Below are positions 1 through 64,000 of a stretch of 64,000 nt of DNA, in pieces. Each line of letters begins with the position of its first letter. Position 1 is the first letter of the stretch. The position numbers and the translations under genes are program-made. Source of the DNA: Xanthomonas sp. (GTDB lineage Bacteria > Pseudomonadota > Gammaproteobacteria > Xanthomonadales > Xanthomonadaceae); assembly GCA_018262705.1 (NCBI GenBank), contig JADFDQ010000004.1, positions 1-64,000 of the forward strand, read 5' to 3'. Below the pieces are notes generated by a model. That model saw only the letters and a program-made list of their open reading frames with translations. It was not told where the DNA came from and did not search any database.

Positions 1-57
1 ACACATGCCCGTGAGCGAGAACTGGTCGGCGTGAGAGCGCATGAAGTCGTACTTCAT
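1..57 (-). CDS. IS3 transposase OrfB, N-terminal fragment
   Basis: The ATG at 57 overlaps the orfA stop as ATGA and opens a frame beginning MKYDFMRSHADQFSLTGMC, the usual start of the IS3 OrfB catalytic protein (DDE integrase core). Only 19 codons fall in the window. The frame is -1 relative to orfA, as expected when the active transposase OrfAB is made by programmed frameshifting. Confidence 0.8.
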   Translation of the reverse strand, partial: MKYDFMRSHADQFSLTGMC

Positions 58-350
58 GGCAATTCCTTGGCGAAGTACGCCGCGGCTTTTTTTAAAATGT
101 CGCGCTCCTCCGTCATGCGCGCGAGCTCGCGCTTGAGGCGCACGATTTCCGAATCCTGGTCCGCGTGCTTGCGGCCGGAGCCAGGAAAGGAGATCTCACC
201 GGATCGGACCTGCTCGGCCTTCCACTTGTAGAGCTGGTTCCGTCGAATACCGAGATCGATGGCTACCTCCGATGCCGGACGTTCGCCTGCATCGAACAAC
301 CTGACCGCTTCGCGCTTGAACTCCGCGGTGAACCGTTGGCGCTTGACCAT
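54..350 (-). CDS. IS3 transposase OrfA (98 aa)
   Basis: This is the DNA-binding component of an IS3 transposase. It has an N-terminal helix-turn-helix (FTAEFKREAVRLF, then ELYKW-type recognition-helix residues QLYKWK) and a C-terminal leucine-zipper-like helix (IVRLKRELARMTEERDIL). The start at 350 is preferred over an upstream ATG at 395 because GGGGAGG sits just before it. The last codons carry the run of seven A used for -1 frameshifting into orfB. The protein ends in AYFAKELP, typical of this group. Confidence 0.9.
   Translation of the reverse strand: MVKRQRFTAEFKREAVRLFDAGERPASEVAIDLGIRRNQLYKWKAEQVRSGEISFPGSGRKHADQDSEIVRLKRELARMTEERDILKKAAAYFAKELP
87..93 (-). promoter_or_regulatory. -1 programmed frameshift heptamer (A_AAA_AAA)
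   Basis: On the minus strand the orfA codons TTA AAA AAA GCC place seven consecutive A in the A_AAA_AAA phase, followed by G. OrfB lies in the -1 frame and its ATG is about 30 nt downstream. This is the standard IS3 arrangement for making the OrfAB fusion. Confidence 0.7.
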
Positions 351-383
351 GTGACACCTCCCCGGGGATTGTCCCCGTTCAAA

Positions 384-410
384 GGTGTCCGTCAAACCCG
401 GGCCATCTCA
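384..410. repeat. Candidate terminal inverted repeat of the IS3 element
   Basis: On the minus strand the stretch begins TGAGATGGCCCGGGTTTGAC and continues to GGACACC. Its TGA start and the GTTT...GGACACC end fit xanthomonad IS3 termini. The matching end is outside the window, so the exact boundary is uncertain. Confidence 0.5.
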
Positions 411-464
411 GAGTGAATTTCCAGCCGCCCCACTTCACCTGTTCCAGATCACGTGTCGGGACAT

Positions 465-2561
465 TCACCTGGCTCCCAGTCCCTGCTTTGCCAGTGCCCT
501 GAACTCCGGCCCGGCTAGCCGCAGGTTTTCGCGTAGATAAGCGCGCAAGCGTTGTCCAGCGGGCTCCGGTGGTGGGCCTCCCAGATGGCGTTGCAGCATG
601 GTTTCCATCGCGAACAAATACGCCTCGCGCGGAACCGGATCGGCCGGCGAATGGCCGCCGTTCGGTTCCACCAACAGCGTGACGGGCCGCCGTAGCGTCT
701 TCAGCGTCGCGACGTAATGTGTCACCGCGCGGATCGCCACCGTGCGGTCGGCACCGCCGGCCATGATCAGCAAGGGCCGCTGCATCCGCACGGCGTTCAG
801 CAGTGGCGACTGCGCGTGCAGGCGCGCGAACACGGCGGGGTCGGTGGCGTCCAGCGACAGTGCCCGCAGGGTGGTTTGCAGTGAGCGATCGGGCAGGTCG
901 CCTTGCTCGCCGGACTCCACCAGCCAACGCATCGCCCAACCCAAATCGGATGGCGGCGCGCCGGCCACGCCGACCTTGAACAGCTCCGGCTGGAAGGTCA
1001 GGCCCAGCAAGCTCGAGTAGCCGCCGAACGAATGCCCCACGATGCCGACGCGATCCTTGTCACCGATGCCTTGCGTCAGCAACCAACGCACACCCTCGAC
1101 GATGTCCTGTTGTACGCGACCATTGCCGTAGTCGCCGTCGGGCGCAAACGTGTACGCGCGCCCGTGGCCGGTGGAGCCACGAAAGTTCGACTGGAATACC
1201 ACGTAGCCGCGATTGGCGAGGAACTGCGCCACGCCGTCGTAGCCGTCGCGGAAATGGTTGATCGGCCCGCCATGCACCTGCGCTATCAGCGGCGCACGCG
1301 CCACATCCACACCCGGCGGGAGCAACAGGAAGCCGTGCACGCGCAAACCATCGGCGGCGAGATAGCGGACGGCGATCTTGCGTGCGAGTGCGGTTTCCTT
1401 CGGCGCGCCCGCAGTGATGCCGGGATCGTCGAGGATGCGCCGCAACTCACCGCTGCGCGGATCGTACAGATGCCAGCGCGGATCGCGCAGGGTAGAAGCG
1501 CGTTCGCTCACCAACCAGCGCGCGTTCGGTCCGCTGCCGACCTGCACGCCGATGTCGCGACCGGGCAAGCGCGTTTCGATCGCGGTCACTGCGGCCTGCG
1601 CCGCGCCTAGGCCATACGTTGCGGCGACCGTGCTGCGATAACTGGCGACGCTTGGCTGCTGCGTGCGCGGATCAAGCACCACCTCATCCAGATCGGCCTC
1701 GTGGCGCGGGTCTGCGTGCAGCGTCTGCAGTTGGTCGTCCGCGCTCAGGCGCAGCACGCGCAGAAAATTGCCGCCGGCGGTTTCGCTGCCGGGATTGCCG
1801 CGCATCAACAGACTGCCATCCGCCAACGCGGCCAGCAGGTTGACCCGCTCCATCGGCTTGATCCGCAGCACCTCGCGCAGGGCGCCGTCCGGCCGCACGC
1901 GATACAGCGCATCGTGGTCGCCTTCGAAACGCACCAGCGCGGCGATGTGGCCGCGAACATCCAGTGCAACATCGTGGATCCAGTGCGCATCTTCGTGCAG
2001 CAGCGTGCGCCTGCCGCGCACGTCCATCCGCACGATCCGCCAACGCTCCCGGGTTCCGGCCAGCACGCGCTCGCGCAGCAGCACCGCCGCCGGTTGCGAG
2101 GGGTCAAGCTTCATCACCCCGCGTTGCGCGCTGCCGCCCAAGGGCACGCGCACACCGTTGCGACCGTCGATGCCGACAATGGACAGTGCACGCGGTGCAC
2201 GCAGAAACAGCCAGCGCCCGTCGCGTGACCACAGCAGCCGCTCGGCCTGGGTGTTGCCGACCAGCATGCGTGCGCTGCCGCCATCCTTGCCGGCATGCGT
2301 TGGCAACAACCACAGGCTGCGCGAATCCTTCTGCTCGCGCAGGTAGCCGACGAACTCGCCGGTGGGCGACAACTGCACATCGGTAAGCGTGCGATTTTCG
2401 AGGAAGGCGGCACGCGACAGGCGTGGCGCCATTGGAAGCACGCGTTGCGATGCGATGGTGGCACGAATGCCCGCGTCATCCTGCGCCGCCTCGACGTGCG
2501 CTGGCATGACCAGCAACAAGCAGACGGCCAGTGCCATACACAGCGTTCGGAAGAATGTCAT
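465..2561 (-). CDS. S9-family serine peptidase (prolyl oligopeptidase/DPP-IV-like), exported
   Basis: This 698-aa protein starts with a signal peptide (hydrophobic core LCMALAVCLLLVMPAHVEA), has a beta-propeller-like middle and a C-terminal alpha/beta-hydrolase peptidase domain. The nucleophile is Ser511 in GHSFGG, with Asp605 in GGADRT and His637 in NGGHSP completing the triad. The length suits the family. I use the second ATG at 2561 because GAGGA lies 8 nt upstream; it is too close to the ATG at 2567. It follows the ABC permease by 24 nt and is probably the last gene of that operon, which suggests peptide handling linked to the transporter. Confidence 0.88.
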   Translation of the reverse strand: MTFFRTLCMALAVCLLLVMPAHVEAAQDDAGIRATIASQRVLPMAPRLSRAAFLENRTLTDVQLSPTGEFVGYLREQKDSRSLWLLPTHAGKDGGSARMLVGNTQAERLLWSRDGRWLFLRAPRALSIVGIDGRNGVRVPLGGSAQRGVMKLDPSQPAAVLLRERVLAGTRERWRIVRMDVRGRRTLLHEDAHWIHDVALDVRGHIAALVRFEGDHDALYRVRPDGALREVLRIKPMERVNLLAALADGSLLMRGNPGSETAGGNFLRVLRLSADDQLQTLHADPRHEADLDEVVLDPRTQQPSVASYRSTVAATYGLGAAQAAVTAIETRLPGRDIGVQVGSGPNARWLVSERASTLRDPRWHLYDPRSGELRRILDDPGITAGAPKETALARKIAVRYLAADGLRVHGFLLLPPGVDVARAPLIAQVHGGPINHFRDGYDGVAQFLANRGYVVFQSNFRGSTGHGRAYTFAPDGDYGNGRVQQDIVEGVRWLLTQGIGDKDRVGIVGHSFGGYSSLLGLTFQPELFKVGVAGAPPSDLGWAMRWLVESGEQGDLPDRSLQTTLRALSLDATDPAVFARLHAQSPLLNAVRMQRPLLIMAGGADRTVAIRAVTHYVATLKTLRRPVTLLVEPNGGHSPADPVPREAYLFAMETMLQRHLGGPPPEPAGQRLRAYLRENLRLAGPEFRALAKQGLGAR

Positions 2562-2585
2562 TGTCATGTCCTCGTCGGTTCCGGA

Positions 2586-4397
2586 TCAGGCCGCAACCGG
2601 CTGCGCATCCACGGGCAAGCACTCGCGACGCGGCAGCATGATCCACAGGCTGATCAGCGCCGGCAGCCCCACCACGCCGCACAGCAACACCCAACCCCAG
2701 CGGCCACGCGGCGAATGCGATTGCCGGCCGGTCAGCCACACCGCGCCGAGCAGCGACAGCAGGCAGCACGCACCGGCCAGCCACAGGATCGGTGCCGGCA
2801 TCGGTTCGGGCGCGGCACGCAGCGGGGTCTTCGCCGCGAACAGATCCTGCGCACCCAGGCAGATCACGCGGATCGCCGGCGACAGCCAGGTGTTGCGATC
2901 GGTGTAGACGGACGGCAGATCAAGCGCGAGTGCGCGGCGTGCGACTTCCCGCACATGGCCTGCGCCATCCACCCGCAGCACCTGCTGGAACGGCTGCTGC
3001 AATTCGCCGCTCCACACGCCCCAGGTGTAGGTGTACGACACCAGATATCCGTCCAGCAGCTCGACCACATCCATCCGGCTCAACTTGCCCACCGCCGCCG
3101 GCATCGGCACGCGCAGCAGCGGTTGCAACAGATCCAGCCCGTTTGTCGCCTCGCGGCCGGGATAGAAATAGGCAGCGCGGTCGCTGAGTGCCAGCAGGTT
3201 GTCGCCGGCCGGTTGCGGCGGACTGGCCATCACCTCGCCCTGCGGCAGGCGCACGCGCTCGAACACGCGCTGCTGGCCGGCGTCGTACTGGTAGGATGCG
3301 TTCGCGTTGTAGAGCTGATTGGCAGCGTATTGCAGCGTCGGCGCGGGGAATGTCGACTGTCCCTCGCCAACCCCGAGTTCGCCGCGCGCACGCTTGTCCA
3401 GCATGCCGTAGCCGGCGTAGCGCATGCGGTCGTGGCTGAACACCCAGCGCACGTTGTGCTCGCCGTCGTCGAATTCCAGCGGCGCCGGATTGGTCAGCGT
3501 GCCGCGCATGGGCAACTGCCGCAGCGGATAGACCGTGACCACATCGGACAACGCGATCTGCTCGCGCCACAGCGCGGCATCATGGTCGCGGCTGCCTTGG
3601 ATGCCCAGCAGCAGGAGGTCCTTGCCTTCGGCACGGTCGGCCTCGATGCTGCCGCCCTTCGGCGGCGTCGGCAGGTTGAGCGGATGGGTGCCGCTTGCCG
3701 TCCAGAACAGCTCCACGCCGAAGCCGAGTACCCACAGCAGGAAGTACGCACCGACCTGCACCGGCAATGCCATCGCCAGCATCGCAGCGGGATTGCGCGC
3801 AGGCACGCCGGGATCCGGCTTGAACGCAATCGCCACCAGTACCGCCAGAAACGCGACGGCCGCGCACTGCACGCCCAGCATCGCGATGCCGGACGCCTGC
3901 GCGTACACGAAGAGATTGGGAATCAAGAAGGCGGTGAACGCATGGCGGCGATTGCCGATCATCGCGTAGGCACCGGCGAGATAGCCGCTCATCGCAATCA
4001 GCCAGCCGGCGATCGGCAACAGCCAATGGCGGGCATCGACCACGCGTGCGGTCAGCGTATCCTGATAGGCCGCGACCAAGACGATCGGCAGCGCCACCGC
4101 CAGCAACAGCAACAGCGTCACTGCGGCCGTCAATGCGCCTGCAATCTGCAAGCGATGCAGCGGACGATGCAGCAGGTTCAGCCATTGGTTCGGCTTGCGA
4201 TAACTGCCCATCTGGTACAGGCCGAACGCGGCGCCGACCACGACAAAGGCCGCGCCGAATGCCTGATGGACGATCGTCGGCTGCTGCGCCATGTCCACCA
4301 TGCGGCTCAGGAAGGCCAGCACGACCAGATTGAGGATGCCGGCGGCGCCCGCCCACAGGCGGAAACGCTGCAATTCGCTTTTGAAGAGATCCAACAT
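2586..4397 (-). CDS. ABC-2-type transporter permease (603 aa)
   Basis: This multi-spanning membrane protein has about six hydrophobic helices in its first 230 residues (for example LNLVVLAFLSRMVDM and ALTAAVTLLLLLAVALPIVL), one near 270, a large polar domain of about 300 residues, and two helices at the C-terminus. It carries no ATPase motif. The start is the ATG at 4397 (MLDLFKSEL), preceded by GAGGAC; longer in-frame extensions overlap the ATPase gene and look non-coding. It lies 28 nt after the ATPase gene, so the two probably form one exporter. The substrate is unknown. Confidence 0.8.
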   Translation of the reverse strand: MLDLFKSELQRFRLWAGAAGILNLVVLAFLSRMVDMAQQPTIVHQAFGAAFVVVGAAFGLYQMGSYRKPNQWLNLLHRPLHRLQIAGALTAAVTLLLLLAVALPIVLVAAYQDTLTARVVDARHWLLPIAGWLIAMSGYLAGAYAMIGNRRHAFTAFLIPNLFVYAQASGIAMLGVQCAAVAFLAVLVAIAFKPDPGVPARNPAAMLAMALPVQVGAYFLLWVLGFGVELFWTASGTHPLNLPTPPKGGSIEADRAEGKDLLLLGIQGSRDHDAALWREQIALSDVVTVYPLRQLPMRGTLTNPAPLEFDDGEHNVRWVFSHDRMRYAGYGMLDKRARGELGVGEGQSTFPAPTLQYAANQLYNANASYQYDAGQQRVFERVRLPQGEVMASPPQPAGDNLLALSDRAAYFYPGREATNGLDLLQPLLRVPMPAAVGKLSRMDVVELLDGYLVSYTYTWGVWSGELQQPFQQVLRVDGAGHVREVARRALALDLPSVYTDRNTWLSPAIRVICLGAQDLFAAKTPLRAAPEPMPAPILWLAGACCLLSLLGAVWLTGRQSHSPRGRWGWVLLCGVVGLPALISLWIMLPRRECLPVDAQPVAA

Positions 4398-4425
4398 GGG
4401 GGTGTCCTCGTATCTGTGAGCGCGC

Positions 4426-5373
4426 TCAGGCGGTTGCCGGCGCAGCGTGGTGCTTGGCAAGGAAGGCGTTGACCGCGCGATCCAGGCTGACCGGCATCGA
4501 CTGCACGTTGCGCGCACCGGATGCGCGCAGGAAATGCTCGAACCCGGCGCCCTGATCCAGCACCAGGTAGTGGTGCAGACCGTCGATGCGCTGCACTTCC
4601 AGCAGGCCCGGCACGCTGCGCGGATCGGGCCCCTTGAACGGCACATCGGCCACCCAGTGGCTGACCCTTGCGGTGAAATCTTCCGGCGCGGACATGTGCT
4701 TGAGTTGCCCGCGTTCGAGGATGATCAGGTTGTCGGCAACGCGTTCGATTTCCTCCATCTGGTGCGAGCAATAAATCACCGTGCAATCACCGCTGGCATT
4801 GCTGTACAGCAGCGACTCGAGGAAGGCGCGCTTGGCGACCACGTCCAGGCCCAGCGTCGGCTCGTCCAGCACCAGCAGCTCGGGCCCTTGCGCCAGTGCC
4901 AGCGCGAGGTTGAAGCCGGCGCGTTCGCCGCGCGAAAGCTGGCCGATCTTCTGCTCCGGCAGCACGTTGTAGTGCCCGATCACGCCATCAAAGGCTTGCT
5001 GGTTCCAGCGCGGATATTGGTGGTGCTGCATCGCGACCACTTGCGACACCCGCATCCAGTTGGGCAGCGTGTGTTCTTCGTTGACAAACCCGATCCGGCT
5101 GCGGTCTTGCGGGGTCAGCGTCTGGCTGTCCTTGCCGAGAATGCGCGCCTGCCCCGCACTGGGTGGCATGAAGCCCAGCAGGATGCGAAACAACGTGGAC
5201 TTGCCGGCACCGTTGGCCCCGACGATGGCGTGGATGCGGCCACGCGGAATGGCCAGATCGAGCCGATCCAGCGCCAGCTTGCGGCCGTAGCGCTTGCAGA
5301 GCGCGCGGGTTTCGATGACAAACTCAGAAGACGTGAACATAGCGATTCCAATGCCGCCTGCGCGGCGGCTCAT
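4426..5373 (-). CDS. ABC transporter ATP-binding protein
   Basis: This is the nucleotide-binding subunit of the exporter encoded with the downstream permease. It shows Walker A GANGAGKST, an ABC signature in LSRGERAGFNLALALA, Walker B LLVLDEPTLGLD and the switch His in YCSHQ. The C-terminal ~80 residues form the extension seen in YtrB/EcsA-like ATPases. The first ATG (5373) overlaps the regulator stop as ATGA, indicating translational coupling. An alternative start is the ATG at 5340 (MFTSSEF). Regulator, ATPase and permease order matches YtrABC-like operons. Confidence 0.9.
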   Translation of the reverse strand: MSRRAGGIGIAMFTSSEFVIETRALCKRYGRKLALDRLDLAIPRGRIHAIVGANGAGKSTLFRILLGFMPPSAGQARILGKDSQTLTPQDRSRIGFVNEEHTLPNWMRVSQVVAMQHHQYPRWNQQAFDGVIGHYNVLPEQKIGQLSRGERAGFNLALALAQGPELLVLDEPTLGLDVVAKRAFLESLLYSNASGDCTVIYCSHQMEEIERVADNLIILERGQLKHMSAPEDFTARVSHWVADVPFKGPDPRSVPGLLEVQRIDGLHHYLVLDQGAGFEHFLRASGARNVQSMPVSLDRAVNAFLAKHHAAPATA

Positions 5374-5780
5374 GCGGATTTACGGGGAAGCAGCAATTGA
5401 AATTCGTGGGTGATCCGCGCCTGCACCTGCGCGGGCGCAAAGCCCAGCGGCACCACGTCATTGACCAGACGCCCCACGGCGTCATCCAGCCGGCGTTCGC
5501 GCTCGGCATCGGACAAGCGCTGGCGTTTTGCCGCCACATACAAGCCCATGCCCTGGCGCGATTCCAGCCAGCCTTCGGTGCTCAACTCGGCATAGGCCTT
5601 GGCCACCGTGTTGGGGTTGATCATCAGCTGCTGCGCCAACCCGCGCACGCTGGGCAATTGATCGCCGTGGTCAAGTTCACCCGTCGCGATTTTCATGCGT
5701 ACGGCATCCACGATCTGGCGGCCGATCGGGCGCGGATCGCCGGTGGCGATCTGGATCATCAAGGGCCGAGTTCGAGCCAT
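5370..5780 (-). CDS. GntR-family transcriptional regulator (YtrA subfamily)
   Basis: This 136-aa protein has an N-terminal winged helix (PIGRQIVDAVRMKIATGEL, LPSVRGLAQQLMINPNTVAKAY) and a short helical C-terminal tail instead of a large effector domain, which defines the YtrA type. Such proteins usually repress their own ABC operon. Here it is the first gene of the operon and a palindrome lies 17 nt upstream of its start, so autoregulation is likely. Confidence 0.9.
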   Translation of the reverse strand: MARTRPLMIQIATGDPRPIGRQIVDAVRMKIATGELDHGDQLPSVRGLAQQLMINPNTVAKAYAELSTEGWLESRQGMGLYVAAKRQRLSDAERERRLDDAVGRLVNDVVPLGFAPAQVQARITHEFQLLLPRKSA

Positions 5781-5796
5781 GTCCGCGCTGTCCTGT

Positions 5797-5819
5797 CTGT
5801 ACTAGTGGCAGCAGTACAG
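5797..5819. promoter_or_regulatory. Palindromic operator candidate for the GntR/YtrA-type regulator
   Basis: Two perfect 7-nt arms, CTGTACT and AGTACAG, are separated by 9 nt and sit 17 nt upstream of the regulator start. The size and GTAC-centred arms resemble the sites bound by YtrA-type repressors. Binding itself is inferred. Confidence 0.65.
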
Positions 5820-5968
5820 GGCAGCATGCCCGCCAGCGTCCAGCCGAATGCGACGAAACCGCCGCAGGCGCGACAAAGCCGCGCCAAGCGGGCGCGAATC
5901 AATCAGGAAATGGAATCAGCGTGAAGATTCCCGGCAAGGGCGCGGGAACAGGTGGAGCTGATCGACGC

Positions 5969-6328
5969 TTACATCGTCTGCGTCGGCTGATCCGCGTTCA
6001 GGGTGCCGGCCAGCGTGGTTTCGATCTTGCCGCGCACGGCTTCGCCGTCGCCGCCTTCGGCAAACTGCACGCCGATGCCGGCGGCGCGATTGCCCGAGGC
6101 GCCGCTGGGCGTCACCCAAACCACTTTTCCCGCCACCGGCAAACGCTCCGTGGAATCCGGCAGAGTCAGCAGCAGGAACACTTCGTCACCGAGGAAATAA
6201 CGGCGGCCGGTCGGCACGAAGATGCCGCCGTTCCTGACGAACGGCATGTAGGCGTTATAGAGCTGTGCCTTGTCCTTGACCACCAGCGACAGGATGCCCT
6301 GCCTTGCGCCGCCCACCGGATTGACCAT
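5969..6328 (-). CDS. pilZ: PilZ-domain protein (type IV pilus PilZ)
   Basis: This 119-aa single PilZ-domain protein shows the GRRYFLGDEVFLLLTLP strand and a C-terminal GIGVQF motif. It lacks the RxxxR and D/NxSxxG c-di-GMP-binding residues, as does xanthomonad PilZ, which works in pilus biogenesis through protein contacts with PilB and an EAL protein. Its place after holB at the end of the fab-mltG-tmk-holB block is typical for pilZ in gammaproteobacteria. Confidence 0.88.
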   Translation of the reverse strand: MVNPVGGARQGILSLVVKDKAQLYNAYMPFVRNGGIFVPTGRRYFLGDEVFLLLTLPDSTERLPVAGKVVWVTPSGASGNRAAGIGVQFAEGGDGEAVRGKIETTLAGTLNADQPTQTM

Positions 6329-6378
6329 GCCTGCCTCTCCCTATCGTCGATCGGGCTATGCGGCCCGTCATTCCTGAA

Positions 6379-6783
6379 TCAGCCTTCGATCCGTTCCACC
6401 ACGACCGCAGTGCCGTAGCACAGCACTTCCGACAGGCCGGTCATGATTTCGGTGGCATCGTAGCGCACGGCGACCACCGCGTTTGCGCCCATGCCCCGTG
6501 CATGTTGCACCATGTCGCGGTAGGTTTCCTGCCGCGCCTGCTCGCACAGTTCGGTGTAGATGGTGATGTTGCCGCCGAACAGCGACTGCAGGCCGCCGAT
6601 GAAATTGCCGACGACCGAGCGCGAGCGCACCACGATGCCGCGCACCAGCCCGAGATTGCGAACGATGCGGTGATTCGGGAGTTCCGGCGCCGTGGTCACC
6701 ATCGAATCGTCCAGCACGAGAACTGACCGCCCGGATACGGGTATCGGTGACGCAGTCAGCGCGGAATTGTAGGGATCCGTCAT
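6379..6783 (-). CDS. YbjQ/UPF0145 family protein
   Basis: This 134-aa protein matches the YbjQ family, with the conserved NLGLVRGIVVRSRSVVGNF segment, an acidic-helix region with LCEQARQETYRDMVQHARGMGANAVVAVRYD, and a final beta strand. The family forms a pentameric beta-sandwich of unknown function, sometimes called heavy-metal-binding. It lies between pilZ and holB; its insertion here is unusual relative to the E. coli order. Confidence 0.85.
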   Translation of the reverse strand: MTDPYNSALTASPIPVSGRSVLVLDDSMVTTAPELPNHRIVRNLGLVRGIVVRSRSVVGNFIGGLQSLFGGNITIYTELCEQARQETYRDMVQHARGMGANAVVAVRYDATEIMTGLSEVLCYGTAVVVERIEG

Positions 6784-6798
6784 TCGTCCTCCCCTCGA

Positions 6799-9504
<2,706 letters not shown>

Positions 9505-9508
<4 letters not shown>

Positions 9509-10320
9509 ATCAACTCCGCGTAGTGGGAAAACATCGGATATGCCAGCGCCAACTGCGCCTGCAGCTGCAAGACCGCAGGATGCAGCGGCCAGCGGCGCGC
9601 ACCCAACGCGGTGACCTGCAGGATACCGCGCACCGCATTGCACAGGGCTGTTGCTTCGGCTTTATCCACGGCTTCCCTCGTCAATTCAGCAACATCGACC
9701 AGACCGTGCTCCAGCAGCCAGCCGCGCAAGACGCCGGCCACGCCGCAGCGCTCGATCGGCGGCGTCAACCAGCGTCCATCGCAATACGCCAGCAGGTTGG
9801 CCGAGGTCGCACACACGGCATTGCCGGCCATGTCCAGCATCAGGCCTTCATCGCAGCCCGCGCGCTGCGCTTCTACCCGCGCCAAGATTTGCTCCAGGCG
9901 ATTGCAATGTTTGATGCCTGCCAGTCGCGGCTGGATTGCCAACCGAATGTCGCACCAGTGCGCGCTGACGAAACGCTGCGCTTGCGGAAGCGGATGCAGC
10001 GACAGCGTCCAGACCGGTTCGGACTCCGTGGCCGGCGCATAGCCCCGGCCGCCATCGCCGCGCGTCAACAGCAGCTTGAGCACGCCGGCATCCACAGCGG
10101 CGCAGGTCTCGTCTAGGCACGCCTCGATATACGCCACATCCGGCAACCCGATGCTTATCCGCTCCGCCCCAGCGCGCAGTCGCGCCAGATGCCGTGGCCA
10201 CAGCGGCAAACCGCCGCGATCCACGCGCATCGTTTCAAACAGGCCATCGCCGTAGTTCAGGCCGCGGTTGGCGAGAGAAATGCTGTCCACTCGGTCGCGC
10301 CCGATGTATGCAGTGGACAT
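9505..10320 (-). CDS. pabC: Aminodeoxychorismate lyase
   Basis: This 271-aa PLP enzyme of fold type IV splits 4-amino-4-deoxychorismate into p-aminobenzoate and pyruvate in folate synthesis. It shows RGLNYGDGLFET, the PLP Lys in AGIKHCNRLEQ, the acidic EGLMLD motif and the phosphate-binding ATSANLLAY loop. The ATG at 10320 overlaps the pabB stop as TGATG. The order pabB-pabC means both PABA steps are translated together. Confidence 0.93.
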
Positions 10321-11672
10321 CACTCAACCCCCAACGCCCGCAGCATGCCGCGCGCCTTGGCCCGCGTCTCGTCCAGTTCACGCTGCGGGTCGGAGTCAAT
10401 CACGATGCCGGCACCGGTGCGAAAATGCAGCGTGGTGCCTTCCGCTTCGGCGCTGCGGATCAGGATGTTCAAGTCCATGTCGCCATCGCGGTTCAGCCAG
10501 CCCATCGCGCCGGTATAGGTTCCGCGCCCGGTGCCTTCCAGCTCGGCGACGATCTGCATGCAGCGCACCTTCGGGCAGCCGGTAATGGTGCCGCCAGGAA
10601 ACACCGCCGCGGCCGCCTGTCCGGGCGTCACATCCGTGCGGAGTTGGCCGCGCACATTGCTGACGATATGGTGGACGTGGGCATAGCTTTCGGTCGTCAT
10701 CAGCTCATCGACGCGCACGCTCCCGGACTCGCACACGCGCCCCAGATCGTTGCGCTCCAGATCGATCAGCATCACATGCTCGGCCCGTTCCTTGGGATGA
10801 CCGACCATTTCGCGGATGCGCGCCGCATCATCATCGCCATCGAAGCGCAGCCGCGTTCCCGCAATCGGCCGCGTCTGCGCCACGCCGCCTTGCACCGACA
10901 GCAACCGCTCCGGCGAAGCGCTGACCACGCTGCCCCACGCGCTGCGGAAGATGCCGGCGAACGGCGCAGGGTTATGCCGTCGCAGCCGCTCGAACAGTGC
11001 CGCCGGATCGAGCGCTTCGGCAAACTCCGCCCGCCAGCCGCGTGAAAGATTGACCTGGAACACGTCGCCTGCGGCCAGATAGTCCAGCACCCGCGCCACC
11101 CCGTCGAGATAGCGCTGCGGGCATTCTTCTTCGATGCGAACAGGCGGCTTCCATGCGAACAGTGTCGACACTGCGCGCGCGAGTTCGATGTCGTCGGCGA
11201 TGTCCGCCAACCACGCGTCCGCGCCATCTTCCGCCACTGCGACGCACTCGCCGGTGACGCGATCGCGCATCAAGGCCGCCGGACAGCGCAGCGCCAGCGC
11301 TACCGGAAGGCCGCCCTCGGCCTGCGGCAACCTCAGAATCGGCTCAACCTGTTGCGCCAGCTCGTAGCCCAGCAGCAGCGCCCAGCCGCCGCGGAACGGC
11401 GTCGCGTCAGCAGCGCACTGCACGGTGCGCAGCGCGCGCCAGTGCGCGTCCAGCACATCGAGAAATCGGCCGTCCAGAATTTCGCCGGTCAGCGTGCGCA
11501 CCACGCCATCGCGGTGCAACGCGAAACCTTCGTCGGCATGCGCAAGCAACATGTCCCAGCGGCCCTGAGCACCGCCGCTGCTGGATTCCAGCAGCACCGG
11601 GTAGCGCACCGGGTCGAGGCGGTGCAGGTCGAGCAGATCGATGCCGGAAACCATCGCGCGAGTTCGGATCAT
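10320..11672 (-). CDS. pabB: Aminodeoxychorismate synthase component I
   Basis: This 450-aa chorismate-utilising enzyme makes 4-amino-4-deoxychorismate with a PabA glutaminase. Motifs are GDVFQVNLSRGW, ERLLSV, PIAGTRLRF, HVMLIDLERNDLGRV, HIVSNVRG and PGGTITGCPKVRCMQI. PIAG in place of PIKGT is the PabB-type signature that separates it from anthranilate synthase. The start is the ATG at 11672; a second ATG at 11654 is possible. No strong ribosome-binding site is visible. Confidence 0.92.
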   Translation of the reverse strand: MIRTRAMVSGIDLLDLHRLDPVRYPVLLESSSGGAQGRWDMLLAHADEGFALHRDGVVRTLTGEILDGRFLDVLDAHWRALRTVQCAADATPFRGGWALLLGYELAQQVEPILRLPQAEGGLPVALALRCPAALMRDRVTGECVAVAEDGADAWLADIADDIELARAVSTLFAWKPPVRIEEECPQRYLDGVARVLDYLAAGDVFQVNLSRGWRAEFAEALDPAALFERLRRHNPAPFAGIFRSAWGSVVSASPERLLSVQGGVAQTRPIAGTRLRFDGDDDAARIREMVGHPKERAEHVMLIDLERNDLGRVCESGSVRVDELMTTESYAHVHHIVSNVRGQLRTDVTPGQAAAAVFPGGTITGCPKVRCMQIVAELEGTGRGTYTGAMGWLNRDGDMDLNILIRSAEAEGTTLHFRTGAGIVIDSDPQRELDETRAKARGMLRALGVE

Positions 11673-11699
11673 TGTTGCCAGTCGTTCCCGAACTTGAAG

Positions 11700-11745
11700 C
11701 CTCTCCCCCGCAGCAGGGAGAGGGGTTGGGGTGAGGGCTCTGTGT
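11700..11745. repeat. Intergenic palindromic repeat (REP-like)
   Basis: An 8-bp perfect stem (CCTCTCCC / GGGAGAGG) with an 8-nt loop is followed by GGGTTGGGGTGAGGG. This is a familiar scattered intergenic repeat in xanthomonads. It lies between fabF and pabB and may act as an RNA stem at the operon junction. Confidence 0.7.
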
Positions 11746-11812
11746 GATGCCGCATCGCAAACCGAGCCCGCATCCGCCCTGCGGGCACCCACTCCCAAAG
11801 GGAGAAGAATCA

Positions 11813-13051
11813 TCAAACCCGCTTGAACACCAGTGTGCCGTTGGTGCCGCCGAAACCAAAGCCATTGGACATCACCGCATCGACCTTGGCCTCGCGCGCC
11901 GCGTTCGGCACGTAATCGAGATCGCAGCCTTCGCCGGGCTGTTCGAGGTTGATGGTCGGCGGGATGATCCCGGTTTCCAGCGCCCGGATCGAATAGATCG
12001 CCTCGACCCCGCCGGCCGCGCCGAGCAGGTGTCCGGTCATCGACTTGGTCGAGCTGACCATGAGCCGATCCGCGTGCGCGCCGAAGGCGCGGCGGATGGC
12101 GCGGGTTTCGGCCAGATCGCCCAGCGGCGTGCTGGTGCCGTGCGCGTTGAGGTAGCCGATGTCCTCGGGATTCATGCCGGCATCGCGCAGCGCCGCGACC
12201 ATGCAGCGCGCCGGACCTTCGCCGTTTTCGCTGGGCGCGGTCATGTGGAAGGCGTCCGAAGACGCACCGAAGCCGACCAGCTCGCAGTGGATGTGGGCGC
12301 CGCGCGCCTTGGCGTGCTCGTATTCCTCGAGCACCAGTACGCCAGCGCCATCGCCCAGCACGAAGCCATCGCGCTGCGCATCCCACGGCCGCGAGGCGCG
12401 GGTCGGATCGTCATTGCGCGTGCTCATCGCCTTCATTGCGCAGAAGCCGCCCATCGCGGTCGGCGAACTGCCGCGCTCGGCGCCGCCGGCGAACATCGCG
12501 TCGGCATCGCCGCACTGGATCATCCGCATCGCCATGCCGATCGAATGGTTGGCGGAGGCGCAGGCGGACACGACGGAAAACGTCGGCCCCTTCAGCCCCA
12601 GGTGCAGCGAAAGCTGGCCTGGCAACATGTTGATGATGGTGGAAGGAATGTAGAACGGACTGATCTTACGCACCCCGCCCTCGTGCAACTTGATGGCAGT
12701 TTCCTCGATTCCCCAAATGCCGCCGATGCCGGCGCCGATCAGCGCGCCGATGCGCTCGGCGTTGGCCTCGGTCACGTCCAGCCCGGCCTCGTCTCTGGCC
12801 ATCATTGCTGCGGCGATGCCGTAGTGGATGAAGTGATCCATCTTCTTCGCGTCTTTCGGACTCACCCAGCGGGTGACGTCGAAATCGCGCACTTCGCCGG
12901 CGATCCGGGTCGGATAGGAGGATGCGTCGAACCCGGCCACCGGATGGATGCCGGAACGTCCGTGAACGATGGCATCCCAGTTGCTGGCCAGATCATTGCC
13001 CAGCGGGGAAACGATCCCCATGCCGGTGACCACGACGCGCCGTCCGTTCAT
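11813..13051 (-). CDS. fabF: 3-oxoacyl-ACP synthase II
   Basis: FabF (412 aa) condenses malonyl-ACP with acyl-ACP during chain elongation. The catalytic residues are Cys164 in SACASA, His304 in NAHGTSTPLGD and His341 in TGHLLGAAG, with the C-terminal NGFGFGGTNG motif. I use the ATG at 13051, which has AGGA 8 nt upstream; the GTG two codons earlier is an alternative. It follows acpP after about 165 nt that contain a GC hairpin. Confidence 0.96.
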   Translation of the reverse strand: MNGRRVVVTGMGIVSPLGNDLASNWDAIVHGRSGIHPVAGFDASSYPTRIAGEVRDFDVTRWVSPKDAKKMDHFIHYGIAAAMMARDEAGLDVTEANAERIGALIGAGIGGIWGIEETAIKLHEGGVRKISPFYIPSTIINMLPGQLSLHLGLKGPTFSVVSACASANHSIGMAMRMIQCGDADAMFAGGAERGSSPTAMGGFCAMKAMSTRNDDPTRASRPWDAQRDGFVLGDGAGVLVLEEYEHAKARGAHIHCELVGFGASSDAFHMTAPSENGEGPARCMVAALRDAGMNPEDIGYLNAHGTSTPLGDLAETRAIRRAFGAHADRLMVSSTKSMTGHLLGAAGGVEAIYSIRALETGIIPPTINLEQPGEGCDLDYVPNAAREAKVDAVMSNGFGFGGTNGTLVFKRV

Positions 13052-13108
13052 CCTCACTGTCCTCGCTTCATTTCATTCGGCCGATGATGCCCACAGCACA
13101 AACGCCGA

Positions 13109-13126
13109 GGGCCGCACGCGCGGCCC
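13109..13126 (-). terminator. GC-rich hairpin between acpP and fabF
   Basis: A perfect 7-bp stem GGGCCGC/GCGGCCC with a 4-nt loop lies after acpP. On the minus strand it is followed only by a short GTTT, so it is more likely an attenuator or mRNA-stabilising stem that sets the high acpP level than a full terminator. Confidence 0.5.
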
Positions 13127-13216
13127 CTGGGAACGTGCCGGCTTGGACCGGCCGATCGCTGCGATCGCACGCCACTTCGACGTCAAGGAACGTCACGCGC
13201 AACCGCAACCCGCAGC

Positions 13217-13456
13217 TCACGCCTTGACGTGGGCCTTGATGTAATCGATCGCCTGCTGCACCGAGGTGATCTTCTCGGCGTCCTCGTCCGGGATCTCGCA
13301 CTCGAATTCTTCTTCCAGCGCCATCACCAGTTCCACGGTGTCCAGCGAATCCGCGCCCAGATCGTCGACGAACGACGCGCTGTTGGTCACTTCTTCTTCC
13401 TTGACACCCAGCTGTTCAATGACAATTTTCTTGACGCGCTCTTCGATATTGCTCAT
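13217..13456 (-). CDS. acpP: Acyl carrier protein
   Basis: This 79-aa acidic protein carries growing acyl chains on 4'-phosphopantetheine attached to Ser37 in the [12 protein letters not shown] motif. Start and length match E. coli AcpP. It sits between fabG and fabF as usual. Confidence 0.98.
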
Positions 13457-13553
13457 GTGGCCTGCTCCTCCCGGAAATCGGGTCGATCGGTGGGTAAGTG
13501 TAAGGGAAAACCGGGCGGTTCTGGCCTTCCGGCCCATCCCGCCGCGAATGGAA

Positions 13554-14297
13554 CTACGGCATGTACATGCCGCCGTTGACGTGCAGGGTCTCGCCGGTGA
13601 TGTAGGTGGCGTCCGGGCCGGCAAGGAAGGCCACCGCGCGGGCGATGTCGGCGGGTTCGCCAAGGCGTCCCAGCGCGATCTGTCCAAGCATCGCGGCCTT
13701 CGCGGTTTCCGGCAGGCCGGCGGTCATGTCGGTGTCGATGAAGCCGGGCGCAACCACGTTGACGGTGATGCCGCGCGAGCCGATTTCTTTCGCCAGCGAT
13801 TTGCTGAAGGCGATGATCCCGGCCTTGGCCGCGGCGTAGTTGGCCTGCCCGGCGTTGCCGGTGACGCCGATTACCGAGGCGATGTTGACGATCCGCCCGC
13901 GGCGCGCCTTCATCATCCCGCGCAGCACCGCCTTGCTGGCGCGGAACACGCTGGTGAGGTTGGTGTCGAGGATCGCCTGCCAGTCTTCGTCCTTCATCCG
14001 CATCAGCAGGCTGTCGCGGGTGATGCCGGCGTTGTTGACGAGGATGGTCACCCCGCCGAACGCGCCGGCCAGCGCGTCGATCAAGGCATCGATCGCGCCG
14101 GGTTCGTTGACGTCGAGACGACGCCCGTGGCCACCGCGCTCGGCCAGTCGCGCCGTGATCGCCTGTGCGCCCGCCTCCGAAGTGGCGGTGCCGATCACGG
14201 TCGCACCGCGCGCCGCCAGCTCGTCGGCAATCGCCGCGCCGATACCGCGCGAGGCGCCGGTGACCAGCGCGATTTCGCCTTTCAGATTTTCAGTCAT
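13554..14297 (-). CDS. fabG: 3-oxoacyl-ACP reductase
   Basis: FabG (247 aa) is the NADPH-dependent short-chain reductase of fatty acid synthesis. It has the TGASRGIG cofactor loop, NNAG, and the Ser141-Tyr154-Lys158 triad in the [21 protein letters not shown] region, and ends in the usual GGMYMP tail. It lies about 100 nt downstream of fabD. Confidence 0.97.
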
Positions 14298-14402
14298 GGC
14301 TGTCTCCGGGAATTTTTTGGGCGCAGATCACGCGAAATTGCGGATAGCGCACTCGATCAAGCAGAGTAACCCGCAAGTATCGGCTTCGATCCGCGTCAAG
14401 AA

Positions 14403-15377
14403 TTATTTCCAGTTCTCCAGCGCGCTCGCGAAGTCTTCCGGCATGCCCAGCGCACGCCCGTCGAGGCTCTTGTCGATGCGCTTGCCCAGCCCGGTCAGGG
14501 TCTTGCCCGGCCCGCATTCGCCGATCCGGGTCACGCCGCGCGCGGCCAGCGCCTGCACGCAGCCGGTCCACTGCACCGGCAGATACAGTTGGCGCACCAG
14601 CGCGTCGCGAATCGCCTCGATGCTTTCGTGCACGGCGGCATCCACGTTCTGGATCACCGGAATTCCAGGCTGCGACCACGCCATTCCTGCCATCGTCCCG
14701 GCCAGGCGATTGGCCGCCTCGCGCATCAGCGGAGTGTGCGAGGGCACGCTGACCGCCAGCTTGACCGCCTTGCGCACGCCATTTTCCGCAAGCAGCGCCA
14801 GCGCGCGGTCCACCGCCGCGGCATCGCCGCCAATCACGATCTGCCCCGGCGAATTGTAGTTGGCCGGCACCACCACCTGCACGCCCGAGGCTTCTGCGCA
14901 CACCGTCTCGACCAGCGCGTCTTCGGCGCCCAGCACCGCCGCCATCGCGCCAGTGCCTTCCGGCGCCGCCACCTGCATCAATTGCCCGCGGATACGCACC
15001 AGATGGGCGCCATCGACCAGCGACAGCGCGCCGGCCGCGACCAGCGCGGTGTATTCGCCGAGGCTGTGCCCCGCCAGCAATGCCGGCTGCGGACCGCCCT
15101 GAGCCTGCCACAGCCGCCACACCGCAATCCCCGCGGCCAGCAGCGCCGGCTGGGTGTATTCGGTGCGCCCCAGCATTTCTTCGGGGCCGGATTGCGACAG
15201 CGCCCACAGATCGACGCCGGCGCCTTCCGAGGCTTCCTCGAACGTCGCGCGAACCTGCGGATGCACATCCGACAGTGCGGCCAGCATGCCGATGGATTGC
15301 GAACCCTGACCGGGAAACACCAGCGCCAAGGATTGGGAAGCGACTTGCTCGTTCACGCTTTTCAAGACCCGCTGCAC
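14403..15377 (-). CDS. fabD: Malonyl-CoA:ACP transacylase
   Basis: FabD transfers malonyl groups from CoA to ACP. Motifs are FPGQGSQ, the nucleophile Ser105 in GHSLGEYTA and catalytic His214 in VPSHTPLM. The coordinates use the GTG at 15377 (324 aa). An inner GTG at 15356, opening VNEQVASQSLALVFPG, is equally plausible and gives a more usual N-terminus; neither has a clear ribosome-binding site. Confidence 0.94.
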   Translation of the reverse strand: MQRVLKSVNEQVASQSLALVFPGQGSQSIGMLAALSDVHPQVRATFEEASEGAGVDLWALSQSGPEEMLGRTEYTQPALLAAGIAVWRLWQAQGGPQPALLAGHSLGEYTALVAAGALSLVDGAHLVRIRGQLMQVAAPEGTGAMAAVLGAEDALVETVCAEASGVQVVVPANYNSPGQIVIGGDAAAVDRALALLAENGVRKAVKLAVSVPSHTPLMREAANRLAGTMAGMAWSQPGIPVIQNVDAAVHESIEAIRDALVRQLYLPVQWTGCVQALAARGVTRIGECGPGKTLTGLGKRIDKSLDGRALGMPEDFASALENWK

Positions 15378-15482
15378 GGCATCGCAAGGACGCCCGAAAT
15401 GAACCCGTCATGATACGGACAAACTGCAGCCTGCGTCTGTACCGGCACGTATGGCCGACGTCGACCCGCAGGATCCGCGCAA

Positions 15483-16208
15483 TCAATCGGCAAGCGCGTT
15501 GCGCAGCCCCGACAGCGCGCCGGCGATGCGTCGCGCGCGCGCGCCCAAGCGCCAATTGATGCGCTCGACGATGCGCAGGCGGTCGACGGCTTGCGCCAGC
15601 TCCGCGCGGGTCGTTGCCGGGATCGATTGCAGCAGCGGTCGCATCACGTCCGCGAATTGACTTGAAGGTTCGGCGAAATAGTGCGACACGCCAGCCGCGA
15701 AGATCAGCCAGTCGCGCACCTGCGCCTGCGCCAGGGTCATGCTTTCCAGCGGATCTTCTTCCAGATCGATGAATCCGATCCGGCCATCCTCGGCCACGGT
15801 CAGATTGCGGGCATACGGCTGGCCGATGTAGCCGCCGCGGGCGTGCACCTGTCCCAGCGCGCGCGCCGACCGATCGATGAGCTGTGCCTGCGCGTCGGGG
15901 CCACTTTCGTGCAGCAGCGTCTTCAGCGTCGTGCCGATATCGCCGATCAGCAGCGCGTTCGCGCCCTGCCCGAGCACCTCGGGAACCAGCGCACCGCAGG
16001 CGGCCAGCGCCTCGATGCGGCGTTTTTCGATCGCGCAGGCGCGCTCGCCCCCCCAGTGCGCCGGCGGCCGCAACGAGGGCAGGCTGAGCTTGCGGGCGGC
16101 CAGATCGAGGATCGCCAGCTTCCAGCCGCGGTCGTCCTGCACATAAACCTTGAGCCAGGCCTTGCGGCCCGGCACGTCCATTCGAATGACGAAGTGTTCC
16201 TGTTTCAT
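15483..16208 (-). CDS. Kinase-fold protein of the Kdo-kinase/BUD32-like type with replaced catalytic Asp
   Basis: This 241-aa protein resembles small lipopolysaccharide-kinase-like proteins: an N-terminal lobe with AWLKVY, a hinge-like ALLIGDIG, and a C-lobe with GQPYARNLTV and IGFIDLEED. Alignment by eye to the Kdo kinase at 29221-29964 puts Gln130 where the catalytic Asp173 of HADLNAHN stands, while the metal-binding Asn135 and Asp148 are kept. It may be a pseudokinase or use another residue. The ATG at 16208 starts MKQEHF. It lies between fabH and fabD on the same strand, where E. coli has no gene. Function unknown. Confidence 0.7.
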   Translation of the reverse strand: MKQEHFVIRMDVPGRKAWLKVYVQDDRGWKLAILDLAARKLSLPSLRPPAHWGGERACAIEKRRIEALAACGALVPEVLGQGANALLIGDIGTTLKTLLHESGPDAQAQLIDRSARALGQVHARGGYIGQPYARNLTVAEDGRIGFIDLEEDPLESMTLAQAQVRDWLIFAAGVSHYFAEPSSQFADVMRPLLQSIPATTRAELAQAVDRLRIVERINWRLGARARRIAGALSGLRNALAD

Positions 16209-16265
16209 CTGTCTTGGTAATGCCCTACGCAAAAAGCGCCGGGCAGCGGACGCAGCAGCCTCGCG

Positions 16266-17255
16266 TCAATAGCGCAGCAGCACCGAGCCCCAGGTGAAGC
16301 CGCCGCCGAACGCTTCCAGCAGCAGCAGTTGGCCGCGCTGGACGCGTCCGGAACGCACCGCCTCGTCCAGCGCCAGCGGCACCGAACCCGACGAGGTGTT
16401 GCCGTGGCGGTCGACGGTGACGATCACCCGATCCATCGGCATCGCAAGGCGCTTGGCGGTCGCTTCGATGATGCGCAGATTGGCCTGGTGCGGCACCAGC
16501 CAGTCGAGCGCGCTGCGCTCCAGGCCGTTGAATTCCAGCGCTTCGTCGACCACCGAATCGAGCGCCTTCACCGCATGCTTGAAGACCTCGTTGCCGGTCA
16601 TCAGCACGCGCACGCCGACGTTTTCTTCGCCGGGCTTGAAGCCCACCGACACGCCCACCGGGTTCCACAGCAATTCCTTCTTGCTGCCGTCGGCGTGCAT
16701 ATGGGTGCTGAGGATGCCGGTTTCGGCATCGGCCTTGAGCACCACCGCGCCGGCACCGTCGCCGAACAGCACGCAGGTGCCGCGGTCGTTCCAGTCCAGC
16801 ATCCGGGTCAGGGTTTCCGCGCCGATCACCAGCGCCGTCTTCGCGGCGCCGCTGCGGATAAACTTGTCGGCGATGGTCAGCCCGTAGATGAACCCGGAAC
16901 AGGCCGCATTGACGTCAAAGGCCATGCAGCCGTGGATGCCGAGCTTGTGCTGCACGATGCAGGCGGTCGACGGGAAGATCAGATCCGGCGTGGTGGTGCC
17001 GACGATGATCAGATCGAGTTCGGACGCCTCGGTGTCCGCCGCTTCGAGCGCGCGCAGCGCAGCCTTGAGGGCGAGATCACTGGTGGTTTCGCCTTCACCG
17101 ACGACGTGGCGCTGGCGGATCCCGGTGCGCGACTGGATCCACGCATCGCTGGTATCGACGAGCTTTGCCAAGTCTTCATTGCTCAGCACCTTCTCGGGAA
17201 GGTAGCTGCCGGTTCCGGCGATGCGGGCGTGGATGCGGCTGCCGTTCTGGCTCAT
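16266..17255 (-). CDS. fabH: 3-oxoacyl-ACP synthase III
   Basis: FabH (329 aa) starts fatty acid synthesis by condensing acetyl-CoA with malonyl-ACP. The triad is Cys119 in NAACSGF, His256 in VPHQANLRI and Asn286 in GNTSSGS. It follows rpmF after 173 nt that contain a hairpin; no plsX gene lies between them, unlike E. coli. Confidence 0.97.
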
Positions 17256-17364
17256 GCGCAGAAGATCCCCTGTGGATCGGTACAGGGTAGCGGATCGACC
17301 GCTGGTCTGGCTGGCGCGACGCAGTGCGCGCAGCCGCTCCCGTGCCGTAGTGACGAAAACGCGA

Positions 17365-17390
17365 CCGGCCGCACCGTTTGGCGCGGCCGG
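17365..17390 (-). terminator. Hairpin with short T run between rpmF and fabH
   Basis: A perfect 8-bp stem CCGGCCGC/GCGGCCGG with a 10-nt loop is followed on the minus strand by TCGCGTTTTCG. It could be a partial terminator uncoupling rpmF transcription from the fab genes. Confidence 0.55.
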
Positions 17391-17428
17391 AATTCAGGTG
17401 GAAGATCGAATGGCCCCGAAGACCGGGA

Positions 17429-17623
17429 TCAATCTTCGTCGACAACCTGGGACTTGGGCGCGATCACCTGCTTGCCGCGGTAAAAACCGTCGGCGGTGAC
17501 GTGGTGGCGCAAATGGGTTTCGCCGCTGGTCGGATCGGTGGCGAGCTGCTTGCTCGGCAGCGCGTCGTGCATGCGGCGCATGCCGCGGCGGGAGGGCGAA
17601 ACGCGGGATTTCTGGACAGCCAT
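17429..17623 (-). CDS. rpmF: 50S ribosomal protein bL32
   Basis: This 64-aa basic protein begins [20 protein letters not shown], the signature start of bL32, and ends in a short KSQVVDED tail. The zinc Cys of some L32 proteins are absent, as in E. coli. It follows the DUF177 gene, a conserved pair. Confidence 0.97.
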
Positions 17624-17740
17624 GGTGGAACTCCAACGAAAATCGGAACGGTTAGCCTTGGGATTATCGCACAATTACGACGTTTTCCCGGAATTCGTGA
17701 AAAAACCGACACGTTGCCGGTTTGACCACGCCCATTCGGT

Positions 17741-18265
17741 TCAATCCGGGTCTTTTTTCCATCCAGCAAGTGCGGCAAACGCACCCTGTCCGGCGCGTTC
17801 GTCTTCGGCTGGGGCGAAATCGCGATCAACCGCTTCGGTATCCGGCGCCATCGGGATCACCGGCAACGCCAGGATCAATTCGTCCTCGACCAAATCCAGC
17901 GGCCGCAGCATGCCATCGGCCGGCACCAGCAGCGGCTCGCACTCGGCCGGCAGCGCCGCTTCGTCGGACTCCTGGCGCAGCAGGCCAAGCCGTTGTTCGA
18001 TCCGCACCGGATACAGAAACCTGCGCAAACTGCGCTGGCACTGCAGCGGCAACTCCGCTTCGATCTTCAGTTCGGCGAACGGCACCTGCAGCGCATCGAC
18101 GCCGAAATCCAGGGCGAAGCGAACCTCGCCCTCGGTGTCCAGCAGGCTATCGCGCAAGCGTGGCAACGCCGCCAACGCGACGCAGCCGGAAAACCCGCGC
18201 CGCGCTTCGGTCATGCGCCATGCATCCACGATCTCGGGGACGCCGGGGGCGGTTGATTTGGACAT
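17741..18265 (-). CDS. DUF177/YceD family protein
   Basis: This 174-aa acidic protein is the gammaproteobacterial YceD. It shows the CQRSLRRFLYPV segment (one Cys of the family's CQRC-type motif), the LDLVEDELILALPVIP core, and a C-terminal GAFAALAGWK motif (usual PFAxL...). YceD is encoded upstream of rpmF and is linked to 23S rRNA accumulation in plants and bacteria. It is the first gene of the minus-strand block. Confidence 0.9.
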   Translation of the reverse strand: MSKSTAPGVPEIVDAWRMTEARRGFSGCVALAALPRLRDSLLDTEGEVRFALDFGVDALQVPFAELKIEAELPLQCQRSLRRFLYPVRIEQRLGLLRQESDEAALPAECEPLLVPADGMLRPLDLVEDELILALPVIPMAPDTEAVDRDFAPAEDERAGQGAFAALAGWKKDPD

Positions 18266-18378
18266 AGCCCCACGAGTTTATTGAGCGCCGTTTGCGCCGT
18301 CAAACGCGATTTCGCGACATCACCCCGCGCCGGGTAGACCCGTTTGCGAAGCGCTCCGGTCTCGCGCAAACTCGTCGA

Positions 18379-18741
18379 ATGCGCCTGCTTCTGCCCTTGC
18401 TCGCCCTGCTCGTCGTCGCCTTCGGTCTTTGGGCGTTCATGCGGACACGCCGCGTCGGGAAACGCCAGTTGGCGATCCGCCGTCTGCTGGATGCGGCCGA
18501 CGCGCTCGAAATCCAGCTGCGAGCCGCACGCAGCGAGATCGAAGCCGTCGCCGGCGACCACGAAAATCCGGTGCGCCAAGCGATGCAGGATCTGCTGCGC
18601 CAGCGGCTGTGGCTGAAGGAAAACGCGGAAACCGCAAGCCTCAAGCAACTCGACGGCGTACGCCAATCGTTGGACGCCGCGCGCACGCGCATCGAAGCGC
18701 AGCTGCAGCAGATCGACGCCGCCCGCAGCGCAACGCAATGA
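18379..18741 (+). CDS. Small membrane-anchored coiled-coil protein, unknown function
   Basis: This 120-aa protein has one N-terminal transmembrane helix (LLLPLLALLVVAFGLWAF) followed by basic residues and a long charged helix rich in Ala, Leu and Gln that should form a coiled coil. No family is recognised. Its stop overlaps the maf start as ATGA, so the two are co-translated. The frame can be extended upstream to 18292 but the hydrophobic helix supports the ATG at 18379. Confidence 0.75.
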   Translation: MRLLLPLLALLVVAFGLWAFMRTRRVGKRQLAIRRLLDAADALEIQLRAARSEIEAVAGDHENPVRQAMQDLLRQRLWLKENAETASLKQLDGVRQSLDAARTRIEAQLQQIDAARSATQ

Positions 18742-19316
18742 GCGCATTGGTTCTGGCCTCCACCTCGCGCTACCGGCGAGAACTGCTGTCACGGCTGGGA
18801 CTGCCGTTTTCGGTGCTGAGCCCCGAGGTGGACGAAACCGCGCTGCCCGGCGAAACGCCGCGTGCGCTAGCGATCCGGCTGGCGCGGTCCAAGGCGCAGG
18901 CGGTGGCTGCGCGTCTCGACGGCGGCGGCTGGGCGCTGGGCTCGGACCAGGTTGCGGAAGCGGCAGGAGGCGCACTGGGCAAGCCCGGCAACCGCAAAAC
19001 CGCCATTGCCCAGCTGCGCGCAATGTCGGGCCAGGTCGTGCGTTTTTATACCGCGATCAACCTGACCCACCGCGATGGACGCCGATTTTCCGTCATCGAC
19101 CTGACCAAGGTGCGCGTGCGCACGCTGTCGAAGGCCGAGATCGAACGCTATGTCGATGCCGAACAGCCGTTCGACTGCGCAGGAAGCTTCAAATCGGAAG
19201 GCCTCGGCATCGCCCTGTTCGATTCCATCGAAAGCCGCGACCCGACCGCGCTGATCGGCCTGCCCTTGATCGCGACCGCACGGCTGCTGCGCAAGGCCGG
19301 CTTCCGCCTGCCTTGA
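18738..19316 (+). CDS. Maf/YceF nucleoside triphosphate pyrophosphatase (probably m7GTP type)
   Basis: This 192-aa protein hydrolyses non-canonical NTPs. It begins LVLASTSRYRRELLSRLG (Maf signature S-x-R-R/K-x-x-L), has the catalytic Asp in LGSDQV, and ends DPTALIGLPL. GSDQV rather than a GADTV-type motif and the position facing DUF177-rpmF match E. coli YceF, the 7-methyl-GTP pyrophosphatase. The start is fixed by the ATGA overlap with the upstream gene. Confidence 0.9.
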   Translation: MSALVLASTSRYRRELLSRLGLPFSVLSPEVDETALPGETPRALAIRLARSKAQAVAARLDGGGWALGSDQVAEAAGGALGKPGNRKTAIAQLRAMSGQVVRFYTAINLTHRDGRRFSVIDLTKVRVRTLSKAEIERYVDAEQPFDCAGSFKSEGLGIALFDSIESRDPTALIGLPLIATARLLRKAGFRLP

Positions 19317-19325
19317 GCGTTTTCG

Positions 19326-20858
19326 TCAAGGCTTCACGCAGCGCGCCTGCGGCGCCACGCGGGTGATTTCGTAGAGCAGGAAATATTTGGCGCCGCCGTC
19401 CACGCCAAGCCGCTGCGCCGGCGGCAGCGGACCGAGCTGCTCGCACAGCCGCTGCAGATAGCTGGCGGCGTCGGGAAAGCCGGCGTGCGAGGGACTGACG
19501 ACCAGCAGCAGTGGCGCAGCGTCCGCCGGCATCCGGCCGTCGAACAGGATGCCCCACAGCGCCAGCTGCGGCGCGCGCCCGTGCTTGCGGTTGAGCGGAT
19601 GGTCGAGCACGAGGATGCCGGCATCGCCGCGTGCAAAGCCCAGCTCGGCGCCGATCTTGAAATCGCCGGCAAGAATCCGCGTTCCCGGCGGCATCCGCGT
19701 CAGACGCGCATCGACCGCATCCGCCAGCGCATTCCAGCCGGCGAAATTCGCGGGATATTGATCGAAGCCCGCTGCCCGCATTCTTGCCGATGACGACGCC
19801 GCGATGAGGAAGTAGCCCAGCGCGGCCACCAGCCCCAGCGCGGCCGTCGTCCAGACCGCGATTCGCCAAGCGCGCGCCCAGTGCGCAAGCACGGCAGGCA
19901 CCAGCGGCAGCAGCGCGACGAAGCCGGGCAGCGTCCAGTGAAAACTCACCCGACGACGATCCGCGAAGAATCCCAGCGCCAGAAATCCCAGCACCAGCAG
20001 CACCCCGCACAGCGCCAGCCAGCGCGATTGCGGCCGCACATCGCGCAGTCCACGCCAGCCCGCGACCATCAGCGCCGCCAGCAGCAGCGGCGTGGCCGGC
20101 AGCAGCTGCATCAATCCAAGCGCGATACCGTGGATCCCGAACGCCCACGGATGGCGCTCGATCAGCTGAAAGCGCAGCCCGGCATCGGCGTTGTCGAGAT
20201 TCCACAGCAGCAGCGGCAGCCAGGCCAGCGCGCCCAGCGCAATTGCCAGCCACAGCGCGGGTTTTCGCAACGCGGCGCGGCCGTCGCCCAGGGCCAGCAG
20301 CGCGACCAGCCCAACCACGATCACCGCCGCAAAGCGGTAATGGGTCAGTCCGCCGATCGCCAACCCCAGCGCCAGCTCCGCCGCCGCCAGCGCGTCCACC
20401 CGGCGCAGCGTGCGCAGCCCGGCATCCAGGCACAGCAGGCTGGCCAGCAGCAGCGGCACGTCCGGCAGCGCCAGCACGCCGAGCGTGCCCGCCAGCGGCA
20501 GCAGCAGGATCAGCAGCCCGGCCTGCCAGCCCGTCTTTGCATCGAACTCCCGCGCGGCCATCCGCGCCAACAGCCACGGCAGCAGCGCGCCCAACAGCAG
20601 AAACGGCAGCCGCAGCGCCAGCACGCCGTTGCCACCCAGCGCCACGCCCAGCCGCGCCAGCCACGCGGTCAGCCCCGGCAGATCCGAATAGGCCAGCGCC
20701 AGGTGCTGGCCTTCCTGCCAATAAAACGCTTCGTCGACGAACAGCGGCAGCCGCGCGGCGATCATGAACTTCACGACGCACAGCAGCGCCCAGGTCGCGA
20801 TGAACGCGACCTTCGCATGCTGCGCAGAACCGCTGTCGACCCGGTTTTCCAGCGACAT
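19326..20858 (-). CDS. GT39/ArnT-like membrane glycosyltransferase
   Basis: This 510-aa multi-spanning protein starts with a transmembrane helix followed by the periplasmic FVDEAFYWQEGQHLA motif, the acidic site of polyprenyl-phosphate-dependent mannosyl/aminoarabinose transferases. About a dozen hydrophobic helices follow, then a soluble periplasmic domain with DHPLNRKHGRAPQLALW. It probably transfers a sugar from a lipid carrier to a cell-envelope acceptor; donor and acceptor are unknown. The ATG at 20858 is 37 nt from the divergent moxR start, so promoters must overlap. Confidence 0.85.
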   Translation of the reverse strand: MSLENRVDSGSAQHAKVAFIATWALLCVVKFMIAARLPLFVDEAFYWQEGQHLALAYSDLPGLTAWLARLGVALGGNGVLALRLPFLLLGALLPWLLARMAAREFDAKTGWQAGLLILLLPLAGTLGVLALPDVPLLLASLLCLDAGLRTLRRVDALAAAELALGLAIGGLTHYRFAAVIVVGLVALLALGDGRAALRKPALWLAIALGALAWLPLLLWNLDNADAGLRFQLIERHPWAFGIHGIALGLMQLLPATPLLLAALMVAGWRGLRDVRPQSRWLALCGVLLVLGFLALGFFADRRRVSFHWTLPGFVALLPLVPAVLAHWARAWRIAVWTTAALGLVAALGYFLIAASSSARMRAAGFDQYPANFAGWNALADAVDARLTRMPPGTRILAGDFKIGAELGFARGDAGILVLDHPLNRKHGRAPQLALWGILFDGRMPADAAPLLLVVSPSHAGFPDAASYLQRLCEQLGPLPPAQRLGVDGGAKYFLLYEITRVAPQARCVKP

Positions 20859-20895
20859 CGCTACACTCGACCTTTTCCGAAAACGATCCAGACCC

Positions 20896-21846
20896 ATGGC
20901 CAGCAGCCCGGCGCCAACGACGATCCTATCCGATGACCTGATGTCCCCCTTGCGCGCCGCGCTGGCGCAGGTCGATGCGCTGGTGCTGGGCAAATCGGCG
21001 CAGGTGCAGATGGCCTTCGTGGCCCTGCTCGCCGACGGCCACGTGCTGATCGAAGATCTGCCGGGGCTGGGCAAGACCACCTTGGCGCGGGCGCTGGCAG
21101 CCACCCTCGGGCTGGGCTTTGCGCGCGTGCAGTTCACCTCGGATCTGCTGCCTTCGGACATCCTCGGCGTTTCCGTTTATGAGTCGCAGTCGCGCCGCTT
21201 CGAGTTCCATCCGGGGCCGGTGTTCACCCACGTCCTGCTGGCCGACGAGATCAACCGCGCACCGCCGCGCACCCAGAGCGCGCTGCTGGAAGCGATGGCC
21301 GAACATCAGGTCAGCATCGACGGCCAGACCCGCGCCCTGCCCGATCCGTTTCTCGTCATTGCGACCCAAAACCCGACCGATCTGTCCGGCACCTACCCGC
21401 TGCCCGATTCCCAGCTCGACCGCTTCCTGCTGCGGCTCACGCTCGGCTATCCCGATGCCCGCTCCGAACGCGAACTGCTCGCCGGCGCCGATCGCCGCCA
21501 CCTGATCGCACAGGCAAGACCGCTGCTGGATGCGCCGCGCATCCTCGCGCTGCGGCAGGCCGCGCAGGATGTGCACGCCAGCAACGCGCTGCTCGACTAC
21601 GTGCAGGCATTGATCGAACGCAGCCGCAAGCAGCCGGGCGTGCGGGTGGGGCTGTCGCCGCGTGCCGGCTTGGCGCTGCTGCGTGCGGCGCGCGCCCGCG
21701 CCCTGCTGCAAGCGCGCGACCACGTGTTGCCCGAAGACGTGCAGGCGCTGTTTCCGGCAATCGCCGAACACCGCATCGTCGCCGATGCCGACACGCCCGC
21801 CCCGCAGCTGGTGCAGGCCATCCTGCACGCGGTGGCGGTGGACTGA
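20896..21846 (+). CDS. MoxR-family AAA+ ATPase
   Basis: This 316-aa protein has Walker A GLGKTTLA (about residues 57-64), Walker B VLLADEINRAPPRTQSALLEAM, sensor 1 ATQNPTD and the C-terminal helical lid GLSPRAGLALLRAARARALL. MoxR proteins act as chaperones and are encoded with DUF58 and transglutaminase-like membrane proteins, exactly the next two genes. The ATG at 20896 is chosen over an upstream start lying in the divergent gene. Confidence 0.93.
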   Translation: MASSPAPTTILSDDLMSPLRAALAQVDALVLGKSAQVQMAFVALLADGHVLIEDLPGLGKTTLARALAATLGLGFARVQFTSDLLPSDILGVSVYESQSRRFEFHPGPVFTHVLLADEINRAPPRTQSALLEAMAEHQVSIDGQTRALPDPFLVIATQNPTDLSGTYPLPDSQLDRFLLRLTLGYPDARSERELLAGADRRHLIAQARPLLDAPRILALRQAAQDVHASNALLDYVQALIERSRKQPGVRVGLSPRAGLALLRAARARALLQARDHVLPEDVQALFPAIAEHRIVADADTPAPQLVQAILHAVAVD

Positions 21847-21870
21847 TGCGCCTTGCAAACGGCTGATGGC

Positions 21871-22830
21871 ATGTTCGAATCGCTGCGCCAGCGTTTTCTC
21901 AAGTGGGCGCGTCCACGCGCCCCGGAACTGCTGCCCGCGCGGATCGACCGGCACCGGATCTATGTGCTGCCCACGACCACCGGGCTGTTCTTCGGCCTGC
22001 TGCTGGGCACCATGCTGGCCGGCGCCCTCAACTTCAACAACAACCCGGCGCTGCTGCTCGGGCTGTTGATCGCCGGCACCGCGCAGGCCAGCCTGATCGC
22101 CGCGCACCTGCAGCTGTCGGGCATCCGGATCACCGCGGCCTCCTCGGAGCCGGTGGCCGCGGGCGAAGACCTGACCCTGCGCCTGGCCATGGAGGCGCAG
22201 GACGCGCGCGTGCGTCGCGGTCTGCGCATCGGCCACGGCGAGCGCGCCACCCACGCCACGCTGGACGCGCGCGGCAGTGCGGTCGAACTGCGCCTGCCGA
22301 CGCTCCGGCGTGGCCTGTTGCCGCTGCCGTGGCTGGAACTGAGCACGGTGCAGCCGCTCGGGCTGGCGCGCGCCTGGGCCTATGTCTGGCCGGCGCAGTC
22401 GGTGCTGGTGTACCCGGCGCCGGAAGCCAACGCGCCGCCGCCACCGGCCGCGCGTGGAGGCGAAACGTCTCCGCAACCGGCGCGCAGCGGCGACGAACTC
22501 CACCACCTGCGCGACTACCGCCCGGGCGACGCGCCGCGGCAGGTGGCGTGGAAACCTTCCGCCCGGCGCGGCGCGCTGCTGGTGCGCGAACACGAACAGC
22601 CGCGCGGCGGCGAGCTGTATCTGGACTGGGAAGACACCGCGGAACTGCCCTACGAACAGCGCATTCGCCGGCTAGCGCGCTGGGTCGATGAGGCCGAGCG
22701 CAGCGGGCGGCGTTATGCGCTGACGCTGCCGGGCAGCGAAGGCGTGGCGTTGGGCCAGGGCGCAGCACACCGCCACCAGTGTCTGCATGCGCTGGCCCTG
22801 CTGCCGTTCGAAGGCGCCGCGCATGGCTAA
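21871..22830 (+). CDS. DUF58 membrane protein
   Basis: This 319-aa protein has two N-terminal transmembrane helices (YVLPTTTGLFFGLLLGTMLAG and the LLLGLLIAGTAQASLIAA helix), then a soluble part ending in the DUF58 signature LRDYRPGDAPRQVAWKPSAR with a VREHE strand. The ATG at 21871 is preferred over a TTG six codons earlier. It lies 24 nt after moxR and overlaps tgpA by 8 nt. Confidence 0.9.
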   Translation: MFESLRQRFLKWARPRAPELLPARIDRHRIYVLPTTTGLFFGLLLGTMLAGALNFNNNPALLLGLLIAGTAQASLIAAHLQLSGIRITAASSEPVAAGEDLTLRLAMEAQDARVRRGLRIGHGERATHATLDARGSAVELRLPTLRRGLLPLPWLELSTVQPLGLARAWAYVWPAQSVLVYPAPEANAPPPPAARGGETSPQPARSGDELHHLRDYRPGDAPRQVAWKPSARRGALLVREHEQPRGGELYLDWEDTAELPYEQRIRRLARWVDEAERSGRRYALTLPGSEGVALGQGAAHRHQCLHALALLPFEGAAHG

Positions 22831-24790
22831 AACCACTTCACCCGCGCTGAGCCACGCCGGTCGCCTGCAGGTGCGGCTGGCCGCCGCCGCCTGCCTGCTG
22901 CCGCTGCTGCTGCAGCTGCCGCGCGGGCTGGGGCTGGGCGTCGCCCTCGGTGCCGCGGTCGTGTTTGCCGCATCGTGGCGCAAGCCGCTGGGCAGCGCGA
23001 TCCGCGTGCTGCTGCTCGTCGTCGGCATGGGCGCGGTGCTCTACGCCCTGCCCGGCATCGGCCGCGACACCGCCTCGGCCGCGCTGGCGCTGATGATCGC
23101 GATCAAGCCGGCGGAAACACAAACCCTGCGCGACGGCCGCAGCCTCGTCGGTTTCGCGCTGTTCGCACCGTTCGCCACCTTCCTGCTCGATCAGGCGCCG
23201 CTGAGCCTGTTGCTGGCGCTGCTGGCGGTGGTGATGGCAATGCTGGCGCTGCAGCGGTTGGCCGCCGACGAAGGCCGGATCGACGACGCCACCCGTTCCG
23301 GCCTGCCCGCGCGCACCGCCCTCGTTGGCGTACTGAAGTTGTTCGTGCTCGGCCTGCCGCTGGCGCTGGCGGTGTTCTGGCTGTTCCCGCGCCTGCCCAC
23401 GCCGCTGTGGGGCCTGCCGCAGCGCAGCGCCTCCACCCCGGGACTGTCCGATTCGATGACGCCGGGCGGCATGTTCGACCTGCTGCTCGACGACAGCCCG
23501 GCCGCGCGCGTGCAGTTCTTCGGCCCCATCCCGCGCCCCGAGCAGATGTACTGGCGCGGCCCGGTGCTGTGGGATTTCGACGGCCAAACCTGGCGACCGG
23601 GACGGATCCTGCAGAACCTGCCGCCGGCACCCATGCGGGCGACGACCGCCGGCTGGAACTACCGGCTCGAACTGGAACCGACCGAAGACCGGCTGCTGGT
23701 CGCGCTCGACCTGCCGACCGCGCTTCCCGAAGGCGCGCACCTGGGCATCGACCGCGCCCCGCTGTCGGATATGCCGATGTACAACGTGACGCGCTGGACG
23801 CTGCATTCGGCGCCGCCGGCTTCTTTCGATCCCGACCTGCCCGACTGGCTCCGTCGGCGCGCGCTGCGCCTGCCCGACGGCTTCAATCCGCGCACGCTGG
23901 CGCTGGGCCGGCAGTGGCGCCGGGAAGCCGGCAGCGATCCGACCGGACGCGCGGATCTGGCCATCGCCCAGCGCGCGATGGCATGGATCCACAAGGATTT
24001 TGCTTACACCCTGAACGTGCCCATCGCCGGCCGCAACGAGGTCGACGATTTTCTGTTCGACCGTCAGGAAGGCTATTGCGAACATTTCAGCTCGAGCTTC
24101 GTGGTGCTGATGCGCGCGGCCGGCATTCCGGCGCGGGTCGTCACCGGCTACGCCGGCGCCTACCGCAACCCGATCGGCGACTATTGGCTGATCCGCCGCT
24201 CCGACGCCCACGCCTGGGCGGAAATCTGGCTTCCGCAGCGCGGCTGGACGCGCCTCGACCCGACCGCCGCAGTTGCGCCAGAGCGCATCTACGACACCAT
24301 CGCCGACCGTCAGCCTGGTCGCATCGGCGGATTCATCGACATTGCGCCGCTGTTCAACGCCGGCGACTGGCTGCGCCGCGGCTGGAACGACATGCTGCTG
24401 GGCTTCAACGCCAAGCGCCAGCAGGATCTGCTGAGCGCGCTCGGATTGCGCGGCGGCAACCGCACGCTGGTTCTGATGTTTGCCGGCACGGCGCTGCTGG
24501 CGATCGGCTGGATGGCGTGGCTGACCGCGCGCGGCGAGCGCGAGCGCGATCCGCTGCTGCGCACCTGGCACGCATTGGAAGCGCGCTACCGTCGCCGCGG
24601 CCTCGGGCGCGCGCCGCATGAGCCGGCGCTGATCTGGGTCGAGCGCATTTCGCGCAGCGCGGTCGCGGCAGCGACGAACGCGGCGCTGATGGAACTGGCG
24701 CAGCGATTCGAGCGCGTGCGCTACGCGCCGCATGTGGGCGACAAGGAGCGGCAACAGCTGCAGCGCGAGCTGCGCCGGCACCGACCGTGA
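22823..24790 (+). CDS. tgpA: TgpA-like membrane transglutaminase (DUF3488/transglutaminase core/DUF4129)
   Basis: This 655-aa protein has about six N-terminal transmembrane helices (DUF3488), a periplasmic transglutaminase core and one C-terminal helix (LVLMFAGTALLAIGWMAWL) with a cytoplasmic tail. The catalytic triad is Cys419 in GYCEHF, His463 in AHAWAEIW and Asp479 in RLDPTA. Pseudomonas TgpA is essential and acts in the periplasm. The start at 22823 overlaps the DUF58 stop. It ends 12 nt from the convergent HIT gene. Confidence 0.92.
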   Translation: MAKTTSPALSHAGRLQVRLAAAACLLPLLLQLPRGLGLGVALGAAVVFAASWRKPLGSAIRVLLLVVGMGAVLYALPGIGRDTASAALALMIAIKPAETQTLRDGRSLVGFALFAPFATFLLDQAPLSLLLALLAVVMAMLALQRLAADEGRIDDATRSGLPARTALVGVLKLFVLGLPLALAVFWLFPRLPTPLWGLPQRSASTPGLSDSMTPGGMFDLLLDDSPAARVQFFGPIPRPEQMYWRGPVLWDFDGQTWRPGRILQNLPPAPMRATTAGWNYRLELEPTEDRLLVALDLPTALPEGAHLGIDRAPLSDMPMYNVTRWTLHSAPPASFDPDLPDWLRRRALRLPDGFNPRTLALGRQWRREAGSDPTGRADLAIAQRAMAWIHKDFAYTLNVPIAGRNEVDDFLFDRQEGYCEHFSSSFVVLMRAAGIPARVVTGYAGAYRNPIGDYWLIRRSDAHAWAEIWLPQRGWTRLDPTAAVAPERIYDTIADRQPGRIGGFIDIAPLFNAGDWLRRGWNDMLLGFNAKRQQDLLSALGLRGGNRTLVLMFAGTALLAIGWMAWLTARGERERDPLLRTWHALEARYRRRGLGRAPHEPALIWVERISRSAVAAATNAALMELAQRFERVRYAPHVGDKERQQLQRELRRHRP

Positions 24791-24802
24791 TGCGAAATTG
24801 AT

Positions 24803-25147
24803 TCAGCGCGGAACGCCGAAGTGCCCCAGCAGCGCGCCGGCCAGCAGGTGCAGATGGATCTGGAACACGGTCTGGCCGCCGTCTTCGTTGCAGTTCATCA
24901 CGATCCGGTAGCCCTTCTCGGCAAACCCCTGCGCCTTGGCATAACGCGCCGCCGCGGTCGCCAGCCGACCGATCACGACCGCCGATTCCTCGGGCACGTC
25001 GTTGAGCGTCGCAAAATCCTGCTTGGGTACGAACAGCACGTGTACCGGCGCCTGCGGCGCAATATCGCGGAACGCGATCATGTGCTCGTCTTCGTAGACG
25101 ATGTCGGCGGGAATTTCGCGATTGATGATCTTGTGGAAGAGGGTCAT
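24803..25147 (-). CDS. HIT-family nucleotide-binding protein
   Basis: This 114-aa histidine-triad protein carries the QIHLHLLAG motif near its C-terminus, as in HinT, which hydrolyses nucleoside phosphoramidates. It begins MTLFHKIINREIPADIVYEDE. The upstream bases on the minus strand are CCCCCGCC directly before ATG, part of the heptamer array, so no Shine-Dalgarno is present. Confidence 0.95.
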   Translation of the reverse strand: MTLFHKIINREIPADIVYEDEHMIAFRDIAPQAPVHVLFVPKQDFATLNDVPEESAVVIGRLATAAARYAKAQGFAEKGYRIVMNCNEDGGQTVFQIHLHLLAGALLGHFGVPR

Positions 25148-25151
25148 GGCG

Positions 25152-25275
25152 GGGGACAGGGGACAGGGGACAGGGGACAGGGGACAGGGGACAGGGAACA
25201 GGGAACAGGGAACAGGGAACAGGGAACAGGGAACAGGGAACAGGGAACAGGGAACAGGGAACAGGGAAGAGCATA
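25152..25275. repeat. Heptanucleotide tandem array (GGGGACA)6(GGGAACA)10
   Basis: Sixteen perfect 7-nt units run from 25152 to 25263: six GGGGACA, then ten GGGAACA, then a degenerate GGGAAGA followed by GCATA. The array fills most of the 154-nt gap between recR and the HIT gene and ends 4 nt from the HIT start codon. Such arrays vary in copy number by slippage. A related array lies at 53294. Confidence 0.97.
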
Positions 25276-25301
25276 CGTCGATGCGCGTTTGTTAGTCGCG
25301 G

Positions 25302-25901
25302 TCAATCCTTGATTTCGAGGCGGCTGCCGAAGGCGTGTTGCAGGGTGCCGCGGTCGACGTATTCCAGCTCGCCGCCCAGCGGCACGCCGTGCGCGAGCCG
25401 GCTCGGATGCACGCCGCGCGCGCGCGCGATCTGCGCCAGATAGTGCGCGGTGGCCTCGCCTTCGACGGTGGGATTGGTGGCCACGATCAACTCCTGCACC
25501 TCGCCCTCTTCCAGCCGCTGCGCCAGCCGATCGAGCCCGAGCTCGCGCGGGCCGATGCCGTCAAGCGGGCTGAGCCTGCCTTGCAGCACGAAATACAGAC
25601 CGCGGTAGCCGGTCGCCTGTTCGATCGCCAATCGGTCCGCCGGCGTTTCCACCGCGCACAGCAGGCCGGTATCGCGCGATGGGCTGGCGCAGATCGCGCA
25701 CAGCTCGGTCTCACTGAAATCACGGCAACGCACGCAATGGCGCACGTTTTCCATTGCCTGTTTGAGCGCCGCGGACAGCCGCAGCCCGCCCTCGCGCTGG
25801 CGTTCCAGCAGGTGGTAGGCCATGCGCTGCGCCGATTTCTGGCCGACCCCGGGCAACACCCGCAGCGCTTCAATCAACTGTTCGAGCAATGACGCGGTCA
25901 T
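25302..25901 (-). CDS. recR: Recombination protein RecR
   Basis: RecR (199 aa) works with RecF/RecO to load RecA at gaps. It has an N-terminal helix-hairpin-helix ([20 protein letters not shown]), a zinc finger with Cys56, 59, 68 and 71, and a Toprim domain with GELEYVD at the C-terminal side. It starts at the ATG at 25901. It follows ybaB and dnaX, the conserved order. Confidence 0.96.
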
Positions 25902-26040
25902 GCAATACCGAAACCTCCGCAATTGGATTTGCGCACCGGGATGCGCGCACGCGACGCGTCTTGCGCGGCGCGCAAGCGGGCGAGAACCTCGCATTTCGCC
26001 TGCGCAACGGATGCGGCGGCAGGATGCCCAGTCATCGGCA

Positions 26041-26361
26041 TCAGAACGGCAACTTCATTCCCGGCGGCAGCGGCAGCCCCGCCGTCGCCGCCGCCATTTT
26101 TTCCTGCGTCGCAGCCGTAATTTTGTTGACCGCATCGTTGAACGCCGCGGCGATCAGATCCTCGGCCATTTCCGGATCGGCCAGCGCCGCCGGATCGATC
26201 CGCACCTTGCGGCAATCCATGCGGCCGCCGAGAGTGACGCTGACCATCCCGCCGCCGGCGCTGCCGGTGGCCTCCAGCGCGGCGACTTCCTCCTGCGCGC
26301 GCTGCACGTTTTCCTGCATCTTCTGCGCCTGCTGCATCAGCTGGGCGATGTTTCCACGCAT
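26041..26361 (-). CDS. YbaB/EbfC nucleoid-associated protein
   Basis: This 106-aa protein begins [25 protein letters not shown], the coiled helix of the YbaB family, followed by the [17 protein letters not shown] strands. YbaB binds DNA non-specifically. It lies between dnaX and recR, 30 nt after dnaX. Confidence 0.95.
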
Positions 26362-26391
26362 GACTTCGTTTCCGTTCTTTCAATCAGTGGT

Positions 26392-28101
26392 TCAGGGAAC
26401 GTCGTGCGGCCGCACCGAATCCGGCACGATCGTCGCCCCGTGGTGTTCGACCAGACGCCGAACCGCCGGATCCTCGGCAAAGCCACGCTCGGCTTCGCTC
26501 TGGCGTACGTCGCGCTCGCGCGCATTGCGGCTGCTGGCGGTCTCGCCGCGCGCCTCGCCGGCTTCGAAGCGCAGCTGCAGCGCGCCGCCAAGCTGGCGCG
26601 ACAGCGCATCGGTGAGCTGCAGCACGAGGCTGGGCGATTTCAGGTGCATTTGTTCCTGGGTCAGCGTCAGTCGCAGCACGCCATCGCTGTGGGCGGCGAA
26701 CGCCGCATTTTCAGCCAGCAGCCGCGCCGGCCCGCGCAGCCCGCAATCGGCGACGACCTGCAGCCAATGTTCGCCGTCGGTGACGATGCAGGCACTCGCC
26801 GCAGGAACGGCAACTTGCGGTTCGCGCACCGCCGCTGCGCCCGATTGAGCACTCGGTGCCGATGGCGATTGCACCGGCGGTTCCTGCACGCGCAGCATGG
26901 CCGCCGCCTGCGCGCGGGCGGCGCTGCCTGAAGTTGTAATGGTTTCCGGCACACGTGATTGCAGACTTGTTTTCGTCGCGGGCGCACGCTCCGCCTGCGC
27001 ACCCGCAGACTCAGGCCGAAACGCCAGCATCCGCAGCAGGGTCATCTCGAAGCCGCTGCGTGGGCTCGGCGCATAGCCGAGGTCGCGACGCCCGTTGAGC
27101 GCCATCTGATACCACAGCTGCACCAGTTCCGGCCGCAGCCGACCGGCCAGCCCTTCGACATCGACCGCATCGACAGCGATCGCCACGTCCGGCACCAGCT
27201 GCTTGACTTGGATCCGGTGCAGCGCCAGCGCGAACGCATCGAGAATACCGGCCCAGTCCGGCGAGAACTCCGCAAGCTGTGCCGCCTCGTCGAGCAGGCG
27301 CTTGCCCTCACCGTCCGCCAGCGCGGACAACAGCGCATTGATGCGAGTGCGGTCGACGGTGCCCAGCATCACCGCCACCGACGCCCCATCGAGCTGGCCG
27401 ACGCCCGCGCCGGAACCGCTGTAGGCAATGGCCTGATCCAGCAGCGACAGGCCGTCGCGCAGGCTGCCGTCGGCCGCGCGCGCCAGCTGCGCCACCGCAT
27501 CGTCGTCGGCCGCAATCCCCTCGGCAGCAAGAATCTTCGCAAGCTGGCCGCGAATCTGGCTCTCGTCGAGACGCTTCAGGTTGAACTGCAGGCAGCGGCT
27601 GAGCACCGTCACCAGCAATTTCTCCGGATCGGTCGTTGCGAACAGGAACTTGACGTGCTCGGGCGGCTCTTCGAGCGTCTTCAGCAACGCGTTGAACGCT
27701 TGCTTCGACAACATGTGCACTTCGTCGATCAGGTAAACCTTGTAGCGACCGCGCGATGGCATGTACTGCGCGTTCTCGATCAAGTCGCGCACGTTTTCGA
27801 CGCCGGTGTTGGAGGCCGCGTCGATCTCCAGCAGGTCGATGTAGCGCCCGGCATCGATGGCCTTGCAGGTCTCGCACTCGCCGCAGGGATCGGCGCCGAC
27901 GCCGCGCTCGCAGTTGAGCGATTTGGCGAAAATGCGCGCGATGGTGGTCTTGCCCACCCCGCGGGTGCCGGTGAACAGCAACGCGTGGTGGATGCGGCCG
28001 GTGTCCAGCGCGTTGGTCAGCGCGCGCACGACGTGCTCCTGACCGACCAGTTCCGAAAAACGCCGCGGGCGCCACTTGCGGGCAAGCACGAGATAGGACA
28101 T
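26392..28101 (-). CDS. dnaX: DNA polymerase III subunits gamma and tau
   Basis: This is the clamp-loader ATPase (569 aa). It has the P-loop GTRGVGKTT (about 45-53), a zinc module with Cys64, 73, 76 and 79, Walker B YLIDEVHMLS, the SRC motif LSRCLQFNLKRL and a C-terminal tau domain. No A6/A7 slippery run is visible, so a shorter gamma form by the E. coli frameshift is not expected. The start MSYLVLARKWRPR is at 28101; a short in-frame extension to 28116 is possible. Confidence 0.96.
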   Translation of the reverse strand: MSYLVLARKWRPRRFSELVGQEHVVRALTNALDTGRIHHALLFTGTRGVGKTTIARIFAKSLNCERGVGADPCGECETCKAIDAGRYIDLLEIDAASNTGVENVRDLIENAQYMPSRGRYKVYLIDEVHMLSKQAFNALLKTLEEPPEHVKFLFATTDPEKLLVTVLSRCLQFNLKRLDESQIRGQLAKILAAEGIAADDDAVAQLARAADGSLRDGLSLLDQAIAYSGSGAGVGQLDGASVAVMLGTVDRTRINALLSALADGEGKRLLDEAAQLAEFSPDWAGILDAFALALHRIQVKQLVPDVAIAVDAVDVEGLAGRLRPELVQLWYQMALNGRRDLGYAPSPRSGFEMTLLRMLAFRPESAGAQAERAPATKTSLQSRVPETITTSGSAARAQAAAMLRVQEPPVQSPSAPSAQSGAAAVREPQVAVPAASACIVTDGEHWLQVVADCGLRGPARLLAENAAFAAHSDGVLRLTLTQEQMHLKSPSLVLQLTDALSRQLGGALQLRFEAGEARGETASSRNARERDVRQSEAERGFAEDPAVRRLVEHHGATIVPDSVRPHDVP

Positions 28102-28130
28102 GTCCCATTGTGGCATGCACCTGCCTGCCG

Positions 28131-28159
28131 TTGTGCCAAACCCGCCAGACCGCTAGAAT
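28131..28159 (+). promoter_or_regulatory. Sigma70 promoter for tRNA-Ser(GGA)
   Basis: TTGTGC and TAGAAT are separated by exactly 17 nt, about 100 nt upstream of the tRNA, in the divergent gap after dnaX. Confidence 0.6.
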
Positions 28160-28262
28160 TCACGGCCCCGAAGCGCGTTCCGGGGCACGGCGCAAGCCGC
28201 GTGCATCGGGCAGGACGCCCGCCGGCAACACCCGCCGCAACCGCGTCGGGTCGAACGCAAAC

Positions 28263-28355
28263 GGAGAGGTGTCCGAGTGGTTGAAGGAGCACGCCTGGAA
28301 AGTGTGTAGGCGGCTAAACCCCGCCTCGAGGGTTCGAATCCCTCTCTCTCCGCCA
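28263..28355 (+). tRNA. tRNA-Ser (anticodon GGA)
   Basis: A 93-nt class II tRNA with a GGAGAGG acceptor paired to TCTCTCC, anticodon loop CTGGAAAG (GGA), a long variable arm, the TTCGAAT T-loop and an encoded CCA. It reads UCC/UCU codons. Confidence 0.97.
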
Positions 28356-28365
28356 GAAGCGCAAA

Positions 28366-28387
28366 GCGCCCCCTCGTGGGGCGTTTT
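28366..28387 (+). terminator. Rho-independent terminator after tRNA-Ser(GGA)
   Basis: GCGCCCC and GGGGCGT pair across a 5-nt loop and run into TTTT, 11 nt after the tRNA CCA. Confidence 0.85.
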
Positions 28388-28633
28388 GCGTTTCTGGGGA
28401 GAGACGACGGTGTAGAGGTCTCGCAGGGTTCAACTGTCTCGCCAATGCGCAAAGCGTCCCATACTCCAGCCCATACTTTTACTGCGAGTCGGTGACGGTT
28501 AAAACTCAAGATCAACAAGATTTCTTCGAACCAAACGTCCCCGAATGACTACGAGACCATGTAAACTTGCGCCTCTGCAGTCCAGATGCGACGCGCTGCA
28601 CGAGCCCGCCTAGCGCGGCTCAGATCTATGGTG
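28388..28633 (+). other. Intergenic region between tRNA-Ser and SRP RNA
   Basis: No gene is recognised. The first ~55 nt (28391-28443) align without gaps to the sequence after the other tRNA-Ser gene at 31661-31713. The rest is unassigned; TATGGT at 28627-28632 could be the -10 box of the SRP RNA gene, without a visible -35. Confidence 0.5.
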
Positions 28634-28639
28634 GCTCCG

Positions 28640-28738
28640 TCGGCCCCTCGCGACGCTAGGTTGAAAATCCCGCCAGGGCCGGAAGGCAGCAACGGTATCG
28701 ACTGATGCGGGTGCCGAGGTCAGCCGGCGGGGCCATCG
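28640..28738 (+). ncRNA. ffs: Signal recognition particle RNA (4.5S, small bacterial type)
   Basis: This is the RNA scaffold of the SRP that binds Ffh. The diagnostic core is CCAGGGCCGGAAGGCAGCAA with its GGAA tetraloop; the returning strand contains GTGCCGAGGTCAGCCGGCGG. The ends GGCCCC (28642-28647) and GGGGCC (28729-28734) close the helix. Ends are approximate. The 3' part, from the tetraloop on, is the first copy of a 209-bp tandem repeat. Confidence 0.92.
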
Positions 28739-29204
28739 CCATTTTGCTCATCGCTGTGCGCTGCCTTCCGACCCTGGGCCGTTGCCGCGCTCGATCATCC
28801 TGATCTCGCTGGCAACCCTGCCCGGTGCATCCGTGCACCGGGCGTTCGCGGCGGCACGCGCGGATCGCGCGTAGCGCCGCCGCTCACCCGGAAGGCAGCA
28901 ACGGTATCGACTGATGCGGGTGCCGAGGTCAGCCGGCGGGGCCATCGCCATTTTGCTCATCGCTGTGCGCTGCCTTCCGACCCTGGGCCGTTGCCGCGCT
29001 CGATCATCCTGATCTCGCTGGCAACCCTGCCCGGTGCATCCGTGCACCGGGCGTTCGCGGCGGCACGCGCGGATCGCGCGTAGCGCCGCCGCTCACCCGG
29101 AAGGCAGCAACGGTATCGACTGATGCGGGTGCCGAGGTCAGCCGGCGGGGCCATCGCCATTTTGCTCATCGCTGTGCGCTGCCTTCCGACCCTGGGCCGT
29201 TGCC
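28679..29204. repeat. 209-bp tandem repeat, 2.5 copies, covering the 3' half of the SRP RNA gene
   Basis: The sequence from CCGGAAGGCAGC at 28679 recurs at 28888 and 29097, an exact 209-nt spacing; the third copy stops at 29204 after 108 nt. By eye the copies are identical. Each full unit holds the SRP RNA 3' half, a strong hairpin CCCGGTGCA/TGCACCGGG, and a second GC hairpin GCGGCGGC/GCCGCCGC. Copies 2 and 3 lack the SRP 5' half. No open frame across it looks coding. Confidence 0.95.
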
Positions 29205-29220
29205 ATGTCGGCTCAATGGC

Positions 29221-29964
29221 TCAGATGCCCTTTTCCCAGGCTTTTTCATAGCCGTCGCGCAGCCGTGCGAAATTCGCATCCACTTCGGCAGTCGAACGCT
29301 CGCCCCGCAGCTTGCGCAGCGAGCGTCGCAGACGCAACAGGTTGGCCTCGCGCCAGCCGGTGGCAAGAATGCGCACTCGCGAGCGATCGAAATCGATCAT
29401 CCAGCCACGCCAACGCGCATCGAACAGCAGGTTGTGCGCATTGAGGTCGGCGTGATCCACGCCGGCGCGGTGGAAGCGCGCAATCAGCAACCCCACTTCC
29501 TCCCACGGCACGTCATCGCCACCGGCCAGCTCTGCAAGCGAACGCACATCCGGCAGCCGCTGCAGCAGGATCGCGGCGCGGTACTGCAACCTTTCACGGC
29601 GGTACCACGCGGCGTAGGCCATCGGCACCGGCAATTTCATGGCGCGCAGCTGCCGCAGCAAACGGAACTCGGCAAAGCTGCGGACATAGGGAATGCCGCG
29701 CCAGAGGTGCTTGTCGCGATTGAAAGCGGCGATCAGCCCGCCGCGCAGATAGTGGCGCAGGAAGGCGTCGCCTTCGCCGAAATCAATGAACCACGCGCCA
29801 CCACGTCCGCCTTCGGACACCGCTCGGGCGGCCTTGCCCCAGTGCGCAGGGTCGAACCACGACGGTTCAGGTTGTCGAACCTGGGTGCGATCGAACAAAA
29901 TCGCCCCGTATCCATGATCATCATGGAACGGCGTCAGGTGCTCGTTGGCGTCGATGATGGCCAT
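29221..29964 (-). CDS. kdkA: 3-deoxy-D-manno-octulosonic acid kinase
   Basis: KdkA (247 aa) phosphorylates Kdo in the lipopolysaccharide inner core, as in Haemophilus and xanthomonads with a single phosphorylated Kdo. The kinase motifs are HADLNAHNLLF (Asp173, Asn178) and WMIDFDRSR (Asp191). It starts at the ATG at 29964 (MAIIDANEHL); the divergent heptosyltransferase starts only 22 nt away, so the promoters must overlap coding sequence or each other. Confidence 0.92.
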   Translation of the reverse strand: MAIIDANEHLTPFHDDHGYGAILFDRTQVRQPEPSWFDPAHWGKAARAVSEGGRGGAWFIDFGEGDAFLRHYLRGGLIAAFNRDKHLWRGIPYVRSFAEFRLLRQLRAMKLPVPMAYAAWYRRERLQYRAAILLQRLPDVRSLAELAGGDDVPWEEVGLLIARFHRAGVDHADLNAHNLLFDARWRGWMIDFDRSRVRILATGWREANLLRLRRSLRKLRGERSTAEVDANFARLRDGYEKAWEKGI

Positions 29965-29986
29965 TTCTGCGAGTGTAGCAATCCTG

Positions 29987-31039
29987 ATGCCCGATTCATC
30001 CGATCCACCCTCGCTGTGCCTGCTGCGGCTGTCGGCGCTGGGCGACGCCACTCACGTCCTGCCGCTGCTGCACACCCTGCGTACGGCATGGCCAACCCTT
30101 GAGCCGACCTGGGTGATTGGCAAGGCCGAGCACAAGTTGCTGCAAGACCTGGCCGGTGTGCGCTTCGTCGAATACGACAAGAAGTCCGGCCTGAAAGGCA
30201 TGCGCGTGCTGCGCAATACGGTGACGCAACGTTTCGACGTCCTGCTGCAGCTGCAGGTCTCCGCACGCGCCAACCTGCTGTCGACCTTCATCCGCGCCCG
30301 CCGCCGAATCGGCTACGACCGCGCACGCAGCAAGGACGGGCACGGCCTCGTCATCAACGAGCGCATCGCCGACCGCCCCGGCATCCATGTGCTCGACGCC
30401 ATCGGCAGTTTTTGCGAGCCGCTCGGGCTGACCCGCACCGAGGTTGTCTGGAATCTGCCGATTCGCGACGAAGCCCGCGACTGGGCGCGCGCGCAGTGGG
30501 ACGCCGACGGTTGCCGCACGCTGATGATTTCGCCCTGTTCCAGCCATGCCTTGCGCAACTGGCGCAGCGATCGCTACGCGGCATTGGCCGACCACGCCTC
30601 GAGCCAGGGTTGGCGGGTGGTGCTCTGCGGCGGACGCAGCGAACTGGAGCGCCGCACCGGTGACGCCATCCTTGCGGCGATGCGCCACCGCGACGCGGCA
30701 CTGGATCTGATTGGCAGGGACAGCCTGCTGCAGTTGCCGGCGCTGCTGGAACACGCCGACCTGCTGGTGGCGCCGGATTCCGGACCGATGCACATCGCCA
30801 ACGCGATCGGCACCCGCGTGCTTGGCCTGCACGCCGCCAGCAATCCCGCGCGCAGCGGTCCGTATTCCGAACGCCGCTTCTGCGTGGATCGTTATGATGC
30901 GGCTGCGCGCAAATACCTTGGCAAGCCGGCGGCCAGCCTGAAGTGGGGCACCAAGATCGAGCATGATGGCGTGATGGATCTGGTCACGGTCGAAGACGCC
31001 ATTGAAGCCTTCGAACGCTATCGCAGCGAATATGCCTGA
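29987..31039 (+). CDS. GT9-family LPS heptosyltransferase
   Basis: This 350-aa GT-B glycosyltransferase matches the ADP-heptose:LPS heptosyltransferase family: N-terminal LCLLRLSALGDATHVLPLLHTL, a central GYDRARSKDG loop and a C-terminal donor site VAPDSGPMHIANAIG. The neighbouring Kdo kinase supports a role in LPS inner core. The stop abuts the stop of the convergent DUF6165 gene with no gap. Confidence 0.92.
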   Translation: MPDSSDPPSLCLLRLSALGDATHVLPLLHTLRTAWPTLEPTWVIGKAEHKLLQDLAGVRFVEYDKKSGLKGMRVLRNTVTQRFDVLLQLQVSARANLLSTFIRARRRIGYDRARSKDGHGLVINERIADRPGIHVLDAIGSFCEPLGLTRTEVVWNLPIRDEARDWARAQWDADGCRTLMISPCSSHALRNWRSDRYAALADHASSQGWRVVLCGGRSELERRTGDAILAAMRHRDAALDLIGRDSLLQLPALLEHADLLVAPDSGPMHIANAIGTRVLGLHAASNPARSGPYSERRFCVDRYDAAARKYLGKPAASLKWGTKIEHDGVMDLVTVEDAIEAFERYRSEYA

Positions 31040-31447
31040 CTACACGCCAGCGCCCGTGCCGTAGTCCTGATACGACTTTTCCTCGACGTAGGCCGAACCC
31101 AGCGCGAGGTTGATCTCCTTCTTCACCCGCGCCCGGACATCGTTTTCAAAATACACGCTGCGCGCCAACTTCACGAATTCGGCATCGAACGCCTGCGTTT
31201 TTTCCTTCAGGCGGATGTCGTCCTCGATCACCCACAGCCGCTCGTTGACCGACTTGAGCTCGGCGCGCAGTGCAGCAATGTCCTGCTTCGACGCCGGATG
31301 CGCGCCCCAGGTCGCCTCCAGAGCGGTCAACTCGTTACGCACGTTGGCCAGCTTGACCGGATCGCTCATGCGCTCGGACTTGATCTGAAGAATGGCGATC
31401 TTGTCCAGCAATTCACCGAAGGACACAGGGACGAGGATTTCCGACAT
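31040..31447 (-). CDS. DUF6165 family protein
   Basis: This 135-aa protein begins MSEILVPVSFGELLDKIAILQIKSERM, the family signature, followed by a long charged helix and the KKEINLALGSAYVEEKSYQDY C-terminus. Members are often encoded near LPS genes, as here. The biochemical role is unknown. Confidence 0.85.
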   Translation of the reverse strand: MSEILVPVSFGELLDKIAILQIKSERMSDPVKLANVRNELTALEATWGAHPASKQDIAALRAELKSVNERLWVIEDDIRLKEKTQAFDAEFVKLARSVYFENDVRARVKKEINLALGSAYVEEKSYQDYGTGAGV

Positions 31448-31490
31448 GACGACAACCGCTTGTGAAAGGTCGTCAGTTTACCCGTCTTGC

Positions 31491-31519
31491 TTGCCCGCCG
31501 AGGCCACGCCCCGTATCAT
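31491..31519 (+). promoter_or_regulatory. Promoter for tRNA-Ser(CGA)
   Basis: TTGCCC and TATCAT are separated by 17 nt and end 16 nt before the tRNA. Confidence 0.6.
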
Positions 31520-31535
31520 TCACGCCCCGCTTCCC

Positions 31536-31626
<91 letters not shown>

Positions 31627-31636
31627 GTCATGAAAA

Positions 31637-31659
31637 CGCCCCGTCGCGGGGCGTTTTTT
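31637..31659 (+). terminator. Rho-independent terminator after tRNA-Ser(CGA)
   Basis: CGCCCC/GGGGCG with a GTCGC loop, followed by six T. Confidence 0.92.
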
Positions 31660-31660
31660 G

Positions 31661-31826
31661 TGGCTGGGGAAGTGCGACGGACGAGAGGCTACGCAGGGTT
31701 CGACTGATTCGCCGGGAGCGAATCAGGACAGCCGCAGGCTGCCCGCAGGGCGCGGGCCATGGATGGCCCGCGTCTATCCCCCCCTCTTCGCCAGACTCGA
31801 AAACGCCCCGTCGCGGGGCGTTTTTT
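31661..31826 (+). repeat. tRNA-Ser tail: two palindromes, a tRNA 3'-end remnant and a second identical terminator
   Basis: The region holds a 9-bp stem CTGATTCGC/GCGAATCAG (31704-31726), a 10-bp perfect palindrome CGCGGGCCAT/ATGGCCCGCG (31751-31772), an 18-nt stretch (31776-31793) that differs from the tRNA 3' end (31609-31626) at two positions, and then the terminator stem CGCCCC-GTCGC-GGGGCG with six T repeated at 31804-31826. No coding sequence is seen. Confidence 0.8.
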
Positions 31827-31872
31827 CGCCATCCCAAATTCGCGAAGACCGCTCTCCGGCTACAATCCGCGG

Positions 31873-32124
31873 ATGCGCCTGCTGCTGCAACAACGTCCGG
31901 ACGGGCGCGAAGCGCCGCGCTTCGTCCAACTCCAACTCCAGCGCGACTTGCTGGGCGGATGGGAGCTGCTGCGCGAATCCGGCCAGATCGGTGGGCGCAG
32001 CACCCTGCGGCGCGAGCTGTATGCCGATCAGACCAGCGCGCAGCACGCACTGGAGGCCGCGCGCGATGCCCAGATCAAGCGCGGCTTCCAGTTGATGTTT
32101 GCGCAGGGCGAGGCGGCGCGCTAG
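31873..32124 (+). CDS. Stand-alone WGR-domain protein
   Basis: This 83-aa protein is one WGR domain: [24 protein letters not shown] with the GGW version of the motif, then [26 protein letters not shown] domains bind nucleic acids and are found in PARPs, ligases and MolR-type regulators; isolated ones are common in bacteria and uncharacterised. The ATG at 31873 is used; a longer frame would include the terminator. Confidence 0.8.
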
Positions 32125-32242
32125 TGACCCGGCCCTGCGGGCGCGCCCTTGCCTTGGAACAGGCAACCCAGAACGCATACCCGAGGTTGCGCAACGTCCG
32201 TTTGATTGCGCCACTGACCGTCGCGCCATTCCTTCCGATGTC

Positions 32243-33328
32243 ATGAGCCAAATCACGATGCCCGATCATCCGCACCCCGCCTTCAACAGCAGATTTCTGC
32301 GCGCCCTGCGCCGCGAGCCGGTGGACTGCACGCCGGTCTGGTTGATGCGCCAAGCCGGCCGCTATTTGCCCGAATACCGCGCCACCCGCGCCGCCGCCGG
32401 CAGTTTTTTGGGAATGGCGAAGAATCCCGAGATCGCCTGCGAAGTGACGCTGCAACCGCTGCGCCGGTTTCCGCTGGATGCCGCGATTTTGTTTTCCGAC
32501 ATCCTCACCGTACCCGATGCGATGGGCCTGGGGCTGTACTTCGTCGATGGCGAAGGCCCGAAGTTTGAACGCCCGGTGCGCACGGCCGCCGACATCGACA
32601 AGCTCGCCGTGCCGGACATGGGCAGCTCCCTGCGCTATGTGATGGACGCAGTTTCGCTGATCCGTCGAGAAATGGATGCCGCGATTCCGCTGATCGGGTT
32701 TTCCGGCAGCCCGTGGACGTTGGCCTGCTACATGGTGGAAGGCGGCGGCAGCAAAGAGTTTGGCCGTATCAAGGCGCTGGCGCTGAACGCACCGGCGTTG
32801 ATGCACAAATTGCTGAATGTCGTCACCGATGCGGTCATCGCTTACCTGTCCGCGCAGCTCGCTGCCGGCGCGCAGGCGTTGCAGGTGTTCGACACCTGGG
32901 GCGGCACGCTGTCGCCGACGATGTACCGCGAATTCTCGCTGCCGTATCTGACCCGCATTGCCCGCGAACTGCCGCGCGGCGACACCCCGCTGATCCTGTT
33001 CGGCAAGGGCAATGCCGCGCATCTGGAAGCGCTGGCCGCCAGCGGCGCGCAAGGCGTGGGCGTGGACTGGACCGTCACGCTGGAAGACGCCGCCCGCCGC
33101 ATCGGCGGCACGGTGGCACTGCAAGGCAATCTGGATCCGGCCATGCTGTACGGCAGCCCCGACGCGGTGCGTGCGCAAGCGCGCGCGGTGCTGGACAGCT
33201 ACCGCGACGGCAACGGCGGCTCCCGCGAAGGCCATGTGTTCAACCTTGGCCACGGCATGTCGCCCGACATGAATCCCGAGCACGTCGCCGCGCTGGTGGA
33301 TGAAGTGCATGCCTACAGCCGACGTTGA
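32243..33328 (+). CDS. hemE: Uroporphyrinogen decarboxylase
   Basis: HemE (361 aa) converts uroporphyrinogen III to coproporphyrinogen III in heme synthesis. Motifs are [16 protein letters not shown], the catalytic Asp in [23 protein letters not shown] and [16 protein letters not shown]. The ATG at 32243 is used; MPDHP at 32258 is an alternative. Confidence 0.96.
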
Positions 33329-33373
33329 ACCGGAAGCGACTCACCAAACTCAAACAGCGACCTCGCGCCCGTT

Positions 33374-36300
33374 CTATTCACTCGATGATATGACCGTCTC
33401 GGCCAGCGCTTCCGCCAACTGCGCACCGCTCACAGGCTTGCGCAGAAAGGTGTGAAACCCTGCCTCACGGGCCTGCCTTTCCGCTTCCGCGTCCGAACGC
33501 GCGGTCACCGCCAGCAGCGGCGCGGAAAAGCCCTGCGTGCGCAGCGTGCGCGCCAACGCCAGACCATCCATGCCCGGCAAATCCAGATCCAGCAAAGCGG
33601 CATCGAAGCGGCCCACCGCCATCTCGGTCAGTGCGCCCAGTCCGTGCGGCGCATGGGTGACGGCATGCCCCTGCGCGCGCAGCAGGCCAACCATCGTTTC
33701 AGCCACCACCGGATCGTCTTCCACCAGCAGCAGACTCAGCCTGACGCCGGTCTGTCCCTGAATTGACGCTGCCGAAGCTTCCGCCGCACCCGGCAGCGCC
33801 ACACCTTGCGCCAGCGGCAATTCGACAATGAAGCGCGTGCCCTTGCCGATTTCGCTTTCGACGCGAATGCGCCCGTCCATCGCCGCCGCCAGTTCCTGCG
33901 AAATCGCCAGCCCAAGTCCGCTGCCGCCGTAGCGCGCCGCAGTGCGCGCGCCGTCGGCTTGTTCGAAGCGCCGGAACAATCGCGCTTTCTGCTCCGCGTT
34001 CAGGCCCGGCCCGGTGTCGGACACCACGAAACGCACGCCGCGGGGTTGCAGTGCGAACGTTTCGACCGCGACGTGGCCGGTTTCGGTGAACTTCACCGCA
34101 TTGCCGATCAAGTTCAGCAGGATTTGCTGCACGCGGGTGCGGTCGCCGCGCAGGGCCGGCGGCGCATCCGGCTCGATCTGCTCGACGTAAGCCAGACCTT
34201 TGCGCTCCGCCGCCGGCGCCATCAGGCCGGCGATGTCGTCGAGCAGCGTGCACAGCGCAAAATCGGCCTCGACCAGCTGCAGCTTGCCGGCTTCGATGCG
34301 GGCCAGATCCAGCGCATCGTTGACCAGCCGCAGCAGGTGCTCGCCGGCGCGACGGATGGCATCGACGTGGCCGCGCTGGCGCACGTCAAGACGAGTGCCG
34401 CGCAGCAATTCGGCCATGCCCAGCACCCCGGTCATCGGCGTGCGAACTTCATGCCCCAGCGTGGCCAGAAAGCGGGTTTTCGCTTCCGAAGCCTGTTCGG
34501 CCAGTTCGCGTTTGTGCTCGGCCAACTGCCACGCATGCAAGCGCTTCAATCGCTGCCGGTAGCCCCAGGCCAGCAGCGCCAACAGGCTTGCCCCGAGCAT
34601 CGCATAGAGCGCATACGCCCAGGCGCTGCGCCACCACGGCGGCGGCACGACGAATTGCAGCGACTGCTCGGCAGCCGCATTTCCGGCGGCATCGACGGCG
34701 CGCACGCGCAGCGTGTAGTCCCCGGGCGCCAGGGTGGTAAACACCCGGTCGCCGGAATTGCCGAGCGCAACCCAGCCGTGATCGAAACCTTCGAGATTCG
34801 ACCAGTAGCGATTCGCCGCCGGATTGTCGTAGGCCAGCAGACGCGCGCGGATGCGCAATTCGCGATCGCCAGGGTCAAGCCGCAATCCGTCGTGCATCGC
34901 CAGATCCAGCCAGCCGCCGTTGCGGCGCACGGCCACGCTGTCGAAGCGCAGGATCGGGCGCAGCGGCGACGCCTCCGGCATCCGGGTGTCGATCAGGCGC
35001 AGCCCGCCGTCCGCAGTTGCGGCCACCAGCACGCCGTCGTCGCGCAGCACCGCCGCGCGCTCCAGATATTCCTCGCTGCTCGATTCGTCCTGCGCGCCCG
35101 GATGGCGCAGGGTTCGACGCGCCGGATCCCAGCAAAACAGCCCGCGCGATGTGGTCAACCAGACGCGGTGATCGCCATCCACCAACAGCGCCGCGGCTGC
35201 GACCGCCGGCATCCCGTCGTGCACTCCAACCCGCGCGACCGGCTTCCACGCGCCCGCCTCATTGCGGTATTCCTCCAGTCCCGACAGGCGCTGCAACCAC
35301 AGGGTGTCCGCGCCATCGAACACCAGCGCGAACGCGCGCGCATCGCCCATTTCCGGCACCGGAACGAAGCGCTTGATGGTGGCATCGAAGCGCAGCACCC
35401 CGGTTGCGCCCACGACCCAGGGTTCTCCGGTCGGCGCCAACACCATGGCCTCAATGTCGGCATCGCCCAAGCCACTGTCATTGCCAGCCGGTAGATCAAG
35501 CAGAACGTGTCCGCTGGCTGGATCGCGCTGCTGGACGCCGCCACCCGGCGCGGCCAACCATTGGGTTCCGTCCGGTCCGTGCAGGAGCCAGTCGATTTGC
35601 CCGGCTGGAACCGGATCGAGGACCGCGTCCGAAGTCCATTCATCGATCGCGCCATCGCGGCCGATCCGCAGCAACCCGTTGCGGTGCGCCAGCCACAGCC
35701 GCTGCGCGCGATCCTCGGCAATGGCTACGGGCTTGACCGAACGCAACCGCTCCAGCGCGGCCTCCTCCAGCGGCGCCACCTGCCCGTCCGCGTCCATGTG
35801 CTCGACCCGACCGTCCAAGGCGCCCATCCAGATCCCGCCACCGGCGGCCTTGCCCAGAGCGCGGTAGATCGCCCCCTGCAGGCCATCGGTGCTGCCATTC
35901 AGTTCGGCCAGCTGCCGCCAGTCCGAACGCAGATAGCCGAGGCCACGCCCGAACACCGGCGCCCACAGCGCATCGCCGCGTTCGCGCAACAAGGCTCCGA
36001 TCATGTGCGGGATGTCCGGGCCACCCAGCGCCACCGGAATCGGGGCTTGTCCATTCTGCTGGTGCCACAGGCCGCGCTGGCTGCCGATCCAGTGATCGCC
36101 CGACCCTGCAGTTGCGATCGAGAGCATCGCATTCGGGCGCTCGAACATCGGCGACCACGACGGCTGCATCCAGCGTCCCTCGCGGCGCAGCCAGACGCCC
36201 TGCGCGCCACCCACCCACAGACCGTCTCGTTGCACGGTCAGCGAGTACACCAGTTGGGTGCCATCCTCCGAGGGCAGCGGTACCGAAACGAACCGATCCT

Positions 36301-36895
36301 TGTCCAGCCGCGCCAACCCCGCAGTGGTGCCGGCCCAGAGGGTGCCCTGCCCATCGGCCACCAGCGAGAGCACGGTGTCCGATGGCAGTCCGGCGTTCGC
36401 CTTCGAGTAGGTTCGCGTCCTGCCATCGCTTGCCACGCGTGTGATGCCGCCACCGAACGTTCCGAGCCAGACAACGTCGCCCTGGCGCGCCATCGCCCAG
36501 ACGTCGTCGCTGGCCAGGTTCGGGGTGCTGGCCATCCGGTAGCTCGTGAAGTGCCGCCGATCGGCCGACAGCACGCTCACGCCCGCGCCTTCCACCGCCA
36601 CCCAGACCCGATCGGAGTCGTCCACCAGCAACGCCTGCACATTGTTGCCGGGCAATCCGTCCGGACGCTCGGGGTCGTTGCGCCAGACCCGCATGCCCAC
36701 GCCGTCGTAGCGCGCCAGTCCATCGGCGGTGCCGATCCACAGATAGCCGTCGCGATCGTGGGCCAACGCCTTGATGTCGGTCGACGGCAGCCCCTGCGGC
36801 GGGCCCACGATCCGGAACCGCGGCCGCTGCGGCACACCCGCCAGCGCAAGCGCGCACAGCAGCCACAACAGCAGCACGGTCACGCCTCGACGCAT
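33374..36895 (-). CDS. Hybrid two-component sensor histidine kinase with beta-propeller sensor
   Basis: This 1173-aa protein has a signal peptide (VTVLLLWLLCALALAG), many periplasmic Reg_prop repeats (for example DGYLWIGTADGLARYD) forming propellers, a Y_Y_Y domain (about 655-750), one transmembrane helix (about 757-780), a HisKA domain with phospho-His815 in LGHEVRTP, an HATPase_c domain (NLIGNAVKF, SDTGPGL, GSGLGLAI) and a receiver with Asp1103 in LLDLDLPGMDG. There is no C-terminal DNA-binding domain, unlike Bacteroides HTCS proteins, so signalling must pass to another regulator. The ligand is unknown. Confidence 0.93.
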   Translation of the reverse strand: MRRGVTVLLLWLLCALALAGVPQRPRFRIVGPPQGLPSTDIKALAHDRDGYLWIGTADGLARYDGVGMRVWRNDPERPDGLPGNNVQALLVDDSDRVWVAVEGAGVSVLSADRRHFTSYRMASTPNLASDDVWAMARQGDVVWLGTFGGGITRVASDGRTRTYSKANAGLPSDTVLSLVADGQGTLWAGTTAGLARLDKDRFVSVPLPSEDGTQLVYSLTVQRDGLWVGGAQGVWLRREGRWMQPSWSPMFERPNAMLSIATAGSGDHWIGSQRGLWHQQNGQAPIPVALGGPDIPHMIGALLRERGDALWAPVFGRGLGYLRSDWRQLAELNGSTDGLQGAIYRALGKAAGGGIWMGALDGRVEHMDADGQVAPLEEAALERLRSVKPVAIAEDRAQRLWLAHRNGLLRIGRDGAIDEWTSDAVLDPVPAGQIDWLLHGPDGTQWLAAPGGGVQQRDPASGHVLLDLPAGNDSGLGDADIEAMVLAPTGEPWVVGATGVLRFDATIKRFVPVPEMGDARAFALVFDGADTLWLQRLSGLEEYRNEAGAWKPVARVGVHDGMPAVAAAALLVDGDHRVWLTTSRGLFCWDPARRTLRHPGAQDESSSEEYLERAAVLRDDGVLVAATADGGLRLIDTRMPEASPLRPILRFDSVAVRRNGGWLDLAMHDGLRLDPGDRELRIRARLLAYDNPAANRYWSNLEGFDHGWVALGNSGDRVFTTLAPGDYTLRVRAVDAAGNAAAEQSLQFVVPPPWWRSAWAYALYAMLGASLLALLAWGYRQRLKRLHAWQLAEHKRELAEQASEAKTRFLATLGHEVRTPMTGVLGMAELLRGTRLDVRQRGHVDAIRRAGEHLLRLVNDALDLARIEAGKLQLVEADFALCTLLDDIAGLMAPAAERKGLAYVEQIEPDAPPALRGDRTRVQQILLNLIGNAVKFTETGHVAVETFALQPRGVRFVVSDTGPGLNAEQKARLFRRFEQADGARTAARYGGSGLGLAISQELAAAMDGRIRVESEIGKGTRFIVELPLAQGVALPGAAEASAASIQGQTGVRLSLLLVEDDPVVAETMVGLLRAQGHAVTHAPHGLGALTEMAVGRFDAALLDLDLPGMDGLALARTLRTQGFSAPLLAVTARSDAEAERQAREAGFHTFLRKPVSGAQLAEALAETVISSSE

Positions 36896-36979
36896 CTCGC
36901 CCCCGACTTGCAGAATCCGGCGATTCCGCGGCCAGCGCCCCGTACGGCGCCGATCCCCGCATCTTCCGACGCGCCTATC

Positions 36980-37207
36980 CTACTGCGCGAGGAAACCGCG
37001 CACCGCATCGGCATCGAACGGCCAGTCGAGCTCGGCATCGCGCGCCTCGTCTCGAAGCACCGGCACCCGCCGACCGTAACGATCCTCAAGCTCCGGGACA
37101 TCGTCCAGGAACACCGATTCGAATTCCGGCGCCCGCGCCTTCGCCAGTTCAGCCAACGCCATGTCGCACAAATGGCAATCGTCGCGTTGGTAGAGAATCA
37201 GCCCCAT
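36980..37207 (-). CDS. Glutaredoxin-like protein (DUF836)
   Basis: This 75-aa thioredoxin-fold protein has the redox motif CHLC at residues 11-14 and the cis-Pro in RRVPVL. Proteins of this size are small glutaredoxins of unknown partners. It is divergent from sdaA, with 66 nt between starts. Confidence 0.88.
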   Translation of the reverse strand: MGLILYQRDDCHLCDMALAELAKARAPEFESVFLDDVPELEDRYGRRVPVLRDEARDAELDWPFDADAVRGFLAQ

Positions 37208-37273
37208 GTGTCGGTGTCTGCGGTGGAAGCGCCCATCGCCATAGAATAAGGTTCCTCACGCGATTGTTCCGAC

Positions 37274-38671
37274 ATGGCCGTTTCCACCTTCGACCTGTAC
37301 AAGATCGGCATTGGCCCGAGCTCCTCCCACACCGTCGGTCCAATGCGGGCGGCGGCGCGCTTCGTCACCCATTGGCTGGCGGAAAACGGCGTGCTGGAGC
37401 GCACGACGCGCATTCGCGCCGAGGTGTTCGGCTCACTGGCCCTGACCGGGCGCGGCCACGGCACCGACAAGGCGGTGCTGATGGGGCTGGAAGGCCACTG
37501 GCCCAATCTGATCGATCCCGACATCATCCCGGCCGCGCTGGAGCGGATTCGCGGCGAAAAAACCATCCGCCTGGGCGGCGAGCGGACGATCGCGTTTGAC
37601 GAGAAGCGCGACCTGATCATGAACAAGCGCCAGAAGCTGCCGTTCCACAGCAACGGCATGCGCTTTACCGCCTTCGATGACGACGGCAACGAGATCGCGA
37701 CCCGCGACTATTACTCGGTCGGCGGCGGCTTCGTGGTCAATGCCGACGAGGCGGCCGAAGACCGGATCGTGGCCGACACCACGCCGCTGCCGCATCCGTT
37801 CAACAGCGGCAATGAACTGCTGGCCGAATGCCGGCGCAGCGGGTTGTCGATCGCCCAACTGATGCTGGAAAACGAAAACGTCTGGCGCAGCCAAGACGAC
37901 GTCCACGCCGGTCTGCGCGAGATCTGGAAAGCGATGCAGGACTGCGTGGCGCGCGGGATTCGCGCCAGCGGAACACTGCCCGGCGGGCTGCACGTGGCCC
38001 GACGCGCACCAATGCTGCACGCGGAGTTGTCGGCGCAACCGGAAGCGGCGATGCGCGACCCGCTGACCGTGCTCGACTGGGTCAACCTGTACGCGCTGGC
38101 GGTCAACGAGGAAAACGCCGCCGGCGGGCGCGTGGTGACTGCGCCCACCAACGGCGCCGCCGGGATCCTGCCCGCGGTGCTGCGCTACTACGAGCGCTTC
38201 TGCGCCAGCGAAAAGGACGCCCAAGCGCGCGAGGAAGGCATTTTCACTTTCCTTCTGACCGCCGCGGCGGTCGGCATCCTCTACAAGGAAAACGCTTCGC
38301 TGTCGGGCGCCGAGGTCGGCTGCCAGGGCGAGGTCGGCGTGGCCTGTTCGATGGCCGCCGCCGGGCTGACCGCCGCCCTCGGCGGCACGCCGGGGCAAGT
38401 TGAGAATGCCGCCGAAATCGGCATGGAGCACAACCTCGGACTGACCTGCGATCCGATCGGCGGCCTGGTCCAGATTCCCTGCATCGAACGCAACGCAATG
38501 GGCTCGGTCAAGGCGATCAACGCCAGCCGGATGGCCCTGCGCGGCGACGGCAACCACAAGGTTTCGCTGGACAAGGTCATCAAGACCATGCGCGACACCG
38601 GCCGCGACATGCAGGACAAGTACAAGGAAACCAGCCGCGGTGGGCTCGCGGTCAACGTGATCGAGTGCTGA
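37274..38671 (+). CDS. sdaA: L-serine ammonia-lyase, iron-sulfur type
   Basis: This 465-aa single-chain enzyme deaminates L-serine to pyruvate. It has the N-terminal [18 protein letters not shown] beta domain and a C-terminal alpha domain with the Fe-S Cys in [16 protein letters not shown] and [20 protein letters not shown] at 37242-37247 may be its -10 box. Confidence 0.95.
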
Positions 38672-38761
38672 AACCGGCCGCTTTCCGAATCGCCCGACGA
38701 TCGCCGCAAACCGCGGCGGCGCAGTTGCCAAACTTGCCCCGAACCAGTCTAGACTGCCCCC

Positions 38762-40948
38762 ATGCACGGGGCTCTGCTGGGGATCTTCCGCTTCGCGCTG
38801 CTCACCGGCCTGTACTACGCCGGCGCAGCGGTCACCGTGCTATACCTGCAAACGCCGGCCGACGTGGTTCTATTCTGGCCGGCGGCAGGCATCAGCTACG
38901 CCTTCGTCCTGCGCTTCGGGCTGCGCTACGCGACAGCGGTTCCGCTGGGACAGCTCCTGCTGCATCTGACCATCAATCCGGTTCCCGCGCTGTTCATTCC
39001 GTACTCGATCGGCGCCGATTACCTCGCGCTCTTGAGTGCAAGTCTCTACGTGACGCATCGCCATGCCAGCCTGCAGTTCCGCTTGAAGGACGGAGTTTTG
39101 CTGCTGCGCGGCGGCCTGTTCATGAGCCTGCTCAGCGCCGGCATCGGCACGCTGGGCATGTTGCACGCCGGCATGGTGGCCAGCGAAGCCATGCCGAAGG
39201 CTTTCTTGCAATGGACGCTGAGCAATCTCCTTGGAATCACCGCAATCACCCCTTGTTTCCTGCTCGTGTTCCGCGTTGGCAACGGTGAACCATCCACACG
39301 CAAATCCGTTTTCCCGAACCGCTATCGCGAGCAAACCCTCTGGCTCATTCTCCTTGCAACCGTGCTTGCGGGCGGCATCTGGATCATCGACCAAGGCAGC
39401 ATGTATCCACTGGCGGTTTCGGTGTTGCCGATGGCGCTGCTGATGTGGTCGGCGGCGCGCTTCTCTCCGCAGTTCACTGCCTTTGCCACCATGTGCGTCA
39501 CCGTGATGATGGCGCTGGCGCTCGGCCTCGGGCTTTGGGGTTCCCCGCGTCCGGAAACCCTGCACGACACCTCGCTGATGATGGGCTCGCTGTGCGTGAA
39601 TTCGGTGATCCCGATCCTGCTCTCCTCGGCGTTTCACGAACGCACGCTGGCGATGGACGCCCTGCGCGTCCGCGCCACCAGCGATCTGCTGACCGGCCTT
39701 CTCAATCGCGATGCGTTCGAGGATCGCGCACGCGCGCGACTGGCGGAAGACCCAAGGCAACTCAGTCTGATCTACATTGATCTCGACAACTTCAAGTTGA
39801 TCAACGAATCGGCCAGCCACGCCGCCGGCGACGAGATGCTGCGACACATCGCCACGTTGGTGCGCGCCGAATTCGAAGACGACGCGCTGATCGCGCATAC
39901 CGGCGGTGACGAATTCACCGTGCTGGCCGCATTGGACGGCGCAACGGCAACCGTGCGCAGCAACCGCCTGCTGGCTTCCGTCGAAGCGGCGCGGGTGGCC
40001 TGGCAAGGCCAGAACCTCGGCTCCACCGCCAGCATCGGCATCGCCACCAGCCAGTCGCCGCACCTGGCCTACGACGAGATGCTGTCGCAGGCCGACACCG
40101 CCTGCCACGAAGCCAAGGAGCACGGCGGCAACCGGCTGTTCCTGACCGAATCGAACGCCGAAAGCATGGAGTTTCGCACCCGCCAGATGCGCAACGCGCT
40201 GGTGGCGCGCGAGGTGCTCGACGAAGGACGTTTCGAACTGTGGTGCCAGCCGATCGTCAACCTGCACGCGCCGCAGCCGGCGCAGTCGCATTTCGAGCTG
40301 CTGATGCGCTGGCGCGACCGCGACGGCAACGTGCGTCCGCCGGCGGAACTCATCTCCGCCGCAGAACGCTATCAGTTGGGCCTTCGCCTCGATCGCAGCA
40401 TTCTCGGCAGCCTGCTGGGCTGGCTAGAAAAACACCCCGAATCCGCGGCGACGATCCGCCAGTGCAACATCAATCTCGGCACCGCCACCCTGGCCGACGA
40501 AGACTTCGGCAATTACCTCGCCAGCCGCCTGCGCCGCAGCGCGCTGCGCGCCGATCAGGTCTGCGTGGAGATCACCGAAACCAGCGTGGTGCGCGACATG
40601 ACCCGCACCCGCCGCTTCATCGCCCAGATGCGCGACCTCGGCTGCAAGTTCGCGCTCGACGACTTCGGTACCGGGTTCTGCTCCTTCAGCTACCTGCGCA
40701 ACCTCCAGGTGGACTACCTCAAGGTCGATGGCAGCTTTGTCCGCGGCATCGACCAGCCCGGCCTGTCCGAAGCGGTGGTGCGTTCGATTACCGAAATCGC
40801 CCATTTGCTCGACATGCGCGCGGTCGGCGAGCAGGTGGAAACCGAGCAACAGCTCGACCTGTTGCGCAGCATCGGCGTTGACTACGCCCAAGGCTACTTC
40901 TTCCAGCGCCCGCAACCGATCAATGAATTCTTTTCGGTCGCCGTCTGA
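38762..40948 (+). CDS. MASE1-GGDEF-EAL c-di-GMP turnover protein
   Basis: This 728-aa membrane protein has about eight N-terminal transmembrane helices (MASE1-like, with VLFWPAAGISYAFVLRFG), a GGDEF domain (intact GGDEF at 381-385) and an EAL domain. The EAL motif reads ELL (Glu512), but the other catalytic residues appear intact: NINLG, EITET, DDFGTGF, LKVDGSFV and EQVE. Both synthesis and hydrolysis of c-di-GMP are possible. No RxxD inhibitory site lies before GGDEF. Confidence 0.92.
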   Translation: MHGALLGIFRFALLTGLYYAGAAVTVLYLQTPADVVLFWPAAGISYAFVLRFGLRYATAVPLGQLLLHLTINPVPALFIPYSIGADYLALLSASLYVTHRHASLQFRLKDGVLLLRGGLFMSLLSAGIGTLGMLHAGMVASEAMPKAFLQWTLSNLLGITAITPCFLLVFRVGNGEPSTRKSVFPNRYREQTLWLILLATVLAGGIWIIDQGSMYPLAVSVLPMALLMWSAARFSPQFTAFATMCVTVMMALALGLGLWGSPRPETLHDTSLMMGSLCVNSVIPILLSSAFHERTLAMDALRVRATSDLLTGLLNRDAFEDRARARLAEDPRQLSLIYIDLDNFKLINESASHAAGDEMLRHIATLVRAEFEDDALIAHTGGDEFTVLAALDGATATVRSNRLLASVEAARVAWQGQNLGSTASIGIATSQSPHLAYDEMLSQADTACHEAKEHGGNRLFLTESNAESMEFRTRQMRNALVAREVLDEGRFELWCQPIVNLHAPQPAQSHFELLMRWRDRDGNVRPPAELISAAERYQLGLRLDRSILGSLLGWLEKHPESAATIRQCNINLGTATLADEDFGNYLASRLRRSALRADQVCVEITETSVVRDMTRTRRFIAQMRDLGCKFALDDFGTGFCSFSYLRNLQVDYLKVDGSFVRGIDQPGLSEAVVRSITEIAHLLDMRAVGEQVETEQQLDLLRSIGVDYAQGYFFQRPQPINEFFSVAV

Positions 40949-40951
40949 CCC

Positions 40952-41108
40952 ATCGCGCCTCTCGGCCTATGGCCTCGACGGGCTCCTACACATGCAGCCC
41001 GATGCACGTCATTGCGCAATGCCCGTAGGAGCGCACCGCAGGGGCGCGATTTGCGCCAGCGCCAGCCTTATCGCACCTCTCGGCCCGCGGCCTCGACGGG
41101 CTCCTACA
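40952..41108. repeat. REP-type repeat cluster (two direct copies and one inverted)
   Basis: Copies at 40952-40990 and 41070-41108 share ATCGC-CCTCTCGGCC and CCTCGACGGGCTCCTACA; an inverted relative lies at 41025-41050 (GTAGGAGCGCACCGCAGGGG). These are typical dispersed REP elements at the convergent junction of the c-di-GMP gene and hom. Confidence 0.85.
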
Positions 41109-41117
41109 AACAAAAAT

Positions 41118-42215
41118 TCAGCCGCGCGCGCGTACAGCGTGGATCGCCAGCGCATCATCCAGCAGCGCCGCCGCGGTCACTTCCGCACCAGCGCCCGGCC
41201 CCTGAATGACCAGCGGCTGTTCGTGATAGCGATCCGACCAGATCGCCACTCGATTGTCGGCACCGCCGCCGCCCACCAGCGGATGCCCGGCCGGCAGCGA
41301 CTCCAATCCAACCGTGGCCAGCCCGCCGGTCTGCAGACGGCCGACGAAGTGCAGCTTTTCGCCCTTCTTGTAGGCCTGCGCATAGCGCTCGCGCAGCGGC
41401 GTATCCAACACCGGCAGCGCGGCATCGACCGCATCACGCGGCAGGGTCGACAGCTCCGGCGGCACCAGCGGATCGACCTGCACTGCCTCCGATTCCAGCA
41501 GATAGCCGGACGCCCGCGCCAGAATCAGCAGCTTGCGGCGCACATCTTCGCCGGACAAGTCTTCGCGCGGATCCGGCTCGGTGTAGCCGGCCGCCTTCGC
41601 CTGCCGCACGAAACCGGAAAACGGACGCAGGCCGTCATACGAATTGAACAACCAGGCCAGCGATCCGGACAGCACGCCGGCGATCGCATGAATCCGGTCG
41701 CCACCCGCCTGCAGTCGGCGCACCGCGTGCAGCAGCGGCAAACCGGCACCCACCGTCGCACTGTCGCCGTATTCGCTATCGCCGGCGCGCTTCGCTTCCT
41801 GGATCGCACGCCAGCGCGCCAGCGCCGTGCCCTGTCCCAACTTGCAGGCGGTCACCACGTGGATGCCGCGTGCCAGCCAGTGTGCGTGGCGTTGTGCCAC
41901 CTGTTCGGACGCCGTGGCATCGATCACGATCCGGGTTCCGATGCCTGCCAGCGCCACATCGACGGCATCCAGCGCCGCCTGTTGCGGCGGATGCTGAAGC
42001 AGAAGGTCGCCCGCGGTTCCGGCAATTCCGGACGGATCGGCAAAGGCGAAACGCGAGTTGGACGCATGCACCAGCAGCAAGCGCTCGCCCAGCGGCGTGC
42101 CCTTCCAGCGCGCCAGCCGCGCCCACGCGGCGCTGCCCACTGTCCCGGTACCCAGCAACGCGATTTGCGCCGGTGCCGTTCGTATGCGTGCCAAAGTCGC
42201 CACCCGCGCGCTCAC
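41118..42215 (-). CDS. hom: Homoserine dehydrogenase
   Basis: This 365-aa enzyme reduces aspartate semialdehyde to homoserine. It has the NAD(P) loop ALLGTGTVG, the VVTACKLG and SATVGAGLPLLHAV substrate motifs, GVLSGSLAWLF, and the AKAAGYTEPDPREDLSGEDVRRK catalytic stretch (split here: Glu-Pro-Asp-Pro and the following Lys). No aspartokinase domain is fused. The GTG at 42215 overlaps the metB stop as GTGA; the frame extends to a GTG at 42236. It is the last gene of a met operon. Confidence 0.92.
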   Translation of the reverse strand: MSARVATLARIRTAPAQIALLGTGTVGSAAWARLARWKGTPLGERLLLVHASNSRFAFADPSGIAGTAGDLLLQHPPQQAALDAVDVALAGIGTRIVIDATASEQVAQRHAHWLARGIHVVTACKLGQGTALARWRAIQEAKRAGDSEYGDSATVGAGLPLLHAVRRLQAGGDRIHAIAGVLSGSLAWLFNSYDGLRPFSGFVRQAKAAGYTEPDPREDLSGEDVRRKLLILARASGYLLESEAVQVDPLVPPELSTLPRDAVDAALPVLDTPLRERYAQAYKKGEKLHFVGRLQTGGLATVGLESLPAGHPLVGGGGADNRVAIWSDRYHEQPLVIQGPGAGAEVTAAALLDDALAIHAVRARG

Positions 42216-43432
42216 GCCGGACACCGCGCCACGCACTCCGCTGCAGCTTCGGCACGCGCCAACGCGGCGGCGAGATCAGCGGCCAGATCGTCGACGTGCT
42301 CGATGCCGATCGACAGCCGCAGCAGGCCATCGGGGATTCCCGCCTGCGCCCGCGCTTCGGGCGTCATCGCCGCATGCGTCATCGTCGCCGGATGCGCGAC
42401 CAGACTCTCCACGCCGCCCAGCGATTCGGCCAGGGTGAAATAGCGCAAGCCGTCGACGAATGCGCGCACTGCCGCTTCGCCACCTTCCAGTTCCATGCTC
42501 AACATCGCGCCGAAACCGCGCTGTTGGCTCGCGGCCAGCGCGTGGCCGGGGTGCGACACCAGCCCCGGATAATGCACCACACGCACCGCCGGGTGCGCCT
42601 CCAGCAGCGCCGCCAGCGCCACCGCGTTTTCCTGATGCACGCGCAGCCGCGCATCCAGCGTGCGCAGCCCGCGCAGGGTCAGGAAACTGTCGAACGGCGC
42701 GCCGGTCAGACCGAGGCAGTTCGCCCACCAAGCCAGTTGTTCGTGCAGCGCCGCGTCGCGGGCGATCACCGCGCCACCGACCACATCGCTGTGACCGTTG
42801 ATGTATTTGGTCGTGGAATGCACCACGAGGTCGGCGCCGAAATCCGCGAGCGGACGCTGCAGCACCGGCGACAGGAAGGTGTTGTCCACCGCAACCAGCG
42901 CACCCGCCGCATGCGCGGCATCGACCACGTGACGCAGATCGGTGATGCGCAGCAGCGGATTCGACGGCGTTTCCACCCACACCAGCGCCGGTTTTTCGGC
43001 CAACGCGTTGTCCAGCGCCTGTGGATCGGTCAGATCGCAGGTGATGCGTTCGAACGCGCCTTTGCCGGCCAGCGCGTTGAACAGCCGCCAGCTGCCGCCG
43101 TAGCAATCGTGCGGCACCACCAGCGTCCGTCCAGGTTGGAGCAATGCATGCAGCACGACGGAAATCGCGCCCATGCCGGTCGCGGTCACCACCCCGCCGG
43201 CGCCGCCTTCCAGTTCGGCCAGCGCCTCGCCGAGCAGGTCGCGGGTGGGATTGCCGCTGCGGGTGTAATCGTAAGTGCGCTTGCGCTCGAAGCCTTCGAA
43301 ACTGAAGTTCGACGACAGCACCAGCGGCGGCGTCACCGCGCCGAACGCGGTATCGCGGTCGATCCCGGCGCGCACCGCGCGGGTGGTCGCGCGCGACGAC
43401 GAAGCCTGTATTGGATCGTTGCCCGTACTCAC
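42212..43432 (-). CDS. metB: Cystathionine gamma-synthase (trans-sulfuration PLP enzyme)
   Basis: This 406-aa Cys/Met-metabolism PLP enzyme has YDYTRSGNPTRDLLG, ATGMGAISVVLHAL, the PLP Lys in HSTTKYINGHSDVVGG and SLGGVESLVAHPATMTH. With an O-acylhomoserine-forming gene upstream it should condense acylhomoserine with cysteine, or with sulfide. The GTG at 43432 overlaps the metX stop as GTGA. Confidence 0.92.
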   Translation of the reverse strand: MSTGNDPIQASSSRATTRAVRAGIDRDTAFGAVTPPLVLSSNFSFEGFERKRTYDYTRSGNPTRDLLGEALAELEGGAGGVVTATGMGAISVVLHALLQPGRTLVVPHDCYGGSWRLFNALAGKGAFERITCDLTDPQALDNALAEKPALVWVETPSNPLLRITDLRHVVDAAHAAGALVAVDNTFLSPVLQRPLADFGADLVVHSTTKYINGHSDVVGGAVIARDAALHEQLAWWANCLGLTGAPFDSFLTLRGLRTLDARLRVHQENAVALAALLEAHPAVRVVHYPGLVSHPGHALAASQQRGFGAMLSMELEGGEAAVRAFVDGLRYFTLAESLGGVESLVAHPATMTHAAMTPEARAQAGIPDGLLRLSIGIEHVDDLAADLAAALARAEAAAECVARCPA

Positions 43433-44514
43433 GACAGAATCCCCGAAGCCGCACCGCCTTTGCCGCGCCGATCGACGCCGCCGCCGGGGCCGAACAGCTC
43501 GGTCGCCAGCAGCGCGTCGACGCGCTCGATTTCCTTCAGAAAGGCATCGTGTCCATAAAGTGAGCGCAGCACGCGCAGCCGTCCGCGCGTACCCAAACCC
43601 TCGATCAGTGCCACGGCATCGGACATCGGCACCAGTCGGTCGCCTTCCACCGCGACCACGGTGGTCGGAACGCTCACCTGCGCCGGATCGATGCGATGCA
43701 GGTCGATCGATTCCGACAGCCGCAGCCACGCGGCTTGGCCGACCTGGGCCACGAACTTCGCTCCGGCGGCGTCCAGATAATCCTCGGCCGCCACCCGCAC
43801 ATGGCCGCCGCAAATTTCCGGCGGCGCGTCGAAGCGCTCGGCAAATTCTTCCGGCGTGCGGTAACTGAGCATCGCGAACTGGCGCGCCAGCGACAGTCCC
43901 TGCGCGTCCGCACACTGCAACCGCCCCAGCGCCACCGCCTTGCGCTGCAGCGCGCGCCACGCGGCCGCGTAAGGGTGCGCCTTGTGTGCGCCGCTGACCG
44001 CCACCAGCCGGCGCAGGCGCGACGGATGCCGCACCGCCAGCTGCAGGCCGACCAGTGCGCCGTAGGAATAGCCGACCCAACTCGCCAGCGCTTCGATCCC
44101 GAGCGCATCCAGCAGCAGCGCGACCGCATCGGCTTGATCGGCGGTGTCGATCGGCGCATCGATGTCGCCATCGGCGCCCACGTAATCGAACGCGAGAATC
44201 CGCAGCCGCGACGGGTCCAGCGTACGGCCCGGATCCAGCAGTCCCTGCACCCAGCCCGGCTGAGTTTCCAGCGCATTGGCCGCGACGTGACGATGGGCCG
44301 AAATGCCGCCGGCCAGGAACACCACCGGCGCGCCTTCCGGGCCCACCAGTTCATAGTTCAGACGCAGCCGACGGGTTCCCGAGTGGCGCGTGGCCAGCAC
44401 GGCATCCACGCCGCCGCGGCGCACCGGTGCTTCGGAAACCCGCACCGGACGCATCCCAGCCTCAGCCCGGGGAAATGGATGGCTGCGATCCGGGATGCGT
44501 TCGGCAAGGCTCAC
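43429..44514 (-). CDS. metX: MetX-like homoserine O-acyltransferase (alpha/beta hydrolase fold)
   Basis: This 361-aa protein has an alpha/beta-hydrolase core with the nucleophile Ser150 in VGYSYGAL, a late Asp in VEGDRLVP and His in LYGHDAF. It is the divergent, short MetX type found in xanthomonads before metB, acylating homoserine with acetyl- or succinyl-CoA. The GTG at 44514 is chosen because GGAG lies 7 nt upstream and pairs with an upstream anti-SD; the first ATG is at 44454. Expression should be repressed when S-adenosylmethionine binds the upstream riboswitch. Confidence 0.88.
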   Translation of the reverse strand: MSLAERIPDRSHPFPRAEAGMRPVRVSEAPVRRGGVDAVLATRHSGTRRLRLNYELVGPEGAPVVFLAGGISAHRHVAANALETQPGWVQGLLDPGRTLDPSRLRILAFDYVGADGDIDAPIDTADQADAVALLLDALGIEALASWVGYSYGALVGLQLAVRHPSRLRRLVAVSGAHKAHPYAAAWRALQRKAVALGRLQCADAQGLSLARQFAMLSYRTPEEFAERFDAPPEICGGHVRVAAEDYLDAAGAKFVAQVGQAAWLRLSESIDLHRIDPAQVSVPTTVVAVEGDRLVPMSDAVALIEGLGTRGRLRVLRSLYGHDAFLKEIERVDALLATELFGPGGGVDRRGKGGAASGILS

Positions 44515-44596
44515 GGCGGTGCTCCGGTGCGGAAGGGTCCAGCAAGACCGAAGCGACTGCAGGGCCGGAGCAGGGCTAGGCGCACGTGAGCGCCAC
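44515..44596 (-). promoter_or_regulatory. Riboswitch expression platform: SD-sequestering hairpin
   Basis: On the minus strand TGCTCCGG (44565-44572) is perfectly complementary to CCGGAGCA (44520-44527), which contains the GGAG ribosome-binding site of the metX GTG start. No T run follows, so control is likely at translation initiation. Confidence 0.7.
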
Positions 44597-44711
44597 ACCC
44601 ATCTTCCGGCGCACCGACGGCCGCCGCAGGACTTGGCACCTTGACGACTGCACGCAGTCATCCGGTTGCCCCGGCATCAAAGGGCCTGTCCCTCTGCCGG
44701 TCTTGATGGAT
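44597..44711 (-). promoter_or_regulatory. SAM-I (S-box) riboswitch aptamer
   Basis: On the minus strand the leader contains the S-box core ATCAAGA...GGCAGAGGGACAGGCCC...GATGCCGGGGCAACC...AAGGTGCCAA.TCC.GC...GGAAGATG. P1 can form from ATCCATC (44705-44711) and GATGGGT (44597-44603) with one G-U pair. It precedes the metX-metB-hom operon, the expected target. Confidence 0.92.
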
Positions 44712-44717
44712 TTGGCC

Positions 44718-44746
44718 AGTGTAGGCGCGCCTTTTCGTATTGTCAA
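44718..44746 (-). promoter_or_regulatory. Near-consensus sigma70 promoter of the met operon
   Basis: TTGACA (44741-44746) and TACACT (44718-44723) are separated by exactly 17 nt. Transcription would start at about 44711, the first base of the riboswitch P1 stem. Confidence 0.9.
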
Positions 44747-44814
44747 TCTCTTTATGCGTATAAAGCGATGTTATTTATTCCGCACCCCCCGGACGCTGCG
44801 GCATACTTGCCGCC

Positions 44815-45630
44815 ATGCGCCCTCTGTTCGCCCTGCTGTGTCTGCTGCCCTGCCTCGCACTGCCCGTTTCCGCCGTGGATGCGCCGAGCGAAGCGACCGC
44901 ACGCGACGCCGTCGCAAAATTGCGGATCGTTCCGGTCGGCAACGGTTTCGAAGCCTGGGCCGACAATCTGCTGCCCGGCCCCGTGGAAGTACGGCTGGAC
45001 GCAGCCGGCGGCGAGCGGCCGCCAGCGCAGCCCGGGTTGCCGGCGCGCGCGGGGATTCCGGCGTTGGGCAGCGTGCTGCTGACGCGCCTGCAACCGCCGC
45101 CCGGGCGCAGCGAAGGCTGGCTGCGGCTGCGGCTCAGTGGCGTGCCCGGCAGCAGCAACGCCAGGCCGCGCGACGTGTCGTATCTGCCGCCGTTGCGGCA
45201 ATCAAGTCTCCGCATCGATCAGGGCTTCGACGGCGCCTTCAGCCACGGCGACGACGAAAACCGCTACGCGCTGGACTTCGCCGCAGCGGTCAGCACCCCG
45301 GTGTTGGCCGCGCGTGCCGGCACCGTGCTGCAGGTTGAAACCGGCTATCGCGGCAATGGCCTCGACTACGCCCGCGACGCCACCCGCGCCAACTTCATCC
45401 GCATCCTGCACGACGACGGCAGCATGGCGCTGTACGGGCACCTCGCGCCGAACGGCGCCCGGATCTTCCCCGGCCAGCAGGTCGAAGTCGGCCAGCGCAT
45501 CGGCAGTTCCGGCAACACCGGCTACAGCAATGCGCCGCACCTGCACTTCGTGGTGCAGGTCAATCGTGGTGGAAAGCTGGTCTCGATTCCGTTCCGGATG
45601 CAGGGCGTAGGCACTGCAACGGCGCATTGA
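44815..45630 (+). CDS. M23-family (LytM) peptidase, exported
   Basis: This 271-aa protein has a signal peptide (MRPLFALLCLLPCLALPVSA) and a C-terminal LytM domain with zinc ligands His and Asp in SHGDDENRYALDF and His in HLHFVVQVN, plus YGHLAPNG. It should cut peptidoglycan cross-links in the periplasm or activate amidases. All metal ligands are present, so it is probably active. Confidence 0.93.
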   Translation: MRPLFALLCLLPCLALPVSAVDAPSEATARDAVAKLRIVPVGNGFEAWADNLLPGPVEVRLDAAGGERPPAQPGLPARAGIPALGSVLLTRLQPPPGRSEGWLRLRLSGVPGSSNARPRDVSYLPPLRQSSLRIDQGFDGAFSHGDDENRYALDFAAAVSTPVLAARAGTVLQVETGYRGNGLDYARDATRANFIRILHDDGSMALYGHLAPNGARIFPGQQVEVGQRIGSSGNTGYSNAPHLHFVVQVNRGGKLVSIPFRMQGVGTATAH

Positions 45631-45709
45631 CTGCGGGCAGACATGAGTTGCCCACTCTTACCGATCACCCGACGCGACGGATCAATCGCACATCAACGGC
45701 TCGACAGCA

Positions 45710-45889
45710 TCAGTCGTAGATCGTGCCATCGGACTTGACGACATGCGCTTGCTCGCCCGAATCCAGGAACAACGAAGACAGCCACCCCCAAAAATCAACC
45801 GACACACTTTCAGTCGCCGGGGTGCTCGCGGAAGCTTCCGTCATGGAGGGGGCGAGCAACAACAGCACAAGCAGTATGATTTTCTTCAT
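45710..45889 (-). CDS. Small predicted exported protein (59 aa)
   Basis: The minus-strand frame starting at the ATG at 45889 has a clear signal sequence (MKKIILLVLLLLAPSMTEA) followed by a 40-aa polar/aromatic part with WGWLSSLFLDSGEQ and a DGTIYD end. A TAGG sits 7-10 nt upstream. It lies 71 nt downstream of the Ser/Thr kinase gene on the same strand. No family is recognised; the N-terminal KK plus hydrophobic core is the main support. Confidence 0.65.
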   Translation of the reverse strand: MKKIILLVLLLLAPSMTEASASTPATESVSVDFWGWLSSLFLDSGEQAHVVKSDGTIYD

Positions 45890-45960
45890 GACAAACCTAG
45901 GGTCTGAATGATCCGACCGCTAGGCCTATCAAAGGCACATAAACACTCGCAACATTAGGC

Positions 45961-48357
45961 TCATTCAAGCCGCCGCCCGCTGCGGACGGCCTCCGCATAC
46001 GCCCGGTTGCGCTTGCTGCGCTCATGGTCGGGCCCGAGTTTGGCGTCCAGCAAGGGCTGGGCGGCGGCGAACGCAGCCAGCGCCTCCTCGCGTTTTCCGG
46101 CCCTGACGAGCACGCGGCCGAAATTGCTGCGATAGACGCCCATCAATGGGTGATCCTCCGCCCCCAGCAATTTCGGCCCATCGGCCAGTACCGAGCGCAT
46201 CAACGGAATGGCCTCGTCGTAATGCCCGCGCTTGGACAGCAGCAGCGCCAGGTCATTGCGGACGATCAGCAATAGCGGATCGTGCTTGCTTTTCAAGATG
46301 TCGAGCAGCTCGCGCAGCTGGGCTTCCGACTCATCGAGCCGACCCAAGTCCTCCAGCGCGTAGGCGCGGTCATGCATGGCGGTCAACGTCAACGACGCAT
46401 TCGGGCCCAGCCGCTCGCGGGTGGCAGCCACCAGTTGATCCAGCATCGGCTCAGCCTCCGCCTGCCTGCCACGTTGAATCAGGATGACCACCAGATTATT
46501 GAGCGTGGTCAAGGTTGCCGGATGGGTGTCGCCCAAGGTCTTGCGCCTCGCCGCCAGCACTTCGCGGGTGATGGCTTCGGCCTTGTCTGCATTGCCTAGC
46601 TGCTGTTCGACGGCACCCAGCAGGTTGTAGCTGTACAGGGTCAGCGGGTGTTCGGCGCCGAAGCGTTTGCTGCGTCCCTGCCATGCCTGTTGCGCCAGCG
46701 GTTCGGCGGCGGCCGGTTCGCCGCCGCTGAACAACGTTGAGGCATGATTGTGCAAAGCCGTCAAGGTATCCGGCGCGTCGTCGCCCAAGGTTTTGCGGGC
46801 CAGTTCGTAAACGGAACCCGACACTGCCAGCGCATCTTTGGTGCGATGGGCGTTGCCGAGCAGCGTCACCAGGGCGGTGCCCACCTCGATCTGCAGCTTG
46901 TCGTTGTCCATGGCTTTCGCGATGGCGAGGATTCGGCGCAGTTCCGCTTCCCCGGCATCGACCTGATCGATGCCGCCACGCGCCAGCGCTTCGTTGGCTG
47001 CGGCGCTCAGAGTCTCCAGGGCATTCGGGCCGTTGCGTCGTTCCGACAACTCGCGCGCCTGCTTGAAACGCCGGTAGGCGCGTTCCGCTTCGCCCATGTG
47101 CAACAAGGCGCCCCCGATCGTGCCGGCCAAGATCTGTCGCACCTCGGGCGGCAGTTTGGCGCCTTGGCTTTCGAAATCACGGTCGGTCGCCTGCAACCAT
47201 TCGCGCAGGCTGATGTCGGAACCTTCGCCCTCGTCGGGATCGGCAGACTGCAACATCGTGTTGAGGAACCCGTTTACCGCCTGCAATTCGTTCGCCCGCG
47301 CCTGCGCTTCGACCAATGCCGCTTGGGCACGCTGCGCCGACAAGGTACTGACAATCGTTGCCGCCACCAGAGAGACGAAGATCACCGCCACGGCCAAGCT
47401 CAAGGCACGGTTGCGGCGGATGAAGCGCCCACTGCGGTACCAGCGGGTCGGCGCTCTGGCTTGGATCGGGCGCGAGGCCAGCACCGCTTCCAGATCGTCG
47501 GCGAATTCGGCGGCGGTTGCGTAGCGCTGCGCCGGCTCGGAAGCCAGCGCCTTCATCACCACCAGGCTCAGGTCGCCGCGCGCGGCGCGGTTGACCCGCC
47601 CCAGCGGTTCGGGTTCCTCGCGGCGGACGATCATCAGCGCTTCGATCAGCGACGACGTGGATAAGCCCGGATGCGGCAAACGGCCTGCGAGGATTTCATA
47701 GCCGATCGCCCCCAGCGCATACACGTCGCTGCGGGCATCGGCTTCATTGGAATGGCCTTCGAGCTGTTCCGGCGCCATGTACGGCAGCGAACCCATGACC
47801 TGCCCGGCGCGGGTCATGCCGACCTCGGCTTCGCCCTGAAGTCGGGCGATGCCGAAGTCGAGGATCTTCGGCTGACCGTGTTCATCGACCAGGATGTTCG
47901 ACGGTTTCAGGTCGCGATGGATGATTCCGCGCCGGTGCGCGTAATCCACGGCTTGCGCCAGCTTGACCAGCAGATCGATGCATCCGCGCTGGTCTGGCTT
48001 CTGACGCTCCAGATAGCCGCGCAGATCGGGGCCACGGACATATTCCAGCGCGAACCACGGCGACGGCAGGCCGCCGACCGTGTCCTCACCCGCGGCATAC
48101 AAACGCACGATGCCCGGGTGTTCGAGTTGTCCGAGAATCGCGATTTCGCGCCGAAAACGCTCCAGCGCGCCGGAAGACAAACCGCGCACCACCTTGAGCG
48201 CCACCTCGCGATCCGGGTGGGTCTCACGCGCCAGGTACACCCGCCCCATCGCACCTTCGCCCAGCAACCCGACAACGCGATAGGGGCCAATGGTTTCCGG
48301 CAACCCGACGGCAGCTTGTGTCGCTTCGTCAAGGGCATGGGTGGGGTCGTCGTGCAT
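45961..48357 (-). CDS. Membrane Ser/Thr protein kinase with C-terminal TPR domain
   Basis: This 798-aa protein has a cytoplasmic Hanks-type kinase domain: G-loop [10 protein letters not shown], Lys55, catalytic [10 protein letters not shown] (Asp149) and DFG (Asp167). One transmembrane helix (about 319-338) follows, then repeated TPRs of the kinesin-light-chain type (about 380-790). The TPR part would be periplasmic. Target and signal are unknown. It is divergent from prfC with 57 nt between starts. Confidence 0.93.
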
Positions 48358-48402
48358 TGCTCTCGCCGCGATCCGTCGTCCCGGCCATCCTGCCCGCGCC
48401 GG

Positions 48403-48408
48403 TATAAT
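48403..48408 (+). promoter_or_regulatory. Perfect -10 box (TATAAT) six nt before the prfC start
   Basis: TATAAT is followed by TGCGCA and then ATG, so the transcript should begin at or next to the A of the start codon. No -35 match is visible. Confidence 0.7.
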
Positions 48409-48414
48409 TGCGCA

Positions 48415-50016
<1,602 letters not shown>

Positions 50017-50057
50017 GCTTTGCCCTCTCCCCGCCGAAGGCGGGTGAGGGGCAAAGC
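50017..50057. terminator. Long hairpin between convergent prfC and CBS genes
   Basis: The arms GCTTTGCCC...CCGCC and GGCGGG...GGGCAAAGC pair at 17 of 19 positions around a GAA loop. It can act as a terminator on both strands; its CCTCTCCC-type centre also resembles the repeat at 11700. Confidence 0.75.
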
Positions 50058-50077
50058 GAGCGCGCGTTTGCAGTCGC

Positions 50078-50506
50078 TTACGAGGCGATATAGCGCTGCA
50101 ACTGGTCGATATCCTGCCGCTGCATTTCGATCACCGCCTTGACCAGATCGCCAATCGACAGTACGCCGATCACGGCCTCGCCCTCCACCACCGGCAAATG
50201 GCGTACGCGGCTGTTGGTGCACAGTTCCATGCAGTGCTCGGTGCTGTCGCCCGGCCCGACGGTTTTCACTTCTGTCGTCATGATGTCGCGCACCGGCGTC
50301 GTCTTCGACGAACGCCCCTGCAGCACGATCTTGCGCGCGTAGTCGCGCTCGGACAGGATGCCGACCATCTTCGGCCCCTCCATCACCAGCAGCGCGCCGA
50401 CCCGGCGTTCGGCCATCTTGCGGATCGCTTCGATCACCGCCTCATCCGGCCCGATCGAAAGCACCTCGGCCGGTTTGCCGTCCAACAGCTGTCGCACCGT
50501 ACGCAT
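50078..50506 (-). CDS. CBS-domain pair protein
   Basis: This 142-aa protein is two CBS domains (VGALLVMEGPKMVGILSERDYARKIV; VRHLPVVEGEAVIGVLSIGDLVKAVI) forming a nucleotide-sensing Bateman module. It has no other domain. GGAGG lies just upstream of the ATG at 50506, so the start is firm even though it overlaps the preceding gene by 65 nt. Confidence 0.93.
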   Translation of the reverse strand: MRTVRQLLDGKPAEVLSIGPDEAVIEAIRKMAERRVGALLVMEGPKMVGILSERDYARKIVLQGRSSKTTPVRDIMTTEVKTVGPGDSTEHCMELCTNSRVRHLPVVEGEAVIGVLSIGDLVKAVIEMQRQDIDQLQRYIAS

Positions 50507-51515
50507 CGAACACCTCCGTGGCAGCGGCCACCTCGGGAGACTGGTTCGAGGATAGCGCGTTTGCCGGTCGCCAGGCGTCGACCAGGTACAGCGGCCGCTG
50601 CTTGGATTCCTCGTACATTCGACCCAGATATTCCCCGATCGTTCCCAGCGCCATCAGTTGGACGCCGCCGAGGAACAGGACAACCGCCATCAGCGACGGC
50701 CAGCCGGCCACCGAGTCGCCCCAGAGCAGGGATTTGACGATCACCACGCCGCCGTAGCCGAAAGCGACCGCAGCGGTGGCGAACCCGAGGTAGGTCGACA
50801 GTCGCAGCGGCACCGTGGAGAACCCGGTGATGCCTTCCAGCGCGAAGTTCCACAGCCGCCACGTGCTGAACTTGCTGCGCCCACCCGAACGCGGCCCGCG
50901 CTGGTAGGGGATGGCGATCCGGTTGAAGCCGATCCAGCCGAACAGGCCCTTCATGAAGCGGTGGCGCTCGCGCAGCGTGCGCAGCGCCGCCAGCGCCCGC
51001 GGCGACAGCAGTCGGAAATCGCCGGCGTCGCGCGGCACCGGCGTGCGCGACAACAGTCCGATCAGGCGATAGAAGCCGTGCGCGCTGGCGCGTTTGAACA
51101 CGCCCTCGCCGGCGCGCGCCACGCGCAGCCCGTACACGTCATCGAAGCCGTCCTTCCATTTCGCCACAAACTGCGGCAGCAGCTCCGGCGGATCCTGTCC
51201 GTCGGCATCGAGAATCAGCGCCGCGCCGCGCTCGACCCGATCCAGCCCCGCAGTCAGCGCCGCCTCCTTGCCGAAATTGCGCGACAAGCGCAGCAGCGCG
51301 ACCCGCGCATCTTCACGGGCATACCCCTGCAGCAGTGCCCAAGTCCCGTCGCGACTGCCGTCATCGACAAACAGCAACCGCGCGGCCAAACCTTCCTGCT
51401 GCGCGGCATCGAGCGCCGCGCGAAGCCGTGGAAACAGCCGCGGCAACGCCTCCGCCTCGTTGAAGGCGGCAATCACCAGCGTCAGGCAGCGGTCTTCGGG
51501 GACGATTTCCGGCAT
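50442..51515 (-). CDS. GT2 family membrane glycosyltransferase (DPM1/ArnC-like)
   Basis: This 357-aa protein has an N-terminal GT2 domain with LVIAAFNEAEALPRL, the DXD motif in ILDADGQDPPELLPQF and a QRGPRSGGRSKFSTWRL acceptor segment (written in two parts in most homologues), then two C-terminal transmembrane helices. It probably charges a polyprenyl phosphate with a sugar. It lies 24 nt after mtgA and its 3' end overlaps the CBS gene by 65 nt. Confidence 0.92.
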   Translation of the reverse strand: MPEIVPEDRCLTLVIAAFNEAEALPRLFPRLRAALDAAQQEGLAARLLFVDDGSRDGTWALLQGYAREDARVALLRLSRNFGKEAALTAGLDRVERGAALILDADGQDPPELLPQFVAKWKDGFDDVYGLRVARAGEGVFKRASAHGFYRLIGLLSRTPVPRDAGDFRLLSPRALAALRTLRERHRFMKGLFGWIGFNRIAIPYQRGPRSGGRSKFSTWRLWNFALEGITGFSTVPLRLSTYLGFATAAVAFGYGGVVIVKSLLWGDSVAGWPSLMAVVLFLGGVQLMALGTIGEYLGRMYEESKQRPLYLVDAWRPANALSSNQSPEVAAATEVFDAYGATAVGRQTGRGAFDRAG

Positions 51516-51539
51516 GGCCGCAGTATGCCAGCCTGCCCC

Positions 51540-52295
51540 TCAATCCAGCGCACGCAGGTAGCCGGCGCCACCGATCAGTCGCATCTGGCGCTGGATCGAC
51601 GCCGCCCGCCGCGCGACATACGGGCCCGGCGTGGCCGCACTGTAGCGACGCGGACTGGGCAGCACCGCCGCCAGCCGCGCCGCTTCGTTGGCGGTCAGCC
51701 GCGCGGCATCCTTGCCGAAAAACTTGCGCGCAGCGGCCTGCGCGCCGTACACACCGTCGCCGAATTCGGCAACATTGACGTACACCTCCAAAATCCGCCG
51801 CTTCGGCCACAGCGCTTCCATCAGCGCCGTGTACCAAACTTCCAGCCCCTTGCGCAGCCAGCGGGTCGGCCCGGCGCCCTGCCACAGGAACAGGTTCTTG
51901 GCGGTTTGCTGGCTGATCGTGCTGGCGCCGCGCAGGCGCTTGACCGGCGTGCCGCGCTTTTCCGCACGCGCGATCATCTTTTCATTGTGCGTCTGCGCCC
52001 GCTGGATGGCATCAAAATCGAAGCCGTGGTGGCTGGCGAAGTTCTGGTCTTCGGACGCCACCACCGCCAGCGGAAGATTTGGCGAAATCGCGCGCAGATT
52101 GCGCCAATCGTTTTGAATCCGGAATCCCGGATTCCCGGACGCTGCAGCCGCGACCCAGCGCTCGACCATGAACGCCGACAGCGGCGGATCGACGAACCGA
52201 AGAACCAATACCTGCGCCACCGACACCCCAACAAACAGCAGCGGCAGCTTCCACCAGAACCCGCGCAGCCGGCGCTTCCACGTTCCTCCCGCCAT
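51540..52295 (-). CDS. mtgA: Monofunctional biosynthetic peptidoglycan transglycosylase
   Basis: MtgA (251 aa) polymerises lipid II into glycan strands. It has one N-terminal transmembrane helix ([16 protein letters not shown]) and a GT51 domain with the catalytic Glu in [14 protein letters not shown] and [17 protein letters not shown]. The ATG at 52295 is preferred over a TTG at 52316. Confidence 0.95.
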
Positions 52296-52391
52296 GCCTG
52301 CCCGCCTTTCATTCAAGCCGTCCTGTTGCCATTATCCCTTTGCAGGCGCGGCAACGCGCATCATCAAAGCCGAATCGAGCCGCCATTACCG

Positions 52392-53288
52392 ATGAATTCT
52401 TCAGCAGACACTCAATTGCGTTTTCTGCTGCCCGACGCCGGCGTGCGCGGCGTCGCGGTTCGATTGGATCAAAGTTGGCGCACGCTTGTCGCCCGCAGCA
52501 CGACCGATCCCGCGGCCTCTGCGCTGCTCGGCGAAGCCTGCGCGGCCGCCGCTTTGCTGACTGGGCACGTCAAGATCGAAGGTCGGCTGTCGATCCAGCT
52601 GCGCGGCGGCCCGATTTCGACCCTGTTCGCCGAATGCACCGCCGCCGGCTCCCTGCGCGGCATCGTTCGCCTGCGCGAGGGCGCCACTGCCGTTTCGCAG
52701 GATTTGCGCACGTTGGGCAGCGATGCGCTGCTCGCCATCACCCTTGAAAACCCCGGTCTGGGCGGGCGTGAGCCGATGCGCTATCAGGGGCTGGTGACGC
52801 CGGAGTCCGACCGACTCAGCGCAACGCTGGAAGCCTATTTCCTGCAATCCGAGCAGTTGCCCACCCGCTTGTATCTGGCCGCCAGCGCCGGCACTGCGGC
52901 GGGCTTGCTGCTGCAAAAATTGCCCGGCGAAGACGGTGACGATGACGGCTTTCGCCGCGCCGGCGCGCTGCTGGACACCTTGCGCGATGACGAAGTGCTG
53001 ACCCTGCAGCCGCGCGAGATCGTGCACCGGCTGTTCCACGAAGAGTCGCCACGGCTGTTGGGCGAAGCGCCGCTGCGCTTCGGTTGTTCGTGCTCGCGCG
53101 AACGCGTGGCCGACGTGCTGCTTGCGCTGGGCCGCGAGGAGGCCGATGCCGCGGTCGCCGCCGGCGCCGGATGCGCCGTCATCGATTGCGAATTCTGTGG
53201 ACAGTCCTACCGTTTCGATGCCGACGCGATCGCCAGTCTGTTCAGGCAGCAGGCGATGCTTTCCCACCCTGCCTCGGGGGTGCATTGA
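52392..53288 (+). CDS. hslO: Redox-regulated chaperone Hsp33
   Basis: Hsp33 (298 aa) is switched on by oxidation of a zinc-bound Cys cluster. The CxC (FGCSCSRERV) and CxxC (CEFCGQSYRFD) motifs near the C-terminus are intact. It is divergent from mtgA. A heptamer array begins 6 nt after its stop. Confidence 0.95.
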   Translation: MNSSADTQLRFLLPDAGVRGVAVRLDQSWRTLVARSTTDPAASALLGEACAAAALLTGHVKIEGRLSIQLRGGPISTLFAECTAAGSLRGIVRLREGATAVSQDLRTLGSDALLAITLENPGLGGREPMRYQGLVTPESDRLSATLEAYFLQSEQLPTRLYLAASAGTAAGLLLQKLPGEDGDDDGFRRAGALLDTLRDDEVLTLQPREIVHRLFHEESPRLLGEAPLRFGCSCSRERVADVLLALGREEADAAVAAGAGCAVIDCEFCGQSYRFDADAIASLFRQQAMLSHPASGVH

Positions 53289-53293
53289 GGGCC

Positions 53294-53375
53294 GGGGACC
53301 GGGGACCGGGGGCCGGGGACCGGGGATCGGGGATCGGGGATCGGGGACCGGGGACCGGGGACCGGGTAGAGCATA
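53294..53375. repeat. Heptanucleotide tandem array (GGGGAYC)10
   Basis: Ten 7-nt units run from 53294 to 53363: GGGGACC with one GGGGGCC and three GGGGATC, then GGGTAGA and GCATA. The unit length, GGG core and 3' flank match the array at 25152. Confidence 0.95.
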
Positions 53376-53459
53376 AAGCCAAAGGAATGGCTCTGGAATC
53401 GACGCCGCCGGAAGCTGAACGGAACCGGGCAAGTCGCATTCCGGCTCTCCTAACTGATC

Positions 53460-53488
53460 TTGTTAAAGATTCATAAATCGGATAGGAT
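53460..53488 (+). promoter_or_regulatory. Promoter candidate of the outer-membrane protein gene
   Basis: TTGTTA and TAGGAT are separated by 17 nt. The -35 region shares CTTGTTAAAGA with the promoter of the TonB receptor at 62827-62856. Confidence 0.6.
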
Positions 53489-53543
53489 CGAGGTTCACTC
53501 GGAAGTGGAACTTCACCGGCCTCCACAGGTCAATCCTACCGAC

Positions 53544-54416
53544 ATGACACTGCGTTTCCTGCCACTTGCCGCCACAGTCATCGCTCTGGCCTTTGCCAGC
53601 GGCGGCGCGCATGCGCAAGCGGCTGGCGCGCGCAGCAACAGCTCCAGAGCCGTTCCGGTGCTGAACCGGGACAGCGGCAAGCTGGAAGCCGTGCTGCTGC
53701 TGGAACCGGCAACGACCGGCGCCGGCTCTGCGGCGCGCTGGCGGTTCGGCAACACCACGCTGGAAGCGACCTACGGCCTGCAGTCCGGCGATTCGCTGGC
53801 GCTGCTGTGCGACCGTCAAAGCGGCGTCGCCCCGGCGATGGGACAGCTGGCCAGCAACTGCGTGCTGGCTGCGCTTGAGCCGGATCGTCCGGGCGCTGCG
53901 CTCAGTCGCCGCACGAGCGCCGGCCTCAGCGTGGCGCGTGGCGCAAATCGCGTCGGCGTGACCGTTGGCCGCGGCCACGACATCGTGCCGTCCTGGGTCG
54001 GCCCGGGTCAGATCGGCGGCGCTCGCTACAGCCAAAGCGATTTTTCGCTGTTCGCCCAGCACGCCATCAGCCGCGAAGGCTTCGTCAGCGTCGGCGGAAC
54101 CGTCGCGCGCGCGCGGCTGGTGCCGGCTTCCGACATGCCGCAACTGGCCGACCAGTGGAACAGCCGCAGCTTCAGCGTCGGCGGAGGCTACGGCAACTTC
54201 AGCGCGAACATCGTCGGGCGCATCGTCAACGTCCCCGGCGAAAGCGAGGTCTGGAAAGGCCTCGGCCTAGGCCTGACCTGGCGCACCCCGTGGAACGGCC
54301 AGCTCACCGTCGGAGCCGACCACGTCGTCACCCGCGGACGCAACCCGTTCTCCGCGACCGCCGAACCGGCCGACGAAGGCACGGTTCCCTACGTGCGCTA
54401 TCAGCAGGATCTTTGA
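53544..54416 (+). CDS. Predicted outer-membrane beta-barrel protein
   Basis: This 290-aa protein has a signal peptide (LPLAATVIALAFASGGAHAQA) and then alternating amphipathic strands rich in Gly, Ser and aromatic residues, such as NSRSFSVGGGYGNFSANIVGR, ending in a polar tail PYVRYQQDL. It is probably a xanthomonad outer-membrane barrel; no function is assigned. Two Cys at about 90 and 106 (LCDRQ, SNCVL) may form a disulfide. Confidence 0.75.
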   Translation: MTLRFLPLAATVIALAFASGGAHAQAAGARSNSSRAVPVLNRDSGKLEAVLLLEPATTGAGSAARWRFGNTTLEATYGLQSGDSLALLCDRQSGVAPAMGQLASNCVLAALEPDRPGAALSRRTSAGLSVARGANRVGVTVGRGHDIVPSWVGPGQIGGARYSQSDFSLFAQHAISREGFVSVGGTVARARLVPASDMPQLADQWNSRSFSVGGGYGNFSANIVGRIVNVPGESEVWKGLGLGLTWRTPWNGQLTVGADHVVTRGRNPFSATAEPADEGTVPYVRYQQDL

Positions 54417-54494
54417 TCCCCGATTTGCGTTCGCCGCGATTTTCCAGGCACCGACAACCGCTTTTTCAAGCCGCTGCAATTAGCGCTGCCGGGG

Positions 54495-56102
54495 CTATCG
54501 GCCCGGCGCAGCGTCTGTATCGCGTTCATCCATCACCCCACCAGCGCGCAGCGCGTCCCGAAGCGGCTGCAAATGCTGCGCATACGGAACCCATTTCGCG
54601 AACTTGCGCTTGATCACGCCTTCGCGCACCTGCACAGCGCTGGCGGTAGCCACCGCACGCTTGCTGCTGCGGGTATCCGTCATCGCATCGATGAAGTCGA
54701 TGCCGCAGAAATCGGCAACACGTTGCATCTCGGACGCGGGATTTGCGGTGAGCTGCTCGTAGCTCACATCGAGAATCCGGCCCGGATAAGCGCGATGCCA
54801 GTGCGCCATCAGCCGCCGGTACTGGATGAAGTAATCCGCGAGTTCGTGCTGATCGTACGAATACGGGTTAGCTTCGGAAAACAGTTCGCGCAGGTTCGAA
54901 AAGCAGGTTTCCATCGGGTCGCGCACCATGTGCAGGATTTTTGCCTGCGGCAATGCGCGACTGATGAAGCCGATGTTGAGGAAGTTGGACGGGAGCTTGT
55001 CCGTGAAATACGGCTCCTCGCCAAGGCGCCAGGCCATTCCATCCAGATAGCGACGCCCGACCTCGGAAAAATCCACGCTCCCCGATCTGGCAACAATCGT
55101 GTTGTCGATGACGCCCTTGCAATGATGGTCGGTGGCGAAACGCATCGCACTGGTGAAATCGTAAAGCTCGCCCACGGCCCGCACCTGCGGGCTCGCATCC
55201 AGCAATTGTTCGAGCAGGGTCGTTCCCGAGCGGTGCATGCCGACGATGAAGATAGGAACACTGCCCGAGATATTGGCGTGATCGCCAGACCGGGCGTCAC
55301 ATCCCGCAACAGGGATTGTAATCAGGTCGTCGATCAACGCTCTTGAAGATGCAGAATCGTATTCAAGCCGTTTTCGTTTTGCATGACATCCTTTGACCAA
55401 TGCTGGCCAGGCAACCGCATGATTTTCAAGTGCATCCGCTTCGTTATGCAGCGCAAAACAACCATAAATTTGTTGCTCTGGATTCGAGCCTTCAATCGCG
55501 AGGAGCTGCTGAAGAACATCGACCAAATTATCATTCGGGACAGGCTTGCGGATTTTGGAAAGTATCCAGTAGGTAGCCGTCAACTCGGGCGCACGCTTCA
55601 GGCAGCGTTGCAAGACATCCGATGCGTCCTGAAATTTCCCGAGATAGACAAGCACCTGAGATCTAGAAATCAGTGTCGGTGGATAATCTGGATCGGCGCG
55701 GAGCGCCTCTTCGAGAAAGCGCATTGCATGCACATTGCAATTGAGATAGCTCAGTTGCGAGGCGATCGAAAGAAGAAGGGAGATGCTAATTCTCCCGAGA
55801 TCGTGCAGGCCTTCCGCGAACTGTAGTACCAGCGATGCTTCATTGAAAGCACGAAGCCTCTCAAGCATGCCGGAAACAATTTTTTCGTCGACCGGCTTCA
55901 AGGAATGCAATTGGATGATACTTGCTTGCGCGGAACGATAATGCCCTAGTTTGGATTCGACAAATGACATCAACAGCCAGGCAGCCTGATGACCGGGATC
56001 GGAACCAAGAACAGCCTCAAGGAAACTTCTGGATTCCTCCCAGTTCTTCCTTGAATAGGCTAACCTGGCAGATTGCCAGCTAGCCGTCAATTCAGAAGTC
56101 AC
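54495..56102 (-). CDS. TPR-sulfotransferase 1
   Basis: This 535-aa protein has N-terminal tetratricopeptide-like repeats (about 1-260) and a C-terminal PAPS-dependent sulfotransferase domain. The 5'-phosphosulfate loop is IFIVGMHRSGTTLLEQLL (about 284-301) and the 3'-phosphate loop is RDPMETCFSN. The architecture is shared with bacterial tyrosylprotein-sulfotransferase-like enzymes. The 5' half of the gene is AT-richer than its 3' half. It is the most downstream of three paralogues. Confidence 0.9.
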   Translation of the reverse strand: MTSELTASWQSARLAYSRKNWEESRSFLEAVLGSDPGHQAAWLLMSFVESKLGHYRSAQASIIQLHSLKPVDEKIVSGMLERLRAFNEASLVLQFAEGLHDLGRISISLLLSIASQLSYLNCNVHAMRFLEEALRADPDYPPTLISRSQVLVYLGKFQDASDVLQRCLKRAPELTATYWILSKIRKPVPNDNLVDVLQQLLAIEGSNPEQQIYGCFALHNEADALENHAVAWPALVKGCHAKRKRLEYDSASSRALIDDLITIPVAGCDARSGDHANISGSVPIFIVGMHRSGTTLLEQLLDASPQVRAVGELYDFTSAMRFATDHHCKGVIDNTIVARSGSVDFSEVGRRYLDGMAWRLGEEPYFTDKLPSNFLNIGFISRALPQAKILHMVRDPMETCFSNLRELFSEANPYSYDQHELADYFIQYRRLMAHWHRAYPGRILDVSYEQLTANPASEMQRVADFCGIDFIDAMTDTRSSKRAVATASAVQVREGVIKRKFAKWVPYAQHLQPLRDALRAGGVMDERDTDAAPGR

Positions 56103-56147
56103 GTAGCCATCCTCATCATGGCTGGCGTTAGAAGCGCAGCCAGAACG

Positions 56148-57728
56148 TCATTGATCTATCGCCTTCAGATTCGTCACGAGAGGCCCAAGATATTTTTCGT
56201 AGGCTCGCCAGGCACCAATGTATTTCATTTGTATCCCTGATCGCAATTGACTGCGGCTCTCCGTCATGATCGCCCGCCTACTATGTGCAATATCCAGCAC
56301 ATCCTGACGCACGCTCAATTTGCAAAATTCGAGCATCTTGTCCGAAACGGGAGATCCCTCGCGGACAAGCTCCTCATAGCTTACATTCAGGATTCTCCCC
56401 GGGAAGATCCGGTTCCATGACTTCATTAGAGTGGAATAATTCTGGAAGTGCGCGGAAAGTTCATCAAGATCATAGCTGTACGGGTAGATATTCGGCCCAA
56501 ACAGCATCTTGAAATTGGAAAAACAAGCATCAATGGGATCCCGGTAAATGTGTATGATCCTGGCATGCGGTAACGCCTTGAGTATGTGTCCGAGGGCAGC
56601 GAAGTTCCTCGGGGTCTTGTCGGTAAAAAAACGCTGTCCTGAGCATCGCCATTCGCAATGCAGCAGATAGCGCTGGCCAAGTAAATCTGCATCCAGCGAA
56701 CCCGCCTTTAGCGAAGCCTGCAAATCGTAAGAACCGTCCCAAACGCGATCTGAAACCCATTGTGTCTGCTGGGCAAAGGAAAGAAGCTCGCCTCCCGCGC
56801 ATACATCAGGATGGTTGGCGAGTATCTGCTCAACTAGGGTAGTCCCTGTCCTTGGTAAACCCACAATGAATATCGGGGTTATTAGATCTTCAACCGGCCT
56901 CTCATTATATGCCGTTGCGTGAACTTCCGACTTGAATTGATTAACAAGATTGTCGAATATTTCGGCCTCTTGCTTGGCATCGTAGTGCAGCGAAGCATGC
57001 AGTGCCGACGCCCCGGTACTTAAGGCCTTCCATGCCAAATCATGATCTTGTTCCGCATCAAGCTCATTGAACAAAGCATAGTGAACCATGGCAATCCATT
57101 CTGGATTTCCCTGTACCGACGAAGAAAGCCTGGACAACCTGTCTATTCGTCTTGCCCTGCCGCGAGCAAGATTCAGCCGTGATAGAAGCAAATGCGGACG
57201 CGGCGTCTTTGCGCCAAAGGCTATTGCATCTTCGAGCAATTCCTCGGCCAACTCTTTATTGCCGAGAGTGCTCAACAAATGGCCCTTGAGCATGCAGATC
57301 TCTGGCGGTAGAAACATGTGTCCACAAGAAATACTCTCAAGAACACGTAGTGCCTCAACCGGAAACTCGATCATGCTCAGCTGTTGTGCAGCCTCAAACA
57401 ACAGCGCATGCGACTGACTGCCATCTACATCGATGTCAACCAGCATGTTATAGGCGGCCCGTGTTTCACCTGCGACGATCAATGCCCAGGAAATTTTCAA
57501 TCTATCCTGAAGATGCAGATGCAATGAGCCATGATAAGCGGACAAAGCATGCTTCGCAGCTGCTCGCGGCGAACCGGATTCAATTGCAATATTTGCAAGC
57601 AGCCAATGCGCCAGTCCGTCATCCGGTTCATCAAGCAGGATGTCATCGCATGCAGCCATTGCGCCTGCAAGATTACGTGCATTGAAATACTGAACCGCGT
57701 TGCCCCATAAATCGTTTTTTTTGGTCAT
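56148..57728 (-). CDS. TPR-sulfotransferase 2
   Basis: This 526-aa paralogue has TPR-like helices (about 1-260) and a sulfotransferase domain with IFIVGLPRTGTTLVEQIL and RDPIDACFSN. The motif PRTGTT differs from the HRSGTT of the other two. Base composition is clearly lower in GC than the window average. The start at 57728 (MTKKN) matches the paralogues; ATGs up to 57740 are alternatives. Confidence 0.9.
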   Translation of the reverse strand: MTKKNDLWGNAVQYFNARNLAGAMAACDDILLDEPDDGLAHWLLANIAIESGSPRAAAKHALSAYHGSLHLHLQDRLKISWALIVAGETRAAYNMLVDIDVDGSQSHALLFEAAQQLSMIEFPVEALRVLESISCGHMFLPPEICMLKGHLLSTLGNKELAEELLEDAIAFGAKTPRPHLLLSRLNLARGRARRIDRLSRLSSSVQGNPEWIAMVHYALFNELDAEQDHDLAWKALSTGASALHASLHYDAKQEAEIFDNLVNQFKSEVHATAYNERPVEDLITPIFIVGLPRTGTTLVEQILANHPDVCAGGELLSFAQQTQWVSDRVWDGSYDLQASLKAGSLDADLLGQRYLLHCEWRCSGQRFFTDKTPRNFAALGHILKALPHARIIHIYRDPIDACFSNFKMLFGPNIYPYSYDLDELSAHFQNYSTLMKSWNRIFPGRILNVSYEELVREGSPVSDKMLEFCKLSVRQDVLDIAHSRRAIMTESRSQLRSGIQMKYIGAWRAYEKYLGPLVTNLKAIDQ

Positions 57729-57836
57729 CTCGCACATCATCAAGTCGTTATGGTTCGCAGCAACATAAGGCGGAATTAATTTGAAATCATCTGCTGCATG
57801 CCACGTGGAAAGTCAGGCGCAAACCGCACCTAGAAA

Positions 57837-59426
57837 TCAGTCCGCCACGGACAAACCTCCATCCCGCAGCCCTTGAATCAACGTCTCCAGTTTATCGACA
57901 TAGGGCTTCCATTTTGGCGTTTTTGCATGCGTGATGCCGGAACGCACTTGAACCATGCTAGCCGTAGAAACTGAATTTCTGTTGTTCCTTGGATCCGACA
58001 TTTCCTCGATATAGGAAATCCCGCAATACTCAGAAACTTCACGCATCACTGATTTCGTGTCATTAAGCAAATTCGAATATTCAACATTCAGGATCCTACC
58101 GACGAACTGATTGTTCCAATGTTTCATCATTCGCCGATATTGCAGATAATATTCAGCCAATTCGTCCTGACGGTACGAGAACAGGTTCACACCTGAAAAC
58201 AGCTCGCGGAGATTTGAAAAACATGTCTCCATGGGATCCCTGGCCATGTGGATGATCCTAGCATTCGGCAGAGCATGCAGAATATATCCAATATTAAGGA
58301 AATTGGATGGCAGCTTGTCTGTCTGAAACTGCTTGCCGCGGGTTCGCCACATGGCTTTTTCCAGATATCCGCTACCCACCGCAGGAAGATCTGTCGGATT
58401 GATCTTTTGTGCTATCTCCCTGCTGACAGGGCCGCTCGAAGGCATATCGGCTGCAAACCTGAGCCCGCATGAAAAATCGTACAACTCGCCACCAGCACAA
58501 ACCGCAGGATTGACGGTGAGCAGCTGCTCCATCAGCGTTGTTCCTGATCGATGCATTCCGACAATGAATATCGGAGTCACTCCAGCACTTACAGAATTGG
58601 GCGAGCTTGTCGTCAAACAGTGACTGCTCGCGATCAGCGCATCCACAAGCGCAATAGAGTCTGCAGATGAATATGCAAACATCGATCGTTTGCTGATACA
58701 CGCTCTCTCCAGGGCTTGCCACGCTGCGTCGTAATCCTTTACGTCGTCAAGCTCCTTGTGGAGGGCGGTGTACAACATCGCAGTGTTTTCCGAGCCCAGT
58801 CGACGCGCTCCTCTCAATACCCTACTCATTTTCCCGATATGATTGCGTTCTGGTGTGACCTTCCTGATTTTCGACAACTGCCAGTACACGGTTGGCGCTA
58901 ATGGATCCACCGCCAGCGTTCTATCGAGATACCTCTCGGCCTCTTCGAAATCACCCTGAACCAGGCATAGTCCGGCCGCTGACATCATGCTCGGTGGGTG
59001 CTGCGGGTCTCTGCGCAGTGCCTCTTTTACATAGGCACCAGCCCGCGCGACATCCCCATGCAAGCTTGCTTCCGGTGACAGGGCTAGCAATGTTTCTACA
59101 GGAAGATCTTCCTTTCGAGGCAATTTTTCGAACAAGTCATCTATCGCCTGATACTCGGCAAAGCCACGCAACTTCGCCACCAGTGATCCGATGGTCGCCA
59201 GTTGCAGCTGTTTCGAAGCAGCCAGTTCAAGAATGATCTCGCGCGCACTTCTGTATTGACCTCTGGCTATGCGAACAGCAGACAGGAGAATTCCAACCTC
59301 TTGATCCACGGTATTCGCAGCGAGCAACCTTTGACAGAACATCTCCGCAGCGTCGATTTGCCCGTTTAGCAAGCTGCGCTTGGCCAGATCCAGCAATCTC
59401 AACCGTTCATTTGATTCGATCGTCAT
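57837..59426 (-). CDS. TPR-sulfotransferase 3
   Basis: This 529-aa paralogue has TPR-like repeats then a sulfotransferase domain with IFIVGMHRSGTTLMEQLL and RDPMETCFSN, closest to paralogue 1 in these motifs. The ATG at 59426 has GGAA 8 nt upstream. It is the first of the three minus-strand genes and follows the TonB receptor after a terminator. GC is below the window average. Confidence 0.9.
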   Translation of the reverse strand: MTIESNERLRLLDLAKRSLLNGQIDAAEMFCQRLLAANTVDQEVGILLSAVRIARGQYRSAREIILELAASKQLQLATIGSLVAKLRGFAEYQAIDDLFEKLPRKEDLPVETLLALSPEASLHGDVARAGAYVKEALRRDPQHPPSMMSAAGLCLVQGDFEEAERYLDRTLAVDPLAPTVYWQLSKIRKVTPERNHIGKMSRVLRGARRLGSENTAMLYTALHKELDDVKDYDAAWQALERACISKRSMFAYSSADSIALVDALIASSHCLTTSSPNSVSAGVTPIFIVGMHRSGTTLMEQLLTVNPAVCAGGELYDFSCGLRFAADMPSSGPVSREIAQKINPTDLPAVGSGYLEKAMWRTRGKQFQTDKLPSNFLNIGYILHALPNARIIHMARDPMETCFSNLRELFSGVNLFSYRQDELAEYYLQYRRMMKHWNNQFVGRILNVEYSNLLNDTKSVMREVSEYCGISYIEEMSDPRNNRNSVSTASMVQVRSGITHAKTPKWKPYVDKLETLIQGLRDGGLSVAD

Positions 59427-59560
59427 TTTATTCCAAGCGCTCCATCCACCCACAATTTGTCCTGCAGATTTCGAGTTGACTCTGCCATCAGCGTACACAC
59501 CCTGTCATCCCGGTGTCTGATACATATCCGAGTTCCATTTTGCCATGTCCAAGCAAAGAA

Positions 59561-59582
59561 AGGGCCGCCCTGAGGCGGCCCT
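59561..59582 (-). terminator. Rho-independent terminator after the TonB-dependent receptor
   Basis: AGGGCCGCC and GGCGGCCCT pair perfectly around a 4-nt loop and run on the minus strand into TTTCTTTG. It separates the receptor transcript from the sulfotransferase genes. Confidence 0.9.
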
Positions 59583-59616
59583 TCCTTTTACAGCTTGACA
59601 CCAAGAACTTGCGCGA

Positions 59617-62600
59617 TCAGAACTCGTAGCGTAACGTGAACTGAACGCTGCGCGGCGCCGTGTAGGACGTCGGGAGCAGGTAGGAGTCGTAGTTGTATGC
59701 CGTGCTATAGGTGCCATTGATCGGCACGCCGCGGCTGTTTTCACCACCTTCGTTAACGCGGGCAGCAACCTGCGTGTTGAACACGTTGAAGATGTCCAAC
59801 TTCACCGACAGACCCTTCGCCCAGTTCGGCGAGTAGGTGATGCCGAGATCCAAGGTGTGGTTCCACGGCGTCCGGCCCACCGAGCCACGCGGCACGATCG
59901 TGGATCCATTGTTTCTCGTACCCGGAAGAGGAGCGCCGTTATCGCAAGAGAAGTAGCTGGCGCGATAACCTGCCGGATCGTTCTCATAGACGCCCAAGCA
60001 ACCATACGGACGCCCGGACTGCAGCAGGATGTTTGCTCCCAGGCGCCATTCTTCCGTGATGTCCCACGCGCCGAACATCTTCAGGGTGTGGCGACGATCA
60101 TTCGGCAGATAGCCCGCAGCGCCCAACGACAGCTCCGGATAGTCGAAGTCCTGAGTGGTGCCGGTGTCGTCCTGACCGTTATCCGACTTCACGCCACCTT
60201 CGGTGTTGCCGTAGTTGCGGGCGTAGGTGTACGAACCCTGCAGGAAGAACCGATCCCAATGGCCTTCGAAGAAGAACTCGATGGCGGTGTACTTGCGGAT
60301 GCCGCGCTGCCAGGTTTCGTCCGTGGCGGTCATGGCATACGTCGTCACGGGGTTGCCGTTGTAGTCGAGCACTGTCCGCGGAGTGATCTTGTAGAAGGCG
60401 GGAATGTTGACGGTTTCGAACACGCCGTCGCCGTTCACGTCCATGTTGTAGATGCCTTCCTGACCAGGGTTGTACAGACGGCAGTTGGTGAAGCCCGGGT
60501 TCTGGTGGGAAATCGCGTTCGGATGCGCCGGGTCGAAGCCCTGCTCGCCGCCGTTCGGACCGATCTCAAACCCGTTGTCGATCGCCCATGCCATCACCGC
60601 GCGGTAATCGCAGGTGTCGTCGATCGCGGCCTTCAGGTTGCGATGGATGGCGCGCATGCCCAGCGAGAAGTGCTCGGTCAGCTCCTTCTGGAAGCCAAGG
60701 ATCCACTCATCCTGATACATCGGCTTCAGGTTCAGCGCCGAAACGGACGACGCGTTCTTCGGAGCGCCGAACTCATTGTTGACGTATATGACCGGCGTTG
60801 CATCGACACGGTTGAGCGGCGCGTTGGTGATCGGGTCGACGCCTGCGTAATAGAAGACCTGATAGGTATAAACTGAGGCACTGGCGCCACGGACTGCCGC
60901 CGTCGCCGTAACCGGCAGGGCATAGCGACCGGCATTGGCGAACACCTTGAACGACGAGTCACCGAACACGTCCCAGCTCAAACCCAAGCGCGGTGCGAAC
61001 TGGTTCTTGATTTCGACGAAGGTTTCGCCCAGACCGTTGATGTTCTCGAAGCTGTCCCAGCGCAGGCCGATGTAGGCGACGAAGTTGTCGGTGACGTTCC
61101 AGCTGTCCTCGATGTAGTACGCGCGCTGGTTGACACCAACGTCCGCGCCGTTGGCGACTGAGTAGTCAACACCGTAGTCGTCCGCGTAGTAGCGGATCAG
61201 GTGACCACCGGAGTAGGCGAAACCATCCTTGGAGCGGAAGCGATCGGTATCGATGCCGAAGCGCAACTGGTGATCGCCGATCACCCACTCCGCATCGATG
61301 CGGAACTGGTTGCGGGTATCGCCCGCGTCCGGCCGGCCGAGCGAGCCCAGCGCACAGCCGATCATCGGCGCGAAGGCGGATCCAGCTCCAGGGCGGAGAT
61401 CCTGAATAAGCGGGCAGCCCGGCACCGGACCATTGACGTTACCGCTGAATTCGTTGACGGTGCCGTTGGCGGTGACGTTGTAGTTCGAGCGATAGTTCTT
61501 GCCGTAGCCGTACAGCGCCGACAGGGTGAAGTTGTCGGTCAGGTAGCCGGTGTACTTGAGCACATAAGCGGAGCCGCCGCGCTCGTCATAGCCGGTGCCC
61601 AAGAAGGCGCCACGCTGGTGGCCGGTCGCTGTGGAGTAGGTGCCGGTGTAGTAGTCGGTCGTGTAATCACGCTTGTCACTCATCCCGGTGAATTCCAGGA
61701 TGTGGTCGTCGGTGATGTTCCAATCCAACTTCAGCAACCACTGCGGACGCTTCTGATGTTGGGTGGTGTTGTTGCCGGGGAATGCGGAAATACCGCCCGG
61801 GAACCCGGTGCTATCCGTCTTGCCGTATTGAATCAAGCCGTAGGCGAACAAACGATCTTGCACCAGCGCGCCGCTGGCCCACACTGTGGCCAGCCAGTCG
61901 GTGTCGGTGCGGTTCTGAGACACGTCCGAACGCAGCACGCCATCGTGCTGGTAGAAGTTGTCGGAGCTCGACTGCAGCGATTCCGGCGACCATTGCAGGG
62001 CAGCGCCCGCGTGGAACTCATTGGTACCGCGCTTGATGATCTGATTGATCACGCCGCCGGTGGAACGACCGAATTCGGCGCCGTAGCCGCCGGTCTTGAC
62101 CTGCTGTTCGGAGATCGCTTCGAACGGCACCTGGGTGAAGCTCAGGTTGTTGAAGGTATTGGTGACGTTGAAGCCGTTCACGTAATACTGGTTTTCTGCA
62201 ACCGACGAACCACCGAACGAGGCGAGGTTGCCAAAGCGGCTGTCGCCGCGCACGGTGCCCGGCGCCAGCAGCGCGACTGCCGTCGTGTTGGTCGCCACCG
62301 GAATGTGACGAATCTGCTCCGCTGTCAAAATCGTGGAGGATTCAACCGAGGAGACGTCGATCGGGTTGATGTTGCCCGAGCCAATGACGGTGACGCCACC
62401 GAGGGTCGTGGCATCGCCACTGGCCGAAACAAAATCGATCGAGGTCGCGCCACCCACGCTCACACGAGCGCCGCGTGCGCCTTCGCCGTTCCGAGTGACC
62501 TGATAGTCGCCCGTTGGGAGCTGCGAGAAGCGGTAGGTACCGCTGGCATCAACCGTAACCGTGCGGGTAAAGCCCGTTGCCGGATTGGTGATGGTGATGG

Positions 62601-62736
62601 TGTCGCCAGAAGCAGCTCGGCCGATCACGGAGCCGGCCGTATTACTCTGCGCCTGCACACCGCCGATGAAGCACAGACCCAGAGCAACTGCGAGCGCGCT
62701 CCGCTTCAGGCCATTGGCAAGGTAGTTGGAAGCCAT
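59617..62736 (-). CDS. TonB-dependent receptor, Oar-like
   Basis: This 1039-aa outer-membrane receptor has a signal peptide (ALAVALGLCFIGGVQAQ), an N-terminal carboxypeptidase-regulatory-like beta-sandwich (about 28-95), a plug domain (ENQYYVNGFNVTN, VKTGGYGAEFGRSTGGVIN) and a 22-strand barrel ending in Phe (QFTLRYEF), the BAM signal. Oar-like receptors take up or secrete peptides or proteins. It starts at the ATG at 62736 (MASNYLANG) with AAGGGGG upstream; in-frame extension to 62856 includes the promoter and is not used. Confidence 0.92.
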   Translation of the reverse strand: MASNYLANGLKRSALAVALGLCFIGGVQAQSNTAGSVIGRAASGDTITITNPATGFTRTVTVDASGTYRFSQLPTGDYQVTRNGEGARGARVSVGGATSIDFVSASGDATTLGGVTVIGSGNINPIDVSSVESSTILTAEQIRHIPVATNTTAVALLAPGTVRGDSRFGNLASFGGSSVAENQYYVNGFNVTNTFNNLSFTQVPFEAISEQQVKTGGYGAEFGRSTGGVINQIIKRGTNEFHAGAALQWSPESLQSSSDNFYQHDGVLRSDVSQNRTDTDWLATVWASGALVQDRLFAYGLIQYGKTDSTGFPGGISAFPGNNTTQHQKRPQWLLKLDWNITDDHILEFTGMSDKRDYTTDYYTGTYSTATGHQRGAFLGTGYDERGGSAYVLKYTGYLTDNFTLSALYGYGKNYRSNYNVTANGTVNEFSGNVNGPVPGCPLIQDLRPGAGSAFAPMIGCALGSLGRPDAGDTRNQFRIDAEWVIGDHQLRFGIDTDRFRSKDGFAYSGGHLIRYYADDYGVDYSVANGADVGVNQRAYYIEDSWNVTDNFVAYIGLRWDSFENINGLGETFVEIKNQFAPRLGLSWDVFGDSSFKVFANAGRYALPVTATAAVRGASASVYTYQVFYYAGVDPITNAPLNRVDATPVIYVNNEFGAPKNASSVSALNLKPMYQDEWILGFQKELTEHFSLGMRAIHRNLKAAIDDTCDYRAVMAWAIDNGFEIGPNGGEQGFDPAHPNAISHQNPGFTNCRLYNPGQEGIYNMDVNGDGVFETVNIPAFYKITPRTVLDYNGNPVTTYAMTATDETWQRGIRKYTAIEFFFEGHWDRFFLQGSYTYARNYGNTEGGVKSDNGQDDTGTTQDFDYPELSLGAAGYLPNDRRHTLKMFGAWDITEEWRLGANILLQSGRPYGCLGVYENDPAGYRASYFSCDNGAPLPGTRNNGSTIVPRGSVGRTPWNHTLDLGITYSPNWAKGLSVKLDIFNVFNTQVAARVNEGGENSRGVPINGTYSTAYNYDSYLLPTSYTAPRSVQFTLRYEF

Positions 62737-62826
62737 TGTGTGTAACCCCCTTAGGGACGAAGTGACTAGAAGAAGTGACTGAAAAGGTGTACCAGTACGC
62801 CCGACCTGAGACGGCCTGACCTGCCG

Positions 62827-62856
62827 ACTATAGACCAGACAACAATTCTTTAACAA
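62827..62856 (-). promoter_or_regulatory. Promoter of the TonB-dependent receptor
   Basis: On the minus strand TTGTTA (62851-62856) and TATAGT (62827-62832) are separated by 18 nt, about 90 nt before the start codon. Confidence 0.7.
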
Positions 62857-62912
62857 GCCCCTTATCGCGCATTCACAAATATTTGCCGTATTCAGCTTGC
62901 ATCCAGCCTGTC

Positions 62913-64000
62913 TCAGGCAATCAATTGCGCGGAAATCAGCCGTTGCTCGGCCGCCAGCGCCTCGGGCAGGCGCTCGCCATAGCTGGCCAGGTACGCGCCG
63001 AAGTCGTCAAATTCGGCCTGCCAGCCTTCGCGTTCGAAGCCGAACAAGGTGGCGCGCGCTTCCTCGCTCAGATCCAGCCCGGCCAGATCCATCTCGGCCT
63101 CGATCGGGAGCAGGCCGATAGGGGTCTCCACCGCGCCGGCCTTGCCTTCCACCCGCGCCAGAATCCACTCCAGCACGCGCAGGTTGTCGCCGAAACCCGG
63201 CCACAGGAATTTGCCGTCCTTGCCCTTGCGGAACCAGTTGACGTGGAAGACTTTCGGCAGCTGCATGCCTGGTTTGTCGAAGCTGAGCCAGTGGCCGAAA
63301 TAGTCGGCGAAGTTGTAGCCGCAGAACGGCTTCATCGCCATCGGATCGCGGCGCAGCACGCCGACCGCGCCGGTCGCCGCCGCGGTGGTTTCCGAGCCCA
63401 TCGCCGCGCCGACCAGCACGCCGTGCGTCCAGTCCCTTGCTTCAAACACCAACGGCACCAGCGAAGCGCGGCGGCCACCGAAGACGATCGCCGAGATCGG
63501 CACGCCGCGCGGGTCTTCGGTCATCGGCGAATACGACGGACACTGTCTGGCGCTCACCGTGAAGCGCGAGTTGGGATGCGCGGCCGGGCGCACGGCGGGG
63601 TCGTACGGCTGGCCCTGCCAATCCGTCACCGGCGTCTGCCCGTTGTCGATCCCTTCCCACCACGGCTGGCTGTCGTTGGTCACGCCGACGTTGGTGAAGA
63701 TCGTGTTGGACTGGATCGTGGCTAGCGCGTTGGGATTGGATTTTTTCGAGGTGCCGGGCGCGACGCCGAAGAAGCCGGACTCGGGGTTGATCGCGTACAG
63801 TCGGCCGTCTTCGCCCGGACGCATCCAGCAGATGTCGTCGCCGACGGTCCAGATCTTCCAGCCCTGCGCGAGGTAGCCTTCGGGCGGAATCAGCATGGCG
63901 AGGTTGGTCTTGCCGCAGGCCGAGGGGAACGCGGCGGCGATGTAGCGCGTTTCCCCCTGCGGGTTTTCGACGCCGAGGATCAGCATGTGTTCGGCCAGCC
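62913..64000 (-). CDS. pckG: Phosphoenolpyruvate carboxykinase (GTP), 5' part missing
   Basis: The C-terminal ~362 residues of GTP-dependent PEPCK, which makes PEP from oxaloacetate. It has the kinase-1a P-loop FPSACGKTN, the Asp motif WTVGDDICW, NALATIQSNTIFTNV and a GYNFADYFGHWL stretch near the guanine site. The frame is open to the window edge (LAEHMLILG), so the start lies beyond 64000. Confidence 0.95.
   Translation of the reverse strand, partial: LAEHMLILGVENPQGETRYIAAAFPSACGKTNLAMLIPPEGYLAQGWKIWTVGDDICWMRPGEDGRLYAINPESGFFGVAPGTSKKSNPNALATIQSNTIFTNVGVTNDSQPWWEGIDNGQTPVTDWQGQPYDPAVRPAAHPNSRFTVSARQCPSYSPMTEDPRGVPISAIVFGGRRASLVPLVFEARDWTHGVLVGAAMGSETTAAATGAVGVLRRDPMAMKPFCGYNFADYFGHWLSFDKPGMQLPKVFHVNWFRKGKDGKFLWPGFGDNLRVLEWILARVEGKAGAVETPIGLLPIEAEMDLAGLDLSEEARATLFGFEREGWQAEFDDFGAYLASYGERLPEALAAEQRLISAQLIA

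Follow-up and report, generated by a model that had tools for sequence, protein, structure and literature searches.

A tandem array with a period of 209 nt starts inside the signal recognition particle (SRP) RNA gene in the window, i.e. the whole 64,000-nt stretch of Xanthomonas sp. DNA analyzed here. In our interpretation, a short, structured mobile element that codes for nothing, designated E, has inserted here twice in tandem, antisense to the SRP gene, and a remnant of a third insertion is also present. The probability of this reading is estimated at roughly 80%.

The sequence CCGGAAGGCAGC was found at positions 28679, 28888 and 29097, with a constant spacing of 209 nt. Tandem Repeats Finder described 28679-29204 as 2.5 copies of a 209-nt period with 100% matches, the top score among seven rows for the whole window. 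The first and second copies are 100% identical over the 209 nt compared. The repeat given in the preliminary description was thus confirmed. Copy 3 corresponds to the first 108 nt of the period, which gives the layout A-B-A-B-A. Segment A (108 nt) comprises the 3′ half of the SRP RNA gene from CCGGAAGGCAGC onwards, its 3′ flank and an inverted SRP core, GCTGCCTTCCGACCCTGG; segment B (101 nt) is hairpin-bearing. Since the window genome is a 24-contig draft, the copy number stated here is provisional. Two short-period repeats lie elsewhere in the window: GGGAACA repeated 16.7 times with 99% matches at 25152-25268, adjoining a recR-like ORF, and CCGGGGA repeated 10.7 times at 53292-53366.

The complete SRP RNA gene, the sole one here, occupies 28637..28733 on the plus strand (RF00169, 66.9 bits). 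The array had been thought to amplify the SRP 3′ half, which could give truncated RNAs competing for Ffh. The SRP RNA model, applied to each copy as had been proposed, matched 28637-28733 only, and no RF00169 row appeared at copies 2 and 3 (28888 and 29097) even at an E-value of up to 5; an array of SRP paralogues was therefore rejected. Taken by itself, the 3′ half in copy 2 is no more stably folded than shuffled controls (z = +0.29), which also speaks against truncated SRP RNAs. The suggestion that the hairpins could serve as repeated signals held in part: they are real and conserved, but the terminator-like site GGCGGGGCCATCGCC-ATTTTGCTCA, a consensus match only, which occurs three times and each time with an SRP 3′ end, is part of the copied target and not of E. 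Rfam also reported a SAM riboswitch at 44596-44712 (minus strand, 79.5 bits).

Read on the minus strand, the repeat unit consists of the structured, ORF-less element E with three hairpins, an 18-nt inverted SRP core and an SRP segment. The insertion junction, x, lies between 28678 and 28679, in domain IV of the SRP RNA gene. Copy 1 of E (28781..28887, minus strand) starts with 5′-GTGAGC, continues with hp3, hp2 and hp1 and folds as three hairpins; the covariance models described below matched it at 28781-28843 (R1, 79.6 bits; R2, 68.9 bits). Just 3′ of this copy is an 18-nt segment on the same strand, termed the guide (28760..28777), which runs antisense to the minus-strand target from x-12 to x+6, a single position being mismatched. 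The same letters form one arm of an 18-nt inverted repeat, 28673-28690 / 28760-28777 (94% complementary), i.e. the SRP core is inverted inside the repeat. Target segment A copy 1 (28679..28786, minus strand), delimited by repeat identity, is continuous with the complete SRP gene and shares its final 6 nt with the hp1 3′ arm.

Copy 2 of E (28990..29096, minus strand; R1 and R2 matches at 28990-29052) is identical to copy 1. Its guide (28969..28986, minus strand) has the letters of the first guide shifted by 209 nt, and its target segment A (28888..28995, minus strand) contains the SRP 3′ half and flank without the SRP 5′ strand. The third, outer copy of segment A (29097..29204, minus strand) ends in GGCAAC (29199-29204), the letters of the hp1 3′ arm, which is probably what is left of a third E; the inverted copy of the SRP core at 29178..29195 (minus strand) would be the guide of this lost element. 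The GC-rich segment GCCGCCGCTCACC, correctly noted earlier as preceding copies 2 and 3, represents the E 5′ end (GTGAGCGGCGGC) in reverse complement. The segment that is conserved across other genes is thus the part between the SRP pieces, previously seen merely as GC-rich. Folding of the window unit gave -131.6 kcal/mol (z = -5.5), with a long helix of the guide with the junction.

Sequences related to this unit were found at other places. A second place for the A/B sequence is located in genome G007 just upstream of mutL (81% identity over 69 nt of a 142-nt query), and the first mutL codons are present twice there, before and after E. The exact 20-nt core of hp1 was detected in 4 of 395 genomes of the family, namely the window genome (twice), G017, G007 and G166, the copy in G166 lying between pstB and phoU. 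Folding showed that the hairpin of G166 pairs, with G-U pairs, only on the strand corresponding to the minus strand of the window, which indicates that the minus strand is the structured one.

A covariance model, R1, was built from three sequences and gave matches in 11 of 60 genomes at an E-value of up to 0.1. A second model, R2, was built from 20 matches in 16 loci. R2 detected E in at least 29 of 398 genomes and at least 19 of 98 genera of the order (E-value up to 0.001), and in at least 7 of 369 genomes of a class-wide sample (E-value up to 1e-4). The latter include the window genome; the six others belong to six gammaproteobacterial families outside the order. These counts are lower bounds, since 13-14 candidates were scored per genome in both R2 searches. 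The window genome has a third R2 match outside the window (C19:143445), and the highest number of E copies in one genome was at least 11 (G642).

Following a target GG, E opens with GYGAG; then come hp3, which bears a CUUG bulge, hp2, which has a GGA loop, and hp1, whose outer stem varies and which contains tandem GA mismatches and likewise a GGA loop. E is about 107-118 nt long and has no ORF. Similarity among copies inside one genome mostly extends from about -58 to +66 around the model, which suggests a size near 110-120 nt; exceptions are one pair in G642, in which it reaches +112, and some tails that add a fourth hairpin. In five loci (L149, L150, L155, L175, L204) a second class of E was seen, with GTCCGC and a fourth hairpin of variable stem after hp1; in L155 it is sequence beyond the fourth hairpin that pairs with the junction instead. 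In G649 (L193, L194, L196) E is embedded in a longer repeat block that is itself internally repetitive and may be a composite element.

The hairpins are supported by covariation. In an alignment of 85 distinct sequences, which was fitted to the model, 92.1% of cells are paired and 20 of 21 pairs have changes on both sides; none of 500 shuffles was as good, and slid versions were 28-35% paired. A MAFFT alignment independent of the model was also made from 36 longer sequences, hand-chosen from the 57 of 94 that have GGYGA at the expected distance. With these, RNAalifold recovered hp3 and hp1, with compensatory change in 24 of 28 pairs; hp2 was not recovered, and the 5′ GGYG paired there with CGCC. 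No terminal inverted repeats were visible by eye in the 36 aligned sequences, the ends of E being GGYGAG and the hp1 arm. Rfam 15 returned no family at gathering score over E in the window and six other loci, where only chance-level rows were obtained.

E is found in a variety of target genes. The family search placed it at purA, mnmG, the gyrB 3′ end (antisense) and a cobalamin adenosyltransferase gene, with one or two loci each, and at mutL, where G007 and G802, a genome of another family, have E at the same site; the remaining purA, mnmG and gyrB loci were named by reading their sequence. ARAGORN identified tRNA-Ser, tRNA-Arg, tRNA-Pro, tRNA-Ala and tRNA-Phe genes as targets, tRNA-Ser with E being present in four genomes of three families (G047, G056, G697, G795), and Rfam identified 5S rRNA (antisense, G958) and SRP (antisense). 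An Rfam asX1 (Xanthomonadaceae sRNA) match lies a few hundred bases upstream of two E-bearing mnmG genes (L132 1189-1299 and L134 1013-1123, both minus strand). Pieces resembling the hp1 end or the mnmG guide precede single-copy mnmG in L234 (G017) and L237 (G015) and are read as decayed insertions.

At many of these targets a segment of the gene is present on both sides of E. Up to 260 nt before each model match were compared with up to 500 nt after it, using 92 matches less L206 771-818 and L147 (too short), i.e. 90. A direct target copy across E with a score of at least 50 was found for 36 of the 90 testable matches (29 loci). Only 5 of 269 mismatched pairs scored as high, and purA loci were involved in four of these. 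For 25 of the 36 matches the end of the copy lies 69-102 nt beyond hp1, for 23 of them at 78-93; among the remaining 11, ten were matched to another repeat unit and one comes from a locus with Ns. The other 54 matches have no clear target copy; some may be old and others something else. Among matches lacking a near copy, no clear distant copy, as would be expected of an autonomous ORF-bearing version, was seen within flanks of up to about 1.5 kb; ORF calls are unreliable in this GC-rich DNA and were excluded from the counts.

The copy before E ends at x, after GG and before GYGAG. After E, the copy starts 20-23 nt past hp1 and is 57-60 nt long at several loci (purA L153, gyrB L141/L137, mnmG L134, L172, cobalamin adenosyltransferase L155). 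At other loci its start coincides with hp1, and in those cases a guide is present in the outer copy too; we read this guide as the probable remnant of an earlier unit. Among the 20 loci scoring at least 80, copies that begin 16-34 nt past hp1 measure 46-66 nt, and those that begin at hp1 or close to it measure 79-102 nt. A direct target copy after E means that the downstream gene is whole.

The guide begins 3 nt past hp1, and in many loci it runs antisense to the target over x+5 to x-6 or farther. With the register fixed (offset of up to 2), 20 of the 33 loci compared showed at least 8 of 11 Watson-Crick pairs; the 33 loci have a target copy ending 65-105 nt after hp1 and a score of at least 27, the 65-105 nt limit having been set after the target-copy comparison. 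A first control was weak because loci of the same target controlled each other. Omitting such pairs, guides set against targets of other classes reached at least 8 of 11 in 42 of 932 cases, L174, with a misplaced junction, forming a class of its own and L188 being counted as gyrB by a loose rule. The guide-positive loci are purA, mnmG (two sites), gyrB and SRP; at the 5S rRNA locus a 12-nt guide match was seen by eye.

A scan independent of the target copy used 90 of the 91 matches. It gave 29 loci with at least 9 of 11 pairs, 21 of them 62-95 nt downstream, and in that zone guides of other loci gave 40 of 1330 and shuffled guides 42 of 1350. When units were folded, at least 9 of the 11 expected guide pairs formed, with x inside the helix, in 15 of 33 loci. 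Guides also track target variants (TGACG/CGTCA and CGATG/CATCG in purA, CTCGA/TCGAG in gyrB). No guide match was found for tRNA-Ser, tRNA-Arg, tRNA-Phe, tRNA-Ala, the mutL site of G007 or several further loci. Across three families, the elements in tRNA-Ser genes have a different tail in common, ATTACGACCGG. Since the match fails at several targets, the guide may be a by-product of insertion and not its cause.

Tandem arrays of E were also present in other genomes. At purA in G472, a one-contig genome, four copies are exactly 202 nt apart, and G083 has three copies at 305 nt; two-copy arrays were found in G581 (200 nt), G044 (196 nt), G697 (200 nt, with a run of Ns) and G795 (172 nt). The SRP locus itself was compared among relatives, as the preliminary description had advised. 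Each of 59 of the 60 genomes searched, the window genome included, gave one SRP match; the mnmG site is likewise single in 21 of the 23 Thermomonas genomes having a match, so that both sites are mostly empty. Among 50 SRP loci compared, that of the window included, the inverted core was found at the array site in two other genomes, both of the genus of the window genome, G017 having the inverted core and the first part of B and G009 the core only. The core at this site is thus shared, but the array was absent from both, which indicates that the insertion is probably older than the array. A multi-hairpin intergenic sequence of another kind (CCCCCTT..AAGGGGGC or similar) directly follows SRP in L012, L013, L020, L024 and L028 and is present in several genomes of the genus and the family.

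These data are best explained as follows. E was characterized here by its anatomy, covariation, family, target copies, guide register in part of the loci and arrays in other genomes; that it moves we infer. The guide would form a helix with the target, with the junction in its middle, and so would position cutting or joining. Insertion would add E, an antisense copy of the junction and a second target segment ending at the same junction, so that each event would rebuild an intact target and leave the gene downstream. Each E would leave a restored target downstream of it that could be entered again, and a rebuilt target taking up another unit would give a tandem array. Growth of the array could proceed by re-insertion or, after a first insertion, by unequal crossing-over; the window units being exactly identical, their identity fits both routes equally. 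Only insertions near the end of a gene with E facing outward would leave a complete copy, which may be why the genes are spared. We suggest tentatively that E could represent a new class of bacterial mobile element: an RNA of about 110-140 nt, ribozyme-like and encoding no protein, that would be inserted by guide pairing across the site beside a fresh target copy, which would keep essential genes and RNA genes functional, and would then be re-inserted to give arrays; we hold this extension to be rather less than an even bet.

Ordinary tandem duplication could also account for the amplification: one old insertion would have been followed by slippage or unequal crossing-over, E itself playing no part in it. 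We give this an even chance. The two units are 100% identical, repeats of this size amplify easily, and G017 and G009 hold E or guide remnants at the same place with no array, all as expected of such a history. It leaves unexplained why E and a target copy with the same boundaries are found across many genes and genomes. For the last step, tandem duplication is compatible with the interpretation of the array as insertions of E.

Another explanation treats the E units as integrative elements reduced to a minimum, each bringing a replacement end for its target, as SXT does for prfC; a site-specific recombinase acting in trans would place them, often across species. We consider this possible, though on the improbable side. 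It draws on the coding loci (n = 23), in which both target copies keep the reading frame. As run, the comparison gave differences at 59 synonymous and 15 non-synonymous of 288 codons, the neutral expectation for non-synonymous being about 76%; the 15 include three codons past x in L174 and four in the decayed copy of L170, and L188, read in the wrong frame, has one non-synonymous difference in the right one. Most of the differences are thus synonymous, a pattern that would suit an origin of the copies in two functional genes: either both copies may be in use or one may recently have come from another species. In G011, the sequence 5′ of the outer mnmG copy corresponds to the native flank that mnmG has in the window genome, and of the two copies it is the inner one that is less typical (30.7 vs 34.8 of 42 mean identities); this makes transfer the somewhat likelier origin. 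In G013, however, the copies are equally typical (35.6 and 35.7 of 42).

The search for a recombinase and for carriers also weighs against integration of this kind. No recombinase gene was present between the target copies, where the inserts measure about 110-140 nt, and none was seen inside E. Exact core patterns gave no E in IMG/VR; a looser pattern gave four IMG/VR stretches, none matched by the model. Four blastn queries of phage and plasmid records gave no E either, a Burkholderia plasmid match covering 35% of the query (E-value 0.009) being taken as chance. In addition, one structured core serves many unrelated targets, and we know of no integrase for which this is the case.

Reverse transcriptase and IS110 transposase were considered as helpers and rejected, since their genes do not track E: among 28 genomes with E and 26 without, RVT_1 occurred in 4 and 6, respectively, and Transposase_20 in 8 and 8, the 28 being hand-chosen among the finds and E-negative status resting on strict-filter searches. 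RVT_1 was absent from G642 despite its many copies, and no DEDD transposase gene was detected within E. GGA loops are the motif bound by RsmA/CsrA, and a role of E as an RsmA/CsrA sponge was set aside as a lead because E occurs in both orientations relative to its targets.

The guide also bears on a possible intron-like ribozyme, in which a unit extending from junction to junction would be cut from RNA at two guide-aligned sites while both copies stay coding and either start remains usable. The guide pairs with both sides of x, the fold puts x in a helix next to hp1, and both copies are in frame. Furthermore, the GGYG-CGCC pairing has U-G in 25 and C-G in 10 of 36 sequences, which suggests that it forms in an RNA strand. 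Against it, the SRP, gyrB and 5S insertions are antisense to the gene, and no Rfam intron family was matched in the loci searched; to our knowledge there is no case of a copied 5′ exon inside an intron. We regard such a ribozyme as unlikely.

Two further explanations are much weaker. E as a cis-regulatory leader, a 5′ UTR switch whose guide masks the start region of the downstream gene, would suit the purA, mnmG and mutL loci, where E directly precedes the start codon and is oriented like the gene, but it is very improbable given that E is antisense to SRP, gyrB and 5S rRNA and is also found in tRNA genes. An assembly error in the window genome, which exact repeats in a draft might favor, is hardly credible, as related arrays exist in other assemblies, one of them single-contig, and remnants occupy the same site in G017 and G009.

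E does not fit any known class of mobile element that we could name. MITEs and other short non-autonomous insertion elements are short, dispersed and structured, have no ORF, carry terminal inverted repeats and produce target duplications of 2-15 nt. E resembles them in being short, ORF-less, dispersed, structured and presumably moved in trans. It differs in that no terminal inverted repeats were seen in the 36 aligned sequences, in its target copy of about 46-102 nt as against 2-15 and in having a guide in part of the loci, so that the features that define MITEs and insertion sequences (terminal inverted repeats, a 2-15 bp target duplication) were not found in it. The target copy is far longer than that of any transposase we know of. 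In E. coli tyrT, 178-bp repeats contain tRNA 3′ ends (rtT); like the window array, this is a tandem repeat carrying part of an RNA gene, whereas E is the same element in many unrelated targets. Group II introns start with GUGYG, which G(U/C)GAG loosely resembles, and in group I and group II introns, as in E, a guide is aligned with both sides of the junction. Unlike these introns, E is about 110 nt long, matched no Rfam intron in the loci searched and is not associated with a reverse transcriptase.

REP/BIME repeats are described as short hairpin repeats with RAYT transposases and, like E, lie outside genes and form composite arrays (PMC2817692). E differs in that it measures about 110-140 nt, has covarying hairpins, occurs in few copies (at least 11 in the richest genome) and comes with copies of target genes. 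IS110 and IS1111 use a structured bridge RNA or seekRNA in which a target-specific segment is reported to set the insertion site (PMC11208160, PMC11187229); E shares the structure and the target-specific segment, but has no transposase inside, no association with Transposase_20, a one-strand guide across the junction and a long target copy. Integrative elements in tRNA genes leave one partial and one complete target copy (PMC9897764). Partial and complete copies likewise flank E, but the insert has about 110-140 nt and not kilobases, and it encodes nothing. Within the search terms used, nothing recognized as E was found in the open PubMed Central literature.

Overall, E offers a simple reason for the tandem arrays and partial gene copies that lie beside conserved RNA genes. 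If the guide does direct insertion, E would represent an insertion system guided by RNA or DNA whose active part is very small.
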